Source: Firmicutes bacterium AM41-11
GTDB taxonomy: Bacteria; Bacillota_I; Bacilli_A; Erysipelotrichales; Erysipelotrichaceae
Length of the DNA: 64,000 nucleotides
Assembly: GCA_003480165.1 (NCBI GenBank)
Contig: QUIQ01000001.1
Location: 248,001 to 312,000, forward strand
Reading direction: 5' to 3'
Position numbers and translations under genes: made by a program. A model generated the notes under the pieces. The model saw nothing but the letters and a program-made list of their open reading frames with translations. It did no database searches and was not told the origin of the DNA. Positions 1-64,000 of the stretch are shown piece by piece (the first letter of the stretch is position 1; each line of letters begins with the position of its first letter).

Positions 1-56
1 ATTAAGACAGAAGCCAGTGCCGAGGCAGTAAACTTTAAGCGTAATTTACGAATCAT
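1..56 (-). CDS. Sensor histidine kinase, N-terminal fragment
   Basis: Reading from an ATG at 56 towards the window edge gives MIRKLRLKFTASALASVL, a basic stretch leading into a hydrophobic one, as at the start of a membrane histidine kinase. It overlaps the last codons of the upstream OmpR-type regulator by about 11 nt, the usual arrangement of a regulator-kinase pair. The kinase call comes from this context; only 18 residues are visible. Confidence 0.6.
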   Translation of the reverse strand, partial: MIRKLRLKFTASALASVL

Positions 57-729
57 TTTCTTTCAACTCCACAGAATAGCCGACATTACGATGCGCTTTG
101 ATTTCAATATCCGCATGCATCTTTACCAGCTTTTTGCGTAAATAAGCTATATAGACCCAAACAATATTGATTTCCGTATCCGATTCATATCCCCAAATCT
201 TCTCAAAAATTCGATCGGTTGATAAGACTTGATGGGGATTGGCCATCAATAATTCCATCATTTGAAATTCTTTATTGGCCAACTTAAATTCCGCCTTTTC
301 TCCTTTTAACACATAGGTTTTGCGATTCAATGTCACATGGCCAAAGCGAATCAATGAATCGTTCGATTCGGTATTTACGCGTGTAATCACTCGAATTCGC
401 GCCAAAAGCTCACGCGCATCAAAAGGCTTTGCCAAATAATCATTGGCCCCAGCATCCAAGCCATCCACTTTATCTTCTATTTCACTTTTCGCACTTAAAA
501 TTAATACAGGAATTTTATTGCCTTGTTTCCGAATTGTTTTTAAGACCGTAATACCATCTACTTTAGGCATCATAATATCTAAAATCAAACCATCATAGGC
601 TTCACTTTCTAAATACTCTAAAGCTTCCTGGCCATCATAAACCGCATCGACTGAATAATGCGATTTTTCTAAAATCGTTACTAAGGCATGGGATAAAGAT
701 TTTTCATCTTCGGCTAGTAATAAACGCAT
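46..729 (-). CDS. OmpR/PhoB-family response regulator
   Basis: A 227-residue DNA-binding response regulator. The receiver domain (about 1-118) has the acidic pocket at E7/D8, the phospho-acceptor D51 in LILDIMMPK, S79 and K101 in LAKPF. The C-terminal part (about 127-222) is a winged helix ending in the typical VWVYIAYLRKKL and HRNVGYSVE motifs. An AAGGAG lies just before the ATG. The partner kinase starts within its last codons. The stimulus cannot be told from the sequence. Confidence 0.95.
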   Translation of the reverse strand: MRLLLAEDEKSLSHALVTILEKSHYSVDAVYDGQEALEYLESEAYDGLILDIMMPKVDGITVLKTIRKQGNKIPVLILSAKSEIEDKVDGLDAGANDYLAKPFDARELLARIRVITRVNTESNDSLIRFGHVTLNRKTYVLKGEKAEFKLANKEFQMMELLMANPHQVLSTDRIFEKIWGYESDTEINIVWVYIAYLRKKLVKMHADIEIKAHRNVGYSVELKENDS

Positions 730-745
730 AGGTGCTTCTCCTTAC

Positions 746-770
746 AAAAAAAGAGAGATTACTCTCCCTT
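746..770 (-). terminator. Rho-independent terminator after the metallophosphoesterase
   Basis: On the minus strand a GAGAG/CTCTC stem with a TAAT loop is followed by seven T. It overlaps the stop codon of the phosphoesterase gene and separates it from the response regulator. Confidence 0.75.
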
Positions 771-1496
771 TATTTTCTCTATCTCTTCTAAAGTTATAAC
801 ACGATTAAACAAAGATATGCAAGGCTTGTTTGATGGAGACTGATAGACTTGATCGGTATGATAATGGCCATGCAGCCAAACCTTATAATCTAACTTCTTT
901 TCAATCTCATCTAAGAAAAGCTTACAGTCAAAGTATTCCGGACCATAATTATCCATATTGGTCGTATATTTAGTAGCTAATTCATGCGATTCAAATACTT
1001 CATGGGTTAAAACCATATCCACTTTCCAACCCACTTTATCTAAAGTATGCATAGCATGTTTCATCTGCTCCATCGTAGGAAGCTCTTCTTGCCACCAGTT
1101 AACATTTGATACACGATATTGTGCATCATGGCTTGGTGCTCCACCGAAACAAAAGCAACGAACGTGATCAATATCAAAAATCTCTCCACGCATCAAATGT
1201 ACAATGTTCGAACGAATGCGATGAATTTGTCCACCATGCCACTGTTCTTGCGGATATTGATTCAATAAATCAAAATTTTCATGATTTCCATCGATAAAAC
1301 ATGTTGTCCAAGGCAGCGACTCCAACCAGTCAAGCCAGAACTTATCGCCTTTCCCACCATCATAAACAAAACCAAAATCTCCCATGACAATGAGGTAGTC
1401 ATCACTCGTTAATTCTTTTCCTTTAGGAAACTTATCATCGGGATTTATTTTGGCAACATCTTGTTCACGATGTGTATCTCCAGTAAAATATATCAT
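759..1496 (-). CDS. Calcineurin-like metallophosphoesterase
   Basis: A 245-residue cytosolic phosphoesterase. The metal-binding motifs appear in order: GDTH near the N-terminus, GDFG at about residue 40, GNHE at about 70 and HGHYH near 210, the two-metal centre of the calcineurin-like superfamily. Substrate is unknown; members act on phosphoproteins, nucleotides or phosphodiesters. It is monocistronic, with a TACAAT-type -10 and a GGAG upstream of the ATG. Confidence 0.9.
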   Translation of the reverse strand: MIYFTGDTHREQDVAKINPDDKFPKGKELTSDDYLIVMGDFGFVYDGGKGDKFWLDWLESLPWTTCFIDGNHENFDLLNQYPQEQWHGGQIHRIRSNIVHLMRGEIFDIDHVRCFCFGGAPSHDAQYRVSNVNWWQEELPTMEQMKHAMHTLDKVGWKVDMVLTHEVFESHELATKYTTNMDNYGPEYFDCKLFLDEIEKKLDYKVWLHGHYHTDQVYQSPSNKPCISLFNRVITLEEIEKIKGE

Positions 1497-1588
1497 TTGT
1501 AAAACTCCAAAATCATTAATATTGTAACATACTTCTTTTTAATTGTATTAAGAAGTTTAGTACTTTAAGCGTTTACATTTTTACAAAA

Positions 1589-3319
1589 TCAAAGCACTTG
1601 TTGAAATTGACTCTGATAAAGCTGAGAATAGAAGCCGTTTTGAGCCAATAAGGAATGATGCGTACCCGTTTCAATAATCTTGCCATCTTTCATAACAACA
1701 ATTAAATCAGCATTCTGAATCGTTGATAAACGATGCGCAATCACAAAGGACGTCCGTCCTTTCATCAATTGATCAAAAGCCTTTTGTATATAAATTTCGG
1801 TACGCGTATCAATATTGGAAGTAGCCTCATCCAAAATCAACATTGGCGGTGATGCCAACATTATACGTGCAATACAAAGCAATTGTTGCTGGCCCTTGGA
1901 TAGACTTTCCAAAGAAATAACCGTATCTAAACCTTGTGGCAAACGTTTAATAAAACTATACGCAAAGCTCGCTTTTGCCGCTTCTAAGATTTCTTGGTCC
2001 GTCGCATCTTTTTTCCCAAGACGAATATTTTCCCGAACCGTATCATGTTTAATCCAGGAATCCTGTAAAACCATTCCAAAACTCTTTCGTAAAGAATATC
2101 GCGTTTGGTCATAGATATCTTTTCCATCCACAAAAATTTGCCCTTGATCTACATCATAAAAACGCATCAATAGATTAATCAATGTCGTCTTTCCACAACC
2201 CGTAGGACCTACTATCGCAATTTTTGAGCCTGCCTTTACATGCAGGTTAAAGTCTTCAATAAGATGTTGGTCTTTGGTATACGCAAAGCTCACATCATTG
2301 ATATCGACATTGCCTTGGACGGTATCTAAAACTTCTGTACCTTCTTGGCTTTCCAATGGGGCATCAATCAATTGGAATAAACGATCCGCACAAGCCAGGG
2401 CATTTTGTAGTTCAGTAATAACCGAACTAATATCATTAAATGGTTTCATATACTGGTTTGAATAACTCAGTAAAACCATTAAGGAACCAACGGTTAAATT
2501 CCCTTTTAAAATAAATAATGCGCCCAATAATGCCACAAAGGCATAAATAATGTTATTCACAAAACGCGTAGAGGGATTGGTTAAACTGCTAACAAAGACG
2601 GCTTTTTGTGAATAGTCTTGCAAGGCTTCATTTAACTTAGAAAATTGTTCGCTGGCATGTTTTTCATAACCAAACATTTTAACAATCTTCTCATTGCCAA
2701 TCATTTCTTCTATATAGGCTGTCTGTAAATCACGCGTTTCACTCTGCTTTTGAAACAAACGATACGAGTGTTGCGAAATCCATTTGGCAACAAAGAAACT
2801 CACTGGCGTTAAACAAAGCACAAATAAAGAAATCCATACGTTGTAACAAAACATAAAATACAAAGTCACCAGAATCGTCACAACCCCTGAGAATAATTGC
2901 GTAAAACCAAGTAATAAACCATCCGATACTTGTTCCACATCGGCTATCATACAAGAAAGAATTTCCCCAACCCCATGATGATCTAAATACGCTAGAGGCA
3001 AGTGTTGGAGTTTCCGTATGGCCTGACTGCGTATATCACGTACGACATAATACGTAATATGATTGTTGATTAAATTCATCACCCAAGTTGAAATAGCGGA
3101 AATACCAATCCATAAAAGAATCTGCAGACTCATACTTTTTAAAGAAAGAAAATCTACTTTTCCTTTTCCCAACAGAAAATCAATTTCCTTACCAAAACAT
3201 TTAGGAATATAAAGCTGTGTCACAACTGCCACAAAGGATAAGACAAAGGAAAGAAGCAAGAAAAAGTGATACTTTTTGATGTACGCAAACACTTTTTTAA
3301 AAGTTTCTGAACTTTTCAT
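1589..3319 (-). CDS. ABC exporter half-transporter with catalytic Glu (heterodimer partner 2)
   Basis: A 576-residue fused membrane-ATPase subunit of the multidrug ABC type. Six membrane spans (about 1-310) precede a nucleotide-binding domain with Walker A GPTGCGKTT, signature LSKGQ (non-canonical) and Walker B LILDEATS with the catalytic Glu. Its start follows directly after the stop of the upstream partner (TAG-ATG), with an AAGGAGG inside that gene. The partner has LSGGQ but Asp instead of the catalytic Glu. That is the pattern of heterodimers with one active and one degenerate ATP site (TM287/288, BmrCD). Substrate unknown; probably drugs or lipids. Confidence 0.92.
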   Translation of the reverse strand: MKSSETFKKVFAYIKKYHFFLLLSFVLSFVAVVTQLYIPKCFGKEIDFLLGKGKVDFLSLKSMSLQILLWIGISAISTWVMNLINNHITYYVVRDIRSQAIRKLQHLPLAYLDHHGVGEILSCMIADVEQVSDGLLLGFTQLFSGVVTILVTLYFMFCYNVWISLFVLCLTPVSFFVAKWISQHSYRLFQKQSETRDLQTAYIEEMIGNEKIVKMFGYEKHASEQFSKLNEALQDYSQKAVFVSSLTNPSTRFVNNIIYAFVALLGALFILKGNLTVGSLMVLLSYSNQYMKPFNDISSVITELQNALACADRLFQLIDAPLESQEGTEVLDTVQGNVDINDVSFAYTKDQHLIEDFNLHVKAGSKIAIVGPTGCGKTTLINLLMRFYDVDQGQIFVDGKDIYDQTRYSLRKSFGMVLQDSWIKHDTVRENIRLGKKDATDQEILEAAKASFAYSFIKRLPQGLDTVISLESLSKGQQQLLCIARIMLASPPMLILDEATSNIDTRTEIYIQKAFDQLMKGRTSFVIAHRLSTIQNADLIVVMKDGKIIETGTHHSLLAQNGFYSQLYQSQFQQVL

Positions 3320-5041
3320 CTAACATTCCTCCTTAGCGTATTGGGAAGCATAAATCTCTTGGTAGACCGAACAAGATTCTAACAACTGGGCATGATTTCC
3401 TTGTCCAACTAACTTTCCATCATCTAAGACAAGAATCGTTTGAGCTTGGCTAATACTGCTGATTCTTTGCGATACAATAAAAATTGTCATCATTTTCGAT
3501 AGCGAGCGCAAGGCCTGACGCAAACGTGCATCCGTCGCAAAATCCAGGGCACTGGCACTATCATCCAAAATCAAGATATCGGGTTGTTTCATTAAAGCTC
3601 TGGCAATGGTAAGTCGTTGTCTTTGCCCACCAGATAAATTCTTTCCATTTTGTTCCAAGACAAAATCCAATTGTCCTAACTTTCCTTCTACGACATCTCT
3701 TGCTTGAGCAAGTTCTAAAGCCTGCCAGATTTCTTGATCACTGGCATCTTCTTTTCCCCATTTCATATTGTCACGAATACTGCCATGAAAGAGCACAACA
3801 TTCTGGGAAACAAAACCAATTTGATCATTCAATTGCGCTTGCGAATACTTCTCAATCGGATGACCAAACAAATTCAATGACCCCGAATCCATATCATAGT
3901 AGTGTGCCAACAGCTGCATCAAAGTAGATTTTCCCGATCCCGTTCCACCTGTAACACCTACAACCGTGCCTTTTTCAATCGTAAAATTCACATCTTCTAA
4001 AGCAGGAGAAGAAGCTCCCGGATACGTAAAAGTCAAATCCTTACATTCATATGCAAGATTACACTTTGTATCTAATACATCCCGACCATATCTTAATGAA
4101 CCTTTTTGAGCTAATATCGTTTCAATACGTTGACTGCAGGCAATGGATTTATTGATAGTTACAATTAAAGAAGCCAGCTTCACTAATTCAATAATGATCT
4201 GTGCCATATAGTTATAAAGCGCAACTACATCCCCTTGTAACAGATTTCCCAATTGAACTTGAACCGCCCCAACTTGAATCAAGACAATCGTTGCGACATT
4301 AATAATGATGTAGGTTAAAGGATTCATCAAGGCATTGATCTTACCAAGAAACTCATTAAAAGACGTATAATCCTGGTTCACCGAATCAAATTCTTGAACT
4401 TCGTCTTCTTCTTTACAAAAAGCCCGAATCACGCGAACCCCCGTAATTTGATCACGCGTAATGCCTAATAAAGCATCTAAACGACTTTGTACTTTTTTGA
4501 ACAACGGGATACAAAATGCCATAATTCCTACAACCACAATCGTCAGTAAAACAATCGCAACCAAAAAGACAATAGAAACTTTTTGATTGATAAAAAAAGC
4601 CATCAATAAAGACCCAAAGACAATAAAGGGAGAACGCAAAAGGAGACGTAAAGTCATATTAATCCCATTTTGTACCTGGTTCATATCACTGGTCATCCGG
4701 GTAATAAGGGTATCAACACCTAAGGTATCCAGTTCTTTAAACGACAAAGATTGAATATGATCAAATAATCGTTGGCGCAACTTGGTCGTTACACCAACCG
4801 CTGCTTTTGCCGCAAAGAATTGGGCCGTAAAACTACAAGCCATTCCAACAAGAGCAAGCATAATTAAAAGCAGGACATACTTCCAAATAATCGTCCAATT
4901 TCCCGTTTGAATTCCTTGGTTGATGCATCGCGCCACCATCAGTGGTACCAGCAAATCAAAAAAGGCTTCCAACATTTTAAAAGTTGGTGCCAGAATAGAT
5001 TCTTTCGCATAATCTTTTAAATAAGTAAAAACTATTTTCAT
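3320..5041 (-). CDS. ABC exporter half-transporter with degenerate Walker B (heterodimer partner 1)
   Basis: A 573-residue membrane-ATPase fusion and first gene of the pair. It has an N-terminal six-span domain, Walker A VTGGTGSGKST, canonical signature LSGGQRQRL and Walker B LILDDSAS. The catalytic Glu is thus replaced by Asp, as in the degenerate site of heterodimeric exporters. It is divergent from a LysR gene 79 bp away, which is the obvious candidate regulator. The two subunits probably assemble into one inner-membrane exporter. Confidence 0.92.
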   Translation of the reverse strand: MKIVFTYLKDYAKESILAPTFKMLEAFFDLLVPLMVARCINQGIQTGNWTIIWKYVLLLIMLALVGMACSFTAQFFAAKAAVGVTTKLRQRLFDHIQSLSFKELDTLGVDTLITRMTSDMNQVQNGINMTLRLLLRSPFIVFGSLLMAFFINQKVSIVFLVAIVLLTIVVVGIMAFCIPLFKKVQSRLDALLGITRDQITGVRVIRAFCKEEDEVQEFDSVNQDYTSFNEFLGKINALMNPLTYIIINVATIVLIQVGAVQVQLGNLLQGDVVALYNYMAQIIIELVKLASLIVTINKSIACSQRIETILAQKGSLRYGRDVLDTKCNLAYECKDLTFTYPGASSPALEDVNFTIEKGTVVGVTGGTGSGKSTLMQLLAHYYDMDSGSLNLFGHPIEKYSQAQLNDQIGFVSQNVVLFHGSIRDNMKWGKEDASDQEIWQALELAQARDVVEGKLGQLDFVLEQNGKNLSGGQRQRLTIARALMKQPDILILDDSASALDFATDARLRQALRSLSKMMTIFIVSQRISSISQAQTILVLDDGKLVGQGNHAQLLESCSVYQEIYASQYAKEEC

Positions 5042-5120
5042 ACTATCACCATGTCCACTATAGCATGTGTTAAAATATATAAAAAAGATTATTATTATAT
5101 AGAAAGTATATGGTTTTTAT

Positions 5121-5978
5121 ATGGATACAAAACAACTTCTTTATTTTAAAACAATTGTTGAACAAGGTACGATCTCTAAAGCTGCACAAGTTTTACATAT
5201 GAGTCAACCTCCACTCAGTCTACAAATGCATCAATTAGAGCAGGAAGTAGGTTGTCCACTATTCTATCGTGGGGCTAGAAAAATCACCTGTACCCAAGAA
5301 GGTGAATACCTCTATCATCGAGCTACGACCATTCTGCAACTTATGAATCGTACCAAGTTAGAAATCAAAGAGCAACAAAATGGTGAATTAGGAAAACTCC
5401 ATATTGGGATTGTTTCCAGTTGCCATGAATACGCATTAAAAAACTGGATTCAAACTTTTGCGAAGAAGTATCCCAAGATACAATATGAAATCACCGAAGC
5501 CAATACTTATAACCTGATTGAAGAAGTCAACAATCATAAAATCGAATGCGCCTTTGTACGTACCCCTTTTTCGATTCCAAATACCATGGAAGCCATTCCT
5601 TTTGAAACCGAAGCTCTTTACTGCATCGGTTTAAAAAAAGATGAACCCATCTCATTAAAAGAACTGGCCAATCAACCTTTAGTTATTTACCGCCGCTGGA
5701 AAAATCTATTTGATGAATACTTTGAAAAACATCAATGTAAAGTCAACTATGCCTGTATTTGCGATGATACAAGAACCAGTATTCGCTGGGCCGAAGCCGG
5801 ATTAGGTTTAGCGATCACACCAGAATCTTCTTTATCGTATCTGTCGCTAGATATCCCTTATACCCAAATTGACCAAACTGAATTTTCCAGTCAAATCTGT
5901 TTAATTAAAAATAAAGATTCCTATGTATCTAGACCAACCCAGTTATTTTTAGAGATGGTGCAAAAAAATAAAAAGTAG
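5121..5978 (+). CDS. LysR-family transcriptional regulator
   Basis: A 285-residue regulator with an N-terminal winged HTH (about 1-60; TISKAAQVLHMSQPPLS is the recognition part) and a periplasmic-binding-like effector domain from about residue 88. It faces away from the ABC exporter pair across 79 bp of AT-rich DNA. By LysR habit it probably autoregulates and controls that operon. The ligand is not predictable. A strong terminator follows the stop. Confidence 0.92.
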   Translation: MDTKQLLYFKTIVEQGTISKAAQVLHMSQPPLSLQMHQLEQEVGCPLFYRGARKITCTQEGEYLYHRATTILQLMNRTKLEIKEQQNGELGKLHIGIVSSCHEYALKNWIQTFAKKYPKIQYEITEANTYNLIEEVNNHKIECAFVRTPFSIPNTMEAIPFETEALYCIGLKKDEPISLKELANQPLVIYRRWKNLFDEYFEKHQCKVNYACICDDTRTSIRWAEAGLGLAITPESSLSYLSLDIPYTQIDQTEFSSQICLIKNKDSYVSRPTQLFLEMVQKNKK

Positions 5979-6006
5979 GTTTGTTTTTACTGAACCTACC
6001 TTTTTT
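5975..6006 (+). terminator. Terminator of the LysR gene
   Basis: The stem GTAGGTT/AACCTAC starts inside the stop codon and is followed by six T. Confidence 0.85.
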
Positions 6007-7202
6007 AGATTGACTTTAATAACTGAACGAATTCTCTTTCTACTTCATTATTTGGAATTTCTATGCGACATTTACTTCTTAAGTAATCCAAGACTTTTGA
6101 GATGGTTAAATAAACTGCATTCACAAATAAGCCCCATAATGTGGAAGTATTAGTACCTTCATAAAAACTTGTCTGTAAATTCACTTCAGTTTCTAAATAA
6201 CCATTCTGAATCAAATTTTCATATTGCTCTTTGAAATCCAAATCAGCTTGTTTTATTGCCGATTTGATCATTGTATTTGAACTGGTATTGACCCAAAAAG
6301 GGATCAATTTCTTCGTATCTATATAATTCAAAATGGACCATGGATTGTAAATTTCGACACTTCCCATACGATATCCATCATATATATTTTTTACTTCCGC
6401 ATTTAATTCTAAACCTCGATTTTTTAATAATCCTTTTACTTCGTCAGGATCAAAACCAAAATAATGAGAATATCTCGAATCTACAACATCGCAAACCACA
6501 AGATTATTCAAATCGCTAAAAATATTCTCTTCTGCCACTCTTTGTATACCCGAAAGCAATGCCAAACCTAAACTATTGGACGTTTTTAAAGAGTTATGCA
6601 ACAAAGCAGATAAGCCATTTCGAATATCAAGATAAAAACCATTTACATGTCCTTCAATGAAAGGCGTATCATATTCATCGATAATGACCATGACTTCTTT
6701 GTGATAATAATTTTTCAAGCAATCCCTCAAAAAAATAAGTGCATCATCCATTCCTTCCAAACTATCGCTTTGAAAATCAACAAGGACAGATTCAATCAAA
6801 TCATGTTGAATCTGATCATATTTATTTGAATATTCAAACATAAAATCGTATTTTGCCCATTCTTTTAAAATCTGTTTTTTTATCGTAGATATTACAGATC
6901 TCTTTTCCCTTTTGGCATCCGCAAAAGTAATAAAAATAGTAGGGTACTGATTCATTTCGCATGTATACGGAGTTGAAAGTATTTTGGTGCCCTCAAACAG
7001 TTTTTTAGAATCTTTCGTGATATCAAGAAATTCTGATAACATCGATAAATTTAAAGTCTTTCCAAATCGACGAGGCCGAGTGATAAGCGTAACTTTACTT
7101 TTTCTATCAAAAAATCTTGAATCATTAAAGTTTTATCAAAAAAACATATTCATTTTCTCCTAATTCGCGAAAATTCGATATACCTATAGGAATCTTTTTC
7201 AT
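6005..7202 (-). pseudogene. AAA-ATPase-like / PD-(D/E)XK family gene, two frameshifts and truncated 3' end
   Basis: The longest open part (6005-7042, 345 residues) starts mid-domain at MLSEF and contains VMVIIDEYDTPF, a Walker B-like motif of the AAA-ATPase-like family (Pfam PF09820). The true start is the ATG at 7202, behind a perfect AGGAGG, giving MKKIPIGISNFRELGENEY. Two one-base losses then break the frame: one in the seven-A run at 7138-7144, one in the A/T run near 7100. Adding one base to each joins the pieces through TLITRPRRFGKTLNLSML, the expected P-loop. Repaired, it is 399 residues, shorter than the usual 500-plus because the C-terminal nuclease-like domain is missing. The gene ends against the LysR terminator. 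Function of the family is unsettled. Confidence 0.8.
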
Positions 7203-7307
7203 AAGCTCAGACCTCCTTTTAAATACAACATTGGATAAGTTACTAGCTTTAATATATCGTAAAAGTCAAAGGAAAAGAATGAACAATATTGACTACACTA
7301 CCTATAA

Positions 7308-7344
7308 AGATAAGAAGACATTTATCGTTGTTGATAAATGCCTT
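7308..7344 (-). terminator. Terminator of the GNAT gene
   Basis: A 12-bp stem (one mismatch) of AAGGCATTTATC and its complement closes a six-base loop; the T tract on the minus strand is broken (CTTATCTTT), so it may be leaky. Confidence 0.6.
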
Positions 7345-7349
7345 CTAAA

Positions 7350-7760
7350 TTAAATCTTATTTGAAAAGTTACATAGTTGCATTGCCACACCATCTTCCAT
7401 GATTTGAAAACCATGTTTTTCATAGAATGCCGCATTTTTTCTTTCCTCTGGCATAAGCTCAATATAAAGGTAATCTTTATATTTTTCTTTAACCATTTCT
7501 ACCATGGTTCCAGCGATTCCCTGCCCATGATAATCCGGATGAACCAATACATAATGCATATATGCAACCAGTTCAGAATCATCTAAGACACGGACCAATC
7601 CGACAAGTCTATCCCCATCCCAGGCAGTTATTACTGTAGATGAGTGCATCAATGCCTTATAAAGTCTAGTGGGATATTGTGCGGACACCCAACCAACCGA
7701 TGAAAATAAATCTACAACCGATTTATTATCAAATTTCTTTTCTTCTGCATACGTAATCAT
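7350..7760 (-). CDS. GNAT-family N-acetyltransferase
   Basis: A 136-residue single-domain acetyltransferase. The acetyl-CoA binding motif A is seen as VLVHPDYHGQGIAGTMV (Q/RxxGxG/A type), followed by the AFYEKHGF motif B near the C-terminus. The family transfers acetyl from acetyl-CoA to amines; the acceptor here is unknown. Monocistronic, with a hairpin downstream. Confidence 0.88.
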   Translation of the reverse strand: MITYAEEKKFDNKSVVDLFSSVGWVSAQYPTRLYKALMHSSTVITAWDGDRLVGLVRVLDDSELVAYMHYVLVHPDYHGQGIAGTMVEMVKEKYKDYLYIELMPEERKNAAFYEKHGFQIMEDGVAMQLCNFSNKI

Positions 7761-7814
7761 AAAAATCCTCTTTCTTTGAAATCTTACTACTTTAAGAACT
7801 CAAATTGAATACCA

Positions 7815-7850
7815 TTAAAAAAGCCTCTAAGCATTTCGCTTAAAGGCTTC
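7815..7850 (-). terminator. Terminator after fakA
   Basis: Minus-strand stem AAGCCTTTAAGC paired to GCTTAGAGGCTT, loop GAAAT, then a T run. Confidence 0.85.
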
Positions 7851-7857
7851 AGCATTC

Positions 7858-9495
7858 TTATTCAACACCAATGATAAATGGATATACCGGTTGTTGTCCA
7901 TTATGGATTTCAACTTCAGCATCACTATTTTCTTCAATGTAGTCAGCTAATTCTTGGGCTTGTTCTTCCGTTGCATCAACCCCATAGATTAAAGTAACTA
8001 ATTCGCTATCTTCATCTAACATCGAAGAAACCAAAGTCTTGCTGGCTTCCATACAATCTGGAACACTGGCAGCAATCTTCTTGCCACTAATTCCCATGTA
8101 TTCGCCTTTTTTGATTTCTTGACCTTCGTATGTCGTATCTTTGATTGCATATGTTACTTCACCCGATTTTACATGGGCAATCGCTTCATTCATTTCATTC
8201 AAATTTGATTCAAGATCAGCATCTGGATTGAACATAACACAAGCACTTAATCCTTGTGGAACTGTCTTAGTTTCTAAGACATGAATATCTGCATCTTCAC
8301 AAACATCTTTAGCTTGATTTGCCGCTAAAATAATATTGGAGTTATTTGGCAAGATAAAGATGTGATCCGCATTTACTTTTTCAATGGCACTGACAAAATC
8401 TTCTGTACTAGGATTCATTGTCTGTCCGCCACCAATCACAATATCGGCACGATATTCTTTGAACATTTCATCAATACCTTTACCCGGAGCAACCGTAATA
8501 ATGGCATATTTTTTATGTTCTACCGGTTCTTCCACAGCAGCTTTAGCATCTTCTAATTCAACAATATGATCATGTTGTTGCTGCATGTTTTCCACTTTGA
8601 TTTTCACAAAACGTCCCTGACGACGTCCCATCTTTAATGCAACATATGGCTTTAAAGTATGTACATGCACTTTAACCAAATCTTCATCCTGTACACAAAC
8701 TAAGGAATTACCAATGCTGGCTAATTCATCACGGAAACCTTCTTCCGAGAAGTTCTTCATACCAATTTCGTTTAATTGAATAACAAATTCCGTACAGAAA
8801 CCATATTCATCTTCGCCGCCTTCAACTTTCGTTTGGGCATGATCTTCCACTGCTTCCTGGTCAGCTTTTTGCACAACCGTTCCCTTTAAAGCAGATAGGA
8901 AGCCTTCAAAAATAACACATAGCCCTTTTCCACCACTATCGACAACGCCAACTTCTGCTAAGACAGGAAGTAATTCTGGTGTTCTTTTCAAAGATTCATT
9001 GGCTTCTTCAACCATCTTTTGAATTACTTCTGTACAGTCTTTGATTTCTTCCGTAACTGTATAAGCATAAGTATAATCAGCCGCTTCACGAACGACGGTT
9101 AAAATCGTTCCCTCAACCGGACGCATAACCGCACGATACGCTACTCTTGATCCATTAACCAATGCATGCGCCAATTGCAAAGCATCGACAGTTTCATTAT
9201 CTTCTAATGCCTGGAAGATTCCCCGGAAAATCTGTGAAGTAATAACACCTGAGTTTCCTCTTGCTCCCATCAATAAACCACGGGATAAAGCTTTTAAAAT
9301 CTTTCCTACATGGTCTTCCTTACAATCTAATGCGGCTTTGGCACCGTTGGAAAAAGTAAGGAACATATTGGTTCCCGTGTCCCCATCAGGTACTGGGAAG
9401 ACATTTAGTGCATCAATTTCTCCAGAATGATTACCTAAATTATTCATTCCAGATTCCAACATTTGTTTCAATAATTGTCCATTAATCTGATCCAT
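7858..9495 (-). CDS. fakA: Fatty acid kinase ATPase subunit FakA (DhaL domain; YloV-like)
   Basis: A 545-residue protein. The N-terminal DhaL nucleotide-binding domain (about 1-200) includes NVFPVPDGDTGTNM, whose Asp residues hold Mg-ATP, and GARGNSGVI. It is followed by the middle domain and a C-terminal domain. FakA phosphorylates fatty acids bound to a FakB protein so that exogenous fatty acids enter phospholipid synthesis. No FakB is seen in the window. It follows the Asp23-like gene by 8 nt, the usual yloU-yloV pairing. Confidence 0.9.
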   Translation of the reverse strand: MDQINGQLLKQMLESGMNNLGNHSGEIDALNVFPVPDGDTGTNMFLTFSNGAKAALDCKEDHVGKILKALSRGLLMGARGNSGVITSQIFRGIFQALEDNETVDALQLAHALVNGSRVAYRAVMRPVEGTILTVVREAADYTYAYTVTEEIKDCTEVIQKMVEEANESLKRTPELLPVLAEVGVVDSGGKGLCVIFEGFLSALKGTVVQKADQEAVEDHAQTKVEGGEDEYGFCTEFVIQLNEIGMKNFSEEGFRDELASIGNSLVCVQDEDLVKVHVHTLKPYVALKMGRRQGRFVKIKVENMQQQHDHIVELEDAKAAVEEPVEHKKYAIITVAPGKGIDEMFKEYRADIVIGGGQTMNPSTEDFVSAIEKVNADHIFILPNNSNIILAANQAKDVCEDADIHVLETKTVPQGLSACVMFNPDADLESNLNEMNEAIAHVKSGEVTYAIKDTTYEGQEIKKGEYMGISGKKIAASVPDCMEASKTLVSSMLDEDSELVTLIYGVDATEEQAQELADYIEENSDAEVEIHNGQQPVYPFIIGVE

Positions 9496-9503
9496 AATTT
9501 CTC

Positions 9504-9863
9504 CTACTTCGCAGCACGTACCCCTTGAACACAGATGTTAACAGCAACAACTTTAAGTTCTAAGGTTTTCTCCAATACATATTTCACGCGTTTTTGTGCT
9601 TCTTGCACAACTTCGCTCAATTTAATTCCTTGTAAAGCAATAATATATAAATCTAAAATCAAACCATCTTCTTGTTGGCGCACAATGACACCACGCGCAT
9701 AGTTTTCTTTCTTTAGTAGTTCAGCCCAACCATCACGAACGACTTTTTGGCTAGACATACCAACAACACCGTAACATTCGGTAATCGTTCCACCAGCAAG
9801 ACTGGCAATCGCATCCAATGAAATTGAGATATTTCCATATTCTGTAGACTTATTAATAGGCAT
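9504..9863 (-). CDS. Asp23/Gls24 family protein (YloU-like)
   Basis: A small protein of 119 residues from the ATG at 9863, chosen because AGGAGG lies 8 nt upstream; the frame is open a further six codons. The sequence (ISISLDAIASLAGGTI near the start, VNICVQGV near the end) is of the Asp23/Gls24 envelope-stress family. It is almost always beside the DhaL gene fakA, as here. A good promoter precedes it, so the pair need not depend on the upstream cell-wall operon. Confidence 0.9.
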   Translation of the reverse strand: MPINKSTEYGNISISLDAIASLAGGTITECYGVVGMSSQKVVRDGWAELLKKENYARGVIVRQQEDGLILDLYIIALQGIKLSEVVQEAQKRVKYVLEKTLELKVVAVNICVQGVRAAK

Positions 9864-9888
9864 AAAAGTTCCTCCTACCATCTTAAAT

Positions 9889-9917
9889 ATTATACCTTTT
9901 TCGTATCCTTAAAACAA
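9889..9917 (-). promoter_or_regulatory. Probable sigma-A promoter for the asp23-like/fakA pair
   Basis: TTGTTT at 9912-9917 and TATAAT at 9889-9894 are separated by 17 bp and lie just upstream of the asp23-like ribosome binding site, in the gap after divIB. Confidence 0.6.
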
Positions 9918-9923
9918 ATATTC

Positions 9924-11018
9924 TTATTCGTAGCCATACCCATAGATGCTTGGATCATACTGGCTGGGATCGTAATAATCTGTATAGCCATAATCATCGT
10001 AGCCCGTATCATAGCCATTTTGATTCGTCCAGTCTTGGGATGGATCCTGATCATACGATTGATCTTGCGAATTAACGGCATCAAAGGTTTGGGTTTGTTC
10101 ATTCCAAATATATTCTTCTTTTGTCGTAGGATCGCGATATAAGCCAGTCATGGCATTATATTCTAATCCCGTTTCTTCATCCATAGTCCAACCATCTTCG
10201 CTTTGATTTTGATTATCTTGCGATTCGGTTGCTGGTTTTTCTTCATCGGCTTTTTTCTTGGTCGTCTTCTTCTTTTTCTTCGTTACTTTTAAATCGCCAC
10301 AATCAATTTTTTCAATAGCCGAATTGTTCGCATCTAATAGAAGACAGACATTTTCCCCTTGCAGTTGGGTCAACATGGCCTGGTATTTAGCCATCATCAC
10401 TAAAGAAGATAGCGAAGTATAAACCACATTTCCATCTTGCATCGTCATCTTGATCATGTTTTTATCATACGATGTTTTATAGGGTACCATCTCAGCAATC
10501 TTTTCAATAATCGAACGATTTAAAACTTTCTTATGTTTTTTAAATTGCACACAGATATCTTTTCGCTGTTTAGCCGTAAATCCATTCAACAAAGGAAAAT
10601 GAATAATCAACTTCAAATATTCTTGGTCTAAAGGGATAGACTCATTATCAATCGTCAACATGTAGTTCTTATCCCCTTTGACATAATAGCCAATGACATC
10701 TTTTTCTTTTACATCAAATTTCAAACGACCATTCGCTTTCTGTACATCCACAGAATCCACCAAAGGCATTTGTTTTACCCGATTCTCATAAACAAACCCA
10801 GGAATCAAGCGATAATGAGAATCTCTGGATGCTTTCGCTAAATCATAGATTTGTGAATCGCTTAAATAATAATTTCCCGTACAAACCAAAACATGGGCTT
10901 TGGAATCAAAGGAAAAGACATAAACCGTACAAGTCGTAAGCACCATCACAACTGCACAAAGCACAATGGCCGACTTCAACGAAAGTCTTTTTATCCAGCG
11001 ACGAAGTTTTTTTACCAA
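9924..11018 (-). CDS. divIB: Cell division protein DivIB/FtsQ
   Basis: A 364-residue bitopic membrane protein of the divisome. It has a basic N-terminus, one span (about 16-36), then an extracellular POTRA-like and beta region (about 40-240). It follows murB, as FtsQ/DivIB genes often do. The start is a TTG at 11018 overlapping the murB end by 7 nt, with GGAG 8 nt upstream. Odd: after a Lys-rich linker (246-260) the C-terminus holds octamer-like aromatic repeats (283-316) and a Tyr/Asp/Gln-rich tail (317-364) not usual for the family. Confidence 0.88.
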   Translation of the reverse strand: MVKKLRRWIKRLSLKSAIVLCAVVMVLTTCTVYVFSFDSKAHVLVCTGNYYLSDSQIYDLAKASRDSHYRLIPGFVYENRVKQMPLVDSVDVQKANGRLKFDVKEKDVIGYYVKGDKNYMLTIDNESIPLDQEYLKLIIHFPLLNGFTAKQRKDICVQFKKHKKVLNRSIIEKIAEMVPYKTSYDKNMIKMTMQDGNVVYTSLSSLVMMAKYQAMLTQLQGENVCLLLDANNSAIEKIDCGDLKVTKKKKKTTKKKADEEKPATESQDNQNQSEDGWTMDEETGLEYNAMTGLYRDPTTKEEYIWNEQTQTFDAVNSQDQSYDQDPSQDWTNQNGYDTGYDDYGYTDYYDPSQYDPSIYGYGYE

Positions 11019-11911
11019 TTTAATTGCTCCACTTCTGTAATTAAGTGAATACCATATTTTTCTTTCGCCTGTCGACGAATCAAATCAATTAAATCACGAA
11101 TATCACTGGCACTGGCCGTATTGTTTTCATTCACAATAAAATTACTGTGTTTTTCACTCACTTTGGCACCGCCAATTTGAAAGCCACGGAAACCCATTTC
11201 ATCAATCAATTTCCAAGCCGGCATCTGTTCAGGATTACGAAAAACACTACCTGCACAAGGTTTATCCAAAGGTTGAGAAGCCATTCTTCGTGCTCTACGT
11301 GAATCCATTAAATCAGCAATATCTTCGTATTTACCTAATTCCAAATGTAATTTACAAGCTAAAATCACCCAATCCTTATGGGTTTGAAAAATCGAATGAC
11401 GATAACCAAAATCTAAATCTTCCGCTTTCATCCAAACAATCGAATGATTTTTTAAGACACATACTTCTTCTACGATTGCTTCCATGTTGGACTTATACGC
11501 ACCGGCATTCATATACAATGCCCCACCAACAGAGCCAGGAATTCCACTTGCCCATTCTAAGCCCGTCAAATTATTCTTCATCGCTTGTACCGATAAATTG
11601 ATAATAGAGCATCCTGCTTGGGCAATAACCGTTCCATCTTCTTCAATATAAAAGTCATTCATCGTACGATCTAAATTGATGATGGCACCATGAAAAGGCT
11701 TGTCACTAAATAATATATTTGAACCTCTTCCCATAATGAAAAAAGGTATATTCTCACTCTCCAAAATATTAATAATACGCATCAAAGAAGTTCCATTATT
11801 GGGATAGATATAATAATCCACATCTCCACCTACATGATAGGTGGTATGTTTTCCCATTGGTTCTTCTTCTAAGACTTGTGCATATATAGCTAATTTATCT
11901 TTTATAGACAT
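11012..11911 (-). CDS. murB: UDP-N-acetylenolpyruvoylglucosamine reductase MurB
   Basis: A 299-residue FAD enzyme that reduces UDP-GlcNAc-enolpyruvate to UDP-MurNAc in peptidoglycan precursor synthesis. Seen: the FAD segment GRGSNILFSD, GIPGSVGGALYMNAGAY, the catalytic-Ser region CAGSVFRNP and the C-terminal Glu in HLITEVEQL. It sits 12 nt after murG and overlaps divIB. Confidence 0.97.
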   Translation of the reverse strand: MSIKDKLAIYAQVLEEEPMGKHTTYHVGGDVDYYIYPNNGTSLMRIINILESENIPFFIMGRGSNILFSDKPFHGAIINLDRTMNDFYIEEDGTVIAQAGCSIINLSVQAMKNNLTGLEWASGIPGSVGGALYMNAGAYKSNMEAIVEEVCVLKNHSIVWMKAEDLDFGYRHSIFQTHKDWVILACKLHLELGKYEDIADLMDSRRARRMASQPLDKPCAGSVFRNPEQMPAWKLIDEMGFRGFQIGGAKVSEKHSNFIVNENNTASASDIRDLIDLIRRQAKEKYGIHLITEVEQLNW

Positions 11912-11923
11912 ACTATTCCCACC

Positions 11924-12997
11924 TTATTTGATTATTGATTCACACAAAGAAATCATGTCATAAGCCGCATTTGGTTTACCTAATAAACGCGCCTGTTTTG
12001 ACACTTCTTCCATCTCTTTGTCATTCAAAAATAATCCTTGAATTTCACGCTGTAAATTTTCGGCATTTAAATCTTTTTCTTCAATCATATGCGCAGCATT
12101 TTTTTGCACCAATTGCATCGCATTATAATACTGATGATTGTTGGCAACATACGGAGAAGGTACCAAAATCGAAGGAATACCTAAAGCCGTTAATTCAGCA
12201 ATCGTTGTTGCCCCAGCCCGACAAATCAAGCCGTCCACTTTCGGATAAATCTTTAAGGTATCCACATAATCCACTACATGAATATCTTTTTTATCATCAA
12301 ACATATGTAAATCCGATGCATTATTGCGGCCACATACATATAAGAACTGTAAAGAAGAATCCATATCCTTCAAAGCTGATTTCATTAATTTATTCACACT
12401 GCTGGAACCAAGCGATCCCATCATGATCAAAATCGTCTTCTTATTTGGATCTAGCTGTAAAGAAGCATAATAGGCTTTATCCAATTTTGCCTCTTTGGCA
12501 ATGGTAGCACGCGGATTTCCCAAAAGATGAATCTTATCTTTAGGGAAAACTTCTGAACATTTTTCATAACAAGTCACAATCGCATCAACTTTATGCATAA
12601 CCAATTGGTTCGACTTACCAACAATGGAATTCTGTTCATGAATCATCGTTGGAATGCCTAAAGAAGTCGATGCCATCATCACTGGTGCACTCACATATCC
12701 ACCAAAGCCAATGACAATATCCGGTTGGAAATCACGAAGATATTTTTTGGCTTTTTTACGCGCCGAAAACATCTGGCCCACAGCACGCCCCTTTTGGAAA
12801 ACATTGCCCACTAAACCAGATGTATGTAACGATTGAAAACGATAACCATGCGCAGGAATCACTTTAGCTTCCATGCGATCATCGTTACCGATAAATAATA
12901 TTTCACAGTTTGGAAGCAAATGCGTAAATTTATCCGCCAGCGCAATAGCCGGATAAATATGACCGCCCGTTCCTCCTGTCACTAAACAAATTTTCAT
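11924..12997 (-). CDS. murG: MurG lipid II synthase
   Basis: A 357-residue GT-B glycosyltransferase adding GlcNAc to lipid I on the inner membrane face. Diagnostic motifs are VTGGTGGHIYPA at the N-terminus, GFGGYVSAPV and CRAGATTIAELTALGIPS with PYVANNHQ for UDP-GlcNAc binding. It follows the sortase gene by 9 nt and precedes murB, so all are probably co-transcribed. Confidence 0.97.
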   Translation of the reverse strand: MKICLVTGGTGGHIYPAIALADKFTHLLPNCEILFIGNDDRMEAKVIPAHGYRFQSLHTSGLVGNVFQKGRAVGQMFSARKKAKKYLRDFQPDIVIGFGGYVSAPVMMASTSLGIPTMIHEQNSIVGKSNQLVMHKVDAIVTCYEKCSEVFPKDKIHLLGNPRATIAKEAKLDKAYYASLQLDPNKKTILIMMGSLGSSSVNKLMKSALKDMDSSLQFLYVCGRNNASDLHMFDDKKDIHVVDYVDTLKIYPKVDGLICRAGATTIAELTALGIPSILVPSPYVANNHQYYNAMQLVQKNAAHMIEEKDLNAENLQREIQGLFLNDKEMEEVSKQARLLGKPNAAYDMISLCESIIK

Positions 12998-13006
12998 AAG
13001 ACCTTC

Positions 13007-13741
13007 TTATTCTATTTTAATTGGATTATTTTCTACTTCCAAAGCCCCCACTAAGACATAGCGTTGGTCCGAATTAAATCCATAATCCAAATTACAAGTT
13101 GATAACGAAACAAAATTACAAGTAGATGTATCATAGCTATTGGCATACATCGCATTCGCATACCATTGTGAAATGGTATCATCGCGGAAGTCGCCAAAGC
13201 TCGTTGTATAGTATACAGAAGAATCTGTAGTTTTGGCAAATGTTAAAATCGAACAACGATAGTTCACACTCGGTGTCAATAAATAAAAGACTTTATGGGC
13301 ATCAAAGAAACTTTGATCTGCAAAATCTTTCAAATTTGTAAACATGCCTCCACCTTCAACCGAGTGACCATAGATAATCGAGTTATCATCCAAGAATTGG
13401 GAATTGGCTGCAGAATCTAAAAATACCGAACCATAGATACTCTCTTGTTTATCCGTCGTATGTGATAAGTAATACGAATTATCGCTACCTTGTACAACTG
13501 GGAAAGAAATATCACATCCAGGCACATAGACCCAAGCGACAATATCCGGATTCTGTTGGCGCAAAGCATCCCAGTCTGGATTCAAAACATTCTTAGAAGA
13601 ATCCTCGGCATATTGCTTATAATTTTGGGTTTCTTTTTCAATTTTGTTTTTCGCTGAATAAATTTCAAAAATATTAAACGCACTATAGGCAAAAATTCCT
13701 ACAAATACGATTAATAGTATTCGCATAATCCATTTTTTCAT
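13007..13741 (-). CDS. Class B sortase
   Basis: A 244-residue membrane-anchored transpeptidase. It has an N-terminal span (about 5-25), then a sortase fold with catalytic H126 (IIYGHS), C216 (SLSTCN) and R227 (DQRYVLVG). The motif style and long region before Cys are those of class B, which attach surface proteins or, in some species, pilin subunits. No substrate with a cell-wall sorting signal lies in the window. It is the first gene of a run with murG, murB and divIB (9-nt gap to murG). Confidence 0.9.
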   Translation of the reverse strand: MKKWIMRILLIVFVGIFAYSAFNIFEIYSAKNKIEKETQNYKQYAEDSSKNVLNPDWDALRQQNPDIVAWVYVPGCDISFPVVQGSDNSYYLSHTTDKQESIYGSVFLDSAANSQFLDDNSIIYGHSVEGGGMFTNLKDFADQSFFDAHKVFYLLTPSVNYRCSILTFAKTTDSSVYYTTSFGDFRDDTISQWYANAMYANSYDTSTCNFVSLSTCNLDYGFNSDQRYVLVGALEVENNPIKIE

Positions 13742-13760
13742 ACCGATATTTTACACTATT

Positions 13761-13817
13761 ATGCCCTAACTTGCACTTAAAAAGCGTGCCGAAGCACTCT
13801 TACTAACAAATTACGAT
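13761..13817. repeat. Left copy of 57-bp direct repeat flanking the accessory segment
   Basis: It matches 17201-17257 with about seven differences and no gaps. In the right copy this DNA is the terminator plus the last codons of the epimerase gene. Here the hairpin arm carries GCGTGC in place of GAGTGC and the coding part is decayed, so this copy looks like a relic. Confidence 0.85.
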
Positions 13818-13921
13818 TGAGATTTCACATGTTTTAAGAAATTTAATAACTGTTATGTTTTGTTATTAAATTCTGTGCAAACCCTTGAAAACACTGGATT
13901 TGTCGCAGGTGAGCTTTCCCT

Positions 13922-13965
13922 TGTGTTATATCATCCTATCAGTGTTTACGAACTCTGATAACACA
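13922..13965. repeat. Inverted repeat in the gap before the broken small ORF
   Basis: TGTGTTATATCA at 13922-13933 pairs with TGATAACACA at 13956-13965. The rest of 13818-14060 shows no gene. The hairpin could be an element end or a transcript structure. Confidence 0.45.
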
Positions 13966-14060
13966 TTCTAACACAAAATGAAAATGACATAGTGAATTGA
14001 TTGAAATGCTTCTGATTTTTGTAACCAATGATTGATTGAACGATAAGGAAATTTGATACG

Positions 14061-14281
14061 ATGAGAACGATATTTGCAGAATACAATCCACACCAAAACA
14101 GTATTGATATATATACCAGTGCTGGCTATATGCTCCGCATGGACTGTTGGGAAGCAGAAAAGAATTTAAAGACTACACCCGGATCAGATTGTGCATTGAT
14201 GAACTGCTTGAATATGCAAGGTTATATCTTGAAGGAATGATGCAAGTATGGGTAGACGCAGAGGATTCTTTAGAAATTTAA
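14061..14281 (+). pseudogene. Small ORF resembling conjugative-element proteins, frameshifted
   Basis: From the ATG at 14061 the frame reads MRTIFAEYNPHQNSIDIYTS... through SAGYMLRMDC and stops early. The continuation (IDELLEYARLYLEG, MMQVWVDAEDSLEI, stop at 14281) is in another frame. Joined, the two parts give about 72 residues resembling a small uncharacterised family I recall from conjugative elements of gut Firmicutes (DUF6061-like, from memory). One shift near 14190 separates them. Confidence 0.5.
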
Positions 14282-14337
14282 TTCAAAGATAAATAAGGGA
14301 GAAATAACCCCTTTAGACTTATTTCTCCCTATTATTC

Positions 14338-14928
14338 TTATATTTTGGCACAAGCCATTATGATTTTCTGGCACATATCATATCCTAACATAGAGCTGTT
14401 CAAAGACAATGTATAATTGCCTGCCATTCCCCACTTCTGTTCGGTATAAAAATTATAATTTGTCCCGCGTCTTTTATCTGTATCATTGATCATTTTTACA
14501 GCATCAGCTTCTGTAACATTGTATAACTTGCAGATGCGCTGTACTTTTTCTGGCATGTTTCCATGTATAAACACATTCAGCACATCATCTCTGTCCCTTA
14601 AGATAAAATCTGCATTTCTTCCTATTATTACACAACTTTCTTTTTCAGCGATTTCTCTAATTACTTTTCTTTGTGCTTCATACACCATATCTTCGACTGA
14701 TTTTCCTGTAATATCACGTCCTGAAAAAGCATAGGAAAACAGTCCTTTCTTTGGAGATAATTCAGTATTTTCCTGAATATACTCAGGCGATAATCCAGAC
14801 TGTTCTGCAATTTGCCCAATGATATCCTTGTCATAATATGCAACACCAAGTTTCTTTGCCACTTCTTCACCGATAAATCGACCACCGCTTCCAAATTCTC
14901 TGCTGATCGTAATGATTCTCTTTGTCAT
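14338..14928 (-). CDS. Cytidylate kinase-like family protein
   Basis: A 196-residue P-loop protein. SREFGSGGRFIGEEVAKKLG near the N-terminus is the nucleotide-binding loop of the cytidylate-kinase-like family (Pfam PF13189), and CVIIGRNADFIL and DKRRGTNYNFYT match its later blocks. The actual substrate is not established for this family, and it is distinct from the housekeeping Cmk. It lies 13 nt after the MATE gene and is probably co-transcribed with it. Confidence 0.85.
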   Translation of the reverse strand: MTKRIITISREFGSGGRFIGEEVAKKLGVAYYDKDIIGQIAEQSGLSPEYIQENTELSPKKGLFSYAFSGRDITGKSVEDMVYEAQRKVIREIAEKESCVIIGRNADFILRDRDDVLNVFIHGNMPEKVQRICKLYNVTEADAVKMINDTDKRRGTNYNFYTEQKWGMAGNYTLSLNSSMLGYDMCQKIIMACAKI

Positions 14929-14941
14929 AACCGCTTCCTCC

Positions 14942-16309
14942 TTAGCTTAAACTTTCCACTTTTTTCTTTCGGATTCTCTTTAAAAATAAATATCCAACCA
15001 GACAAGCAATAATCTCAGTAATTGGAAATGCCCACCAAATCAATGAAACACCCATCTGTCCATTTCTAACAAAAACGGAAAAAATGCCCGCCAGTGGTAA
15101 TATGACTATTAGTTGTCTGAGCAATGAAATCACAAGTGATTCCATACCACCATCCAATGCCTGATAAATCCCCTGATATGCTACATTGATTCCCGCAAAA
15201 ATAAAGCTGATGGAGATAATTCTCATGGCTCCAATAAAATATTCTCTTGACTGTCCCGCATTAAATAAAGTTGCAAAAGCCCCAGGGAAAATTTCTGTAA
15301 TTGCTACACCAACAATCATAAGTACCAACGTATAGATCAATCCGTATTTGATTCCATCTTGAATCCTCTTTTTGCTATGCATTCCGTATGCAAAAGCAAT
15401 AATCGGTGTGATTGCATCCCTAAGTCCAAAGGCGAGGAACAATACAAACTGCTGCACTTTATAGAATAATCCATATGCAGTCTGTGCCGACGGACTGAAC
15501 TTCAAAATCAGATTCATCACATATACCATAATAGACATAAGTGCCTGTGCAATAATTGCAGGGAGTCCAATCGCATAGATTTCCCTGATAATTCTACTAT
15601 CCGGTTTCATATACTTTACGCCATGCTCAAATTCTTTATTTAACTTTATATGGAATATAAACAAAAGTACTGCAGATACTATCTGTCCGATTACTGTTGC
15701 ATATGCAGCACCTTTCACTCCCATTTCGGGAACTGGTCCGATACCATAGATCATAATCGGATCAAAGATAATATTCACCACTGCACCTACAATCTGACCG
15801 AGTGTTGAATAAAGTGAACGACCTGTTGCCTGTAACAGTTTTTCAAACAGTGAAAAGAAGGTAATTCCAAAAGAAATTACACAGCATATTCTTAAGTAGC
15901 TTGTTCCCATTGAAATAACTTTCGGATCAACGGTCTGTGATGAGATATATGCTTTTACTCCCAAGATTCCAAACACTAGACACACCACATAAATAATTAC
16001 TCCAAGAAATAAACTGTTTCCTGCAACTTTTGCAGCTTTTTTAACATTGCCCTGTCCCAGTGTTCTTGCAAGAAGCGCATTTGTTCCCACACCTGTTCCG
16101 ATTCCAACTGCTACCATGAGCATCTGAACTGGAAACACCAGTGTCAGCGCATTTAGTGCCGCCTCACTTCCTGATCTCATGTTTCCAACAAAGGCACTGT
16201 CTACAATGTTGTAAACCGCCTGCAATGCCATAGATAAGATCATTGGTATTCCCATCTGAACCATAAGCTTATTTACCGGCATCTCCTTCATCTTGTTACT
16301 TTCTGCCAT
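14942..16309 (-). CDS. MATE-family multidrug efflux transporter
   Basis: A 455-residue membrane protein with about 12 spans and the two-fold MATE repeat. The first half begins [20 protein letters not shown], and the second repeat contains [16 protein letters not shown] pumps export cationic drugs or metabolites using Na+ or H+. It has its own consensus promoter and a 200-nt leader with two intrinsic terminators, so expression is probably controlled by antitermination. Base usage looks less AT-biased at third positions than in neighbouring genes. Confidence 0.93.
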
Positions 16310-16333
16310 CTTAACTTAATCCTTCCTTTCTGC

Positions 16334-16516
16334 AAAAAAAGTGTGTACTTACCTCATAAGCTGGACTTACGCTGATAAGCTACACACTTTTAACTGCGTT
16401 ATATATTTTCATCATGTGCGACAGCAAGTGCACAAAAAAACGAGCAACAAAACTGGATTTACGCTAGTTTGCTACTCGTTTTTAAGCATTATATTTTTCT
16501 ATTTGGGAAAAGTCAA
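16334..16516 (-). promoter_or_regulatory. Promoter and tandem-terminator leader of the MATE operon
   Basis: TTGACT (16511-16516) and TATAAT (16488-16493), 17 bp apart, start a leader that at once enters hairpin H1 (stem AACGAG/CTCGTT, seven T at 16434-16440). Further on it meets H2 (stem AAAGTGTGTA/TACACACTTT, seven T at 16334-16340). Inside both, the sequences AGCGTAAATCCAG (H1) and AGCGTAAGTCCAG (H2) are nearly identical although the stems differ. Two terminators with one shared internal motif suggest a ligand- or ribosome-responsive attenuator. It matches no riboswitch class I can name. Confidence 0.7.
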
Positions 16517-16529
16517 ATCCAAATTGTAA

Positions 16530-17064
16530 ATAGAAAATGGATTTGAAATTGAAGAAGAGGATGGAAGTATACGATACGGAAAGAGTAAAGAAAACCGGCC
16601 GAATCCTATTATCGGTATGGGACTGTTTATGGATAGAGACGGCATTCCTTTGACATATTCTCTATTCTCTGGAAATCAAAATGAACAGCTAAGAAGTTTA
16701 ATTCTGTTCATGACAGAGCCTATGTCATTACGCAATCCATCAAGAAACTAAAGAAAGAAGATGGCAGATAGAGGAATGTTTCCGCATTCTAAAAACAGAA
16801 TGCAAAGCCAGACCCATCTATCTTCAATTAGAAGACCGAATCGATGCACACTTCTTAACATGTTTCTGTTCTTTACTAGTCATTCGTTTATTATCCAATA
16901 AACTGGATAATAAATATACAATTGGTGAATTACTTGAAACATTAAGAACCATGGAACTGACCGATACAGACCAGGGTTCATATCTTCCAAGTTACACAAG
17001 AACAGCTCTGACCGATGATCTACACGAAACATTTGCTTCAGAACCGATTATCAGATCCTTCTAA
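16530..17064 (+). pseudogene. IS4/IS1634-like transposase remnant
   Basis: Translated by eye, one frame from 16530 gives IENGFEIEEEDGSIRYGKSK... and DRDGIPLTYSLFSGNQNEQL, then AYVITQSIKKLKKED in a second frame, then WQIEECFRILKTECKARPIY to ...EPIIRSF and a stop at 17064. These are N-central and C-terminal blocks of a DDE transposase of the IS4/IS1634 type, with internal deletion and shifted frames. It cannot be active. Confidence 0.8.
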
Positions 17065-17126
17065 AGAAGAAAGTCCGCTCGATTATTAAGTCTACAAAAT
17101 AATCTACGCAGAACAGGTACAAAGCT

Positions 17127-17173
17127 AAAAAGTGGCTCAAAACCCTTGAAATAAGGGCCTAAGCCACTTTTTT
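17127..17173 (+). terminator. Terminator downstream of the transposase remnant
   Basis: AGTGGCT/AGCCACT with an inner CCCTT/AAGGG stem and a T6 tail. A second small hairpin (AATCCTGT/ACAGGATT, about 17173-17200) follows and may mark the old element end. Confidence 0.7.
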
Positions 17174-17200
17174 AATCCTGTAAGTGTTAAAGACAGGATT

Positions 17201-17257
17201 ATACCTTAACTTGCACTTAAAAAGAGTGCCGAAGCACTCTTATCAACAAATTTCGAT
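17201..17257. repeat. Right copy of the 57-bp direct repeat
   Basis: Exactly 3440 bp from the left copy. It contains the epimerase terminator and the last codons of that gene, so this is presumably the original copy. Confidence 0.85.
17215..17241 (-). terminator. Terminator of the epimerase operon
   Basis: Perfect stem AAGAGTGC/GCACTCTT with a four-base loop; on the minus strand it is followed by TTTTTAAG. Confidence 0.8.
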
Positions 17258-18106
17258 TTGGTAAGAAGGCGTAAACTTTTCGTTTGGTGCTAAAATCTGT
17301 GTTCCTTCTCTTTGATAGAAAGAAGTGTGATTGACATCAAAATCCGCATGACCATACCAAGGTTCAATACATAAGAATTCTGAATGTTTTGGATGCGTCC
17401 AAATAGCCAAGTAAGGGAAATCCTTAAAATGCACACGTAAACGATCTTGGTCTTTATACGCCAAAGTCACATAGTTTGATTGGAAGTCTTTATAAATAAT
17501 TGTTTTATATTCATCAATATCTTCATAGTTTAAATGCCAAACATCCAATTCCGTATCTACCCATTTAGAAGGTTTAACGAAAGTTTCATCAAACAACAAT
17601 TGTTTGGCAGGTTCTTGTTTTTCAAAAGTTAAGGTATAATCCGTAAAAGCTTCCCCAGCTCTTTCAGGAACGCGGAAAGCCGGATGCAAGCCAAAACTAA
17701 ATGGCATATCTCTAGAACCCGTATTTTCAATCACATAGTTGATCTTTAAAGTTTTCTTTTCTAAACGATATTGAATTTCATAATGGAATTCAAAAGGATA
17801 TTGCGCTAAAGTTTCTGCATTTGAATCATACGTAAAAGTCAAACAATCATCCTGCATCAGACCAACACAAGTCGCATAACGAATCAAGCCATGGTTTTTC
17901 ATGGCATACGTTTTACCATCAATCGCATATTCTTTGGAATAGGTATTTCCAACCAAAGGAAAGAGCGTCGGATTCTTTCCGGACCAGCCTTGATCTCCCT
18001 GGTACATCAATTCAACATCGTTTTCTTTATCAATAAAATGTTGAATCTGCCCTCCATCTTCAATACATTCCAAACGACAAAATTCATTTTCTAGTACATA
18101 GCACAT
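17243..18106 (-). CDS. Aldose 1-epimerase-like protein (LacX type)
   Basis: A 287-residue beta-sandwich enzyme of the galactose mutarotase superfamily. The expected His residues are visible in MKNHGLIRY and FGLHPAFR, with an acidic region late in the protein. Such enzymes interconvert alpha and beta sugar anomers; the exact sugar is unknown. The start overlaps the upstream HAD gene by 16 nt, so the two form an operon. Its last codons lie in a duplicated 57-bp repeat. Confidence 0.88.
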   Translation of the reverse strand: MCYVLENEFCRLECIEDGGQIQHFIDKENDVELMYQGDQGWSGKNPTLFPLVGNTYSKEYAIDGKTYAMKNHGLIRYATCVGLMQDDCLTFTYDSNAETLAQYPFEFHYEIQYRLEKKTLKINYVIENTGSRDMPFSFGLHPAFRVPERAGEAFTDYTLTFEKQEPAKQLLFDETFVKPSKWVDTELDVWHLNYEDIDEYKTIIYKDFQSNYVTLAYKDQDRLRVHFKDFPYLAIWTHPKHSEFLCIEPWYGHADFDVNHTSFYQREGTQILAPNEKFTPSYQIEIC

Positions 18107-18876
18107 TTTTTCATCCTCCTAAGGTAGTGATAGATTCCATCTTCTTGAATCGATCCAATCACACAATCTGCACTTTCTTTGCAGGCTTTTTGGGCGTTAC
18201 CCATCGCAATTCCTAAATCTGCCATTTTCAACATAGCCACATCGTTATCTCCATCCCCGAAACATACAATTCGCTGTAAATGAAATAGCGTTTTCACGTA
18301 AGCAATCGCATCACTTTTATCACAATGTTTCGGACGGATTTCTATACAATCACTATAATAAACAACACTACAGTTGCTTAAAAACTGTGCCAGCTTTTGT
18401 TTCTGCTGTGGCTTATCAAAATAAATAAGCATATTATAAACATCTTCATTTTGATAAGGCTTATACGAAGGAATGGTCAAATAACAATGCCAACAAACTT
18501 CCCGCATTTTCTGACGCCTTTCCAAAGAACCCCAATGCACCGAATTCATAGTAGAATACTTCCAAGCCATACCTTCCCTTTGACAAAAAGCAGAAATCTC
18601 TTCTACAAAGTCTGAGGCAAAACAGCTTTCTTTTAAAACCTTTTGATGACCATCTACAATCAGAGGACCACCATCAAATATTTTTGCATCAAAGGCAAAA
18701 TTACGTAGTTTACCAGGCAAATGTTGCCATTCAGCTTGGGCTCTGGAAGTTGCAGCAATGACGACATTGCCATCCGCATGTAAGGCTTCTAAAGCCTTGA
18801 GTGTATTGGGTGAGCATTCATGGAATTTATGATCGTATAAGGTTCCATCTACATCAAAAAAATAGCCTGCTTTCAT
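18091..18876 (-). CDS. HAD-superfamily phosphatase, Cof type
   Basis: A 261-residue soluble phosphatase. Motif I FDVDGTLYD carries the nucleophile Asp, and motif IV CFGDGDNDVAMLKMADLGIAM is typical of the Cof/HAD-IIB group with a C2 cap. Such enzymes dephosphorylate sugar phosphates or cofactors. Coupling to the epimerase gene fits a sugar-phosphate role, but that is inference. Confidence 0.92.
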   Translation of the reverse strand: MKAGYFFDVDGTLYDHKFHECSPNTLKALEALHADGNVVIAATSRAQAEWQHLPGKLRNFAFDAKIFDGGPLIVDGHQKVLKESCFASDFVEEISAFCQREGMAWKYSTMNSVHWGSLERRQKMREVCWHCYLTIPSYKPYQNEDVYNMLIYFDKPQQKQKLAQFLSNCSVVYYSDCIEIRPKHCDKSDAIAYVKTLFHLQRIVCFGDGDNDVAMLKMADLGIAMGNAQKACKESADCVIGSIQEDGIYHYLRRMKKCAMY

Positions 18877-18908
18877 GCTCTAATAGTAACAAAAAAGATT
18901 AAGCAATA

Positions 18909-19763
18909 CTACTTAACCTCACAAAATTCTTTAATCTGATCCATACGTTCCATCGTTTCATCATAGCCAAGTTGAAACCAAGGATGTAATTTTTTTGGAT
19001 CAGTTGTATAACGGGTAATCCCTAAATCTTTATGGGGACGTAAAACCAAGGCTTTTCCGTCTTTTTCCAATTGATCGACAAGACCCCATTGTTGGTTATA
19101 ACGTTCATGACGTTTCTTTAAATCTTGAACAATCACATCATCTTTATAAACCAGTTTGGCCAAACGCAATTGCCAATTTGGTGCGGGTTTGCGTACATAA
19201 CCTACTTCTTTGGTTGAAATCACAATATGTTTCTGGTTGCCTTGGCGAATACTCTGTACAATACTAATCATATCCACTAAACCAGCATCCATATATTTCT
19301 GTCCTTGAAACATATAAGGATGCGTTAGAAGCAACAAGGCACAACTCGCTTTCACAAGCGTTTGTGATTCATCCAAATACTCTTTGCCATAATATTCGAC
19401 CGCATGCGTTCTCATATTATAAAGACCAAAATCCATCTTCGAAGAACTAGATTGAAACGCCTGCATATCCAATTTTTCCCGACTTTCAATAAACGCATTG
19501 GTGGATTCGATCCCATATATACTCTTTTCTTTAAAAAGAGGTTTTAAACCAACAACACCCGGTTGACAAGGTGCTTGAATTCCCGTTAATTCCAATCGAG
19601 GAATTTGTCTAGCCACATAAGAAGTCAAGATTTCACAACCAGCACTAATTCCTACGGTATACGGTATATATATTTTTTCTTCCAAGAAAGCTTTTAAAAC
19701 CCCAGCCGAATAAGCTGCTTTGGTTCCGCCGCCTTCGACAACCAATCCCATTTTCTCAAACAT
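18909..19763 (-). CDS. Patatin-like phospholipase family protein
   Basis: A 284-residue protein. The oxyanion loop EGGGTKAAY (10-18) and nucleophile elbow GISAG (S40) define the patatin fold. The second catalytic motif reads MDAGLVD where most members have DG[GA]: the dyad Asp is present but Ala follows it. Probably a serine lipid acyl hydrolase of the RssA/YjjU kind. It has its own ATG 32 bp upstream of the HAD gene. Confidence 0.88.
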   Translation of the reverse strand: MFEKMGLVVEGGGTKAAYSAGVLKAFLEEKIYIPYTVGISAGCEILTSYVARQIPRLELTGIQAPCQPGVVGLKPLFKEKSIYGIESTNAFIESREKLDMQAFQSSSSKMDFGLYNMRTHAVEYYGKEYLDESQTLVKASCALLLLTHPYMFQGQKYMDAGLVDMISIVQSIRQGNQKHIVISTKEVGYVRKPAPNWQLRLAKLVYKDDVIVQDLKKRHERYNQQWGLVDQLEKDGKALVLRPHKDLGITRYTTDPKKLHPWFQLGYDETMERMDQIKEFCEVK

Positions 19764-19879
19764 AGTAATTCCTCACAATCGATAGACATTATACATGGAA
19801 TTGAAACGATAGAAAATAGCTAAAACTTTCTTTTTACCTAGTTTTAGAAAAATTCTTTCGCTTTCTTTTCCTAAATTCC

Positions 19880-19923
19880 AAAAAGAAAAGCTGATAAGTT
19901 GAATCTAATCAACTTTTCAGCTT
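19880..19923 (-). terminator. Terminator after pepT
   Basis: A 15-bp stem AAGCTGAAAAGTTGA with one mismatch to its partner, five-base loop, then TTTTCTTTTT on the minus strand. Confidence 0.85.
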
Positions 19924-19925
19924 CG

Positions 19926-21110
19926 TTATTGCGTAACAATAGTTTTCACAACTTCTACCATCTTTTCCATCTTCGTAATAGATGCAAATTCATAAACTCC
20001 ATGATGATGGAAGGTGCCCGTTCCCAAATTCGGACAAGCCAGACCCATTTCCGTCAAGCGAGCTCCATCGGTACCACCGCGTACCGGAATCGAAACCGGC
20101 TCAATCCCTAAAGATAGTAGAGCCGCTTTCGCTTTTTCAACTGGTTTTTTATCTTGCATAAAATCAGCCATATTATAATACTGGTCTTTGATTTCAACAC
20201 TAAAACGAGGTCCATATTTATCATTTAAGGCATCACAGATCTGTTGGAGAACCAGCTTTTTCCGGGCAAATTTTGTCTTGTCATGATCTCGCAACAAGTA
20301 CACCAATTGCGCGTGTTCAACCGCACCTTGCATTGAAACCAAATGGTAGAAACCTTGTCGGTCACAAGTCGTTGCAGGTGTTTGATCATTCGGCAAACAT
20401 TTCGCAAAATCCATTGCCAGTAAAGATGCATTGACAAGTTTGCCCTTCCCTTCTCCAGGATGAATAGCCGTACCTTGAATATGCACAATAGCTTGTGCCG
20501 CATTAAAGTTTTCCCATTCTACATTATCGATACGATCCCCATCAACGGTATAGGCATAGGCACAAGGAAACTTCGTTAAATCAAATTGATCCGCTCCACG
20601 ACCAATTTCTTCATCCACCGTAAACGCTACACAGATTGGTGCATGCGATAGATTGGATGCTTTCAGCTGTTCAATAGCTTCTAAAATAATCGCAATACCA
20701 GCTTTATCATCGCCACCTAGTAAAGTTGAACCATCCGTCACAACTAAATCATCACCAATACATGCCGCAAGTTTCGGATAGGCATCTGGATGCATAGAAA
20801 TTTTGTCATTTAATTGAATCGTCGATCCACCGTATTCTTTGATTACGCGTGGATGTACATTGGCACCACTACATTCTGCTGCGGTATCCATATGTGCACA
20901 TAAACCAATCGTATCTTTTTGGGAATCTCCATCCAATTGACAATAAAGAATCCCGGTTGAATCCAAGATAACTGAATCAAAGAGTTCTCTGCATTCTTGT
21001 TCTAAAACTTTCGCAAAAGTCATTTGTTTATCCGTACTTGGAGTAGTTGTTGAATTCTCATCCGATTGGGTATCATAACTAACATATTTTAAAAAGCGTT
21101 CTAAAATCAT
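19926..21110 (-). CDS. pepT: Peptidase T
   Basis: A 394-residue di-zinc tripeptidase of the M20 family, removing N-terminal residues from tripeptides in the cytosol. The metal and catalytic blocks are LCAHMDTA, GGDDKAG and DEEIGRGAD, and the C-terminus has GTFHHHGVYEFAS. The length is typical. Its start overlaps the stop of the pyrophosphatase gene by 4 nt. Confidence 0.95.
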   Translation of the reverse strand: MILERFLKYVSYDTQSDENSTTTPSTDKQMTFAKVLEQECRELFDSVILDSTGILYCQLDGDSQKDTIGLCAHMDTAAECSGANVHPRVIKEYGGSTIQLNDKISMHPDAYPKLAACIGDDLVVTDGSTLLGGDDKAGIAIILEAIEQLKASNLSHAPICVAFTVDEEIGRGADQFDLTKFPCAYAYTVDGDRIDNVEWENFNAAQAIVHIQGTAIHPGEGKGKLVNASLLAMDFAKCLPNDQTPATTCDRQGFYHLVSMQGAVEHAQLVYLLRDHDKTKFARKKLVLQQICDALNDKYGPRFSVEIKDQYYNMADFMQDKKPVEKAKAALLSLGIEPVSIPVRGGTDGARLTEMGLACPNLGTGTFHHHGVYEFASITKMEKMVEVVKTIVTQ

Positions 21111-22705
21111 ATCAATGCTGCCGCTAAAGAAGGCACAATTTGCTTCTTTCTTGAAACATAACCATTATCGGAGAACTTCGAAATAGCAGCCGAAACCGAT
21201 TGTGAAAGTTTTCCCACATATAGAAAACGTGAACCATTTCCTTCGACATTGGTAAAGACCATCATCATCAAATCATAATTTCGCGCTTTATTTTGTTCTT
21301 CCATAAACTGGACAAACTGTTTTTCAATCTTATCTACATCTTCCAAAGTGTAGGTAAAGACTTGCGAAATACTGATGCGATATCCACTCAATAGATACTC
21401 TTTGGTGTCATTATAAAGAATATCTTTAAACTCTTTGCCCCGAATCGTAGCCGTATTCTCAAAGAGTTCTTTTGCCATCGCATCAAAATCCAGACCGTAT
21501 TCTTTTTCCAAACGTTCTTTTAATAAACGATCCACTGGTGTACATGTTGGAGAATGGAAGTTCATCGTATCACTGATGACTCCATATGCTACAAGTTTAG
21601 CTACCGTTGGACTCATTTTAATACCATTTTCGCGATACATCATTTCCACAATCGTACATGTACTACCAACACTCATATTACGGAATGAAATTGGATGACT
21701 GGTTTCAATATTTCCAATGCGATGGTGGTCTACGATTTCAACGATTTCCGCAGTTTCAATATCATTGATGGCTTGATCCACTTCATTATGGTCAACCAAA
21801 ATAATCTTACGTTTTTCACTCTTCAACAAGTGATAACGAGCAACCGAACCAACTAAACGATTTTGGAAAACAACCGGATAATTGGAATGACGGGTTTTTA
21901 ACATCTCATGTTCGACATCCTCGATAAATTCCGTTTTATTAAACGAAACGATCTTACTCTTATCGGTCATAACTAAAGAAACGGGAATCGAACGATAAAT
22001 CATCTGAATAACTTTCATGATGTTGTAGCTGGTCTTAATGAGGGTTACCCCTTTGGTCTTTGCCATATCCAACATAAAGTCGGTTGGCGTATAGTTCTCG
22101 GTACAAATAATCACCGCACAACCATGAGCCATACTCTTCAACATATCATCTTCATGATCATCCAAGACCATGATTGCCCCTTTTAAGTCACGTTCCATTA
22201 AACGCTTATCACTAATACGCACATAACCACTGCGTTCCTGGTGACCTTCATAAAGGAATTCGCCTTTTAAAGCTTTTACGATATTGCTTAAAGGTGTCTT
22301 TTTTAATAAATCTTTGGTAATATTCACATCTTGCATACTAATTGTTGAAATATCATTGATGGTTACTACACCCATGTATTCGCCGACATCATCCACAGCG
22401 TATAAAGTCTTCACATGATTTTCTACACAAAGATCCCATCCATGACGAATCGTCTCTTTTTGATTAATAGTAACGGCTTTATCAATTTGAATTTCTTCCA
22501 ACGTACACTTGGCCGTATTCATATATAGAGGATAATCCAAGCCCAATTTTTCAATCACAAAATTGGTTTCAGAATTCAAGTGTCCCAATCGAGCAGCAAC
22601 CGCATCAATTCCTTGTTTTTGTTTCAACTCAGCTAAGGCAATGGCTGAACAAATTGAATCAGTATCCGGATGTTTATGTCCAATTACATAAACAGGTAAT
22701 GCCAT
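21107..22705 (-). CDS. ppaC: Manganese-dependent inorganic pyrophosphatase with CBS and DRTGG inserts
   Basis: A 532-residue family II pyrophosphatase. The N-terminal DHH domain has IGHKHPDTDSICSA and, later, EIVDHHRIGN. A regulatory insert of two CBS domains around a DRTGG-like region occupies about 75-300, and the DHHA2 domain ends the protein. In characterised CBS-PPases, AMP/ADP inhibit and ATP or diadenosine polyphosphates activate. An AGGAGG precedes the ATG; it leads the pepT operon. Confidence 0.95.
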   Translation of the reverse strand: MALPVYVIGHKHPDTDSICSAIALAELKQKQGIDAVAARLGHLNSETNFVIEKLGLDYPLYMNTAKCTLEEIQIDKAVTINQKETIRHGWDLCVENHVKTLYAVDDVGEYMGVVTINDISTISMQDVNITKDLLKKTPLSNIVKALKGEFLYEGHQERSGYVRISDKRLMERDLKGAIMVLDDHEDDMLKSMAHGCAVIICTENYTPTDFMLDMAKTKGVTLIKTSYNIMKVIQMIYRSIPVSLVMTDKSKIVSFNKTEFIEDVEHEMLKTRHSNYPVVFQNRLVGSVARYHLLKSEKRKIILVDHNEVDQAINDIETAEIVEIVDHHRIGNIETSHPISFRNMSVGSTCTIVEMMYRENGIKMSPTVAKLVAYGVISDTMNFHSPTCTPVDRLLKERLEKEYGLDFDAMAKELFENTATIRGKEFKDILYNDTKEYLLSGYRISISQVFTYTLEDVDKIEKQFVQFMEEQNKARNYDLMMMVFTNVEGNGSRFLYVGKLSQSVSAAISKFSDNGYVSRKKQIVPSLAAALI

Positions 22706-22784
22706 ACTTCCTACCTCCTGGCTTCTATTAAATAAGTATAACAGAAAAGCCCATCACTTGTGTAAGTGTTTTCATTCATAAGTG

Positions 22785-22808
22785 AAAAAAAAAGAGCCAA
22801 AAGACTCT
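22785..22808 (-). terminator. Terminator of the thrC-maf operon
   Basis: Stem AGAGTC/GGCTCT (one G-T pair), TTTT loop and a nine-T tail on the minus strand. Confidence 0.85.
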
Positions 22809-22809
22809 G

Positions 22810-23376
22810 TTATTGTAAATTTCCTGTTTTCATAAACCGGGTAAGGACTTCCTGTAAAGCTTCCATTGGTAATCCTACAACATTCGAATACGAGCCATCC
22901 AGCCACTCGACAAAGTCACACTCTTGAATGCCATACGCACCCGCTTTATCCATGCATTTTCCACTGGAAACATAATGATAAATATCTAAGTCCGATAAGT
23001 CGCGAAAGTGCACTTCACTAGTTTGTACAAAACATTTCTTCTGATTCTGATACAGAAGACAAACCCCAGTTTTCACTTGATGCGTTTGCCCAGAAAGCAT
23101 TTTTAAACAATCCCACGCATCTTGTTCCGATTTAGGTTTACCCAAGATTTGTTGATCATATACAACAATCGTATCGGCAGCTAAAGTTAGATATTCCGGA
23201 TAGAGATCATAGACCTCCAAAGCCTTATGCATTGCCACTTTTTCTAAAGCTTCATCCAAGCTGCAATTCAAATCAAATGTTTCTTCCGCTTTAGCGGGAT
23301 GTACTTCAAAAGTATATCTTGCCTGTTCCAATAATTCTTTTCTTCTTGGCGATTGGGATGCCAGTAACAATTTCAT
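22810..23376 (-). CDS. maf: Maf-family nucleotide pyrophosphatase
   Basis: A 188-residue protein starting KLLLASQSPRRKELL, the diagnostic Maf motif. LAADTIVVYDQQILGKP forms the active site and SGKCMDKAGAYGIQ is the later block. Maf proteins hydrolyse non-canonical or pyrimidine NTPs. It is the last gene of the thr operon and overlaps the membrane-protein gene by 4 nt. Confidence 0.95.
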   Translation of the reverse strand: MKLLLASQSPRRKELLEQARYTFEVHPAKAEETFDLNCSLDEALEKVAMHKALEVYDLYPEYLTLAADTIVVYDQQILGKPKSEQDAWDCLKMLSGQTHQVKTGVCLLYQNQKKCFVQTSEVHFRDLSDLDIYHYVSSGKCMDKAGAYGIQECDFVEWLDGSYSNVVGLPMEALQEVLTRFMKTGNLQ

Positions 23377-24074
23377 TCTTCCACCTCAAATCCAATTGGT
23401 GCTTTGCGAATCTGATAAAAAACGCAAAACAAATTTAATACGATAAGTATGACAAGAAAGCTTAGCACAATCGAGACAACCAACTTCTCAAATACCATTT
23501 CCGGTAACATATCAATCATAAAATCTTTGCCTGGCGTTAACAGCCAGTCTTGATTCTGAAAGAAGATACCATGAAAATGAATCCAAAAATCGGTAAAATC
23601 TGTAGCCATCCATAGTGCTAAAAAAGATACAAAAATAAAGAAACAAAATGAGGCACCTAAGAGTCCCTTCGTTAAAAAAGCTAAGCCATTCTTAGAATGC
23701 ATCAAAAGTACAAATAAAAGAATACCGATACCACCAGCTATTCTTCCGGTCCATAGTGCATGTTGATATAAAGCTTTGACATCCACCATATGGCGTTTTT
23801 CTTTGGCATCAAAAACCGCTTGTTCTTTCCCCGCAATTTTCATTGTACGGTCAATCGAAGAAGCCTTACCGTCTAAATAATCCAGCAACAAAATTATCGA
23901 GGCATTTAAATCCGCTTTAGAAACCGAAAGATCCTCTGCCAAATCCATTCGATCATAAAGCGAAATATAAAAATTTGGATTGAGTGCCCAGGCTTTAATC
24001 GAAAACATTAAAGCCGATACAATGACACACCATCCAAATAAAAAACTTAAAAGACTTTTTTTATTCAACCGCAA
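23373..24074 (-). CDS. DUF1461 / TIGR01906 integral membrane protein
   Basis: A 233-residue membrane protein with about five hydrophobic segments and an extracytoplasmic loop after the first (LNPNFYISLYDRMDLAEDLSVS), as in the TIGR01906 family of Firmicutes. Function unknown. The start appears to be a TTG at 24074 overlapping the ACT gene by 14 nt; a nearby TTG is an alternative. Confidence 0.8.
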   Translation of the reverse strand: MRLNKKSLLSFLFGWCVIVSALMFSIKAWALNPNFYISLYDRMDLAEDLSVSKADLNASIILLLDYLDGKASSIDRTMKIAGKEQAVFDAKEKRHMVDVKALYQHALWTGRIAGGIGILLFVLLMHSKNGLAFLTKGLLGASFCFFIFVSFLALWMATDFTDFWIHFHGIFFQNQDWLLTPGKDFMIDMLPEMVFEKLVVSIVLSFLVILIVLNLFCVFYQIRKAPIGFEVEE

Positions 24075-24495
24075 TTAAATCCAATTTATCAATCACAGAC
24101 AGAGCATCCAATTCCGATAAAAGCGCTTCAATACTGACTTCCATATTATGAATATCTAAAGTTAAAGAAAGCGTATGAATACCATTGATCGGAATGGTTT
24201 GATTAATCGCAAGGATATTTCCTTTCCGTTGGGCAACCAGGTTTAAAACCTGGGATAAAGAACCGGCCTCTTCACTGATAACCATGGTGATTACAGCTTT
24301 GCGTCTTGATTCTTCTTGATTAAAAGAGAAGACCGCATCTTTATATTTATAATAGGTTCCGCGCGAAACGCCAACCGCTTTTACCGCTTCACTGATTCGC
24401 TTTACTTTACCCGATTGAAGAAGATTTCTAGCTTCAATAACCTTCTCGAGAACATCAGGTAAAATATCACTCGATACTACGAAAAACTTACTCAT
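24061..24495 (-). CDS. ACT-domain protein, UPF0735 (PheB-like)
   Basis: 144 residues from the ATG at 24495, which overlaps the thrB stop and gives the normal family length. The N-terminal half has an HTH-like segment (RISEAVKAVGVSRGTYYKYKDAV) and the C-terminal half is an ACT domain (VITMVISEEAGSLSQVLNLV). ACT domains bind amino acids, so in a threonine operon it may sense pathway product. An ATG at 24504 is a possible alternative start with very short RBS spacing. Confidence 0.88.
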   Translation of the reverse strand: MSKFFVVSSDILPDVLEKVIEARNLLQSGKVKRISEAVKAVGVSRGTYYKYKDAVFSFNQEESRRKAVITMVISEEAGSLSQVLNLVAQRKGNILAINQTIPINGIHTLSLTLDIHNMEVSIEALLSELDALSVIDKLDLIAVE

Positions 24496-25354
24496 AAACG
24501 ACATAAGCTCCTTTCTTTGAAATATGAACTTCTTTACAGAAAAGATGTAACCCATCTGCAAAAGACTGCAATGCAGCCAAAGGTTCGGATGTATGATGAA
24601 TCGCAATCATCGTACTACCGGAGCCAGAAATCCACATCGGAATGCCATGATCCTGGCAATATTGGTGAATGGGTTCATAAGCCGATATCAAATGTTTCCG
24701 ATAGGGTTCATGAATAAAATCATGACAACTTGCTTCTAATAAAGTTAAGTCACCGGTCTGTAGCGCCTGCATAAAACTCAATGCGTAAGCAACCTGTTTC
24801 TTTGTATGGTCCAAAGATAAAGACTTTGGTAAGACTTTGCGTGCTTGGGCAGTAGGTACTTCTTGATCCGGAACCATGGCCAATAACTTCCAATCTGCAC
24901 ATGGCATAGGAGTTGAATAAATTTGGTCACCCTCCATAAAAGAAACCGATACATTTCCCATTAAAGCAGGTCCAACATTATCGGGATGCCCTTCAAAACG
25001 CGTAGCGATATCCAACATCTCTAATTTCGTCAAAGGGCTGCCAAACCAGGCATTGGCCCCTTCAATTCCCGCAACAATACACATTGCACTTGATCCAAAC
25101 CCGCGACTCGATGGCAGGCTTGAATCAATATGCAAATGAAAAGAAGGACATTCTTTTTTCAGTTTTTCACAGGTAATTTTAAATGCTTGTAAAACTAAAT
25201 TGTCAGGACCGGAAAATTCTTTCGGACAACCGGTAATCAACCATTGATCGGCTGGTTCAAAGATAAACGTTGACCACCAATCCAAAGCCATTCCCAAACA
25301 ATCAAATCCGACACAACAATTGGCCGTGGTTGCAGGAACAACAACCTTAATCAT
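24488..25354 (-). CDS. thrB: Homoserine kinase
   Basis: A 288-residue GHMP kinase making O-phosphohomoserine. The N-terminal block VPATTANCCVGFDCLGMAL, the ATP loop PSSRGFGSSAMCIVAG and the late glycine-rich ISGSGSTMIAI are all present. Start set at the ATG at 25354, which overlaps the thrC stop; GAGGAG lies 7 nt upstream inside thrC. Confidence 0.95.
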   Translation of the reverse strand: MIKVVVPATTANCCVGFDCLGMALDWWSTFIFEPADQWLITGCPKEFSGPDNLVLQAFKITCEKLKKECPSFHLHIDSSLPSSRGFGSSAMCIVAGIEGANAWFGSPLTKLEMLDIATRFEGHPDNVGPALMGNVSVSFMEGDQIYSTPMPCADWKLLAMVPDQEVPTAQARKVLPKSLSLDHTKKQVAYALSFMQALQTGDLTLLEASCHDFIHEPYRKHLISAYEPIHQYCQDHGIPMWISGSGSTMIAIHHTSEPLAALQSFADGLHLFCKEVHISKKGAYVVYE

Positions 25355-26822
25355 TGAAAAACTCCTCAATGGTATGAGCTACATTTTCCTTCATAGCGTC
25401 AATAGCAATGACATCTTTATGTAAAACTGGTAATGTTTCAAGTTCAGCTAGACCTTTTGGAATTGGATCTTGGCAAACCTTTTCCAATTGATGCATCGCA
25501 TCAAGTTCATCCTGACTTGTTTTTCCAATGGCATCTAAGACATCTTGCGAGAATTTATATGGTGAAGCTGTAGCTAGAGAAACCATCGGTCTTTGGCTGG
25601 CTTTATCAGCAATGTCATAGCCAATCGCTGAATGAGGATCTAAGATCACTTGTTTGTCTGCATAAGTTTGCCCAATAATTTGCTTTGTTTCGGTATCAGA
25701 AACATAGCCACAATCAAATAAAGCTTGAATCTTAGCTAATAAAGCTTTAGGGATTTCATAACGACCCGTATTTTTCAAATCATCCATGCAGCCTTTCACA
25801 AAAGCCGCATCACAATCTGACATGTAATACAATAAGCGTTCCAAGTTAGAGCTGATCAAAATATCCATACTTGGAGAAATCGTTTGAATAAACGGACGGT
25901 TACGATCATAGACACCCGTTCTCAAGAAATCTGTTAAGACATGGTTTTCATTACTTGCGACATAGAATTTTTCTACCGGTAAACCCATTAGATACCCATA
26001 GTATCCGGCAAGAACATCCCCAAAGTTACCCGTTGGTACACTATAGGAAACCTTTTTGCCTAATTCAATCACGCCTTGGTTCACCAATTGTTTATATGCT
26101 TCAAAATAATAAACGATCTGTGGAACCAAACGCCCAATGTTAATGCTGTTAGCACTCGTCAAACGAACCGCATGTTTTTTTGCAACAGCTTTTAATTCTT
26201 CATCTAAGAATAGTTCTTTCACTTTACTTTGGGCATCATCAAAGTTTCCTTTAACCCCGAATACCTTCACATTGTTTCCTCGTTGGGTAACCATTTGACG
26301 ATATTGAATTTGTGAGACTTTTTGATCTGGATAAAAAACCACAATACCGGTATCTTTTACATCTTGAAAGCCCGATAAGGCAGCTTTTCCCGTATCCCCA
26401 CTAGTTGCCGTTAAGATCAAAGCTTTTTCCTTCGTCGTCTGTAAAGCTACGGACATCAATTGCGGCAATAAAGTTAAGGCAACATCTTTAAAAGCCGATG
26501 TTGGTCCATGGAAAAGTTCTAAGACATAAACATCCCCAACTTTACGTACGGGTGTAATTGCCTGGCTGGCAAAGGTATTGCCATAGGCATTTTCTACGCA
26601 CATCTTTAATTCTTCTTCGGTAAAATCGCTTAATAGCTGTTTTAAGATATATACCGCATTTTCTTTATACGATTGATGACAAATCGTTTCCAGGTCTAAT
26701 TGAACACTGGAAAGTTCAGGCCAAACATATAGGCCACCATCACTAGAAATTCCTTCTAGAATCGCTTGTTTACTAGAAATTCTGTTTCCTTTATTTCGAG
26801 TTGATTCATATACGTTTTGCAT
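25347..26822 (-). CDS. thrC: Threonine synthase
   Basis: 491 residues from the ATG at 26822, behind AAGGAGG. A PLP enzyme converting phosphohomoserine to threonine; the cofactor Lys is in GPTSAFKDVALTLLPQ. The N-terminus (STRNKGNRISSKQAILEGISSDGGLYVWPEL) and length are those of the longer, E. coli/yeast-type enzymes. It is the first gene of the operon thrC-thrB-ACT-DUF1461-maf. Confidence 0.96.
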   Translation of the reverse strand: MQNVYESTRNKGNRISSKQAILEGISSDGGLYVWPELSSVQLDLETICHQSYKENAVYILKQLLSDFTEEELKMCVENAYGNTFASQAITPVRKVGDVYVLELFHGPTSAFKDVALTLLPQLMSVALQTTKEKALILTATSGDTGKAALSGFQDVKDTGIVVFYPDQKVSQIQYRQMVTQRGNNVKVFGVKGNFDDAQSKVKELFLDEELKAVAKKHAVRLTSANSINIGRLVPQIVYYFEAYKQLVNQGVIELGKKVSYSVPTGNFGDVLAGYYGYLMGLPVEKFYVASNENHVLTDFLRTGVYDRNRPFIQTISPSMDILISSNLERLLYYMSDCDAAFVKGCMDDLKNTGRYEIPKALLAKIQALFDCGYVSDTETKQIIGQTYADKQVILDPHSAIGYDIADKASQRPMVSLATASPYKFSQDVLDAIGKTSQDELDAMHQLEKVCQDPIPKGLAELETLPVLHKDVIAIDAMKENVAHTIEEFFND

Positions 26823-26963
26823 GGTAAATCCTCCTTGAAATTGCATATATCCTATGATACAATGTCCACATTATAAAAACAAGTGTTTTCAAACTGAATC
26901 TATTTTTTTGTTTTTATGAAAGAATGTACATAGAGCCTGTACCTTTTTTTAAGATTTGTTCTA

Positions 26964-26975
26964 TTGTATATACAA
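26964..26975. promoter_or_regulatory. Palindrome in the thrC/lysC divergent intergenic region
   Basis: TTGTATATACAA is a perfect 12-bp palindrome about 20 bp upstream of the lysC ATG. It could be an operator or part of an extended promoter. The rest of 26823-26995 is AT-rich, with no T-box or known riboswitch seen. Confidence 0.35.
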
Positions 26976-26995
26976 AATCCTAGGGGGAACATTTC

Positions 26996-28315
26996 ATGTT
27001 AAAAATCACTAAATTTGGTGGAAGTAGCGTTGCCAACGCAACCCAGTTTAAAAAAGTTAAAGGAATCGTCGAATCCGATCCTTCCCGACAATATGTAGTT
27101 GTCAGTGCACCAGGTAAACGCACAGCCAGCGATAATAAAATTACCGATCTTCTATATTTATTAGATGCCCATCGTCAATACCATGTAGATGCATCTAACG
27201 TCACAAAAATCATTCGGGATCGTTTCTTAAGCATTAAAAACGAACTCGGTCTTAAACAAAACTTAGAAAAAGACTTAGATGAATTCTTTGCGAATCTTGC
27301 CAAGATGAATCAAGCAGAAATCGTCTCACGAGGCGAATATTTCTGTGCTAAATTAATGGCCGAATATTTAGGCTATGCCTTTGTGGATGCAGCCGATGTG
27401 ATTCGTTTCCGCATGGATAAAACCATTGACTGGGATGCAACCACAAAAAAAGTTCAAGCCAAATGTGCAAAATACGATCATTTTGTATTCCCAGGTTTCT
27501 ACGGAAGTAATGCCAATGGGCAGATTCAAACCTTCCCACGTGGCGGTGGCGATATTTCCGGAGCTATTTTAGCCCGTTGTATCAACGCTGACATTTATGA
27601 AAATTGGACCGATGTTTCCGGTTTCTTAATGGCCGATCCACGCATCGTCAAAAACCCAGAACAAATTACGCATATCACCTATTCTGAATTACGTGAATTA
27701 TCTTATATGGGAGCTAGCGTGTTACATGAAGATGCTATCTTCCCAGCAAAAGAAAAAAATATTCCAATTCATATCTTAAATACCAATCGTCCCCAAGATA
27801 AAGGAACGATTATCCAGGAAAGCATTGAAGGCGAACAACCTTATGCGATTACCGGAATTGCTGGAAAACGTGGTTTCACAAGTATTCTTGTCTATAAGAA
27901 ACACATGTCCAATGAAGTTGGTTACATTCGAAAAGTCTTATCTATTGTAGAAGACTACAATGTACCAATCGAACATATTCCAAGTTCAATCGACTCTTTC
28001 AGTATTGTCGTTGCGGACAGTGATGTAGAAGACATTCTCTATGAGATGGTGGCTCGCATCAAAAATGAAATCAAGCCCGACTACGTTAAGACAAAATCAG
28101 GCTTAGCCCTTATTTCTACCGTTGGTCGAAATATGAGTGCCAAACCTGGTACTTCCGGAAAACTCTTTGGTGCCCTTGGCTCAAACCATATCAATATCAG
28201 TATGATTGCCCAAGGTAGCGATGAAATGAATATTACTGTAGGAGTTAAAGAAGAAGACTTCAATAAAACTGTTCAAGTCATTTATGATACATTTGTCACA
28301 AAGGAGAAAAAATAG
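26996..28315 (+). CDS. lysC: Aspartate kinase
   Basis: A 439-residue enzyme for the first step of the aspartate family. The N-terminal KFGGSSVANATQFKKV motif and FPRGGGDISGA define the kinase; two ACT domains at the C-terminus (about 290-439) are expected to mediate feedback inhibition. AGGGGG precedes the ATG. It is divergent from the thr operon and followed 2 nt later by asd. Confidence 0.96.
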   Translation: MLKITKFGGSSVANATQFKKVKGIVESDPSRQYVVVSAPGKRTASDNKITDLLYLLDAHRQYHVDASNVTKIIRDRFLSIKNELGLKQNLEKDLDEFFANLAKMNQAEIVSRGEYFCAKLMAEYLGYAFVDAADVIRFRMDKTIDWDATTKKVQAKCAKYDHFVFPGFYGSNANGQIQTFPRGGGDISGAILARCINADIYENWTDVSGFLMADPRIVKNPEQITHITYSELRELSYMGASVLHEDAIFPAKEKNIPIHILNTNRPQDKGTIIQESIEGEQPYAITGIAGKRGFTSILVYKKHMSNEVGYIRKVLSIVEDYNVPIEHIPSSIDSFSIVVADSDVEDILYEMVARIKNEIKPDYVKTKSGLALISTVGRNMSAKPGTSGKLFGALGSNHINISMIAQGSDEMNITVGVKEEDFNKTVQVIYDTFVTKEKK

Positions 28316-28317
28316 AT

Positions 28318-29301
28318 ATGAAAATTGCGATTGTAGGAGCCACCGGTGCGGTTGGCCAACAAATGCTTCAATGTTTAGAAGAAAGAAATGTCGAAGGTGA
28401 AGTGAAATTACTAGCTTCAAGTCGTTCAAAAGGCAAAGTTGTTTCTTATAAAGGAAAAGATCTTGTCATTGAAGAATTATGTGAAGATTCTTTTAACGAT
28501 GTGGATTATGCCCTGGGTGCAACGGAAAATGACATCACAAAGATGTGGATGCCATGGGCCCAAAAGAATCATGTTGTCGTTGTAGATAACTCCAGTGCCT
28601 ATCGTTTGGATAAAGATGTTCCCTTAGTTATTCCAGAAATCAATCCTGAAGATATTCAAAAACACCATGGCATTATTGCCAATCCAAACTGCGCAACCAT
28701 TATTGCCTTAGTAGCATTAAATGAATTAAAGAAAGAATTTGGCATTAAACGAATGATCGTTTCTACCTACCAAGCCGTATCCGGAGCTGGTGTCAAAGGA
28801 ATTCATGATCTAGAAGCACAAGCTAAAGATCCAAGCATTCCTTCTACCGCTTTCCCTTACCAAATTGCGTATAACTTGATTCCGCAAATTGGTGACTTTG
28901 ATGACCAAGGTATTTCTAAAGAAGAATGGAAAATGCAGAATGAAGGAAGAAAGATCTGGCACGATGAGAACTTGCTGGTATCTTGTACTTGTGTTCGGGT
29001 CCCCATTCTAAGAAGTCATAGTGAATCTATTTTCATCGAATGTGAAAAAGAAGTTGATGTTGCCAAAGCCCGTGCATGTATTGAAAAAGCAGCTGGTTGT
29101 CAATTAAAGGATGATCCACAAAATAAGATTTATCCAATGCCACTTGATACCACAAATCAAGACGACGTCTTTGTCGGACGTTTTAGAAAAGATATTGCCG
29201 ACCCAAGCGGTCATAGCTTAAGCTTATTCTGTTGTGGTGACCAGATTCGTAAAGGTGCTGCCACAAACGCTGTACAAATTCTACAAGAATTATTGAAATA
29301 G
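28318..29301 (+). CDS. asd: Aspartate-semialdehyde dehydrogenase
   Basis: 327 residues. NADP-binding IVGATGAVGQQML at the N-terminus, active-site Cys in NPNCATIIAL and the substrate region VSGAGVKGIHDLEAQ. It makes aspartate semialdehyde, the branch point to lysine/DAP and threonine/methionine. AAGGAG overlaps the lysC end, and a strong terminator follows. Confidence 0.96.
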   Translation: MKIAIVGATGAVGQQMLQCLEERNVEGEVKLLASSRSKGKVVSYKGKDLVIEELCEDSFNDVDYALGATENDITKMWMPWAQKNHVVVVDNSSAYRLDKDVPLVIPEINPEDIQKHHGIIANPNCATIIALVALNELKKEFGIKRMIVSTYQAVSGAGVKGIHDLEAQAKDPSIPSTAFPYQIAYNLIPQIGDFDDQGISKEEWKMQNEGRKIWHDENLLVSCTCVRVPILRSHSESIFIECEKEVDVAKARACIEKAAGCQLKDDPQNKIYPMPLDTTNQDDVFVGRFRKDIADPSGHSLSLFCCGDQIRKGAATNAVQILQELLK

Positions 29302-29325
29302 GAAGATGAGCAATCTTCCTTTTTT
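29301..29325 (+). terminator. Terminator of lysC-asd
   Basis: GGAAGAT/ATCTTCC stem with a GAGCA loop and six T. Confidence 0.88.
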
Positions 29326-29626
29326 ATAAGCCGAAACTATAAAGTACAAAGACAAAGGCGATCGTAGCAATCACGACAAGAATCGTAGGACAATCTTTCC
29401 ATGCACAAACAATCGCAAACAATCCGCCCAATACACCAATCCAAGGTGTATCTCCAACCGATAGGATAGCAGGAAAGACCATTGCGGTTAAAGCCGTATA
29501 CGGAATAAGCTTTAAAAACATCTCAAAGCGTTTGGATAAATGAAAACGATCAAGACAAAAAGCAGGAATAGCTCGTGGGATAAAAGTGACTAATCCCATC
29601 AAGCTGATCAAAACAACCATTCTCAT
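29324..29626 (-). CDS. azlD: AzlD-type branched-chain amino acid exporter subunit
   Basis: A 100-residue membrane protein with about four spans. Start set at the ATG at 29626, overlapping the azlC stop (ATGA) with GAGGAGG upstream. The sequence LMGLVTFIPRAIPAF is typical of AzlD. It works with AzlC in export of branched-chain amino acids or analogues. Confidence 0.88.
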   Translation of the reverse strand: MRMVVLISLMGLVTFIPRAIPAFCLDRFHLSKRFEMFLKLIPYTALTAMVFPAILSVGDTPWIGVLGGLFAIVCAWKDCPTILVVIATIAFVFVLYSFGL

Positions 29627-30312
29627 AGCACATCCTCCTCTTTGACAATCCATAGACCAATAAAAGCCGAAAGAAGGGTGGCACAAATCATCGCCCAATT
29701 ACTAGATAAGAATTGGGAAAAGATTGTGGAAAGTATAGCAGTGCAGCCAACTACCATCAATAAGCGAGAACTTTTTTTTGCCCCGGGAATCACCAAGGCA
29801 ATGAACATCGCATAAAGCGAAATACCTAAAGCACTGGATAAAACCGGCGGTAAAAGATTTGTGGATACAGCACCAAGCCAAGAGCCGACAAACCAACTTA
29901 ACCAGCACGTAAGTCCTAAGCCAAAAAAGTAGCTGATATTATCGATTGGTTTAGGCTTTGAAGTATAGAGAGCAAAGACTTCATCGGTAATAAAGAACGA
30001 CAATAAAACTCTTTGCCAACGCTTGCCATCATGTAATTTATCCATTACACAAGTCGACAAAATAATATGCCGCAAATTCATAATGAATGTCGTACAGACA
30101 ATCGCTAAAATTGTGGCATGTTGCCCCATCATATTAATGCCGGCCATTTGTCCAGCTCCCGTATAAACAAATAAGGATAAAGATAAAGTAGCCGGGATAC
30201 TGACATGGGCATTCACAGCCATCATGCCATACGCAATTCCAATCGGAATATAACCTAAAATAACCGGAATTCCATCTTTCATTCCTCGTTTAAATAAAGT
30301 CCAACGATGCAT
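29623..30312 (-). CDS. azlC: AzlC family permease
   Basis: 229 residues from the ATG at 30312, which has GGAGG 4 nt upstream; the longer frame reading into the tRNA side is not used. Several spans and FKRGMKDGIPVILGYIPIGIAYG at the N-terminus are characteristic of AzlC, the large subunit of the branched-chain amino acid exporter. Confidence 0.9.
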   Translation of the reverse strand: MHRWTLFKRGMKDGIPVILGYIPIGIAYGMMAVNAHVSIPATLSLSLFVYTGAGQMAGINMMGQHATILAIVCTTFIMNLRHIILSTCVMDKLHDGKRWQRVLLSFFITDEVFALYTSKPKPIDNISYFFGLGLTCWLSWFVGSWLGAVSTNLLPPVLSSALGISLYAMFIALVIPGAKKSSRLLMVVGCTAILSTIFSQFLSSNWAMICATLLSAFIGLWIVKEEDVL

Positions 30313-30362
30313 AAATCCTCCATTGCATAGTAAGTATATAGGAATTAGGGGTTTATCGCAAT

Positions 30363-30384
30363 AAAAAAGAGCATTTCTGCTCTT
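30363..30384 (-). terminator. Terminator of tRNA-Leu
   Basis: AAGAGCA/TGCTCTT stem with a GAAA loop and six T on the minus strand. Confidence 0.85.
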
Positions 30385-30394
30385 AGAATCGAAA

Positions 30395-30481
30395 TGGTGC
30401 GGCCGATGCGACTTGAACGCACACGGAATTGCTTCCACAGCCCCCTCAAAGCTGCGTGTCTACCGGTTCCACCACGGCCGC
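30395..30481 (-). tRNA. tRNA-Leu(GAG)
   Basis: An 87-nt tRNA including encoded CCA. The acceptor GCGGCCG pairs with CGGCCGC. The anticodon arm CAGCT-TTGAGGG-GGCTG shows anticodon GAG, and the long variable arm is that of a class II tRNA. It reads CUC/CUU leucine codons. Confidence 0.93.
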
Positions 30482-30492
30482 ATGGTTATATT

Positions 30493-31797
30493 CTACCGCA
30501 TTTTTTCGATTTTGGCTACACACTCTACACCAGTTGTTTGACAAAACATATCAACCGGTTGAATATACTGGCATTTATATCCCGCTTTTTCCATCCATTG
30601 TAAATCCCGATATAAAGTTCTAGGATTACAAGAAACATACACGATTCGTTTCGGATTGATGGTCATAAGATCTTGCAGACCTTGTTCATTCATACCTTTT
30701 CGCGGTGGATCCACAAAAGCTACATCAATGGCTTTTTTTTGCATCATTAAATCATGCGCGAACAAGCTGGCGTCCTGACAAAGATAGGTACAATTTGTGA
30801 TGTCATTTAAACGACAATTCTTCTTTGCGTTCTCTACCGCTTCTTCTACAATTTCTACCCCTAAGACTTCTTTGACATATTTGGCTACCGATAAACCAAT
30901 GGTTCCGGTTCCGGCATACATATCGACAACCGTCATAGATGCATCCAGTTCTGCAGCTTTTATAGCTTCCTTATATAAAACTTCCATCTGTTGGGAATTC
31001 ACTTGGAAAAAGGATTTAAAATGCAATTCAATTGTGTTCGATAAACAATCTGCATAGATTGAATCTTTTCCATATAAGACTTCATAATGCTCACCTAAGA
31101 TCACATTGTCGTTGCGCTTGTTGGTATTAAAGACAATACTTTTTATAGAAGGAAACGTTCTAACACATTCTTTGATCAAGGAATCCCAGGCATTCTTTTG
31201 CTGACCAATGAAGACAATTTGCGCTTCCTTCGTTTTATCAAAATAACGAATAAAAAGATGCCGTAAACCTTCGGCTAATTCCACCGTTAAATGTTCTTGA
31301 AAAAATTGATATAGTGCATTGATCTCATGCGATTGAATCTGGCAAGAAGAACAAGGAACAATATCATTGGAATGACTGCGATAAAAGCCCATCACAACTT
31401 TCCCATTCTTTATTTGAACCGGAAACTGAGCTTTGTTGCGATAATAAAGAGGTTCTTTTGCCCCTAAAGGAAAAAGCACATTTTGGCCTTTCATCAAAGC
31501 CTTTAAATGTTTATATTTAAAGTCCAATTGGGCGGCATAGCTTAAATGTTGCAGCTGACAACCTCCACAGCGACCCGCTACCGAACAAGATGGTTCTATA
31601 CGAGCAGGACTTTTTTTTATAATCTTTAAAACTCTGGCATAAGCATATTTCTTTTGTACTTTGGTAATCGCAATTTCTACCTTCTCACCAACTAAGACAG
31701 CCGGTATAAAAACAACCATGGCATCAATTTTCGCAATCCCATAGCCAAGATTGGTATCATCTATAATATCTACTGTATATATTTCATTCTTTTTCAT
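30493..31797 (-). CDS. rlmD: 23S rRNA (uracil-5-)-methyltransferase RlmD/RumA type
   Basis: A 434-residue TrmA-family enzyme. An N-terminal TRAM domain is followed by the four-Cys iron-sulfur motif (CSVAGRCGGC and, later, the CSSC region). The SAM site is DMYAGTGTIGLSVA, with DPPRKGM and the catalytic Cys in YVSCNPRTL. It methylates a uracil in 23S rRNA; which one cannot be told by sight. Confidence 0.92.
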   Translation of the reverse strand: MKKNEIYTVDIIDDTNLGYGIAKIDAMVVFIPAVLVGEKVEIAITKVQKKYAYARVLKIIKKSPARIEPSCSVAGRCGGCQLQHLSYAAQLDFKYKHLKALMKGQNVLFPLGAKEPLYYRNKAQFPVQIKNGKVVMGFYRSHSNDIVPCSSCQIQSHEINALYQFFQEHLTVELAEGLRHLFIRYFDKTKEAQIVFIGQQKNAWDSLIKECVRTFPSIKSIVFNTNKRNDNVILGEHYEVLYGKDSIYADCLSNTIELHFKSFFQVNSQQMEVLYKEAIKAAELDASMTVVDMYAGTGTIGLSVAKYVKEVLGVEIVEEAVENAKKNCRLNDITNCTYLCQDASLFAHDLMMQKKAIDVAFVDPPRKGMNEQGLQDLMTINPKRIVYVSCNPRTLYRDLQWMEKAGYKCQYIQPVDMFCQTTGVECVAKIEKMR

Positions 31798-31825
31798 GTT
31801 CCTAGTGTATCAAAAAAAATCCATA

Positions 31826-31854
31826 TTGACTATTGTGGATAAGTATTGTATAAA
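31826..31854 (+). promoter_or_regulatory. Promoter of the marR-ABC-ABC operon
   Basis: TTGACT, 17 bp, TATAAA. Just downstream TAGC...GCTA half sites (about 31862-31883) could be the MarR operator. Confidence 0.6.
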
Positions 31855-31899
31855 TACATAACTAGCTAATAATTAACATGCTAACGAAAAGGAGGAACT

Positions 31900-32343
31900 A
31901 TGAAAAAAATCCACCGGTATGGAATGTACTTTAAACGCATTCACTTAGATATCGAAAAAGAAATACATACTAAGTTGAGCGCCTACAATCTTACCAAAAG
32001 CCAATTGGATATCTTAAACTATCTCGATCAACATCCCGATCAGATGACTTGTCAAAAAGATCTACAAAACTATTTACATGTATCTAATGCCACAATCAAC
32101 GGCTTAGTCAATCGTTTGGAACAAAACGGCTATATCTATCGCATCACCAATAGCGAAGATAAACGAATGGTTTCCATTCATCCGACCGAGAAAGCCAACC
32201 AAATCAAAGATCTTTTTCTCACAACGATATACAATCTGGAACAAAAGATGATGGCCCATATTGCCCCTGACAAACAAGAAGAACTTGTCAACTTATTGGA
32301 ACAAATGATTCAAAATATAGAAAGCGAGGATCAACCATGTTAA
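31900..32343 (+). CDS. MarR-family transcriptional regulator
   Basis: A 147-residue winged-helix regulator. The recognition region QNYLHVSNATINGLVNRLEQNGYI and the wing RITNSEDKRMVSIHPT are clear. It is first in an operon with two ABC exporter halves, overlapping the first by 7 nt, so it probably represses them until a drug or lipid ligand binds. Confidence 0.93.
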   Translation: MKKIHRYGMYFKRIHLDIEKEIHTKLSAYNLTKSQLDILNYLDQHPDQMTCQKDLQNYLHVSNATINGLVNRLEQNGYIYRITNSEDKRMVSIHPTEKANQIKDLFLTTIYNLEQKMMAHIAPDKQEELVNLLEQMIQNIESEDQPC

Positions 32344-34085
32344 AAACTTTACTGGCTCAAGTCAAAGAGTACAAAAAAGCTTCGATATTAGCCCCTTTAT
32401 GGGTTGCGATGGAAGTTGTTTTGGAAGTCTTTATTCCCTTCATGTTATCCATCATGATCGATAAAGGCTTAAATGCCCCCGGCGGTAATATGCAAGTCGT
32501 CATCATTACAGCCATTATTATGCTCATTGCCGCTACATGTTCTCTCTTTTCCGGTTTCCAAAGTGGAAAATACGCCGCCTATGCTTCCGCGGGTTTTGCC
32601 AAAAACTTGCGTAAAGCCCAATATGAAAAGATTGAAGACTTCTCTTTTAAGGAAATTGATAAATATTCCACAAGTTCCTTAATCACACGTATGACAACCG
32701 ATGTAACCAATGTACAAAATGCCTATATGATGATCATTCGTACTTGTGTACGTGCTCCAATGATGTTAGTTGCCACGCTTTTTATGACATCACTTTTAAA
32801 TAAGAAAATTGCCATGTATTTTGTCGCAACCATCATTTTATTAGGCATCGTATTATTTGGCGTAATCTTTATCGTACGTCCCATCTTTAACCGTTTATTT
32901 AAAGAATATGACCGCTTAAACCAAGGCGTACAAGAAAATGTTTCTGGTATTCGCGTAGTAAAATCCTTTGTGCGAGAAGACTATGAAATCACACAATTTC
33001 ATAAAAGAAGTAAAGCTCTGTTCTCTACCCAAAGATTAGCCGAAAATATCTTAACCATTAATGCCCCTGCCATGCAATTTAGTGCCTATGCCTTGATTCT
33101 TTTAATCTCTTGGACCGGAGCCCATATGATTGTTTCCCATACTATGACAACCGGTCAATTGATGAGCTTATTTACCTATGTCATGAATATCTTAATGTCG
33201 TTGATGATGTTGTCGATGGTTGTCGTTATGGTTTCCATGTCCATTGCCAGTGGGTCACGTATCAGTGAAGTCATCAACCAAAAAAGCTCCCTAACTTCTC
33301 CAGAAAACGGACTTACTACCGTTGCCAATGGAGACATTCGCTTCAACCATGTAACCTTTGACTATGGAAAAAACGATGATGAAAACCAACATGTTTTAGA
33401 AGACATCAATTTACATATTCCCAGCGGCTCTACACTAGGAATCTTAGGCGCAACCGGAAGCTCCAAATCCAGCTTAGTCCAGTTAATCCCCCGGTTATAT
33501 GATGTCAGTGAAGGAAGCGTTGAAGTAGCCCAGCACAATGTCAAAGATTATGACTTAGAAGTATTGCGTGACAATGTCGCAATGGTGCTACAAAAAAACG
33601 TATTGTTCTCTGGAACTATCAAAGAAAACATGCGTTGGGGAAATGCCGAAGCCAGTGATGAAGAAATCATGGAAGCCTGCAAACTTGCCCAAGCCGATGA
33701 ATTCATTCAATTAATGCCCGATAAATATGATACCTATATTGAACGCGGTGGAAGTAATGTATCGGGTGGACAAAGACAGCGTTTATGTATTGCCAGAGCT
33801 CTACTAAAAAAACCAAAGATATTAATTCTAGATGATTCAACTAGTGCCGTTGATACCAAAACCGATGCCTTGATTCGTCAAGCCTTCCTGAAAAAAATTC
33901 CGAATACAACGCGTATCATTATTAGTCAAAGAATTAGTTCCATACAAGATGCAGACCAAATCTTAGTCTTAGACAATGGAAAGGTCAGTGCCATTGGAAC
34001 CCACGAAACGCTTTTAAAGACTTCCCCACAATATCGGGAAACGTATCTTGCCCAACAGAAAGGTGGTGATTTTGATGAAGCGTAA
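32337..34085 (+). CDS. ABC exporter half-transporter, degenerate Walker B
   Basis: 582 residues, six spans then an ATPase domain. Walker A reads GATGSSKSS (Ser in place of the usual Gly before Lys), the signature is VSGGQRQRL, and Walker B LILDDSTS carries Asp instead of the catalytic Glu. It is the degenerate half of a heterodimer with the next gene. Same layout as the pair at 1589-5041, but under MarR control. Confidence 0.92.
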   Translation: MLKTLLAQVKEYKKASILAPLWVAMEVVLEVFIPFMLSIMIDKGLNAPGGNMQVVIITAIIMLIAATCSLFSGFQSGKYAAYASAGFAKNLRKAQYEKIEDFSFKEIDKYSTSSLITRMTTDVTNVQNAYMMIIRTCVRAPMMLVATLFMTSLLNKKIAMYFVATIILLGIVLFGVIFIVRPIFNRLFKEYDRLNQGVQENVSGIRVVKSFVREDYEITQFHKRSKALFSTQRLAENILTINAPAMQFSAYALILLISWTGAHMIVSHTMTTGQLMSLFTYVMNILMSLMMLSMVVVMVSMSIASGSRISEVINQKSSLTSPENGLTTVANGDIRFNHVTFDYGKNDDENQHVLEDINLHIPSGSTLGILGATGSSKSSLVQLIPRLYDVSEGSVEVAQHNVKDYDLEVLRDNVAMVLQKNVLFSGTIKENMRWGNAEASDEEIMEACKLAQADEFIQLMPDKYDTYIERGGSNVSGGQRQRLCIARALLKKPKILILDDSTSAVDTKTDALIRQAFLKKIPNTTRIIISQRISSIQDADQILVLDNGKVSAIGTHETLLKTSPQYRETYLAQQKGGDFDEA

Positions 34086-35925
34086 AAACAGTTTAATGCG
34101 CATCTTAAAAGAAGCCATTGCCAGCCATAAGATATTAAGTGCTCTGGTTTTATTGTTGATAATCTTTTCCGCTTTTGCCAGTGTCTATGGATCGCTTTTT
34201 ATGCAGAAGCTAGTCGATGATTATATCACTCCACTTAGCACGCAAACAAACCCCGACTTTACCCCATTGCTGAAAGCCCTCTTTCAACTTATGGGTATTT
34301 TCCTAACGGGTGTCCTTGCGACATGGCTCTATCGCTTCTTTTGTGTAACAATTTCTGTTGGTGCCTTAAAAACGATTCGTGATGATTTATTCGAACATAT
34401 GGAAACCTTGCCAATTAAGTACTTTGATACCCATGCCCATGGCGATATCATGTCCGTTTATACAAACGATATCGATACCTTACGCCAAGTCTTATCCGAA
34501 AGTATTCCGATGGCTTTAAGTTCCTTTATCACTATCCTTTCGGTATCCATATCTATGATTGTCTTAAACTTACCAATGGCATGTGTCACTTTCTTTATTG
34601 GCTTTTGTATGATCTATGTCAGCAAGAAAGTTTCTATGAAATCTGGTAAATACTTTAAGATGCAACAAAACAGCTTAGGTAAAGTTAATGGATATATTGA
34701 AGAGATGATGGAAGGAAGTAAAGTCATTAAAGTCTTCAATCATGAAAAAATTTCGATTGAAGATTTCAATACACTCAATGAAGAATTAAGTCATGCTTCC
34801 AGCAACGCCAATAAATATGCCAATGTCTTAATGCCAATCCTAGGAAATATGGGATACATTTCTTTGGTTTTCAATGCCTTATTTGGAACCATTTTAGCTA
34901 TGAATCATATTGCCGGATTAACCTTAGGAACGATTGCTGCCTTTGTACAATTGAACCGTTCTTTTAATGGACCAATTGGTCAAATCTCCATGCAGTTAAA
35001 TGCGATTGTCATGGCCCAGGCCGGAGCAGAAAGAATTTGCCGTTTAAAAGATGAAGTATGCGAAGTCAATGAAGGTCGAGTTACCTTAGTCAATATGAAA
35101 CAATTCAATGGAGAATGGATCGAATGTCATGAAAATACCGGTCATTGGTTCTGGAAACATCCAAGAAAAGATGGTGTTGCCTATGTAGAATTAAAAGGGG
35201 ATGTACGCTTTGAAGATGTAAATTTTAGCTATACGCCGAAAAAGACCATCCTCCACCACATCAACCTCTTTGCCAAGCCAGGCCAAAAAATTGCCTTTGT
35301 CGGGGCAACCGGAGCTGGTAAAACAACCATCACCAACTTAATCAACCGTTTCTATGATATCCAAAGTGGTTCGATTACGTATGATGGCATTGATGTTAAG
35401 TTGATTAAAAAAGAAGATCTACGTCGCTCATTAGGTATCGTTCTACAAGATGTAAACTTATTTACCGGAACGATTATGGATAACATCCGTTATGGAAATC
35501 TTGAAGCCAGTGATGAAGAGTGCATCGCAGCCGCAAAACTTGCCAATGCGCATGATTTTATCAAACACTTGGAACACGGCTATCAAACCCAAATTGATGG
35601 AAGCGGTGAAAGCCTCAGTCAAGGGCAACGTCAATTGATTTCGATTGCCCGAGCTGCAGTAGCCAATCCACCAGTCTTGATTTTGGATGAAGCAACTTCC
35701 AGCATTGATACAAGAACCGAAAAAATCGTACAAGATGGTATGGATAAATTAATGCATGGACGAACCGTATTCGTCATTGCTCACCGTTTATCAACCATTC
35801 AAAATGCCAATGCGATTATGGTCTTAGACCAAGGACGTATTATTGAAAGAGGAAATCACGAAGATCTACTCGAACAAAAAGGAATTTATTATCAACTCTA
35901 TACGGGTGCCTTTGAAATGGAATAA
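34075..35925 (+). CDS. ABC exporter half-transporter with catalytic Glu
   Basis: 616 residues from the ATG at 34075, which lies inside the end of the preceding gene behind GGTGGTGAT. Walker A GATGAGKTT, non-canonical signature LSQGQRQL, Walker B LILDEATSSID with catalytic Glu. Compared with its homologues it carries an insert of about 40 residues before the ATPase domain (around VNMKQFNGEWIECHENTGHW). It should pair with the preceding subunit in one exporter. Confidence 0.92.
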   Translation: MKRKNSLMRILKEAIASHKILSALVLLLIIFSAFASVYGSLFMQKLVDDYITPLSTQTNPDFTPLLKALFQLMGIFLTGVLATWLYRFFCVTISVGALKTIRDDLFEHMETLPIKYFDTHAHGDIMSVYTNDIDTLRQVLSESIPMALSSFITILSVSISMIVLNLPMACVTFFIGFCMIYVSKKVSMKSGKYFKMQQNSLGKVNGYIEEMMEGSKVIKVFNHEKISIEDFNTLNEELSHASSNANKYANVLMPILGNMGYISLVFNALFGTILAMNHIAGLTLGTIAAFVQLNRSFNGPIGQISMQLNAIVMAQAGAERICRLKDEVCEVNEGRVTLVNMKQFNGEWIECHENTGHWFWKHPRKDGVAYVELKGDVRFEDVNFSYTPKKTILHHINLFAKPGQKIAFVGATGAGKTTITNLINRFYDIQSGSITYDGIDVKLIKKEDLRRSLGIVLQDVNLFTGTIMDNIRYGNLEASDEECIAAAKLANAHDFIKHLEHGYQTQIDGSGESLSQGQRQLISIARAAVANPPVLILDEATSSIDTRTEKIVQDGMDKLMHGRTVFVIAHRLSTIQNANAIMVLDQGRIIERGNHEDLLEQKGIYYQLYTGAFEME

Positions 35926-35970
35926 AAAAAGGAGAACTTCAATTCGAAAATTGGAGTTCTCTTTTCTTTT
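35924..35970. terminator. Bidirectional terminator between the ABC and P-type ATPase genes
   Basis: A 13-bp stem GAGAACTTCAATT paired to AATTGGAGTTCTC with loop CGAA; T-rich tails occur on both strands. Confidence 0.85.
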
Positions 35971-37837
35971 ATAAATTCTTTATTTGCAGAGCACGAATCG
36001 CATTTAATACAGCAATAATCATGACACCGACATCCGCAAAGATGGCAACCCACATATTGGCAATACCTAAAGCACCAAGTAATAGACAAACTAGTTTTAC
36101 GCCAATCGCAAAATAGATATTTTCATAAACGATACGTAAACATTTCTTGGCAATTTTAATGGCTTTAGAAATACTGAGTGGATCATCATCCATTAATACG
36201 ATATCTGCGGCTTCAATCGCTGCATCACTACCTAAAGCTCCCATCGCAATACCTACATCCGCACGCGAGAGAACCGGTGCATCATTGATGCCATCTCCAA
36301 CGAAGGCTAACTTCTCTTTTTCTTGTTTGGCATCCAATAAAGCTTCCACTTGAGCAACTTTATCTTGTGGCAATAACTCGCTATAGACTTCATCAATACC
36401 TAAATCTTTGGCGACTTGATCCGCAACTGATTTCATATCTCCGGTCAACATAACCGTCTTTTTAATATGTAAGGCTTTTAAAGCTTGAATTGAAGCTTTC
36501 GCATTTGGTTTCATCACATCGGAAATCAAGATGTGTCCCATGTATTTTCCATCGATGGCTACATGCACAATCGTTCCTACTTCATGACAAGCCTGGTAAG
36601 GGATTTGATATTGATCCATCAATTTACCATTTCCTGCTAATACTTCATGACCATCTACAGTAGCACAAACACCATGACCACTGATTTCTTCTACATTGGA
36701 AATACGTTTTTTATCAATTTCTTTGCCATACGCTTTTAATAAACTCTTAGAAATTGGATGTGTCGAATAACTCTCGGCATAAGCCGCATATTCCAAAAGT
36801 TGACTTTCATCGATTTGTGCATGATGGATACCATTTACTTCAAAGACACCTTGTGTCATGGTACCGGTTTTATCAAATACAACAATCTTTGTCGAAGCTA
36901 GAGCTTCCAAATAATTTGATCCTTTGACAAGGACACCAGCATTGCTGGCACCACCAATTCCGGCAAAGAAAGTTAACGGAATACTAATAACCAAAGCACA
37001 AGGACAACTGATAACTAAGAAAGTCAAAGCACGATATAACCAAACCGACCAGTCAGCAGGATTTCCCATCAAAAGATTCACAATCGGAGGGAGTAAGACT
37101 AAAGCCAGTGCTCCATAACATACTGCTGGTGTATAGTAATGTGCAAAGCGTGAGATAAAGGCTTCGGAACGGGATTTCTTCGAACTGGCATTTTCAACCA
37201 TATCCAAGATTTTCGATACCGTTGATTCACCAAATTCTTTAGTCGTCTTTACTTTAATCAACCCAGTCAAGTTAATACAACCACTAATAACTTCATCGTT
37301 TTCATTGACTTCACGTGGCAAACTTTCACCCGTTAAAGCACTTGTATTCAAAGTAGAACTTCCTTCAACTACAACCCCATCAATGGGTACTTTTTCGCCC
37401 GGTTTTACAACAATTACAGAACCAATTTCAACTTCATCCGGATCAACTTGTTCTAAGTCACCTTGGGCATTTTCAATATTCGCATAATCAGGGCGAATAT
37501 CCATAAGTTCAGTAATGTTTCTACGACTCTTTCCAACCGCATAGCTTTGGAAGAGTTCCCCAATTTGATAGAACAACATAACGGCTGTACCTTCACTGTA
37601 ATCACCGAGAGCAATTGCCCCAACGGTTGCCACAGCCATTAAGAAGTTTTCATCAAAAACTTGATGATGCTTAATTCCCTTCCATGCTTTCAATAAAATG
37701 TCATATCCAATCACAAAATAGGCGGTTAAAGAAAGCACTGCATTCACGATTGTGGAAAAGTGAATGACTTTACAAAGGATAAAAAGAAAGGCTGCTACCA
37801 AAATTCTTTTAAAAACTTTCTTTTGTTTCTTATTCAT
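35969..37837 (-). CDS. P1B-type heavy-metal ATPase (Zn/Cd/Pb type)
   Basis: 622 residues from the ATG at 37837, placed by GAGGTG. TGES (169-172), the membrane CPC motif (278-280), DKTGT (322-326, phosphorylated Asp), the HP motif in STHPISKSL and the C-terminal GDGINDAP hinge are all present. CPC plus a late membrane Lys/Asp region fits Zn/Cd/Pb exporters. The usual N-terminal HMA domain is absent; a separate HMA protein is encoded 0.5 kb away. The promoter carries an ArsR-type operator. Confidence 0.94.
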   Translation of the reverse strand: MNKKQKKVFKRILVAAFLFILCKVIHFSTIVNAVLSLTAYFVIGYDILLKAWKGIKHHQVFDENFLMAVATVGAIALGDYSEGTAVMLFYQIGELFQSYAVGKSRRNITELMDIRPDYANIENAQGDLEQVDPDEVEIGSVIVVKPGEKVPIDGVVVEGSSTLNTSALTGESLPREVNENDEVISGCINLTGLIKVKTTKEFGESTVSKILDMVENASSKKSRSEAFISRFAHYYTPAVCYGALALVLLPPIVNLLMGNPADWSVWLYRALTFLVISCPCALVISIPLTFFAGIGGASNAGVLVKGSNYLEALASTKIVVFDKTGTMTQGVFEVNGIHHAQIDESQLLEYAAYAESYSTHPISKSLLKAYGKEIDKKRISNVEEISGHGVCATVDGHEVLAGNGKLMDQYQIPYQACHEVGTIVHVAIDGKYMGHILISDVMKPNAKASIQALKALHIKKTVMLTGDMKSVADQVAKDLGIDEVYSELLPQDKVAQVEALLDAKQEKEKLAFVGDGINDAPVLSRADVGIAMGALGSDAAIEAADIVLMDDDPLSISKAIKIAKKCLRIVYENIYFAIGVKLVCLLLGALGIANMWVAIFADVGVMIIAVLNAIRALQIKNL

Positions 37838-37856
37838 AATCACACCTCATTTTTAT

Positions 37857-37876
37857 AGTTGAACATATATTCAACT
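37857..37876. promoter_or_regulatory. ArsR-type operator for the P-type ATPase
   Basis: AGTTGAACATATATTCAACT is a near-perfect inverted repeat (AGTTGAA/TTCAACT arms), 20 bp before the ATPase ATG. It lies just downstream of that gene's promoter start and between it and the divergent ArsR gene. Confidence 0.75.
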
Positions 37877-37885
37877 TACAAAATC

Positions 37886-37915
37886 ATTATAGTGTACGAT
37901 TCATTCAACTGTCAA
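37886..37915 (-). promoter_or_regulatory. Promoter of the P-type ATPase gene
   Basis: TTGACA (37910-37915) and TATAAT (37886-37891), both perfect consensus, 18 bp apart. Such a strong promoter needs a repressor, which fits the operator directly downstream. Confidence 0.75.
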
Positions 37916-37967
37916 TTGGAAATTTATCTTCTTTTCCCTTATAATACAAAAGGTAGGAGGAATCGAT

Positions 37968-38321
37968 ATGTTAGAAAACCGTTGCGATTGTAAAGCTAAA
38001 AATGAGGATTTAATTCAAAAGGTGAAAGATCAACTTCCTGATTTCAATACCATTATGGAATTATCCGACTTTTTAAAAGTCATGGCCGATAGCACACGGC
38101 TTCAACTATTGATGTCCTTGCAACAAAGTGAGATGTGTGTATCTGATCTTGCGAATGTCTTAAATATGACAAAATCAGCCGTATCCCATCAATTAAAAGC
38201 ACTACGTCTTTCCAAGCTGGTTAAATCTAGAAAAGATGGAAAAACAGTCTATTACTCACTCGACGATGAACATATCGAAGAAATCTTAGCGATGTCCATT
38301 AATCATATTCAAGAAAAGTAG
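37968..38321 (+). CDS. ArsR/SmtB-family metal-sensing repressor
   Basis: 117 residues with a winged helix (recognition part NMTKSAVSHQLKALRLSKLV). Metal ligands resembling CadC are visible: N-terminal C6 and C8 and C57 in EMCVSD (CadC has a second Cys where this has Ser). The C-terminal helix has DEH...H..E, like the alpha-5 zinc site of CzrA/SmtB. So it probably senses Zn and/or Cd/Pb. Divergent from the ATPase gene. Confidence 0.92.
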   Translation: MLENRCDCKAKNEDLIQKVKDQLPDFNTIMELSDFLKVMADSTRLQLLMSLQQSEMCVSDLANVLNMTKSAVSHQLKALRLSKLVKSRKDGKTVYYSLDDEHIEEILAMSINHIQEK

Positions 38322-38339
38322 GAAAAGCCTACTTTTTTT
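38317..38339 (+). terminator. Terminator of the ArsR gene
   Basis: AGTAGG/CCTACT stem overlapping the stop codon, then seven T. Confidence 0.8.
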
Positions 38340-38345
38340 CTTGCG

Positions 38346-38371
38346 AAAAAAAAGAACCAAAACTGGTTCTT
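38346..38371 (-). terminator. Terminator of the HMA-domain gene
   Basis: Minus-strand AAGAACCAG and GGTTCTT arms with a TTTT loop, followed by a long T run. Confidence 0.8.
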
Positions 38372-38588
38372 AGAAGAAAATTTCACAATCGTCTTCAACG
38401 ATTTTACAATTTTTCAATACATCTTCCATGACAGCTTTTGGTTCTACACCATCTTCAAATTCAACATTCATCTTCAATGTCATGAAGTTTACAACCGCTT
38501 TTTTTACACCTTCGGTCTTATTGGCTGCTTCTTCCATCTTGTTGGCGCAGTTCGCACAATCCACATCAATTTTATACGTCTTTTTCAT
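38370..38588 (-). CDS. Stand-alone heavy-metal-associated (HMA) domain protein
   Basis: 72 residues from the ATG at 38588, behind AAGGAG. A ferredoxin-like metallochaperone fold with the metal-binding DCANCA motif (C11, C14), plus a C-terminal acidic Cys region (NCKIVEDDCEIFF). Asp before the first Cys and the acidic tail are reported for Zn/Cd/Pb rather than Cu domains. It probably hands metal to the nearby ATPase, which lacks such a domain. Confidence 0.9.
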   Translation of the reverse strand: MKKTYKIDVDCANCANKMEEAANKTEGVKKAVVNFMTLKMNVEFEDGVEPKAVMEDVLKNCKIVEDDCEIFF

Positions 38589-38608
38589 ACTTTCTCCTTT
38601 TATGAACA

Positions 38609-38628
38609 CTTGAACAATCGTTCATCTA
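38609..38628. promoter_or_regulatory. Second ArsR-type operator, before the HMA gene
   Basis: ACTTGAACAATCGTTCATCT agrees with the operator at 37857 in 14 of 20 positions, including TTGAACA and TTCA. It lies in the same place relative to its promoter. Confidence 0.65.
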
Positions 38629-38637
38629 TTTGATTTC

Positions 38638-38666
38638 ATTATATGCATCGAACTATCCTCTGTCAA
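38638..38666 (-). promoter_or_regulatory. Promoter of the HMA gene
   Basis: TTGACA (38661-38666), 17 bp, TATAAT (38638-38643): perfect boxes. The -35 overlaps the stop of the upstream peptidase gene. Confidence 0.75.
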
Positions 38667-39532
38667 CAAGATTCAAACAATTCTACATCCCCAAAACAAG
38701 TGATATTCCCATCTTGTACAATAAGACCACCAAGTTCTCCAATCGCATAGACCGGATGCTTTTTATCTGCTAAAACCTGTTCAATAGAAGCTTTTTGATT
38801 AGAGCTATTTTGATAATGGGGTTCGATTGAAAAGCCAGATAAGGTAGCTAAACCCGAATAATAGCCAAAAGTCGGATAATCTTGGTCTGGTGTTATATGA
38901 TATTGATCCAGTTGAATCATAGCCCCTACACTATAGCCCAACATCAAGCCTTTATAGTTTTTTAAGAGCTTCTTTAGACGAAATTCTTTAATTCGTTTCA
39001 TCATTAGATCTGGGGCACCACCCGTAATCAATAGAATCGAGCTGTTTAAAATCTTGGATTCAATTTCTTGTCTGGAATCTTGAAAATAATTGACCCATAC
39101 AATTTGTTCTTTCTTTATGCCATACTTGAAAAATACATCTGTATTCGCGCGATACCAAATCCCCTGACCCGGCGCATATTGTTTATTCCAGTCCGAACTA
39201 TTTTTGGTGTCATCAAAAAAGCTAAATGCAAAAACACAAACCCGATCCGTTGCATGAATGTATTTCCGTAAGATAGGAAAACACCATTTTGCATCGATTT
39301 CACTAGTATTCATAAGAATATGTGTCGTTGGTCTTTCTACATAAGCTTTGGGATGAACCAACGTTCCACTAACATAAGGAAACCGAATACCTTTCTCTGT
39401 TTTCCAGGTTACCTGTACTTGATTTTCTTCAAAGACATCTTTTGGCTCAAGTCCAGATAAGTAATATGAGTTTTCGCTATAACACTTCTCATCTTCTAAA
39501 GTACAATGATTCGAACAAGATATCAGTTTCAT
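38663..39532 (-). CDS. Peptidase S51-like (class I glutamine amidotransferase-like) protein
   Basis: 289 residues from the ATG at 39532, set by AGGAGG. The nucleophile elbow GYSVGAM and the preceding ILLITGGAPDLM and YKGLML strands are those of the dipeptidase E/cyanophycinase superfamily. An N-terminal extension of about 90 residues is unfamiliar. Probably a serine peptidase for small peptides. Not obviously connected to the metal genes. Confidence 0.75.
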   Translation of the reverse strand: MKLISCSNHCTLEDEKCYSENSYYLSGLEPKDVFEENQVQVTWKTEKGIRFPYVSGTLVHPKAYVERPTTHILMNTSEIDAKWCFPILRKYIHATDRVCVFAFSFFDDTKNSSDWNKQYAPGQGIWYRANTDVFFKYGIKKEQIVWVNYFQDSRQEIESKILNSSILLITGGAPDLMMKRIKEFRLKKLLKNYKGLMLGYSVGAMIQLDQYHITPDQDYPTFGYYSGLATLSGFSIEPHYQNSSNQKASIEQVLADKKHPVYAIGELGGLIVQDGNITCFGDVELFESC

Positions 39533-39558
39533 AGATCCTCCTAAAAAAAAGCGATACA

Positions 39559-40143
39559 CTAACGTGTAATCGCATTTACTACATTTTGGTTTTTCGCTGA
39601 AGTTTCAACATCGGTCGTCTTCTCTCCATTACCAGTTTTGGTCTCTTTAATATAAACGTATCCATCGGTATTTCCATCTTTCGGAATAAAGTTATAAGCT
39701 CCAACTTCGAGGTCATAATTCTTTCCATCTTTATCTTGTGGATTCGTGAAATACGTTTCAATAGGAAGGACACCCGCAACCGCATCATAGCTTTGATCGG
39801 CAATGGATTGCACCGTATCTTGTCCTGCATCATCGGCACAGTCTACACTAATACGCAATGTAGCACTCTTTAAAGTTACTTCTGCATTTTGTACACCATC
39901 AATGGAAGTTAATGCCGATTGTATTTGATCCAAATTATCTTGGGTAATTTTAGGGTTCAAATCATTGGAACCAAAACGATTCCCTACTACCGGTTTATCT
40001 TGACCAACCGCACTCGTCAAAAGAACGTATGCTACAAAGATCACTGGAATCGCAATAACTATTACTGTAAACCAAATCAATTTATGACCTTGTTTACGCT
40101 TTGTACTCACCTTACGAGGTGTTGATTTCTTCACATTTGCCAT
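39559..40143 (-). CDS. Single-span membrane protein of unknown function
   Basis: 194 residues: a Lys/Arg-rich cytoplasmic start, one span (about 22-45) and an extracellular part with a small alpha/beta-like stretch (about 70-140; DNLDQIQSALTSIDGVQNAEVTLKS). Then a polar tail. I do not recognise the family. It is placed between the camS gene and the S51 gene on the same strand (60-nt and 26-nt gaps). Confidence 0.7.
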   Translation of the reverse strand: MANVKKSTPRKVSTKRKQGHKLIWFTVIVIAIPVIFVAYVLLTSAVGQDKPVVGNRFGSNDLNPKITQDNLDQIQSALTSIDGVQNAEVTLKSATLRISVDCADDAGQDTVQSIADQSYDAVAGVLPIETYFTNPQDKDGKNYDLEVGAYNFIPKDGNTDGYVYIKETKTGNGEKTTDVETSAKNQNVVNAITR

Positions 40144-40203
40144 ACTACATTTTTCTCCTAGAACGTATTATACCATATCCCCTGCGCATTTCCCAATGCT
40201 AGC

Positions 40204-43270
<3,067 letters not shown>

Positions 43271-43278
43271 CTATTATA

Positions 43279-45432
43279 CTACGCTTTTTTAAGCGAAGGA
43301 TGCAAGACATTCAATTTCTTGATACCAACTTTACGATTAAAGGCAATCGTACCTACGCGTCCTTCCACTTTCAAAACAACGCCTTCTCCATAAACCTTAT
43401 GAATTACCAGATCGCCTTTGCGAAGTTTTGCCGATGGACGATTTGTAGGGGTTGATTGAATCACTGGTTCCGCTTTTTTAGCCGGCTGATAAGCAGGCTT
43501 GGTATCATCTCGAATAAATTCCTTAGGAATTTCTTTGATAAAACGACTTGGCACTTTCGGTCCATCCAATAAGTAACTAAAGCCATAATTATAAGAAATC
43601 ACCAAGTGCTTTTTAGCCCGCGTCATCGCAACGTAACAAAGACGTCGTTCTTCTTCTAGTGCTGATTGTCCACCTTCTGATACAGATCTGGCGCTAGGGA
43701 AAACTCCATCGTTAAAGTTCACCAAATAGACGGTATCAAACTCCAAGCCTTTGGCTGCATGCACCGTCATTAAAAGTAAGGAATCCGTATTGCCTTCCGA
43801 GACTTTATCGGTAAAAAGCGAGATATCCTGTAAATAGCTTTCCAAGGTACAATCCGGATTTTCAATTAAGGTTTGGGCAATATCTTGTTGGAGCTCTTTT
43901 AAGTTTTCCAAACGTTGATCTTCATGATCACTTTCTAACATTTGGATATATCCCGTTTCATTTAAAATATAATCCAAATAATCTTCTAAAGAATAGGCTT
44001 CCCGTTTGGCACGAATATTATCAATCAGTTCGACAAACTTGCGACATTTCTTTTCCGTTGCAGAACTTAGCGTTTGCGGATCACGCATCACATCCAATAA
44101 ATTGATATGCCGATTTCTTCCTTCTTGTGTGAGTTGTTCAATGGATTTTGCGCCAATTCCACGGCGTGGTTGATTAATCACGCGAAGCACAGCCAAGTCC
44201 AAAGAAAATTGTTGCGGATCATCCGGGTCAGGATACGAACATAATTTTAAATACGATAAGGCATCTTTAATTTCTTGACGTTCATAAAAACGAATACCCC
44301 CATAGATCACATACGGAATGGAAGCTTCTTTTAAGCGTCTTTCAAAAGCTCGTGAAGAATAATTGGAACGATACAATACCGCCATATCCGAATAAGCCAC
44401 ACCTTGGTTATGATGGGCTTTGACTAAGGAAGCAATATATAAAGGTTCCTCATTGTCATCCTGACATGCATGCAAGGTAATCTTTTCATCACCAGGTAGA
44501 TGGGTAAATAAATCTTTTTCAATACGTTTTTTATTATGTTGGATCACCGCATTCGATGCCCCTAAAATAGGTTGGGTACTCCGATAGTTCTCATTTAATA
44601 TGATGGTCTTACAATTTTTGAAATCCTTGTTGAATTGTAAAATGATATCAACACTTGCACCACGCCATGTATAAATGGTTTGGTCTGGATCCCCTACCAC
44701 ACATAATAAGGCATGATCTCCAGTCAATAAACGCACGATGCCATATTGAATAGGGTCCACATCTTGGAACTCATCTACATGAATATAATCCAAACGATTT
44801 TGCCATTTCGTACGAACCGTTTCATCAAAATTTAGAATATGATGTCCATTGAGCAACAAGTCATCAAAATCCATAGCACGCATTTCTTTTTTACGCTTTT
44901 CATATTTTTCATACAAAGAAGCATAGACTTCTTGTTCTTCATTTACCGCATAGTTCATAGCCTCATCCGGGGAAACACCATTCATCTTATTACTAGAAAT
45001 AAAGCCTAAAGCACGCGCTTGTGGAAAGCTTTTCTTTTCAATATCCAGTTCTTTATAAAACGGATTTAAGATGGATTTTTGATCATCCGAATCCAATATC
45101 GTAAAAGATTTTGGAAAGCCGATACGATCAGCATCTTCCCGTAAAATGCGTACACATAAAGAGTGAATCGTGGAAATACGAACATTTTGCGCATCGGCAC
45201 CTAAAAGGTTCGTCAAACGCTCTTTCATTTCATTGGTCGCTTTATTGGTAAAAGTAATCGCAAGGATACGACTCGGATAGACGCCAATTTCTTTAACCAA
45301 ATATACAATACGTGCCATCAAGACACGGGTCTTACCACTACCTGCTCCGGCAATAATACGAATATGTTGGCTGACATTGGTAGCTGCTTCTCTTTGATTG
45401 GTATTTAAAGTATCTAATACTGATTGTTCCAT
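43279..45432 (-). CDS. pcrA: ATP-dependent DNA helicase PcrA/UvrD
   Basis: 717 residues from the ATG at 45432. SF1 motifs in order: Walker A AGAGSGKT (28-35), LAITFTNKA, DEFQDVDPIQYG, VVGDPDQTIYTWRGA, LNENYRST, VHAAKGLEFDTVYL and VAMTRAKKHL. A Tudor-like C-terminus (GDLVIHKVYGEGVVL) is typical of PcrA. It acts in repair and plasmid replication and precedes ligA. Confidence 0.97.
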   Translation of the reverse strand: MEQSVLDTLNTNQREAATNVSQHIRIIAGAGSGKTRVLMARIVYLVKEIGVYPSRILAITFTNKATNEMKERLTNLLGADAQNVRISTIHSLCVRILREDADRIGFPKSFTILDSDDQKSILNPFYKELDIEKKSFPQARALGFISSNKMNGVSPDEAMNYAVNEEQEVYASLYEKYEKRKKEMRAMDFDDLLLNGHHILNFDETVRTKWQNRLDYIHVDEFQDVDPIQYGIVRLLTGDHALLCVVGDPDQTIYTWRGASVDIILQFNKDFKNCKTIILNENYRSTQPILGASNAVIQHNKKRIEKDLFTHLPGDEKITLHACQDDNEEPLYIASLVKAHHNQGVAYSDMAVLYRSNYSSRAFERRLKEASIPYVIYGGIRFYERQEIKDALSYLKLCSYPDPDDPQQFSLDLAVLRVINQPRRGIGAKSIEQLTQEGRNRHINLLDVMRDPQTLSSATEKKCRKFVELIDNIRAKREAYSLEDYLDYILNETGYIQMLESDHEDQRLENLKELQQDIAQTLIENPDCTLESYLQDISLFTDKVSEGNTDSLLLMTVHAAKGLEFDTVYLVNFNDGVFPSARSVSEGGQSALEEERRLCYVAMTRAKKHLVISYNYGFSYLLDGPKVPSRFIKEIPKEFIRDDTKPAYQPAKKAEPVIQSTPTNRPSAKLRKGDLVIHKVYGEGVVLKVEGRVGTIAFNRKVGIKKLNVLHPSLKKA

Positions 45433-45471
45433 TTTTATCACCTTGCTCTATTTTACCATGAAAAAAGCAGG

Positions 45472-46638
45472 TTATTTTAGAAACCCACTTTCTTTAATAC
45501 ATTGTTTTAAATAATTCTCATCTTTTTTATCTTTCATAACACAGTGGAAGTATAAGACATTTTGGCCTTCCTGAAGATAAGCCTCCAGAGTATCCACCGT
45601 ATCGAAATATATATGAAACGCAATCTTTTTAGATCCGTAAGTCAGCACATCACTTTCCAATAGTGCTTCTTTTTCTTGCAGGATTGTATCGTTATGACTT
45701 GCCATAATAAACCAGTCCCATTGATCTTCTTCCAAATAAGGAGAGCTTAAACATAACGCTTCATTGACCGGATCAATGCTTCGCAAAGCTGCTCCATCGG
45801 CAACCACTTTAAAGTCTTGCCATAGATGATAGACATCCTTACTGCGATATTGACTTGGTTCTTGTTCCATCTCTACCGGTTGTTTCAATTGATTTTCTCG
45901 ACCTAACTGCTCACACAAATAACGATATACATCGACTGGTAAAGGTGTATCCGGATTCCATTGGTACGCTAATTCAATGTAGTCACAAATGGTATCTGCC
46001 ACTTTAATACTTGCTTCTGTCATCAATGGATATTTCGTGTAATGATCTTTTGCCAAGAGCAATAAAGCCGCATTTTTATAGTAACGCGCATTTTTATCCC
46101 ATTCATTCCAGACAAAGAAATAGTCCATTAATTCTGCTTCCGACATATTCGCAAATTCTTTGATATCCAGATTTCCTAGTGCAGTAGGAATCATCCCATC
46201 TTGTTCTAAAGGAAGAATATAGGTTGATTCATACATATAATTCATTTGACGAACTTCGGGATTCTTTAATAGCGTATCCTTTAAATAAGTGATTTCGTCT
46301 TCATAGATTTTACATAAACGATTAAAATCATGATCTGTTTCGTATTCTAAATCATCAAACACTTCATATTTTCCAGGCGACTCTTCTTGCAGGTCACAAC
46401 AAAATTCCACCGCAAAGGCATGAAATCCAGGCCCACCATGCCGGGTATTGGCCTCAATCACAATAGAGTCATCGTCTTCGGTAATATGAATAGTTCCTTG
46501 TGGGCAAGCATAAATACAGACTTCATCACCTTTTTCTTCAATCTGCATTTTCTCCCGATTGGCAAGGGCGCCCATTATTTGATAGAGTTCATCTTTTCGT
46601 TTTTGATTGCATTCTTTACAAGTCATGCGTAGAAACAT
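45472..46638 (-). CDS. Uncharacterised 388-residue acidic protein
   Basis: From the ATG at 46638 (GGGGGTG upstream) it has an early CxxC pair (C7, C10 in MTCKECNQ). Then a segment rich in acidic residues, and a largely helical-looking middle with aromatic-rich strings (DYFFVWNEWDKNARYYKNAALLLLAK). No signal peptide or membrane span. I do not recognise it. It starts 11 nt after the AEC permease gene stop and may be co-transcribed with it. Confidence 0.75.
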   Translation of the reverse strand: MFLRMTCKECNQKRKDELYQIMGALANREKMQIEEKGDEVCIYACPQGTIHITEDDDSIVIEANTRHGGPGFHAFAVEFCCDLQEESPGKYEVFDDLEYETDHDFNRLCKIYEDEITYLKDTLLKNPEVRQMNYMYESTYILPLEQDGMIPTALGNLDIKEFANMSEAELMDYFFVWNEWDKNARYYKNAALLLLAKDHYTKYPLMTEASIKVADTICDYIELAYQWNPDTPLPVDVYRYLCEQLGRENQLKQPVEMEQEPSQYRSKDVYHLWQDFKVVADGAALRSIDPVNEALCLSSPYLEEDQWDWFIMASHNDTILQEKEALLESDVLTYGSKKIAFHIYFDTVDTLEAYLQEGQNVLYFHCVMKDKKDENYLKQCIKESGFLK

Positions 46639-46649
46639 AAATACACCCC

Positions 46650-47588
46650 CTAAATCAATCCATTGGCCTTCATTATATACAACCACATAGTTAAAGTAAA
46701 GGCAGATAAAACTGTGGTAAAAGAAACCACCGTGGCCGTTAAATCCCCTTTATGATGCATGTTTCTAGCCATGACATAACTAGAAACCGTTGTAGCTGAT
46801 CCTAACATGACTAAAAGGGCAACTAAATAGCTTTGTCGGAAACCCAGCCAGATTGCCAATGGCAAAAACAATGCGACAAAACCGACTAATTTCATAAATG
46901 TTGCGACCAAAGCTGGCTTAATAACGCTAGAGACATGGTTAAACTGAAAGGAAGCTCCCATTGCCATTAAAGATAATGGCGTCGCAAGATTGGCAATGGA
47001 TTGAACCACTTTGCCAAAAATCACAGGATATGGAATCTGTAAAATTGACCAGACCAAGCCAATCACAATACCATCCAAAATTGGATTCTTTAAAATGCCA
47101 ATGATTGTCTTTTTCCAAAGATTACCCGATTCCTGGGTATGGGAAGTTACAGTTAAAATCACGACAGCCGCAATATTATAAAGTGGAACTGTACCAATAA
47201 TCATCAAAGGGGCCATACCACTATTGCCATAAATATTATTGATAAAAGCTAAACCGAGAATCGCTGCACTACTACGATAGGTAGCCTGCATAAATTCCCC
47301 ATTTAAGCTCCGATCTTTTAAAAATAGAGATAAAACATAAGAAATACCAATGGAAAGAAAAGTTGCCACAAAACAGAACAAAACATATTTTGGATTCCAT
47401 GCTTTCGAGAAATCCTGTTGGGCTAAATCTTGAAAGACCAGTACAGGCAAACACATCTGAAAGGCAAAGGTATTCATCTTCTTTGCGAAATCATCATCAA
47501 TCCAATGAATCTTATGTAAAAAATACCCCAAAACAATCAACAAAAAAATCGGAACAGTCGCTTGTAAACTAAAAATTAAATTATTCAT
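46650..47588 (-). CDS. AEC-family permease (auxin efflux carrier type)
   Basis: 312 residues with about 10 spans. Conserved blocks are QATVPIFLLIVLGYFLHK at the N-terminus, AFQMCLPVLVF and LATPLSLMAMGASF in the second half. Bacterial members carry malate, malonate or similar organic acids, but the substrate here is not shown. Confidence 0.9.
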   Translation of the reverse strand: MNNLIFSLQATVPIFLLIVLGYFLHKIHWIDDDFAKKMNTFAFQMCLPVLVFQDLAQQDFSKAWNPKYVLFCFVATFLSIGISYVLSLFLKDRSLNGEFMQATYRSSAAILGLAFINNIYGNSGMAPLMIIGTVPLYNIAAVVILTVTSHTQESGNLWKKTIIGILKNPILDGIVIGLVWSILQIPYPVIFGKVVQSIANLATPLSLMAMGASFQFNHVSSVIKPALVATFMKLVGFVALFLPLAIWLGFRQSYLVALLVMLGSATTVSSYVMARNMHHKGDLTATVVSFTTVLSAFTLTMWLYIMKANGLI

Positions 47589-47653
47589 GTCTCTATTATA
47601 AACAAATGTTCAAAGTTTTCCACAAGTAGGATATAATTGATTCGGTGATAAAA

Positions 47654-48523
47654 ATGAATCAAATCGCAAAAGATTGGAAAGATTACGAAGTAATCGATAC
47701 TGGAAACAAAGAAAAGCTGGAACGTTGGAATCACATTATCTTACGCCGTCCAGATCCCGTATGTATTTGGCCAATTGAAGATGAAAAGGCTTGGAAGAAA
47801 GCCGATGCCATCTACCACCGCTCCAATAAAGGTGGAGGCTATTGGGAATACAAAAAAGAATGTAAGGAATTTTGGACCATTGCCTATAAAGGCTTGCGTT
47901 TTAAAATCAGCCCAACCGGCTTTAAGCACACTGGTTTATTCCCAGAGCAAGCCGCAAACTGGGATTTTATTATGCATACCATCCAACAATCCCAACGCAA
48001 AGATGTTCGCATCTTAAATCTCTTTGCGTATACCGGTGGAGCTACCATGGCAGCTGCGCATGCCGGTGCCCAAGAAGTGGTACATGTCGATGCTTCTAAA
48101 GGAATGGTCCAATGGGCCAAAGAAAATATGGAACTTTCTCATTTAGAAGACCATAAAATTCGCTTCATTGTCGAAGATTGTTTGAAATTCGTCAAAAGAG
48201 AACAAAGACGCGGGCGCAAATACGATGGCATTATTATGGATCCACCTAGTTATGGAAGAGGACCTAAAAAAGAGTTATGGAAGCTAGAAGATAACCTTTT
48301 TGAACTCATTGATGAGTGTCAAAAACTCTTAAGTGATGATGCACTCTTCTTCTTGATCAGTTGTTATACCACAGGTTTTTCTTGTTCAACCTTACAAGAA
48401 ACGCTACAAAGAACCATTCAGAAGACCCATGGTGGAACCATTGAGACAGGTGAAAACTTACTTCCGGTTTCACATAACGATTCCGTACTCCCTTGTGGTA
48501 TTTTCGGACGCTGGACAAAATAA
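47654..48523 (+). CDS. Class I SAM-dependent methyltransferase, rRNA type
   Basis: 289 residues from the ATG at 47654 (GGTGAT upstream). The SAM loop NLFAYTGGATMAAAHAGA, VHVDASKGMVQWAKEN and the catalytic motif MDPPSYGRGP are those of the RlmI/RlmK-like family, but without an N-terminal PUA domain. It probably methylates RNA. Monocistronic with a strong terminator. Confidence 0.88.
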   Translation: MNQIAKDWKDYEVIDTGNKEKLERWNHIILRRPDPVCIWPIEDEKAWKKADAIYHRSNKGGGYWEYKKECKEFWTIAYKGLRFKISPTGFKHTGLFPEQAANWDFIMHTIQQSQRKDVRILNLFAYTGGATMAAAHAGAQEVVHVDASKGMVQWAKENMELSHLEDHKIRFIVEDCLKFVKREQRRGRKYDGIIMDPPSYGRGPKKELWKLEDNLFELIDECQKLLSDDALFFLISCYTTGFSCSTLQETLQRTIQKTHGGTIETGENLLPVSHNDSVLPCGIFGRWTK

Positions 48524-48531
48524 ACATACGA

Positions 48532-48561
48532 TAGGGCAAGCTAAGCTTGCCCTACTTTTTT
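48532..48561 (+). terminator. Terminator of the methyltransferase gene
   Basis: TAGGGCAAGC/GCTTGCCCTA, a perfect 10-bp stem, loop TAA, then six T. Confidence 0.9.
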
Positions 48562-50518
48562 AATATTTCATATCTTCTTTGATCACTTGATGATCTTTTA
48601 ACAGTTTTTCAATAACGGTACCTTTCACAAGTTTTAAAGCTGGTTTTTTCAAAACATTTAGAGGACCTAAATTGATTTCAAGTGGTGATTTACCATCCAT
48701 TAACTTCACGCTTGAATCAAGTAGTTCACGAATATCGTAAACACTTCCCCAAACTTCTGGTACACCACGATCTACACCTAGTAAGCCATAGACAGCTTCC
48801 ATAGCGGTACGAACGGAATATTCGGTTGTGAATACCGTATCTCTTGGTGTATCCGCAAATTGACCTAAGAAGGCAAAGTTCACACATCCATCAGGAATAA
48901 CATCCGGACGGTCGCCTTTGGTTCTTGGCATGAAGAAAGCCGTAATATAAGGCATCATGGTAGGTGTCGTACGTGCTGAATTTTCTGCCAGTTCTTCAAT
49001 TTCACTTGTCGGTACACCCAAGTGATATAACCATTCTTCACAGATTTCCTTACCAGTGCAATCTTTCATTGGTTTCTTTACATAATCGCCTGGCTTGTCA
49101 GTAAATAAACCATAAACCCATACACAGACTTTTTCTGGATCTTGATTTTTAAACTGGCCTTGACGGTTGATTGTCCAACTTAATAACCAACTCGAATCCC
49201 GACATGTAACAATACCACCGGTAACTGTTTTTCCACTACGTGGATCACGTTTACAAATATTTGTGATATATGGAATGATTTTGTCATCTAAGGTTGTGAT
49301 TGTAGCAGATTCCCAATTTGTTTTTGAGATATCAGAACAGAACTTTTCAGGATGACCAAAACTTGGATCTTGTTTCGCAATATTTTTCCATAAGCTCCAG
49401 CAACCACTCGTACGTACTTCGGCATCTCCATTTGGTGCATGATCTTGGTCTCCATAAATCGTACCTTCGGTACAACTTCCGTTCGTCACAAAGACTAAAT
49501 CATTTTCCGTTAAAACAATACCTTGTTCTTTGCCATTTACTTTGCATTCAATCGTTTTCGCAATCTTTTTGTCTCCGACAAATTCAAATTCTACATTCGT
49601 TACCTCGGTATTGAACTGGAAGTCTACACCATGGCTTTCCAAGTATTTCTGCATAGGAAGAATCAACGATTCATATTGGTTATAACGAGTAAATTTTAAA
49701 GCACTGAAATCAGGTAGACCAGAAATATGATGAATATATCTTTGGAAATACAATTTCATTTCAAGTGCAGAATGCCAGTTTTCAAAGGCAAACATACTTC
49801 TCCAGTACATCCAGAACGTTGAATCAAAGACTTCATCATCAAATACATCTTCAATGGTCTTGTCGTATAGGTCTTCATCAGGTGTCATAAACAACTTCAT
49901 GATTTCCATTGCACCTTTTGTGCTAAGATCAAATTTACCATCGGTATGCGCATCTTGCCCTTGATGAATCGTTGCCCGGCAAAGTGAATAGTTTGGATCG
50001 TGTTTATTTAACCAATAGTATTCATCCAGAACACTGGCTCCTTCTTGTTCCAAAGATGGAATCGAACGGAATAAATCCCAAAGACATTCAAAATGGTTTT
50101 CCATTTCACGTCCCCCACGCATAACATAACCACGGGTTGGATCATAAATTCCATCACAAGCTCCACCGGCAATATCCATAGCTTCTAAGATATGGATATG
50201 ATTGCCTGGCATTTGTCCATCACGAACTAAGAAACACGCTGTTGCCAGACTAGCTAAACCACTACCTACGATATAAGCACTCTTATGGTCAACACCTTCG
50301 GGTTTTTCAGGACGTGCAAATGCTTCATAGTTTCCATTGCTGTAATAAATGCCTTTCGCATTTTTTGCGTATTTTCCGCGTTCGGTATTACGATATTCAT
50401 TAACTACAGGTTCCTTTTCGATATCCTTTTTTTCATTGTACTTCTTAGCGCCTACACAAGCTGCTCCAGCTGCAACACTTAAAGCCGCAACGCCAACTTT
50501 TACTAAACTCTTTGACAT
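48560..50518 (-). CDS. ohyA: Oleate hydratase with N-terminal membrane-anchor-like extension
   Basis: 652 residues from the ATG at 50518, which sits 8 nt after AGGAGG. The FAD loop SAYIVGSGLASLATACFLVRD and the active-site RGGREMENHFECLWD are those of oleate hydratases (myosin-cross-reactive antigen), which add water to oleate to give 10-hydroxystearate. Usual enzymes begin near the YYSNGNYEAFARP motif; here it starts at about residue 58, after a hydrophobic span (about 6-24) and a charged linker. The extension may tether the enzyme to the membrane. A TetR gene lies directly upstream. Confidence 0.93.
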   Translation of the reverse strand: MSKSLVKVGVAALSVAAGAACVGAKKYNEKKDIEKEPVVNEYRNTERGKYAKNAKGIYYSNGNYEAFARPEKPEGVDHKSAYIVGSGLASLATACFLVRDGQMPGNHIHILEAMDIAGGACDGIYDPTRGYVMRGGREMENHFECLWDLFRSIPSLEQEGASVLDEYYWLNKHDPNYSLCRATIHQGQDAHTDGKFDLSTKGAMEIMKLFMTPDEDLYDKTIEDVFDDEVFDSTFWMYWRSMFAFENWHSALEMKLYFQRYIHHISGLPDFSALKFTRYNQYESLILPMQKYLESHGVDFQFNTEVTNVEFEFVGDKKIAKTIECKVNGKEQGIVLTENDLVFVTNGSCTEGTIYGDQDHAPNGDAEVRTSGCWSLWKNIAKQDPSFGHPEKFCSDISKTNWESATITTLDDKIIPYITNICKRDPRSGKTVTGGIVTCRDSSWLLSWTINRQGQFKNQDPEKVCVWVYGLFTDKPGDYVKKPMKDCTGKEICEEWLYHLGVPTSEIEELAENSARTTPTMMPYITAFFMPRTKGDRPDVIPDGCVNFAFLGQFADTPRDTVFTTEYSVRTAMEAVYGLLGVDRGVPEVWGSVYDIRELLDSSVKLMDGKSPLEINLGPLNVLKKPALKLVKGTVIEKLLKDHQVIKEDMKY

Positions 50519-50562
50519 TTTCATGTCCTCCTTTGATGGTTCCATCATAGAAAGAATCAAAA

Positions 50563-50577
50563 GATATTGCGATATAC
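50563..50577. promoter_or_regulatory. Possible TetR operator before the oleate hydratase gene
   Basis: GATATTGCGATATAC is an imperfect palindrome (ATAT/ATAT arms) between the TetR terminator and the oleate hydratase start. It is the only such repeat in the gap. Confidence 0.3.
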
Positions 50578-50612
50578 AAAAAAAATGAAATGATAAGAAT
50601 TTTATCATTTCA
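50578..50612 (-). terminator. Terminator between the TetR and oleate hydratase genes
   Basis: Perfect 11-bp stem TGAAATGATAA/TTATCATTTCA followed by eight T on the minus strand. It overlaps the TetR stop, so oleate hydratase needs read-through or its own promoter. Confidence 0.88.
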
Positions 50613-51168
50613 CCCCATTTGTAAAGTTTTTTACAGCTAAATCAATCGAACCATGCAATGTACAAGCCATATCATAGACAATTTCATGGTAATCTTCACT
50701 CATTCCCTGGCCAATCCAGTCCAACATAATTCCTACAAAGCTGTATTTGTAGAAGCTGGCTATAAAGTCAATTTGATTTTGGGTGAGTTTTGTCCCTTGC
50801 GTTTTTTCTTCAATCACCTTCAGCAACAAATCTTTTACCATCACAAATAAGAATCGTTCGACATTTTCTCTGGGAACGGTATGATAAACATTTAAAATAA
50901 ATGGTTTATTTAAAAGCACCGCATCAAAAATAGAAGTCAAACCTTCTTGCCAGGTATCGTAAGTACGATTTTCCTGCAGGGCTTGTTGGGCATCATGCAC
51001 ACAGGCATATTCTACTAAGTCATAAATATCTTTGAAATGGTAGTAAAAAGACATACGACTAATTCCCAGCTCTTCAGTAAGATCTTTGATTGTGATCTTG
51101 TCTAATGGCTTTTTCATCAATTGTTTTTTTAAGGCATCTTCCAATGCTAATTTTGTGATATTTGACAT
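50605..51168 (-). CDS. TetR-family transcriptional regulator
   Basis: 187 residues. The N-terminal HTH is ITIKDLTEELGISRMSFYYHFKDIYDL, of the DhaS-like branch, with a helical ligand domain after it. Start taken at the ATG at 51168. It precedes the oleate hydratase gene by 86 bp and is the likely regulator; a fatty-acid signal is a guess. Confidence 0.9.
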   Translation of the reverse strand: MSNITKLALEDALKKQLMKKPLDKITIKDLTEELGISRMSFYYHFKDIYDLVEYACVHDAQQALQENRTYDTWQEGLTSIFDAVLLNKPFILNVYHTVPRENVERFLFVMVKDLLLKVIEEKTQGTKLTQNQIDFIASFYKYSFVGIMLDWIGQGMSEDYHEIVYDMACTLHGSIDLAVKNFTNGVK

Positions 51169-51226
51169 ACTCTTATGATAACACACCCATAGAAAAAGAC
51201 CTTCATTTCTGAAGATCTTCTACACT

Positions 51227-52072
51227 CTATTCAACTGGTAATACAGAACCTTTAAATTTTGTCTTGATCCATTCTTTTGTCTTATCAGATTTTAAGATTT
51301 TAACTAAAGCTTTAACGGCTTTGTTGTTCTTGTTAGATTCTTTCACTGCAATGACATTACCATATGTATTAGCAACTTCTCCATCACTTGCTTCACTAGC
51401 TAATAAGCTATCAGTAACTTTTGCATCCAATGCATAGTTACCATTGATGATTCCAAAATCAACATCTGGCAATTTAGAAGCAATCTGCGCACCGTCCATT
51501 TCAACGATATCTAAGTTGTGAGGGTTTGAAGTAACTTGTTTTAAAGTAACGTTTGTAGAAGTGACTTTTACACTGTCATCTAAGGTAATTAAACCTTTGT
51601 CTTTCAATAACAATAAGGCACGAGCTTCATTGGAAGCATCATTTGGAATCGCAACTTGTGCACCATCTGGAATGTTATCTAGATCATTGCTCTTTCCAGC
51701 ATAGATTCCCATTGGTTCAAAGTGAATTTTTCCTGCGGATACAAGATATCCATCGTCACCTTTTTTCAATTTTGCATCCTTATTATAAGAAGTTAAATAA
51801 GGTTGATGTTGGAAATAGTTGGCATCCAAAGATCCGTCTGTTGTAGATGGGTCAATTTGTGGATAATCAGAGAATTCTTTGATTTCCAATTTGTATCCTT
51901 GTTTTTCAAATTCTTTCTTAACATGCTTTAAGATAATTGCATGTGGACTTGTCGTAGCTCCTACGACCAATGTTTTAGTTTCTTTTGCAGATGTATTCAC
52001 TGTCCCTGTTGCTACTAAAGACAAAGCCAAACCTGCAGAAGCAACTACTTTGACTAATTTACTAAGTTTCAT
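51227..52072 (-). CDS. metQ: MetQ/NlpA-type substrate-binding protein, no lipobox Cys
   Basis: 281 residues with a signal peptide and the MetQ/NlpA fold (VGATTSPHAIILKHVKKEFEKQGY; later DANYFQHQPYL and ASNEARALLLL). It delivers D/L-methionine to MetIN. The signal sequence reads LSLVATGTVNTSAKE: a Thr (T24) stands where the lipid-modified Cys would be, and no other Cys is near. So it looks secreted rather than lipid-anchored, odd for a Gram-positive. AAAGGAG precedes the ATG; a 98-bp gap from metI. Confidence 0.9.
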   Translation of the reverse strand: MKLSKLVKVVASAGLALSLVATGTVNTSAKETKTLVVGATTSPHAIILKHVKKEFEKQGYKLEIKEFSDYPQIDPSTTDGSLDANYFQHQPYLTSYNKDAKLKKGDDGYLVSAGKIHFEPMGIYAGKSNDLDNIPDGAQVAIPNDASNEARALLLLKDKGLITLDDSVKVTSTNVTLKQVTSNPHNLDIVEMDGAQIASKLPDVDFGIINGNYALDAKVTDSLLASEASDGEVANTYGNVIAVKESNKNNKAVKALVKILKSDKTKEWIKTKFKGSVLPVE

Positions 52073-52170
52073 AATCTTTATCTCCTTTTCTAACTTGGCT
52101 ATACTCTACCATGTTCGAATCTATTTGAATAATTTATAAATTTAATATTAGTTATAAATGTTTTTTATAA

Positions 52171-52839
52171 CTAGTGAGTTACCTTACGAACAATAGCATC
52201 GCCCGCAATTTGAATCACCGTAATGATTAAAAGAATCAAAACAATGATCACAAAGGTAACATCGCCCATAGAACGATATAAACCATAACGAATTGCCATA
52301 TCTCCAAGACCACCAGCTCCAATGGTACCAACAATGGCAATTTGTCCAACTAAGGCAATCATTGAAATGGTAATGCCGCGAATCATACCAGGAATGTTTT
52401 CCCGTAATAACACTTTAAAGATAATTTCCCATGGGCTAAGTCCCATTGATAAACTTGCTTCAATAATACCTGCATCAATTTCCATGATTGCGGTTTCCAT
52501 CTGACGAGCAATAAAAGGGGCCGTACCAATGACTAAAGGTACCAAGGCTGCCTGCATACCAATAGTTGACCCACAGATCAGACGGGTTAAAACCGATACA
52601 GTTGGAACCAAAATAATGAAAGGAATGGAACGGAATAAGTTGATAATTTTATCTAAAATCCAAAAAACAACCTTGTTCTCTAAAATTCCACCTTTGCGCG
52701 TAACCACGACAATCACTCCTAAAAAGATACCAATGACAGCAGAAATAAAACCACTGACAATCAACATATATAAGGTATCAATAATGGCTTTGGGAAATTC
52801 ATCTGCATACATCACTGCATTAGGAAATAAACTTGCCAC
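52171..52839 (-). CDS. metI: Methionine ABC transporter permease MetI
   Basis: 222 residues, about five spans. The ATPase-contact EAA loop EASLSMGLSPWEIIFKVLL is clear. The start is a GTG at 52839 with GAGG 9 nt upstream, overlapping metN by 20 nt; a downstream ATG is less likely. Confidence 0.93.
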   Translation of the reverse strand: MASLFPNAVMYADEFPKAIIDTLYMLIVSGFISAVIGIFLGVIVVVTRKGGILENKVVFWILDKIINLFRSIPFIILVPTVSVLTRLICGSTIGMQAALVPLVIGTAPFIARQMETAIMEIDAGIIEASLSMGLSPWEIIFKVLLRENIPGMIRGITISMIALVGQIAIVGTIGAGGLGDMAIRYGLYRSMGDVTFVIIVLILLIITVIQIAGDAIVRKVTH

Positions 52840-53866
52840 GTTTCATCACCTCTACTTTCACGCCTCCATCACGGAAGAATTGTAAAGCACTCTTAATATC
52901 TGCATCTGTACCTGTAAAGATTGCTTCAATTTGACCAATTGGGCAATCATGCACAATTTCAACATTCGCAAAGACTAAATTGATATCAACATTGTATTTG
53001 CGACTCACGGTTGAAATAACCGGATCCGAAGTATTGGCACTTTGGTACTGCAAGTGCACCAACATTTGATTTTCTTTCAATTGTACAAGGGCATGGTTAT
53101 TGGCAATCAATTCATCGATTTTACGTGAATTGTTTGTCGTATTAATAAAGTTCTTCGTCACTTCTTGTTGCGGATTGGTAAATACGGAAACAATATCGCC
53201 CTGTTCGACAACACGACCATCTTCCATAACTGCCACATGATCACAAACCTCTTTTACAACCGCCATTTCATGGGTAATAATCACAACCGTCAAACCAAGT
53301 TTCTTATTTACTTCTTTAATCAAATCCAAAATGGTTTGGGTAGTTTGAGGATCTAGAGCACTGGTTGCTTCATCACATAATAAGACCTTTGGTTCATTAG
53401 CCAAAGCTCGCGCAATCGCAACCCGCTGTTTCTGTCCACCCGATAATTGACTTGGGTAAGAATCTCTTCGTTCTTGTAGATCAATAAGATCCAACAATTC
53501 ATTTACCCGTTTTTCAATAGCTTCCTTAGGCCACTTTAAATGTTTTAATGGTAAAGCGATATTGTCATACACTGTACGCGAACGCATTAGATTAAAGTTT
53601 TGAAAAATCATCCCCATCTTTTGACGTTCGACACGCAACTCACTTTTTGAACAATCCAATAAATTCTTATCTTCTAGATATACGGCACCAGATTCAGGTC
53701 GTTCGAGTAAGTTAATACAACGAACCAACGTCGATTTTCCGGCACCAGAGAAACCGATAATACCAAAAATCTCGCCTTGTTCGATTTCCAGGCTTACATC
53801 TTTTACCGCATGTACTTCTTTTGTTTTGGTTTGAAATGTTTTTGATACATGTTCCAAACGAATCAT
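52820..53866 (-). CDS. metN: Methionine ABC transporter ATPase MetN
   Basis: 348 residues from the ATG at 53866 (GAGGAG 9 nt upstream). Walker A GFSGAGKST, signature LSGGQKQRV, Walker B VLLCDEATSALD and a C-terminal NIL domain (about 265-348), which binds methionine and inhibits transport in characterised MetN. Operon metN-metI-metQ under a T-box leader. Confidence 0.95.
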   Translation of the reverse strand: MIRLEHVSKTFQTKTKEVHAVKDVSLEIEQGEIFGIIGFSGAGKSTLVRCINLLERPESGAVYLEDKNLLDCSKSELRVERQKMGMIFQNFNLMRSRTVYDNIALPLKHLKWPKEAIEKRVNELLDLIDLQERRDSYPSQLSGGQKQRVAIARALANEPKVLLCDEATSALDPQTTQTILDLIKEVNKKLGLTVVIITHEMAVVKEVCDHVAVMEDGRVVEQGDIVSVFTNPQQEVTKNFINTTNNSRKIDELIANNHALVQLKENQMLVHLQYQSANTSDPVISTVSRKYNVDINLVFANVEIVHDCPIGQIEAIFTGTDADIKSALQFFRDGGVKVEVMKRGKFIS

Positions 53867-53886
53867 AGTCAAAGTCTCCTCTCCAT

Positions 53887-54173
53887 AAAAAAAGCTTTCG
53901 ACCTATAGGACGAAAGCGAAACTAACGTGTTACCACCTATTTTTATAAGATAATCACTTATCTTACCTCAGAAAGTACAAATATACTCTAACGCGATAAC
54001 GGGCGCATCCGTCATGACTTACCTATCAGCCACACGACTCCAAGTCCATCTTCTATATCCTTCTTCCTGTTCATTTCCACCAGCAGAACTCTCTAATAGG
54101 ATCGGGTATATATACTCTACTCTTCTTCGTCAATTTAGTTAAAATTATACGGCATCAATCAAGGAAAAGTCAA
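53887..54173 (-). promoter_or_regulatory. T-box leader of the metNIQ operon, specifier ATG (Met)
   Basis: The promoter TTGACT (54168-54173), 18 bp, TATAAT (54144-54149) starts a leader of about 250 nt. It ends with the T-box GGTGGTAACACG (53926-53937) and a terminator GCTTTCG/CGAAAGC with seven T (53887-53917). Stem I shows the AGAGAG and GAACAG features, and on its 3' side GAAGATGGACTTGGAG carries the only sensible specifier, ATG at 54047-54049. Uncharged tRNA-Met would allow read-through, which fits a methionine importer. This fills the 351-bp gap between genes. Confidence 0.88.
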
Positions 54174-54217
54174 TGCATCCCCTTATTCAGATAATTTAGA
54201 GCCCATATAGATTTTTT

Positions 54218-54940
54218 CTAACATACGATCCAATGCGGATAAAAAGGAATCCCATTTTTAATCATGCGATGAATCAAAGGACGACCTAAAGTTTGAAAAT
54301 AATGTTCAATCGTAGGAACTTGAAGAACTAATAAATCGCCCAATTTTCCAACTTCAATACTACCACGGTCAGCTAATCCATACTCTTTTGCCGCAAGCGA
54401 AGTGATGGCTTCTAATAAAGGCTGGCTTGGCATATTCCAGCCATTAAACAGTTGATAGATCATGGGTTGAAAACTGTAAACATAAGAGTTTGGCTTTCCG
54501 AACCCACAAGACATTAAAAAAGGTGGTTGGGGCTTTTCCATAAACATTTGCGTTTCTAAAACAGGTAGCTTCGTCACCTTTTTCGAATAGAATACATCTT
54601 GGGTCAAATCACGTCTTTGCAGGCGGGATTGATCGGTGCATAAAGTTAAGATCCCATTCATTTTCATCGCATATAAAGCCGAATGATCCTCCCGCAATTG
54701 ATCGCCCAAGCGGACATGAAAAAAGCCCTTGTAGCTGCAATCAATAAAGCCTGGGACAACACATTCCCCACGTGCGTCAATCACCGCAGTAGCTGGATCA
54801 AGCCACTGCGTAAAAGAACCTGTGCTAATATCAATGATTTTATCGTGATGCAAAGCTATAAAACAATGCGATAGAACCGTAAAATCTTTATCACAGGTGT
54901 ATAAATTTTCTATATTTTTTATAATCAGGGTTGCCTTCAT
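54218..54940 (-). CDS. Reduced, probably inactive imidazolonepropionase-like amidohydrolase
   Basis: 240 residues, GGAGG before the ATG. The N-terminus (KATLIIKNIENLYTCDKDFTVLSH) and C-terminus (LADRGSIEVGKLGDLLVLQVPTIEHYF...RMIKNG) resemble HutI-type amidohydrolases of about 410 residues. The middle, including most of the barrel, is missing, and the HxH zinc motif expected after PGFID is replaced by CSYKGFFHVR. The frame is intact, so it may be a retained non-enzymatic protein. No other hut gene is near. Confidence 0.65.
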   Translation of the reverse strand: MKATLIIKNIENLYTCDKDFTVLSHCFIALHHDKIIDISTGSFTQWLDPATAVIDARGECVVPGFIDCSYKGFFHVRLGDQLREDHSALYAMKMNGILTLCTDQSRLQRRDLTQDVFYSKKVTKLPVLETQMFMEKPQPPFLMSCGFGKPNSYVYSFQPMIYQLFNGWNMPSQPLLEAITSLAAKEYGLADRGSIEVGKLGDLLVLQVPTIEHYFQTLGRPLIHRMIKNGIPFYPHWIVC

Positions 54941-55028
54941 GCCTCCATTATAAACTAAATCGCGTCAATCTTATAGAAGTTAATCGGTCTTTTCGTTATA
55001 ATATTTGCGAAAGAAAAGAGGAATTTCT

Positions 55029-55706
55029 ATGTTTCTACTGCAACGTAAAAAACGTCCTGTCATTGTGACCATTCATGGCTTTGGACAAAGACTACATACT
55101 GAATTTGATCCTTTAAAAGACTATTTCCATAAAAAATACAAAGTTGTTCAATTTGATATCTATGATGTCAATAATCCAAGCGATGCCAACGAAAAAGAAT
55201 GGATAGCCCGTTGTGAAAGACAGATGAGAGAAATCACCCAACAAGGGGGTCCAGTCATTCTCATTGGTTTTTCAATGGGTGGAGTCATCGCCAGTTATCT
55301 GGCAACGATTTTCCCTGTCGAAAAGCTCATTCTCGTTGCCCCTGCTTTTGAATATCTCAATGTACAAAAAGTTCTCAATCAAGGTATCAAGATGGTTAAA
55401 AAAATGGCCAGTACGGAAACCAAATCCAATAAACCAAGCAGCCAGCAGACTCTGGCATTTACAAATATTGTAAGCACATATAAAGAATCAATTGCCGAAG
55501 TAAGTTGCCCGGTTCTATTACTGCATGGTCTGGATGATGAAGTGATTCCTATTTCCTCATCAAAAAATGCCTGCAAGAAACTTTCTTGCAAGCACCAATT
55601 AATTCTCTTTGATGGCGGAAAACACCGTATGCTCTACGACAATACCATTCAAAATAATATCTTTCCCATCATTGAATGTATGATTGAAGGAAAACTAGTC
55701 AACTAG
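55029..55706 (+). CDS. Alpha/beta-hydrolase (carboxylesterase type)
   Basis: 225 residues from the ATG at 55029 (GAGG 7 nt upstream). Nucleophile S82 in GFSMGG, oxyanion HGFG near residue 16, acid Asp in LLHGLDDEV and His in GGKHRML complete the triad. Probably a cytosolic esterase or lipase. Its 3' end overlaps that of the convergent isochorismatase-fold gene by 12 nt. Confidence 0.9.
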   Translation: MFLLQRKKRPVIVTIHGFGQRLHTEFDPLKDYFHKKYKVVQFDIYDVNNPSDANEKEWIARCERQMREITQQGGPVILIGFSMGGVIASYLATIFPVEKLILVAPAFEYLNVQKVLNQGIKMVKKMASTETKSNKPSSQQTLAFTNIVSTYKESIAEVSCPVLLLHGLDDEVIPISSSKNACKKLSCKHQLILFDGGKHRMLYDNTIQNNIFPIIECMIEGKLVN

Positions 55707-56273
55707 TTGATCTACAACACAAACCCCATTCATTTGCATCATATCCCAAGCCACTTGGTTCCACTTAGATGCTGGATGAATCTCAGGAATATCGTACGTT
55801 TCCGTACAATTTTTCGGAACAATAATGCGATATTCTTTTTTATTATGTTCATTTAACCAAGTCTGCAAAGTTAAGACAAAATGTAAAACGCATAAATCTG
55901 TGCAACAACCCACCACAACAATATCTTGATAATAATCCAAGTCTTCTTGGAGAAATTCTTGGAAAGCTTGGGCATGGAAGGTATTGGTACTGTTCTTGGA
56001 AATCCATGATTTCACATAAGGTTTTAATTCATCAACGACTTCCGCTTCTTCACTTCCAATCACACAATGCTTCGGAAACGTTTCAAATTCACGCGTATGA
56101 GGGGGATGATTATCACAGACAAAAACATTGCGACAAGCCAAAGCATCCAATAATTTTTGAATCGATGGAATGATGTCGGCGATTCTTTCATCGTGCAAAG
56201 CCCCTTCTTTAATAAAGCCATTTACCATATCAATCACAAAGACGACTGGTTTTCTACAATCACTATATTGCAT
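55695..56273 (-). CDS. Isochorismatase-family cysteine hydrolase (nicotinamidase-like)
   Basis: 192 residues from the ATG at 56273. The triad is D15 (VIDMVNGF), K93 (SWISKNS) and C128 (CTDLCV). A metal-site candidate is DNHPPHT. The sequence favours a nicotinamidase-type amidase, which would feed NAD salvage beside the PncC-like gene, but other amides are possible. It is 28 bp from the recA stop on the same strand. Confidence 0.85.
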   Translation of the reverse strand: MQYSDCRKPVVFVIDMVNGFIKEGALHDERIADIIPSIQKLLDALACRNVFVCDNHPPHTREFETFPKHCVIGSEEAEVVDELKPYVKSWISKNSTNTFHAQAFQEFLQEDLDYYQDIVVVGCCTDLCVLHFVLTLQTWLNEHNKKEYRIIVPKNCTETYDIPEIHPASKWNQVAWDMMQMNGVCVVDQLVD

Positions 56274-56301
56274 AATTTTCCTCTTTCTAAAAAGGAGTAG
56301 A

Positions 56302-57318
56302 TTATTCATCTACTTCCTTTGGTTGATTTTGAAATTCTTGATAACGTTGTTCCAATAATCCCTGGAATTCTGGATGTTCTTTCAAATATTTCTTTACCGA
56401 ATCACGACCTTGACCAATCTTTTCACCTTCGTAGCTAAACCATGAACCACTCTTATGGATGATATCGGCATCTACACAAAGATCAATCAATTCAGAAATA
56501 TAGGAAATTCCTTCCCCATAGATAATTTCTAAAGTTGCCGTCTTAAATGGCGGTGCCACCTTGTTTTTCACAACACGAACACGAACTTTATTTCCAATCA
56601 TATCTGAACCATTCTTAATGACATCGGCTTTACGAATATCTAGACGAACTGAAGCATAAAACTTAAGGGCTCTACCACCAGGTGTTGTTTCTGGGTTTCC
56701 ATACATCACTCCAACTTTTTCACGCAATTGGTTAATGAAAATAGCCGTACATTCGTTATGGTTCATAATGCCTGCTAATTTACGCATGGCTTTTGACATC
56801 ATACGAGCTTGGGCACCAACTTGTAAATCGCCCATTTCTCCATCTAATTCAGCTTGCGGAACAAGTGCAGCCACACTATCAATAACGACCAAATCTACAG
56901 CACCACTATCGACTAACATATTCATGATGTTTAAACCTTGTTCTCCAGAATCGGGTTGCGATAAGATCAGTTCTTCAATATCGACGCCTAAATTACGGGC
57001 ATAGACAGGATCGATGGCATTTTCTGCATCGATAAAAGCCGCACGCCCTCCCTGCTTTTGTACTTCCGCAATCGCATGCAAAGCAAGGGTCGTTTTACCA
57101 CTGGATTCTGGTCCATAGATTTCAATAATACGACCTTTCGGATATCCTCCGATACCTAAAGCCTGATCCAATAGTAAGGAACCAGAATGAATGGGTTCAA
57201 CATCAACGGCTGGTCTTTCTCCCAATTTCATAATAGAACCTTTACCATATTCACGTTCAATTTGTTTTAATACATCTTCTAACAATTTATCTTGATTTTC
57301 TGTTTTCTCTTTTGCCAT
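56302..57318 (-). CDS. recA: Recombinase RecA
   Basis: 338 residues. Walker A GPESSGKT (69-76), L1/L2 loops and [22 protein letters not shown] are unmistakable. Homologous recombination and SOS coprotease. No CGAAC-type LexA box is visible directly upstream, where the cinA-like gene lies 12 nt away; an SOS promoter further up is possible. Confidence 0.98.
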
Positions 57319-57330
57319 AAAATCTCCTTA

Positions 57331-57792
57331 TTATTTAAGCAGGTTTTCTAATTGTGTAATCATTTCCCTAACCACATTGGCTCGCACTTCATTGCGAGGG
57401 CAATCGTATTGAAAATGAAAAGGATAGACCTTTTCTTTTGTCGCAATCGCACAATAGACACAGCCTGCTGGTTTTCCTTCCATGCTGGAAGGTCCTGCAT
57501 TTCCGGTAAAGGAAACACAATAATCTACATCCATAATCTGGCGGGTATTCTTTGCCATGGCACAAGCGCATTCTTCACTGACAACACCATATTGATCAAT
57601 TAAATCGGCATCTACATGAGCCAGTACTTTTTTCATTTCGGTAAAATAGGTGACTAAACCACCTTTTAATACCGCACTTGCACCTGGGATGGAAGCAATG
57701 GTACTGGAAAACAAACCGGCTGTTAAACTTTCGCAACTGGCAATGGTTTTATGCTGCTGCGTACAAAGTTTCACTACGTCCTGTGTCGACAT
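57331..57792 (-). CDS. CinA C-terminal-domain protein (PncC-type NMN amidase)
   Basis: 153 residues, only the amidase domain of CinA: the nucleophile region SCESLTAGLFSSTIASIPGAS and GNAGPSSMEGKPAGCVYCAIA. It deamidates nicotinamide mononucleotide to NaMN. Full-length CinA usually sits before recA in Firmicutes; here the short form takes the place. TAATG overlap with pgsA. Confidence 0.92.
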   Translation of the reverse strand: MSTQDVVKLCTQQHKTIASCESLTAGLFSSTIASIPGASAVLKGGLVTYFTEMKKVLAHVDADLIDQYGVVSEECACAMAKNTRQIMDVDYCVSFTGNAGPSSMEGKPAGCVYCAIATKEKVYPFHFQYDCPRNEVRANVVREMITQLENLLK

Positions 57793-58370
57793 TACATGCT
57801 CTCCAATACATATTTTTTCAATTTCATAAAATACACATAGCCACTATATAAAGACATGAAAGTAGCTAACCACAATAAAATTGATGCCATAGGAATATGG
57901 AATACGGCAAACGGCCAATTCTTCAAAAGCAAGAAACATAAGGCCAACATCTGTAGAACCGTTTTACATTTTCCATAAATTCCCGCACTAACGACTTGAC
58001 CATGTTGACTGGCAACCATCCGCAAGCCATCGACCATCAAATCCCGGGCAATCATTAAAAGTACCGCAATCACATTGGCTTGATGCGTATAAACCATAAG
58101 AATCAAACAAGTATTTACTAACATCTTATCTGCAATAGGATCAGCAAATTTACCAAAAGAAGTGATTAAATTATACTTCCGGGCAATTTTGCCATCTAAC
58201 ATATCCGTAATGGAAGCCAGGGCAAACAGGATAAAAGCCAATACATCTCGTAGTGCCAATCCAGATTGTACATGGATTATGCCAACTGTTTCTGGAATAC
58301 AAAGATAAACCAATACAACAACTGGAACTAAAATAATTCGTAAAACCGTTAATTTATTCGGTAAATTCAT
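57792..58370 (-). CDS. pgsA: CDP-diacylglycerol-glycerol-3-phosphate 3-phosphatidyltransferase
   Basis: 192 residues, about five spans. The CDP-alcohol phosphatidyltransferase signature appears as ITDMLDGKIARKYNLITSFGKFADPIADK (D-G-x-A-R-x8-G-x3-D-x3-D). It makes phosphatidylglycerol phosphate. Operon rodZ-pgsA-cinA-recA. Confidence 0.96.
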   Translation of the reverse strand: MNLPNKLTVLRIILVPVVVLVYLCIPETVGIIHVQSGLALRDVLAFILFALASITDMLDGKIARKYNLITSFGKFADPIADKMLVNTCLILMVYTHQANVIAVLLMIARDLMVDGLRMVASQHGQVVSAGIYGKCKTVLQMLALCFLLLKNWPFAVFHIPMASILLWLATFMSLYSGYVYFMKLKKYVLESM

Positions 58371-58384
58371 ACAATGCCTCGTTT

Positions 58385-59485
58385 CTAATACGTTTCACCC
58401 GTATAATCTTCACCGGTACCATAGCTGGCATCATAGCTTTGATCATAACTTGCATCATAGCTTGTGTCCGCACTTTCATCTTGTGAACTGTCCGTTGTAG
58501 AAGAATCGGTATCTTTTTCTGAGCTCTTACCATTTTTATCTAAAATATCAAAATAGAGTACAGCAGAAGTACCTTCGGTCCAATTTGCTTTAGAGAAAGA
58601 AACCGATTTACCATTCAAACGAATCTTATTGTTCGAATACGTACCAATTTCCACTTGAATCAAACAAGCATCTTCCACTTTAAAAGTCTGTTTGAAAGTA
58701 CCACTATACACTTTATCCGCATCATCGGTAATCAATTCATCATCTTTATAGACAGCGACTGTACTATCTTCTGGTAAAGTAACCGTAACCGTCACTTCAT
58801 CCGAATGACCAACAATACCTGATACTTCATATACATTGTTATCTTTATCGCTGGCTTTTAATTTCACCGTCTTTGAACTTTCGGAATCACTGGTTTTCTT
58901 CTGATTTGCCAGTTGTGCTGTTTCTTTTTCTTTTTGTTTAATTTCCGTTTGTCGTTGAGCTTCTTCTTGCGCTAAACGTTTATTGGTACGATACGATAGA
59001 CCTGCATTCACAATGGAGAGAAATAAAACGACTACAACACCACAAGCAATCAACTGATAGACATGTGCATGTTTCGAACGATTCATTTTTTGAATCGAAC
59101 GTACAAGTTTATTCTTGCTTAAATTCTTGTTCTTTTTACTCTTAGCCTTTGTGGTTGTCCGCTTCTTTTGTGCCGCAGGGGCTGCCTTTTCTGCCTTTGG
59201 CGCCGCTTGGGGTTCTTGCGTTTGCGTATAAGCGGCATATTGCCGGCTATATGCTGCAAGAACGGTTTCCACTTCATCGGAAATTGCAGCATAATTTACT
59301 CCAATCGCTTCACAATACGCCTGCACAAAATAGCGAATAAAAGAAACATCTCCCTGGAAAACCTCTAAATGATTCTCTTCAAGGGCTTGGATGTAATTCG
59401 GTGCTAAACGTGTTTGCGAAGATATATCTTGAATAGAAAGCTGTAAAGCTTGTCGTCTTTGTTTTAATATTTTATTATAAGTCAC
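58385..59485 (-). CDS. rodZ: RodZ-like HTH membrane protein with Tyr/Asp-rich tail
   Basis: 366 residues. An N-terminal HTH (about 1-70; LSIQDISSQTRLAPNYIQALE) is followed by a Lys/Ala-rich linker and one span (about 143-163). A coiled-coil-like QRQTEIKQKEKETAQ follows, then a beta domain like DUF4115. RodZ links MreB to the elongation machinery. The last 25 residues repeat SYD units (ASYDQSYDASYG), recalling the tail of DivIB in this window. First gene of the pgsA-recA operon. Confidence 0.88.
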   Translation of the reverse strand: MTYNKILKQRRQALQLSIQDISSQTRLAPNYIQALEENHLEVFQGDVSFIRYFVQAYCEAIGVNYAAISDEVETVLAAYSRQYAAYTQTQEPQAAPKAEKAAPAAQKKRTTTKAKSKKNKNLSKNKLVRSIQKMNRSKHAHVYQLIACGVVVVLFLSIVNAGLSYRTNKRLAQEEAQRQTEIKQKEKETAQLANQKKTSDSESSKTVKLKASDKDNNVYEVSGIVGHSDEVTVTVTLPEDSTVAVYKDDELITDDADKVYSGTFKQTFKVEDACLIQVEIGTYSNNKIRLNGKSVSFSKANWTEGTSAVLYFDILDKNGKSSEKDTDSSTTDSSQDESADTSYDASYDQSYDASYGTGEDYTGETY

Positions 59486-59602
59486 TGTCGTGCCTCCTAG
59501 TTTACATTCCCCATTATAGCAAAAAAAAAGAGGACATAATAGGTCGATTCACAAGGAATTTCCTTGACAAAGTCCAAACCCATCTGTCAAAATAAAGCAT
59601 AT

Positions 59603-59676
59603 GCCGGTATAGTATAATGGCAATACGGGTCCATGGTAAGGATCAACTCGTGGTTCAATTCCGCGTACCGGCACCA
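59603..59676 (+). tRNA. tRNA-Thr(GGT)
   Basis: 74 nt with encoded CCA. The acceptor GCCGGTA pairs with TACCGGC, the D arm is GTAT/ATAC, and the anticodon arm GGTCC-ATGGTAA-GGATC has anticodon GGT. The T arm is CGTGG-TTCAATT-CCGCG. Position 32 is A, which is unusual. A TTGACA box lies about 40 bp upstream. Confidence 0.8.
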
Positions 59677-59681
59677 TTTTA

Positions 59682-59721
59682 AAAAAATAACCACACCGAT
59701 TCATCTCAGGTGTGGTTTTTT
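59682..59721. terminator. Bidirectional terminator, tRNA-Thr and cyclo-ligase gene
   Basis: A 9-bp stem AACCACACC/GGTGTGGTT, with a T run downstream and an A run upstream, serves both converging units and contains the cyclo-ligase stop. Confidence 0.85.
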
Positions 59722-60272
59722 ATTGGAAAACAGGCATCTTCTTGGACAAGAAGATCCATTTTGATATCGGTTGCTTCCGTTGGCAAATCGGCTTTCGTAC
59801 AAATTTGCCGACACAAAACCATCTTTTTAAAGGAAGTATTCGCTAAATAGCGATCATAGAAGCCTCCACCATAGCCTAAACGCTTGCCATCCGTAGTTGC
59901 CGCGCAACAAGGAATAATGGCTAAATCAATCTTTTCTGGCGTAATTTCCGTTTCCATCTTCGGTTCTAGAATGCCATACTTGCCTGGTTCTAAGTCATCC
60001 ATCGATTGAATCGCATAGGCTTTCATCACCCCATACGCAAAACACTTTGGCACACATACAATTTTCTTTTGTGCTAAAGCTTCTTGAATAATCGGATGCG
60101 TATTAATTTCGCGTTCGGTACTCACAAAACAAAATAGAACCTTGGCTTCTTGAAAGAGCGGATGCCCTAGAACTTGATGAAGGATCTTTGCATCGGAAAC
60201 CTTTTTTTCTTGCGGATCCATAGCCTTCACAAGCTGAGCAATTTCTTTACGAATGGCTTTTTTAGAAGTCAT
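59706..60272 (-). CDS. 5-formyltetrahydrofolate cyclo-ligase
   Basis: 188 residues. The N-terminal basic helix (KKAIRKEIAQ), the STEREINTHPI region and the C-terminal GKRLGYGGGFYDRYL (phosphate/ATP loop) are diagnostic. It converts 5-formyl-THF to methenyl-THF using ATP. The start overlaps the upstream small gene by 11 nt. Confidence 0.95.
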   Translation of the reverse strand: MTSKKAIRKEIAQLVKAMDPQEKKVSDAKILHQVLGHPLFQEAKVLFCFVSTEREINTHPIIQEALAQKKIVCVPKCFAYGVMKAYAIQSMDDLEPGKYGILEPKMETEITPEKIDLAIIPCCAATTDGKRLGYGGGFYDRYLANTSFKKMVLCRQICTKADLPTEATDIKMDLLVQEDACFPIKNHT

Positions 60273-60534
60273 AACGTGGGTTTTCCAAATCCCCTACTTT
60301 TTCAATATGGTCTTCAATTTCGCGCAATAAACCTAACTTGATCTGCATCAATTGTTTTTGTTGGTCCATACTGGCCCCATCATCTAAGACAATCGAAAGA
60401 ACCAGTTCAGACATCACCGATGGTTTCTGTACATTTAAGCTGTCTTTGGTATAGTTGTGCATTGCTAAAAACGCATCAATCATCTCATCGGTAAAACAAC
60501 CTTCTAATAATTCAACATTTGTATAGCCTTCCAT
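60262..60534 (-). CDS. Small uncharacterised protein (90 aa)
   Basis: A soluble, acidic, mostly helical-looking protein (MEGYTNVELLEGCFTDEMID at the start). I do not recognise it. It lies between the HAD gene (8-nt gap) and the cyclo-ligase gene (overlap), so it is very probably translated as part of that operon. Confidence 0.7.
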   Translation of the reverse strand: MEGYTNVELLEGCFTDEMIDAFLAMHNYTKDSLNVQKPSVMSELVLSIVLDDGASMDQQKQLMQIKLGLLREIEDHIEKVGDLENPRYDF

Positions 60535-60542
60535 AATTCACC

Positions 60543-61190
60543 TCATACTATTTCTAATAAATCACGCAATGCGTGAATCATCTTAATATCCGTTAAAGAA
60601 CACGGCATCGATTGCGAGTTCAACCAAATGGCATCCATACCAAAACGATGGGCACCAATAATATCCGTAGAAAAGGTATCCCCCACAAATATCACTTCTT
60701 CTTTTTTCAAATGGAGTTTTTCTAAAGCCAACGCATAAACATTGGGTGCTGGCTTTTTCTTGCCTGCTTGTTCAGAAGTAACAATCACATCAAAATATTT
60801 TTCAAAACCAATTTGTGCCACTTTATTGCGTTGCGCTTGATCATTCCCATTGGTAACCAATGCCAACTGATATTTTGCGTGCAGGGTTTCTAAAACCATT
60901 TTGGCATCATCCAAAGGGCAAGTAAAACGATATTGATTTTCGACCCACCAAGACCATAAGCTCTGAATGGGAAGCGATAAGTGGTATTTCTTACGCAAAT
61001 TCTCTAAAACGAATTCTTTGCTGAAATTACCTTTCATATCCCACAACATACAATCTTGTAAGACAGCCTCTCTTTCGTAGGGATCATCAAAGCTGCAATA
61101 GGAATCCAACAAATAGGCATAGGCTTGATAAGAATACTGTACACGATTGCCAATTGTATCATCAAAATCAAATAAAAGTCCCTTAATCAT
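60543..61190 (-). CDS. HAD-family hydrolase (YjjG-like)
   Basis: 215 residues from the ATG at 61190 (GGTGAT upstream). Motif I LLFDFDDTIGN, motif II LVTNGND, motif III with KKPAPNVY and motif IV VGDTFSTDIIGA are in order; the cap is helical (C1). YjjG-like enzymes are nucleotidases that can clear abnormal dNMPs. Exact substrate unproven. Confidence 0.9.
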   Translation of the reverse strand: MIKGLLFDFDDTIGNRVQYSYQAYAYLLDSYCSFDDPYEREAVLQDCMLWDMKGNFSKEFVLENLRKKYHLSLPIQSLWSWWVENQYRFTCPLDDAKMVLETLHAKYQLALVTNGNDQAQRNKVAQIGFEKYFDVIVTSEQAGKKKPAPNVYALALEKLHLKKEEVIFVGDTFSTDIIGAHRFGMDAIWLNSQSMPCSLTDIKMIHALRDLLEIV

Positions 61191-61223
61191 ACAAATCACC
61201 GCATTCATTGTACCACAGGACAA

Positions 61224-61249
61224 AAAAGAAAAAACCAGATCTCTCTGGT
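61224..61249 (-). terminator. Terminator of the FemAB-type gene
   Basis: ACCAGA/TCTGGT with a GAGA loop and a T-rich tail on the minus strand. Confidence 0.8.
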
Positions 61250-61250
61250 C

Positions 61251-62495
61251 TTATCCTTTCAATTTTTTATACATTTTATACATCATATCGCTAATTGGTA
61301 ATGTGAAGTATCCAATATACTCTTCCACAACACCAGTAAAGCCACGTTTAAAATCATAGACTCCATAGCTTTCATCTTCTTTATCAAAGATTCCGCTGAT
61401 ACCATAGAAATTATAGCGGTTATAGCCATGCGCAATCGCATAACGAATCATATACCAATGAATCGCATAGGGTGCATTGTATTTACGGAATGTGTCATCT
61501 GTTGCACTATGCATATAGACAATTTCCCCATTTCCAATCAAGAATAAGGAAGTCGCCATATTGATGACAGGTCCATATTGTTCTTGCATCTCCAATGCTT
61601 CATTTCGCTTTTTCAAATTCAAATCTAAAGCTTCTTGTACGACACGTTGTTTCTTCACAAATTTCTTACTATTGGGAATCTCTTCCAATTTCTGTTGGAT
61701 ATCTGCCATTTCTTTATCTAAATCCGCCTTCTCTTGGTCAAGAGATTGTAAGAAATCCGGAATATCTAAATACGCCAACAAGAGCTTTCCTTTATCTTTA
61801 AAAGCTTCGATTTGGCGAACATACCATTCATCTTCGCGTTTCGCAAAACCCCGGCGCTCTGCTGTTTCATGCATCATATTTAAAAAGATGGAAACTTCAT
61901 CTAAGCCAAGTTCACGAACTTTAATACCTTGTTTGATGGTTTTATTAATAGACCAACGGGTTTGTTGGTGGAAAGATTTCAATAATTCTTGTTCACTGCG
62001 ACCATTGATCAACAAAGTAAAAATCCAACGCGGCTCACGATCTTCGTAACCTACCGTAAAACCTTCATGCTCATAACCGAGTTTTTGAAGCTTTCGGACT
62101 ACATCACTGTGATCATAGCCACCTTCCACTACATTGCCATCGATATCTCTTTCTTTATGAAAAACATTGGGATCCATTTCCAAATAAAGTCCCTTTTTCG
62201 CATGTAGATAACTCTTTAACTCCTTGGTAAAGAATTTTAAAACTTCCGTATCCGAATAATCCATTAAATAGCCACGTTGCGCTCTATAATAGCGATAAAT
62301 TTTCATCACAGGAATCGAAGTTAAATTGGTTGCACAAACCAATTGGCCATCTTTTTTAACACCTACATATTCTACATCCCATCCATCAACCAGCTTCTGT
62401 TGCATAGCTTCTGGGGTATTTAAAAATTGTCCACAAGGATGATTTTCTTGAAAAGAGGCATATTCTTCGTCTGTCAATTGGACAAATTCTAGCAT
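61251..62495 (-). CDS. FemAB-family peptidoglycan bridge aminoacyltransferase
   Basis: 414 residues: two GNAT-like domains with a helical coiled-coil arm inserted at about 250-310 (QEKADLDKEMADIQQKLEEI), as in FemA/FemX. Conserved blocks are GYLMDYSD, HQQTRWSINKTIKQG and the C-terminal YNFYGISGIFDKEDESYGVYDFKRGF. These enzymes add amino acids from aminoacyl-tRNA to the lysine of lipid II, forming the interpeptide bridge. Which residue is added is not evident. Confidence 0.92.
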   Translation of the reverse strand: MLEFVQLTDEEYASFQENHPCGQFLNTPEAMQQKLVDGWDVEYVGVKKDGQLVCATNLTSIPVMKIYRYYRAQRGYLMDYSDTEVLKFFTKELKSYLHAKKGLYLEMDPNVFHKERDIDGNVVEGGYDHSDVVRKLQKLGYEHEGFTVGYEDREPRWIFTLLINGRSEQELLKSFHQQTRWSINKTIKQGIKVRELGLDEVSIFLNMMHETAERRGFAKREDEWYVRQIEAFKDKGKLLLAYLDIPDFLQSLDQEKADLDKEMADIQQKLEEIPNSKKFVKKQRVVQEALDLNLKKRNEALEMQEQYGPVINMATSLFLIGNGEIVYMHSATDDTFRKYNAPYAIHWYMIRYAIAHGYNRYNFYGISGIFDKEDESYGVYDFKRGFTGVVEEYIGYFTLPISDMMYKMYKKLKG

Positions 62496-62565
62496 TGAAT
62501 CACTCCTTTTTCTTTAAACATCATACCTTATTCATAAAAAAAAGCAAAAAAATCACGATTTGACA

Positions 62566-62597
62566 CAAAAAAAAGACAAGAAAATCAAAATCTTGTC
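62566..62597 (-). terminator. Terminator of the 99-residue gene
   Basis: GACAAGA/TCTTGTC stem with a long T run on the minus strand. Confidence 0.8.
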
Positions 62598-62613
62598 CTT
62601 TCTTCTGTATAGA

Positions 62614-62913
62614 TTAACATCCAACAGTTGGTTTTGCACCTGTTGAAACGGGTACATGCTTGAATTCTAGACTCTGTAAATTGTTAATCAGTTCGCCAAT
62701 TGTTTTACCAGAGGATGTTGGTACGGCACACACTTCTTCAATACTTTTACATTTGTAATCTTTAGCGGAAGTACGAACCGTCAAATCGGATTGAATAATC
62801 ACTTCTTGACCAGCTTCATCTTCCAAAATCCAGGCATTGTACTGTTTCAAACGGTCGAAAAATTCGTTACGAAACAATTCAATCACCTCTTTACTAATAT
62901 TTTTTTTATTCAC
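62614..62913 (-). CDS. Small uncharacterised protein (99 aa) with C-terminal Gly-Cys
   Basis: Charged N-terminal helix (EVIELFRNEFFDRLKQYN), then a beta-like part (WILEDEAGQEVIIQSDLTVRTS) and the end VSTGAKPTVGC. No signal peptide or span. I do not recognise it. Its own terminator and the divergent position to the flavoprotein gene support a real unit. Confidence 0.65.
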   Translation of the reverse strand: MNKKNISKEVIELFRNEFFDRLKQYNAWILEDEAGQEVIIQSDLTVRTSAKDYKCKSIEEVCAVPTSSGKTIGELINNLQSLEFKHVPVSTGAKPTVGC

Positions 62914-63016
62914 TCTTCATCCTCCAAGAGTGTGATAAACTATCTATTACAAGTAGTATAGCACGCAGGAAATGCTCTGTCTTGCATAACACAATTTCTT
63001 TAGAAAGGTTTTACAA

Positions 63017-64000
63017 ATGGCAAATGTACAAATTATCGGTGGCGGACCCGCAGGTTTAATGGCAGCCTATAGTGCCAGCTTAGCAGGACACACAGTCACT
63101 TTATTTGAAAAAAATACTCAACTAGGCAAAAAACTTCAATTAACCGGACATGGTCGATGCAACATCACCAACGCATGCACCAAAGAAGAATTCTTTACCC
63201 ACATCGTGCATAACGCACGCTTTTTATACAGCTCTTTCGCCCAGTTTTCCAACCAGGATCTATTAGCCTTTCTCAAGGCAAATGGCTGTCCAACGATTCA
63301 AGAAGAAAACGGCAGAGTTTTCCCTTCGACTAACTCTGCGGTTGATGTCATACTCTGTTTTATTGAAGTATTAAAGAAACAAAATGTCACCATCAAAACC
63401 AACGAGCCTTGTCTATCCATTCAAGTAGAAAACCAAAAAGTAAAAGGTATCACTACGCCAAACGGCTTTTATCCAAGTGATGGTGTCATCGTTACAACCG
63501 GAGGAATGAGTTTTCCTACAACCGGAAGTACCGGTGATGGCTATCAATTTGCCAAAGACTTTGGTTTAACCATCCAACCGTGTTTACCGGGGCTTGTTTC
63601 CATTCATTCCAAGGATGTTATTGATCTAGCTGGTTTATCCTTAGAAAAAGTTCAAATCCAAGTCAAACAAGGCAAGAAAGTTCTCTATAAAGAAACCGGA
63701 CCTATTCTCTTTACCCATCAAGGCTTGAGTGGACCAACGATTTTAAATGCGAGTAACTTTTTAATCAAAAAAGATTGTAAATCCCTGCAAATTGATTTTG
63801 TCCCATCAAAATCATTGGAAGAATGCAATCAACTCCTATTAAAAGCCCTACAGAAACACCCCAATAAAACTGTGCAACACAGCCTGGAAGACTTGCTTCC
63901 AAAACGCTTTGTCCAATATTTATTAGTAAGGGTGGCTATTGATGCCAAACAAAAATGTAATACAATCACAAAAGAAAAGCGTTTGGAACTCTGCCAGCTC
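63017..64000 (+). CDS. BaiN/HI0933-family FAD-dependent oxidoreductase (partial)
   Basis: Open from the ATG at 63017 (AAAGG upstream) to the window end, 328 residues seen of about 400. QIIGGGPAGLMAAYSASLAG and FEKNTQLGKKLQLTGHGRCNITN are the FAD-binding blocks of this family; VIVTTGGMSFPTTGSTGDGYQFA and ILFTHQGLSGPTILN are its later signatures. Members are described as NAD(P)/FAD oxidoreductases; BaiN acts in bile-acid dehydroxylation, but most members have no proven substrate. Confidence 0.92.
   Translation, partial: MANVQIIGGGPAGLMAAYSASLAGHTVTLFEKNTQLGKKLQLTGHGRCNITNACTKEEFFTHIVHNARFLYSSFAQFSNQDLLAFLKANGCPTIQEENGRVFPSTNSAVDVILCFIEVLKKQNVTIKTNEPCLSIQVENQKVKGITTPNGFYPSDGVIVTTGGMSFPTTGSTGDGYQFAKDFGLTIQPCLPGLVSIHSKDVIDLAGLSLEKVQIQVKQGKKVLYKETGPILFTHQGLSGPTILNASNFLIKKDCKSLQIDFVPSKSLEECNQLLLKALQKHPNKTVQHSLEDLLPKRFVQYLLVRVAIDAKQKCNTITKEKRLELCQL

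Follow-up and report, generated by a model that had tools for sequence, protein, structure and literature searches.

Predicted tandem terminators before a MATE exporter gene embed a covarying RNA element, an orphan riboswitch candidate

The leader of a MATE exporter gene on the minus strand of the window (the whole 64-kb stretch of DNA that was analysed) holds two hairpins that share a conserved RNA element, and since the covarying second fold of this element is predicted to compete with the stop signal, the element is likely to be a switch that turns the exporter on. We put a probability of about 0.65 on the reading that the second fold competes with the terminator and that a factor, with a small molecule as the likeliest candidate, lets transcription reach the exporter gene when bound. 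On the predicted folds, the element is best read as a terminator-embedded antiterminator that would be OFF by default, and as an orphan riboswitch candidate; we infer a sensing role for the hairpins. The locus comprises the following features, with P1 and P2 denoting the two helices of the second fold.

16488..16516, minus strand: promoter, with -35 TTGACT (16516-16511), a 17-nt spacer and -10 TATAAT (16493-16488), 11 of 12 consensus positions
16450..16481, minus strand: element copy 1 in its predicted antiterminator fold, P1 16481-16478 with 16453-16450, P2 16472-16471 with 16464-16463
GAGUA 16477-16473 / GUAAAUCCA 16462-16454, minus strand: conserved internal loop of copy 1, from alignment A5, pair counts and covariation
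16434..16479, minus strand: predicted terminator 1, class A, stem ACGAGTAGCAAACT / AGTTTTGTTGCTCGT, then seven T (16440-16434)
16358..16389, minus strand: element copy 2 in its predicted antiterminator fold, P1 16389-16386 with 16361-16358 (including G16387-C16360 and U16386-G16361), P2 16380-16378 with 16373-16371
GUGUA 16385-16381 / GUAAGUCCA 16370-16362, minus strand: internal loop of copy 2, from alignment A5, pair counts and covariation
16334..16389, minus strand: predicted terminator 2, class A, with seven T at 16340-16334
16329-16320, minus strand: Shine-Dalgarno-like AAAGGAAGGA before the MATE gene
14942..16309, minus strand: MATE family efflux transporter, the presumed regulated gene (TIGR00797, 189 bits, cut-off 147.4)
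14338..14928, minus strand: cytidylate-kinase-like protein (PF13189), encoded 13 nt past the MATE gene and predicted to form an operon with it as its second gene

The initial annotation had described a consensus promoter followed almost at once by a hairpin, and a single motif inside both hairpins, each ending in a tail of seven T, and this description holds. With the consensus promoter at 16516-16488, hairpin 1 begins almost at the predicted start site, and the hairpins carrying the two copies span 16481-16434 and 16389-16334. The motif AGCGTAARTCCAG occurs without mismatch at just two sites in the 64 kb, 16453-16465 and 16361-16373 of the minus strand; a search that tolerates up to three mismatches gives 25 matches where 19.5 are expected, and the 23 additional ones have two or three mismatches. 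The common part is larger than had been claimed, because GNGTNGC, upstream of the motif, is also common to both hairpins. The full hairpins have energies of -16.1 kcal/mol (hairpin 1) and -22.8 kcal/mol (hairpin 2) versus -2.1 and -4.1 kcal/mol for the respective elements alone, the third P2 pair of copy 1 being an A-A mismatch, and compared with folded shuffles the hairpins reach z values of -4.6 and -6.2. A promoter scan found two promoter-like sites in the leader region versus a mean of 3.4 in shuffles, and a terminator scan that considered only loops of 3-8 called neither hairpin.

The true core was defined from 40 aligned hairpins, both copies mixed and picked on GTAANTCC, as GNGTNGC, a short spacer and GCGTAANTCC; in these first 40 hairpins GNGUNGC and the GC before GUAA were invariant though they were no part of the picking criterion. 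The consensus of the element is Y-GWGUNGC-(4-11 nt)-GCGUAANUCC-R, numbered here as Y6 G7 W8 G9 U10 N11 G12 C13 N14...N19 G20 C21 G22 U23 A24 A25 N26 U27 C28 C29 R30 R31 N32, and the second fold consists of P1, an asymmetric internal loop GWGUN / GUAANUCCR, and P2. Covariation was counted in elements with the core pattern and TTTT within 60 nt (two strict matches were dropped for want of TTTT), giving 164 distinct sequences, each counted once, to which 148 of the 183 matching loci contributed (some of these are a single place retrieved twice); the strict core is present in 92 of 124 model matches. Set against shuffles, which ignore relatedness among the elements, pair 5-32 is formed in 163 of the 164 (shuffle mean 89.4; A-U 77, G-C 42, U-A 31, C-G 2, the rest wobbles), pair 6-31 in all 164 (150.1) and pair 3-34 in 103 (71.6), while pair 4-33, formed in 154, is almost invariant (152.2). 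The P2 pair 14-19 is Watson-Crick in 91 of 164 versus 49.8 in shuffles. Among the variable position pairs examined, mutual information is highest for pair 5-32, at 1.24 bits, the next value being 0.42. P2 is short, its third pair being mismatched in 57 of the 164 copies, window copy 1 included, and the covariation analysis gives no support for a fourth P2 pair (15-18). Over the whole structure in alignment A5 (114 elements), where the invariance of the core follows from selection and positions 3-6, 14-19 and 31-34 are free of it, 88.9% of cells are paired versus 76.0% when shuffled and at most 52.4% when slid. In the same alignment, cells with a double change number 112 versus 42.8 shuffled and at most 33 slid; five pairs show any double change at all, which is not unusual, since 71 of 500 shuffles reach this figure. 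The paired, covarying flanks thus indicate that the element forms P1, the internal loop and P2.

Minimum-energy folds of 169 distinct element-plus-tail sequences take two geometries, with the downstream arm pairing with the 5' strand of the element in 129 (class A, to which the window terminators belong) and with its 3' strand in the other 40 (class B; L178 is an example, with GCGTAAATCC paired to GGGTTTGCGC). None of the 169 folds keeps two or more P1 pairs, and their mean energy is -22.1 kcal/mol versus -8.1 with shuffled arms. Since the class A or B criterion is also satisfied by shuffled arms (563 of 845), the terminators stand out by their energy and not by the class count. When P1 and P2 are held fixed in the full RNA the mean energy is only -2.7 kcal/mol, and this cost, together with the weak stability of the element, implies that stabilisation must come from non-canonical contacts or from a bound partner. 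Pairs 5-32, 6-31 and 14-19 exceed shuffles within each terminator class taken separately; in class B, pair 5-32 is formed in 38 of 39 elements, 37 of them Watson-Crick (shuffle 22.4), and no covariation is seen at pair 3-34. A class B terminator leaves the 5' strand of the element free and yet 5-32 covaries, the pattern expected of an antiterminator that would be read before the terminator arm is made. The modelled folds show the second fold and the terminator to be mutually exclusive, and the earlier characterization of the hairpins as conserved inside and variable outside was correct for a reason that covariation has now revealed, namely that a covarying second hairpin excludes the terminator.

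A model consistent with these folds can be outlined. The RNA is taken to be made and both hairpins to be able to terminate; as long as the factor is absent the terminator, by far the more stable fold, would form, and transcription would stop some 45-50 nt from its start or else at hairpin 2. The factor, presumably a small molecule, would bind to the internal loop (GWGUN / GUAANUCCR) while the RNA is emerging from the polymerase, stabilise P1 and P2, and withhold the strand that the terminator needs, giving an ON outcome. With two elements in series both would have to switch, which should sharpen the response. The factor would probably be a substrate of the exporter, or a metabolite that signals the need for export. 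If the element is a riboswitch, ligand-dependent protection of GUAANUCC is expected in the 32-nt element alone.

Homologous leaders, whose absence would have spoken against the reading in the initial annotation, proved to exist in many genomes, of gut bacteria and of others related to them. A scan with the MATE protein, one genome per species, gave 79 loci, and among the 39 leaders L002-L040, 33 carry two motif copies at zero or one mismatch; L026, L036 and L037 have one such copy, L029 and L038 have one copy with two mismatches, and L028 has none. Records with tandem leaders are named Roseburia, Blautia, Anaerobutyricum, Coprococcus, Eubacterium and others, most tandem leaders are preceded by the same promoter, and the distance from copy to copy is 64-225 nt (in L027 it is 324 nt, with the copies before different genes). 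A covariance model of the hairpin matched 97 of 397 genomes of the Lachnospiraceae, the family of Roseburia inulinivorans, at E <= 0.001, where about 0.4 of the 397 would be expected by E-value, the short calibrations making the E-values of this model and the next rough. A model of the inner element matched 36 of 391 genomes from the class of Roseburia inulinivorans; in the class to which a Solobacterium genome belongs it matched 16 of 247. Counted over 101 loci (92 counted loci plus L110-L118 with two each), there is one element in 74, two in 26 and three in one. The tandem pattern had no matches in viral contigs. Three candidates were set aside: L068 is a chance motif match that lacks the conserved 5' strand and folds otherwise, and the model matches at L209 and L220 are likely to be false, the core being absent.

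In the searches with RNA models, the first downstream protein carries a MatE domain (PF01554) in 70 of the 97 leaders of one set and in 33 of the 46 of another; for comparison, eight whole genomes of 2.4-4.0 Mb hold 24-53 MatE domain matches each, and a MATE protein has as a rule two such domains. The first set (A3) holds the 97 first downstream ORFs of 102 leaders, five leaders being without an ORF of 60 aa within 450 nt, and 96 of the 97 came from the family search of 397 genomes, the other being L138; the second (A6) holds 46 ORFs, with L221, L225 and L226 omitted as repeats, L241 without an ORF, L252 omitted, and L272 and L274 without a core match. Close orthologs of the window MATE aside, the downstream proteins are divergent (8-62% identity to the first of the set). 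Besides MATE proteins, CarD-like, DUF2798-like, 79-aa and cytidylate-kinase-like proteins recur. The element lies directly before CarD-like genes in L264, L265, L266 and L269, from genomes of 0.8-1.3 Mb, and also in L151 and L275; these six proteins are homologous to each other, with the CarD Pfam match below cut-off for L269 and absent for L265. The DUF2798-like membrane proteins (L158, L166, L237, L238) are linked by BLAST, with a Pfam match in L238 only. A cytidylate-kinase-like gene stands behind the MATE ortholog in 26 of the 40 loci L001-L040 (two partial; a 34% match in L040 was left uncounted), and in L179:727-2802 and L268:680-2608, whose genomes were drawn from two classes, MATE and cytidylate-kinase-like domains share one reading frame, the two genes of the predicted window operon being joined there. 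The 79-aa protein (MKRVKAACICQTLHF...) is encoded between two elements and before the MATE gene in L128 (shortened), L140, L164, L174 and L185, and the copy scanned matched no Pfam family. Single or double cases include MFS, PadR, SpoU and SodC proteins, an FMN oxidoreductase and two histidine kinases, among others. Two side observations concern these neighbourhoods. A short protein follows the CarD-like gene in L266 and L269 and by eye resembles the protein of L263, which has a weak match to the RNA polymerase alpha C-terminal domain; and in a single genome (G055) elements of class B type precede an FMN oxidoreductase and a Cu/Zn superoxide dismutase (L192 and L202) in place of a MATE gene.

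A conserved, covarying RNA structure before several unrelated genes is a general trait of riboswitches, and the element displays it. The odds lean, somewhat better than evenly, towards a widespread new riboswitch class of Clostridia and Solobacterium-type Bacillota, in which the whole aptamer, of about 30 nt, would start no more than a few nucleotides into the transcript and could sit in either of two terminator geometries, one or the other of its strands acting as a terminator arm. It would sense one compound or stress metabolite and thereby turn on CarD-like RNA polymerase factors, MATE exporters, and a cytidylate-kinase-like enzyme that in some cases is fused to the exporter.

Membership of a known Rfam family, the other outcome that the initial annotation had allowed for, was not borne out: no family reached threshold at the element, in scans at the gathering threshold over the window, permissively on the leader (E <= 10), and at 12 other loci (E <= 0.1). 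T-box RF00230 had no match at the leader. Two models gave sub-threshold matches, which we attribute to a stem and T-run: one for a plastid psbA 3'UTR matched hairpin 1 with 25.2 bits (E 0.008; gathering score 55.8), and Atu_C9, an sRNA model, matched the elements of L193 and L222 with 23.1 and 21.8 bits (E 0.03 and 0.071; gathering score 40). Full-text literature searches returned no description of the element in the portions of articles that they cover, and an unnamed listing in supplements is possible; the main text of PMC8632094 and PMC11109978, as far as available, has no MATE motif, and the passages of PMC11611296 hold no report of the element.

The closest architectural parallel is the HMP-PP (thiS) riboswitch, described in the passages drawn on here as a compact aptamer within an intrinsic terminator with an unusually conserved terminator loop, upstream of thiamin genes, with two mutually exclusive folds, a possible pseudoknot, and a ligand that suppresses termination (PMC6478431). 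On the evidence of covariation and predicted folds, the present element resembles it, as far as those passages go, in being embedded in a terminator and in having exclusive folds. It differs in being modelled as a single two-helix hairpin that stands before MATE and CarD-like genes, occurs in tandem with itself and has two terminator geometries. The Rfam scans of the window leader and the 12 loci gave no thiS match, the presence of thiS and guanidine-IV models in Rfam 15 being unconfirmed, and the Pfam tallies of the 97 and 46 downstream proteins contain no thiamin-related genes. Guanidine-IV and Gd4v are, from the passages available, terminator-overlapping ON switches, each of two hairpins joined by a pseudoknot, with MATE among the targets of both, and Gd4v is common in gut samples (PMC7736828, PMC9788692). 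The element, as compared with those passages, likewise has MATE among its downstream genes; unlike these switches it is one hairpin, mostly in single copy (74 of 101 loci), with first copies so near the predicted start that another hairpin would not fit ahead of them. No SugE-type family appears in the same tallies.

RAT hairpins, bound by antiterminator proteins of the BglG/LicT type, are about 30 nt long, have an asymmetric internal loop and overlap a terminator. The element agrees with this layout in all three respects and, with its terminator near the start of the transcript, it invites the explanation that the same antiterminator hairpin is bound by a dedicated RNA-binding protein responding to drugs or stress. 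The element is intrinsically weak (-2.1 and -4.1 kcal/mol for the two window copies), and a protein could stabilise it just as a small molecule could; the CarD-like RNA polymerase factors that adjoin some elements could be the partner. The conserved letters appear to differ from those of RAT, however, there are no PTS or sugar genes in the downstream Pfam tallies of 97 and 46 proteins, and no regulator gene was found constantly linked to the element among the neighbours looked at. The 79-aa protein is rejected as the partner, for it does not track the element: it occurs in 27 of the 397 family genomes against 97 with the element, and although 21 of the 27 also have the element, 76 of the 97 element genomes are without the protein. 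The search for CarD-like proteins covered 12 genomes, nine of them chosen for a CarD-like or neighbouring gene by the element; G011 gave a Mfd-sized match only, and because CarD-like proteins encoded next to the element in G895 and G916 escaped the same search, a partner role for CarD-like factors is only weakly disfavoured. A protein-bound antiterminator is on balance unlikely, though it is the strongest rival of a small-molecule ligand.

It is very unlikely that the hairpins are ordinary terminators in tandem, there to shield the gene or keep it silent without any regulation, their common core reflecting descent from a duplicated terminator. Both do resemble good intrinsic terminators, but terminators require no conserved core, yet GNGUNGC and the GC before GUAA do not vary in the first 40 hairpins; moreover, the 3' arm and geometry of the terminator vary while P1, absent from the terminator fold, covaries. 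A DNA operator for a repressor beside the promoter would account for the near-fixed placement of first copies: 77 of 102 first copies and 3 of 31 later ones (L110-L118 being entered with their second copy only) have the end of a promoter-like -10 no more than 25 nt ahead of the core, and the distance is 9-13 nt at 71 of these 80 sites. Second copies, however, lie away from the promoter at variable distances, a T-run follows all but two strict matches, and the inner spacing of 4 to 11 nt and the covarying flanks disfavour both an operator and DNA looping, leaving this explanation highly improbable. For an RNA switch the same placement has another consequence. The usual distance from the -10 to the transcription start is 6-7 nt, so G7 would fall at about +4 to +8 and P1 would start with the first nucleotides of the RNA; first copies near the predicted start therefore have no space ahead of them for another aptamer or a leader ORF.

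The 11-codon ORF that had been noticed between the hairpins exists and ends in the 5' arm of hairpin 2, as attenuation coupled to its translation would need, but it is not conserved and is no part of the switch: an ATG in frame with the corresponding TAG is found in only 5 of 29 homologous tandem leaders. Most leaders, moreover, carry just one element, so close to the predicted start that an ORF would have no space ahead of it, and such attenuation is scarcely credible. A codon reading of the core, and mimicry of rRNA or tRNA, were dropped by eye.

The substrates of MATE exporters are mostly unknown, and an RNA sensor that marks one subset of these proteins would provide a handle on what that subset exports. 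The set of 164 elements represents natural variants ready for probing, the link to CarD-like polymerase factors and the MATE-kinase fusion lead to testable predictions, and two terminator geometries around one core would be a clean natural case of a binding site coupled to termination.

Some further observations concern the surroundings of the locus. The stretch that separates the leader from the adjacent gene (16530-17061, plus strand) contains remnants of a transposase-like gene, split over two reading frames, the second piece having a weak DDE_Tnp_1 match (E 0.0029, below cut-off) and the first none. The window MATE, in the block 14338-16500, is 93% identical to that of a Lachnospiraceae MAG (L001), and the neighbouring peptidase T (region 17243-21110) has as its best named relatives those of Dubosiella, a member of the Erysipelotrichaceae, and Firmicutes M10-2, at 55%. 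From sequence similarity, another family may be the source of the MATE block, and the transposase-like remnants are possibly the scar of the event that brought it in. Elsewhere in the window, a T-box leader scores above gathering at 53903-54136 on the minus strand.
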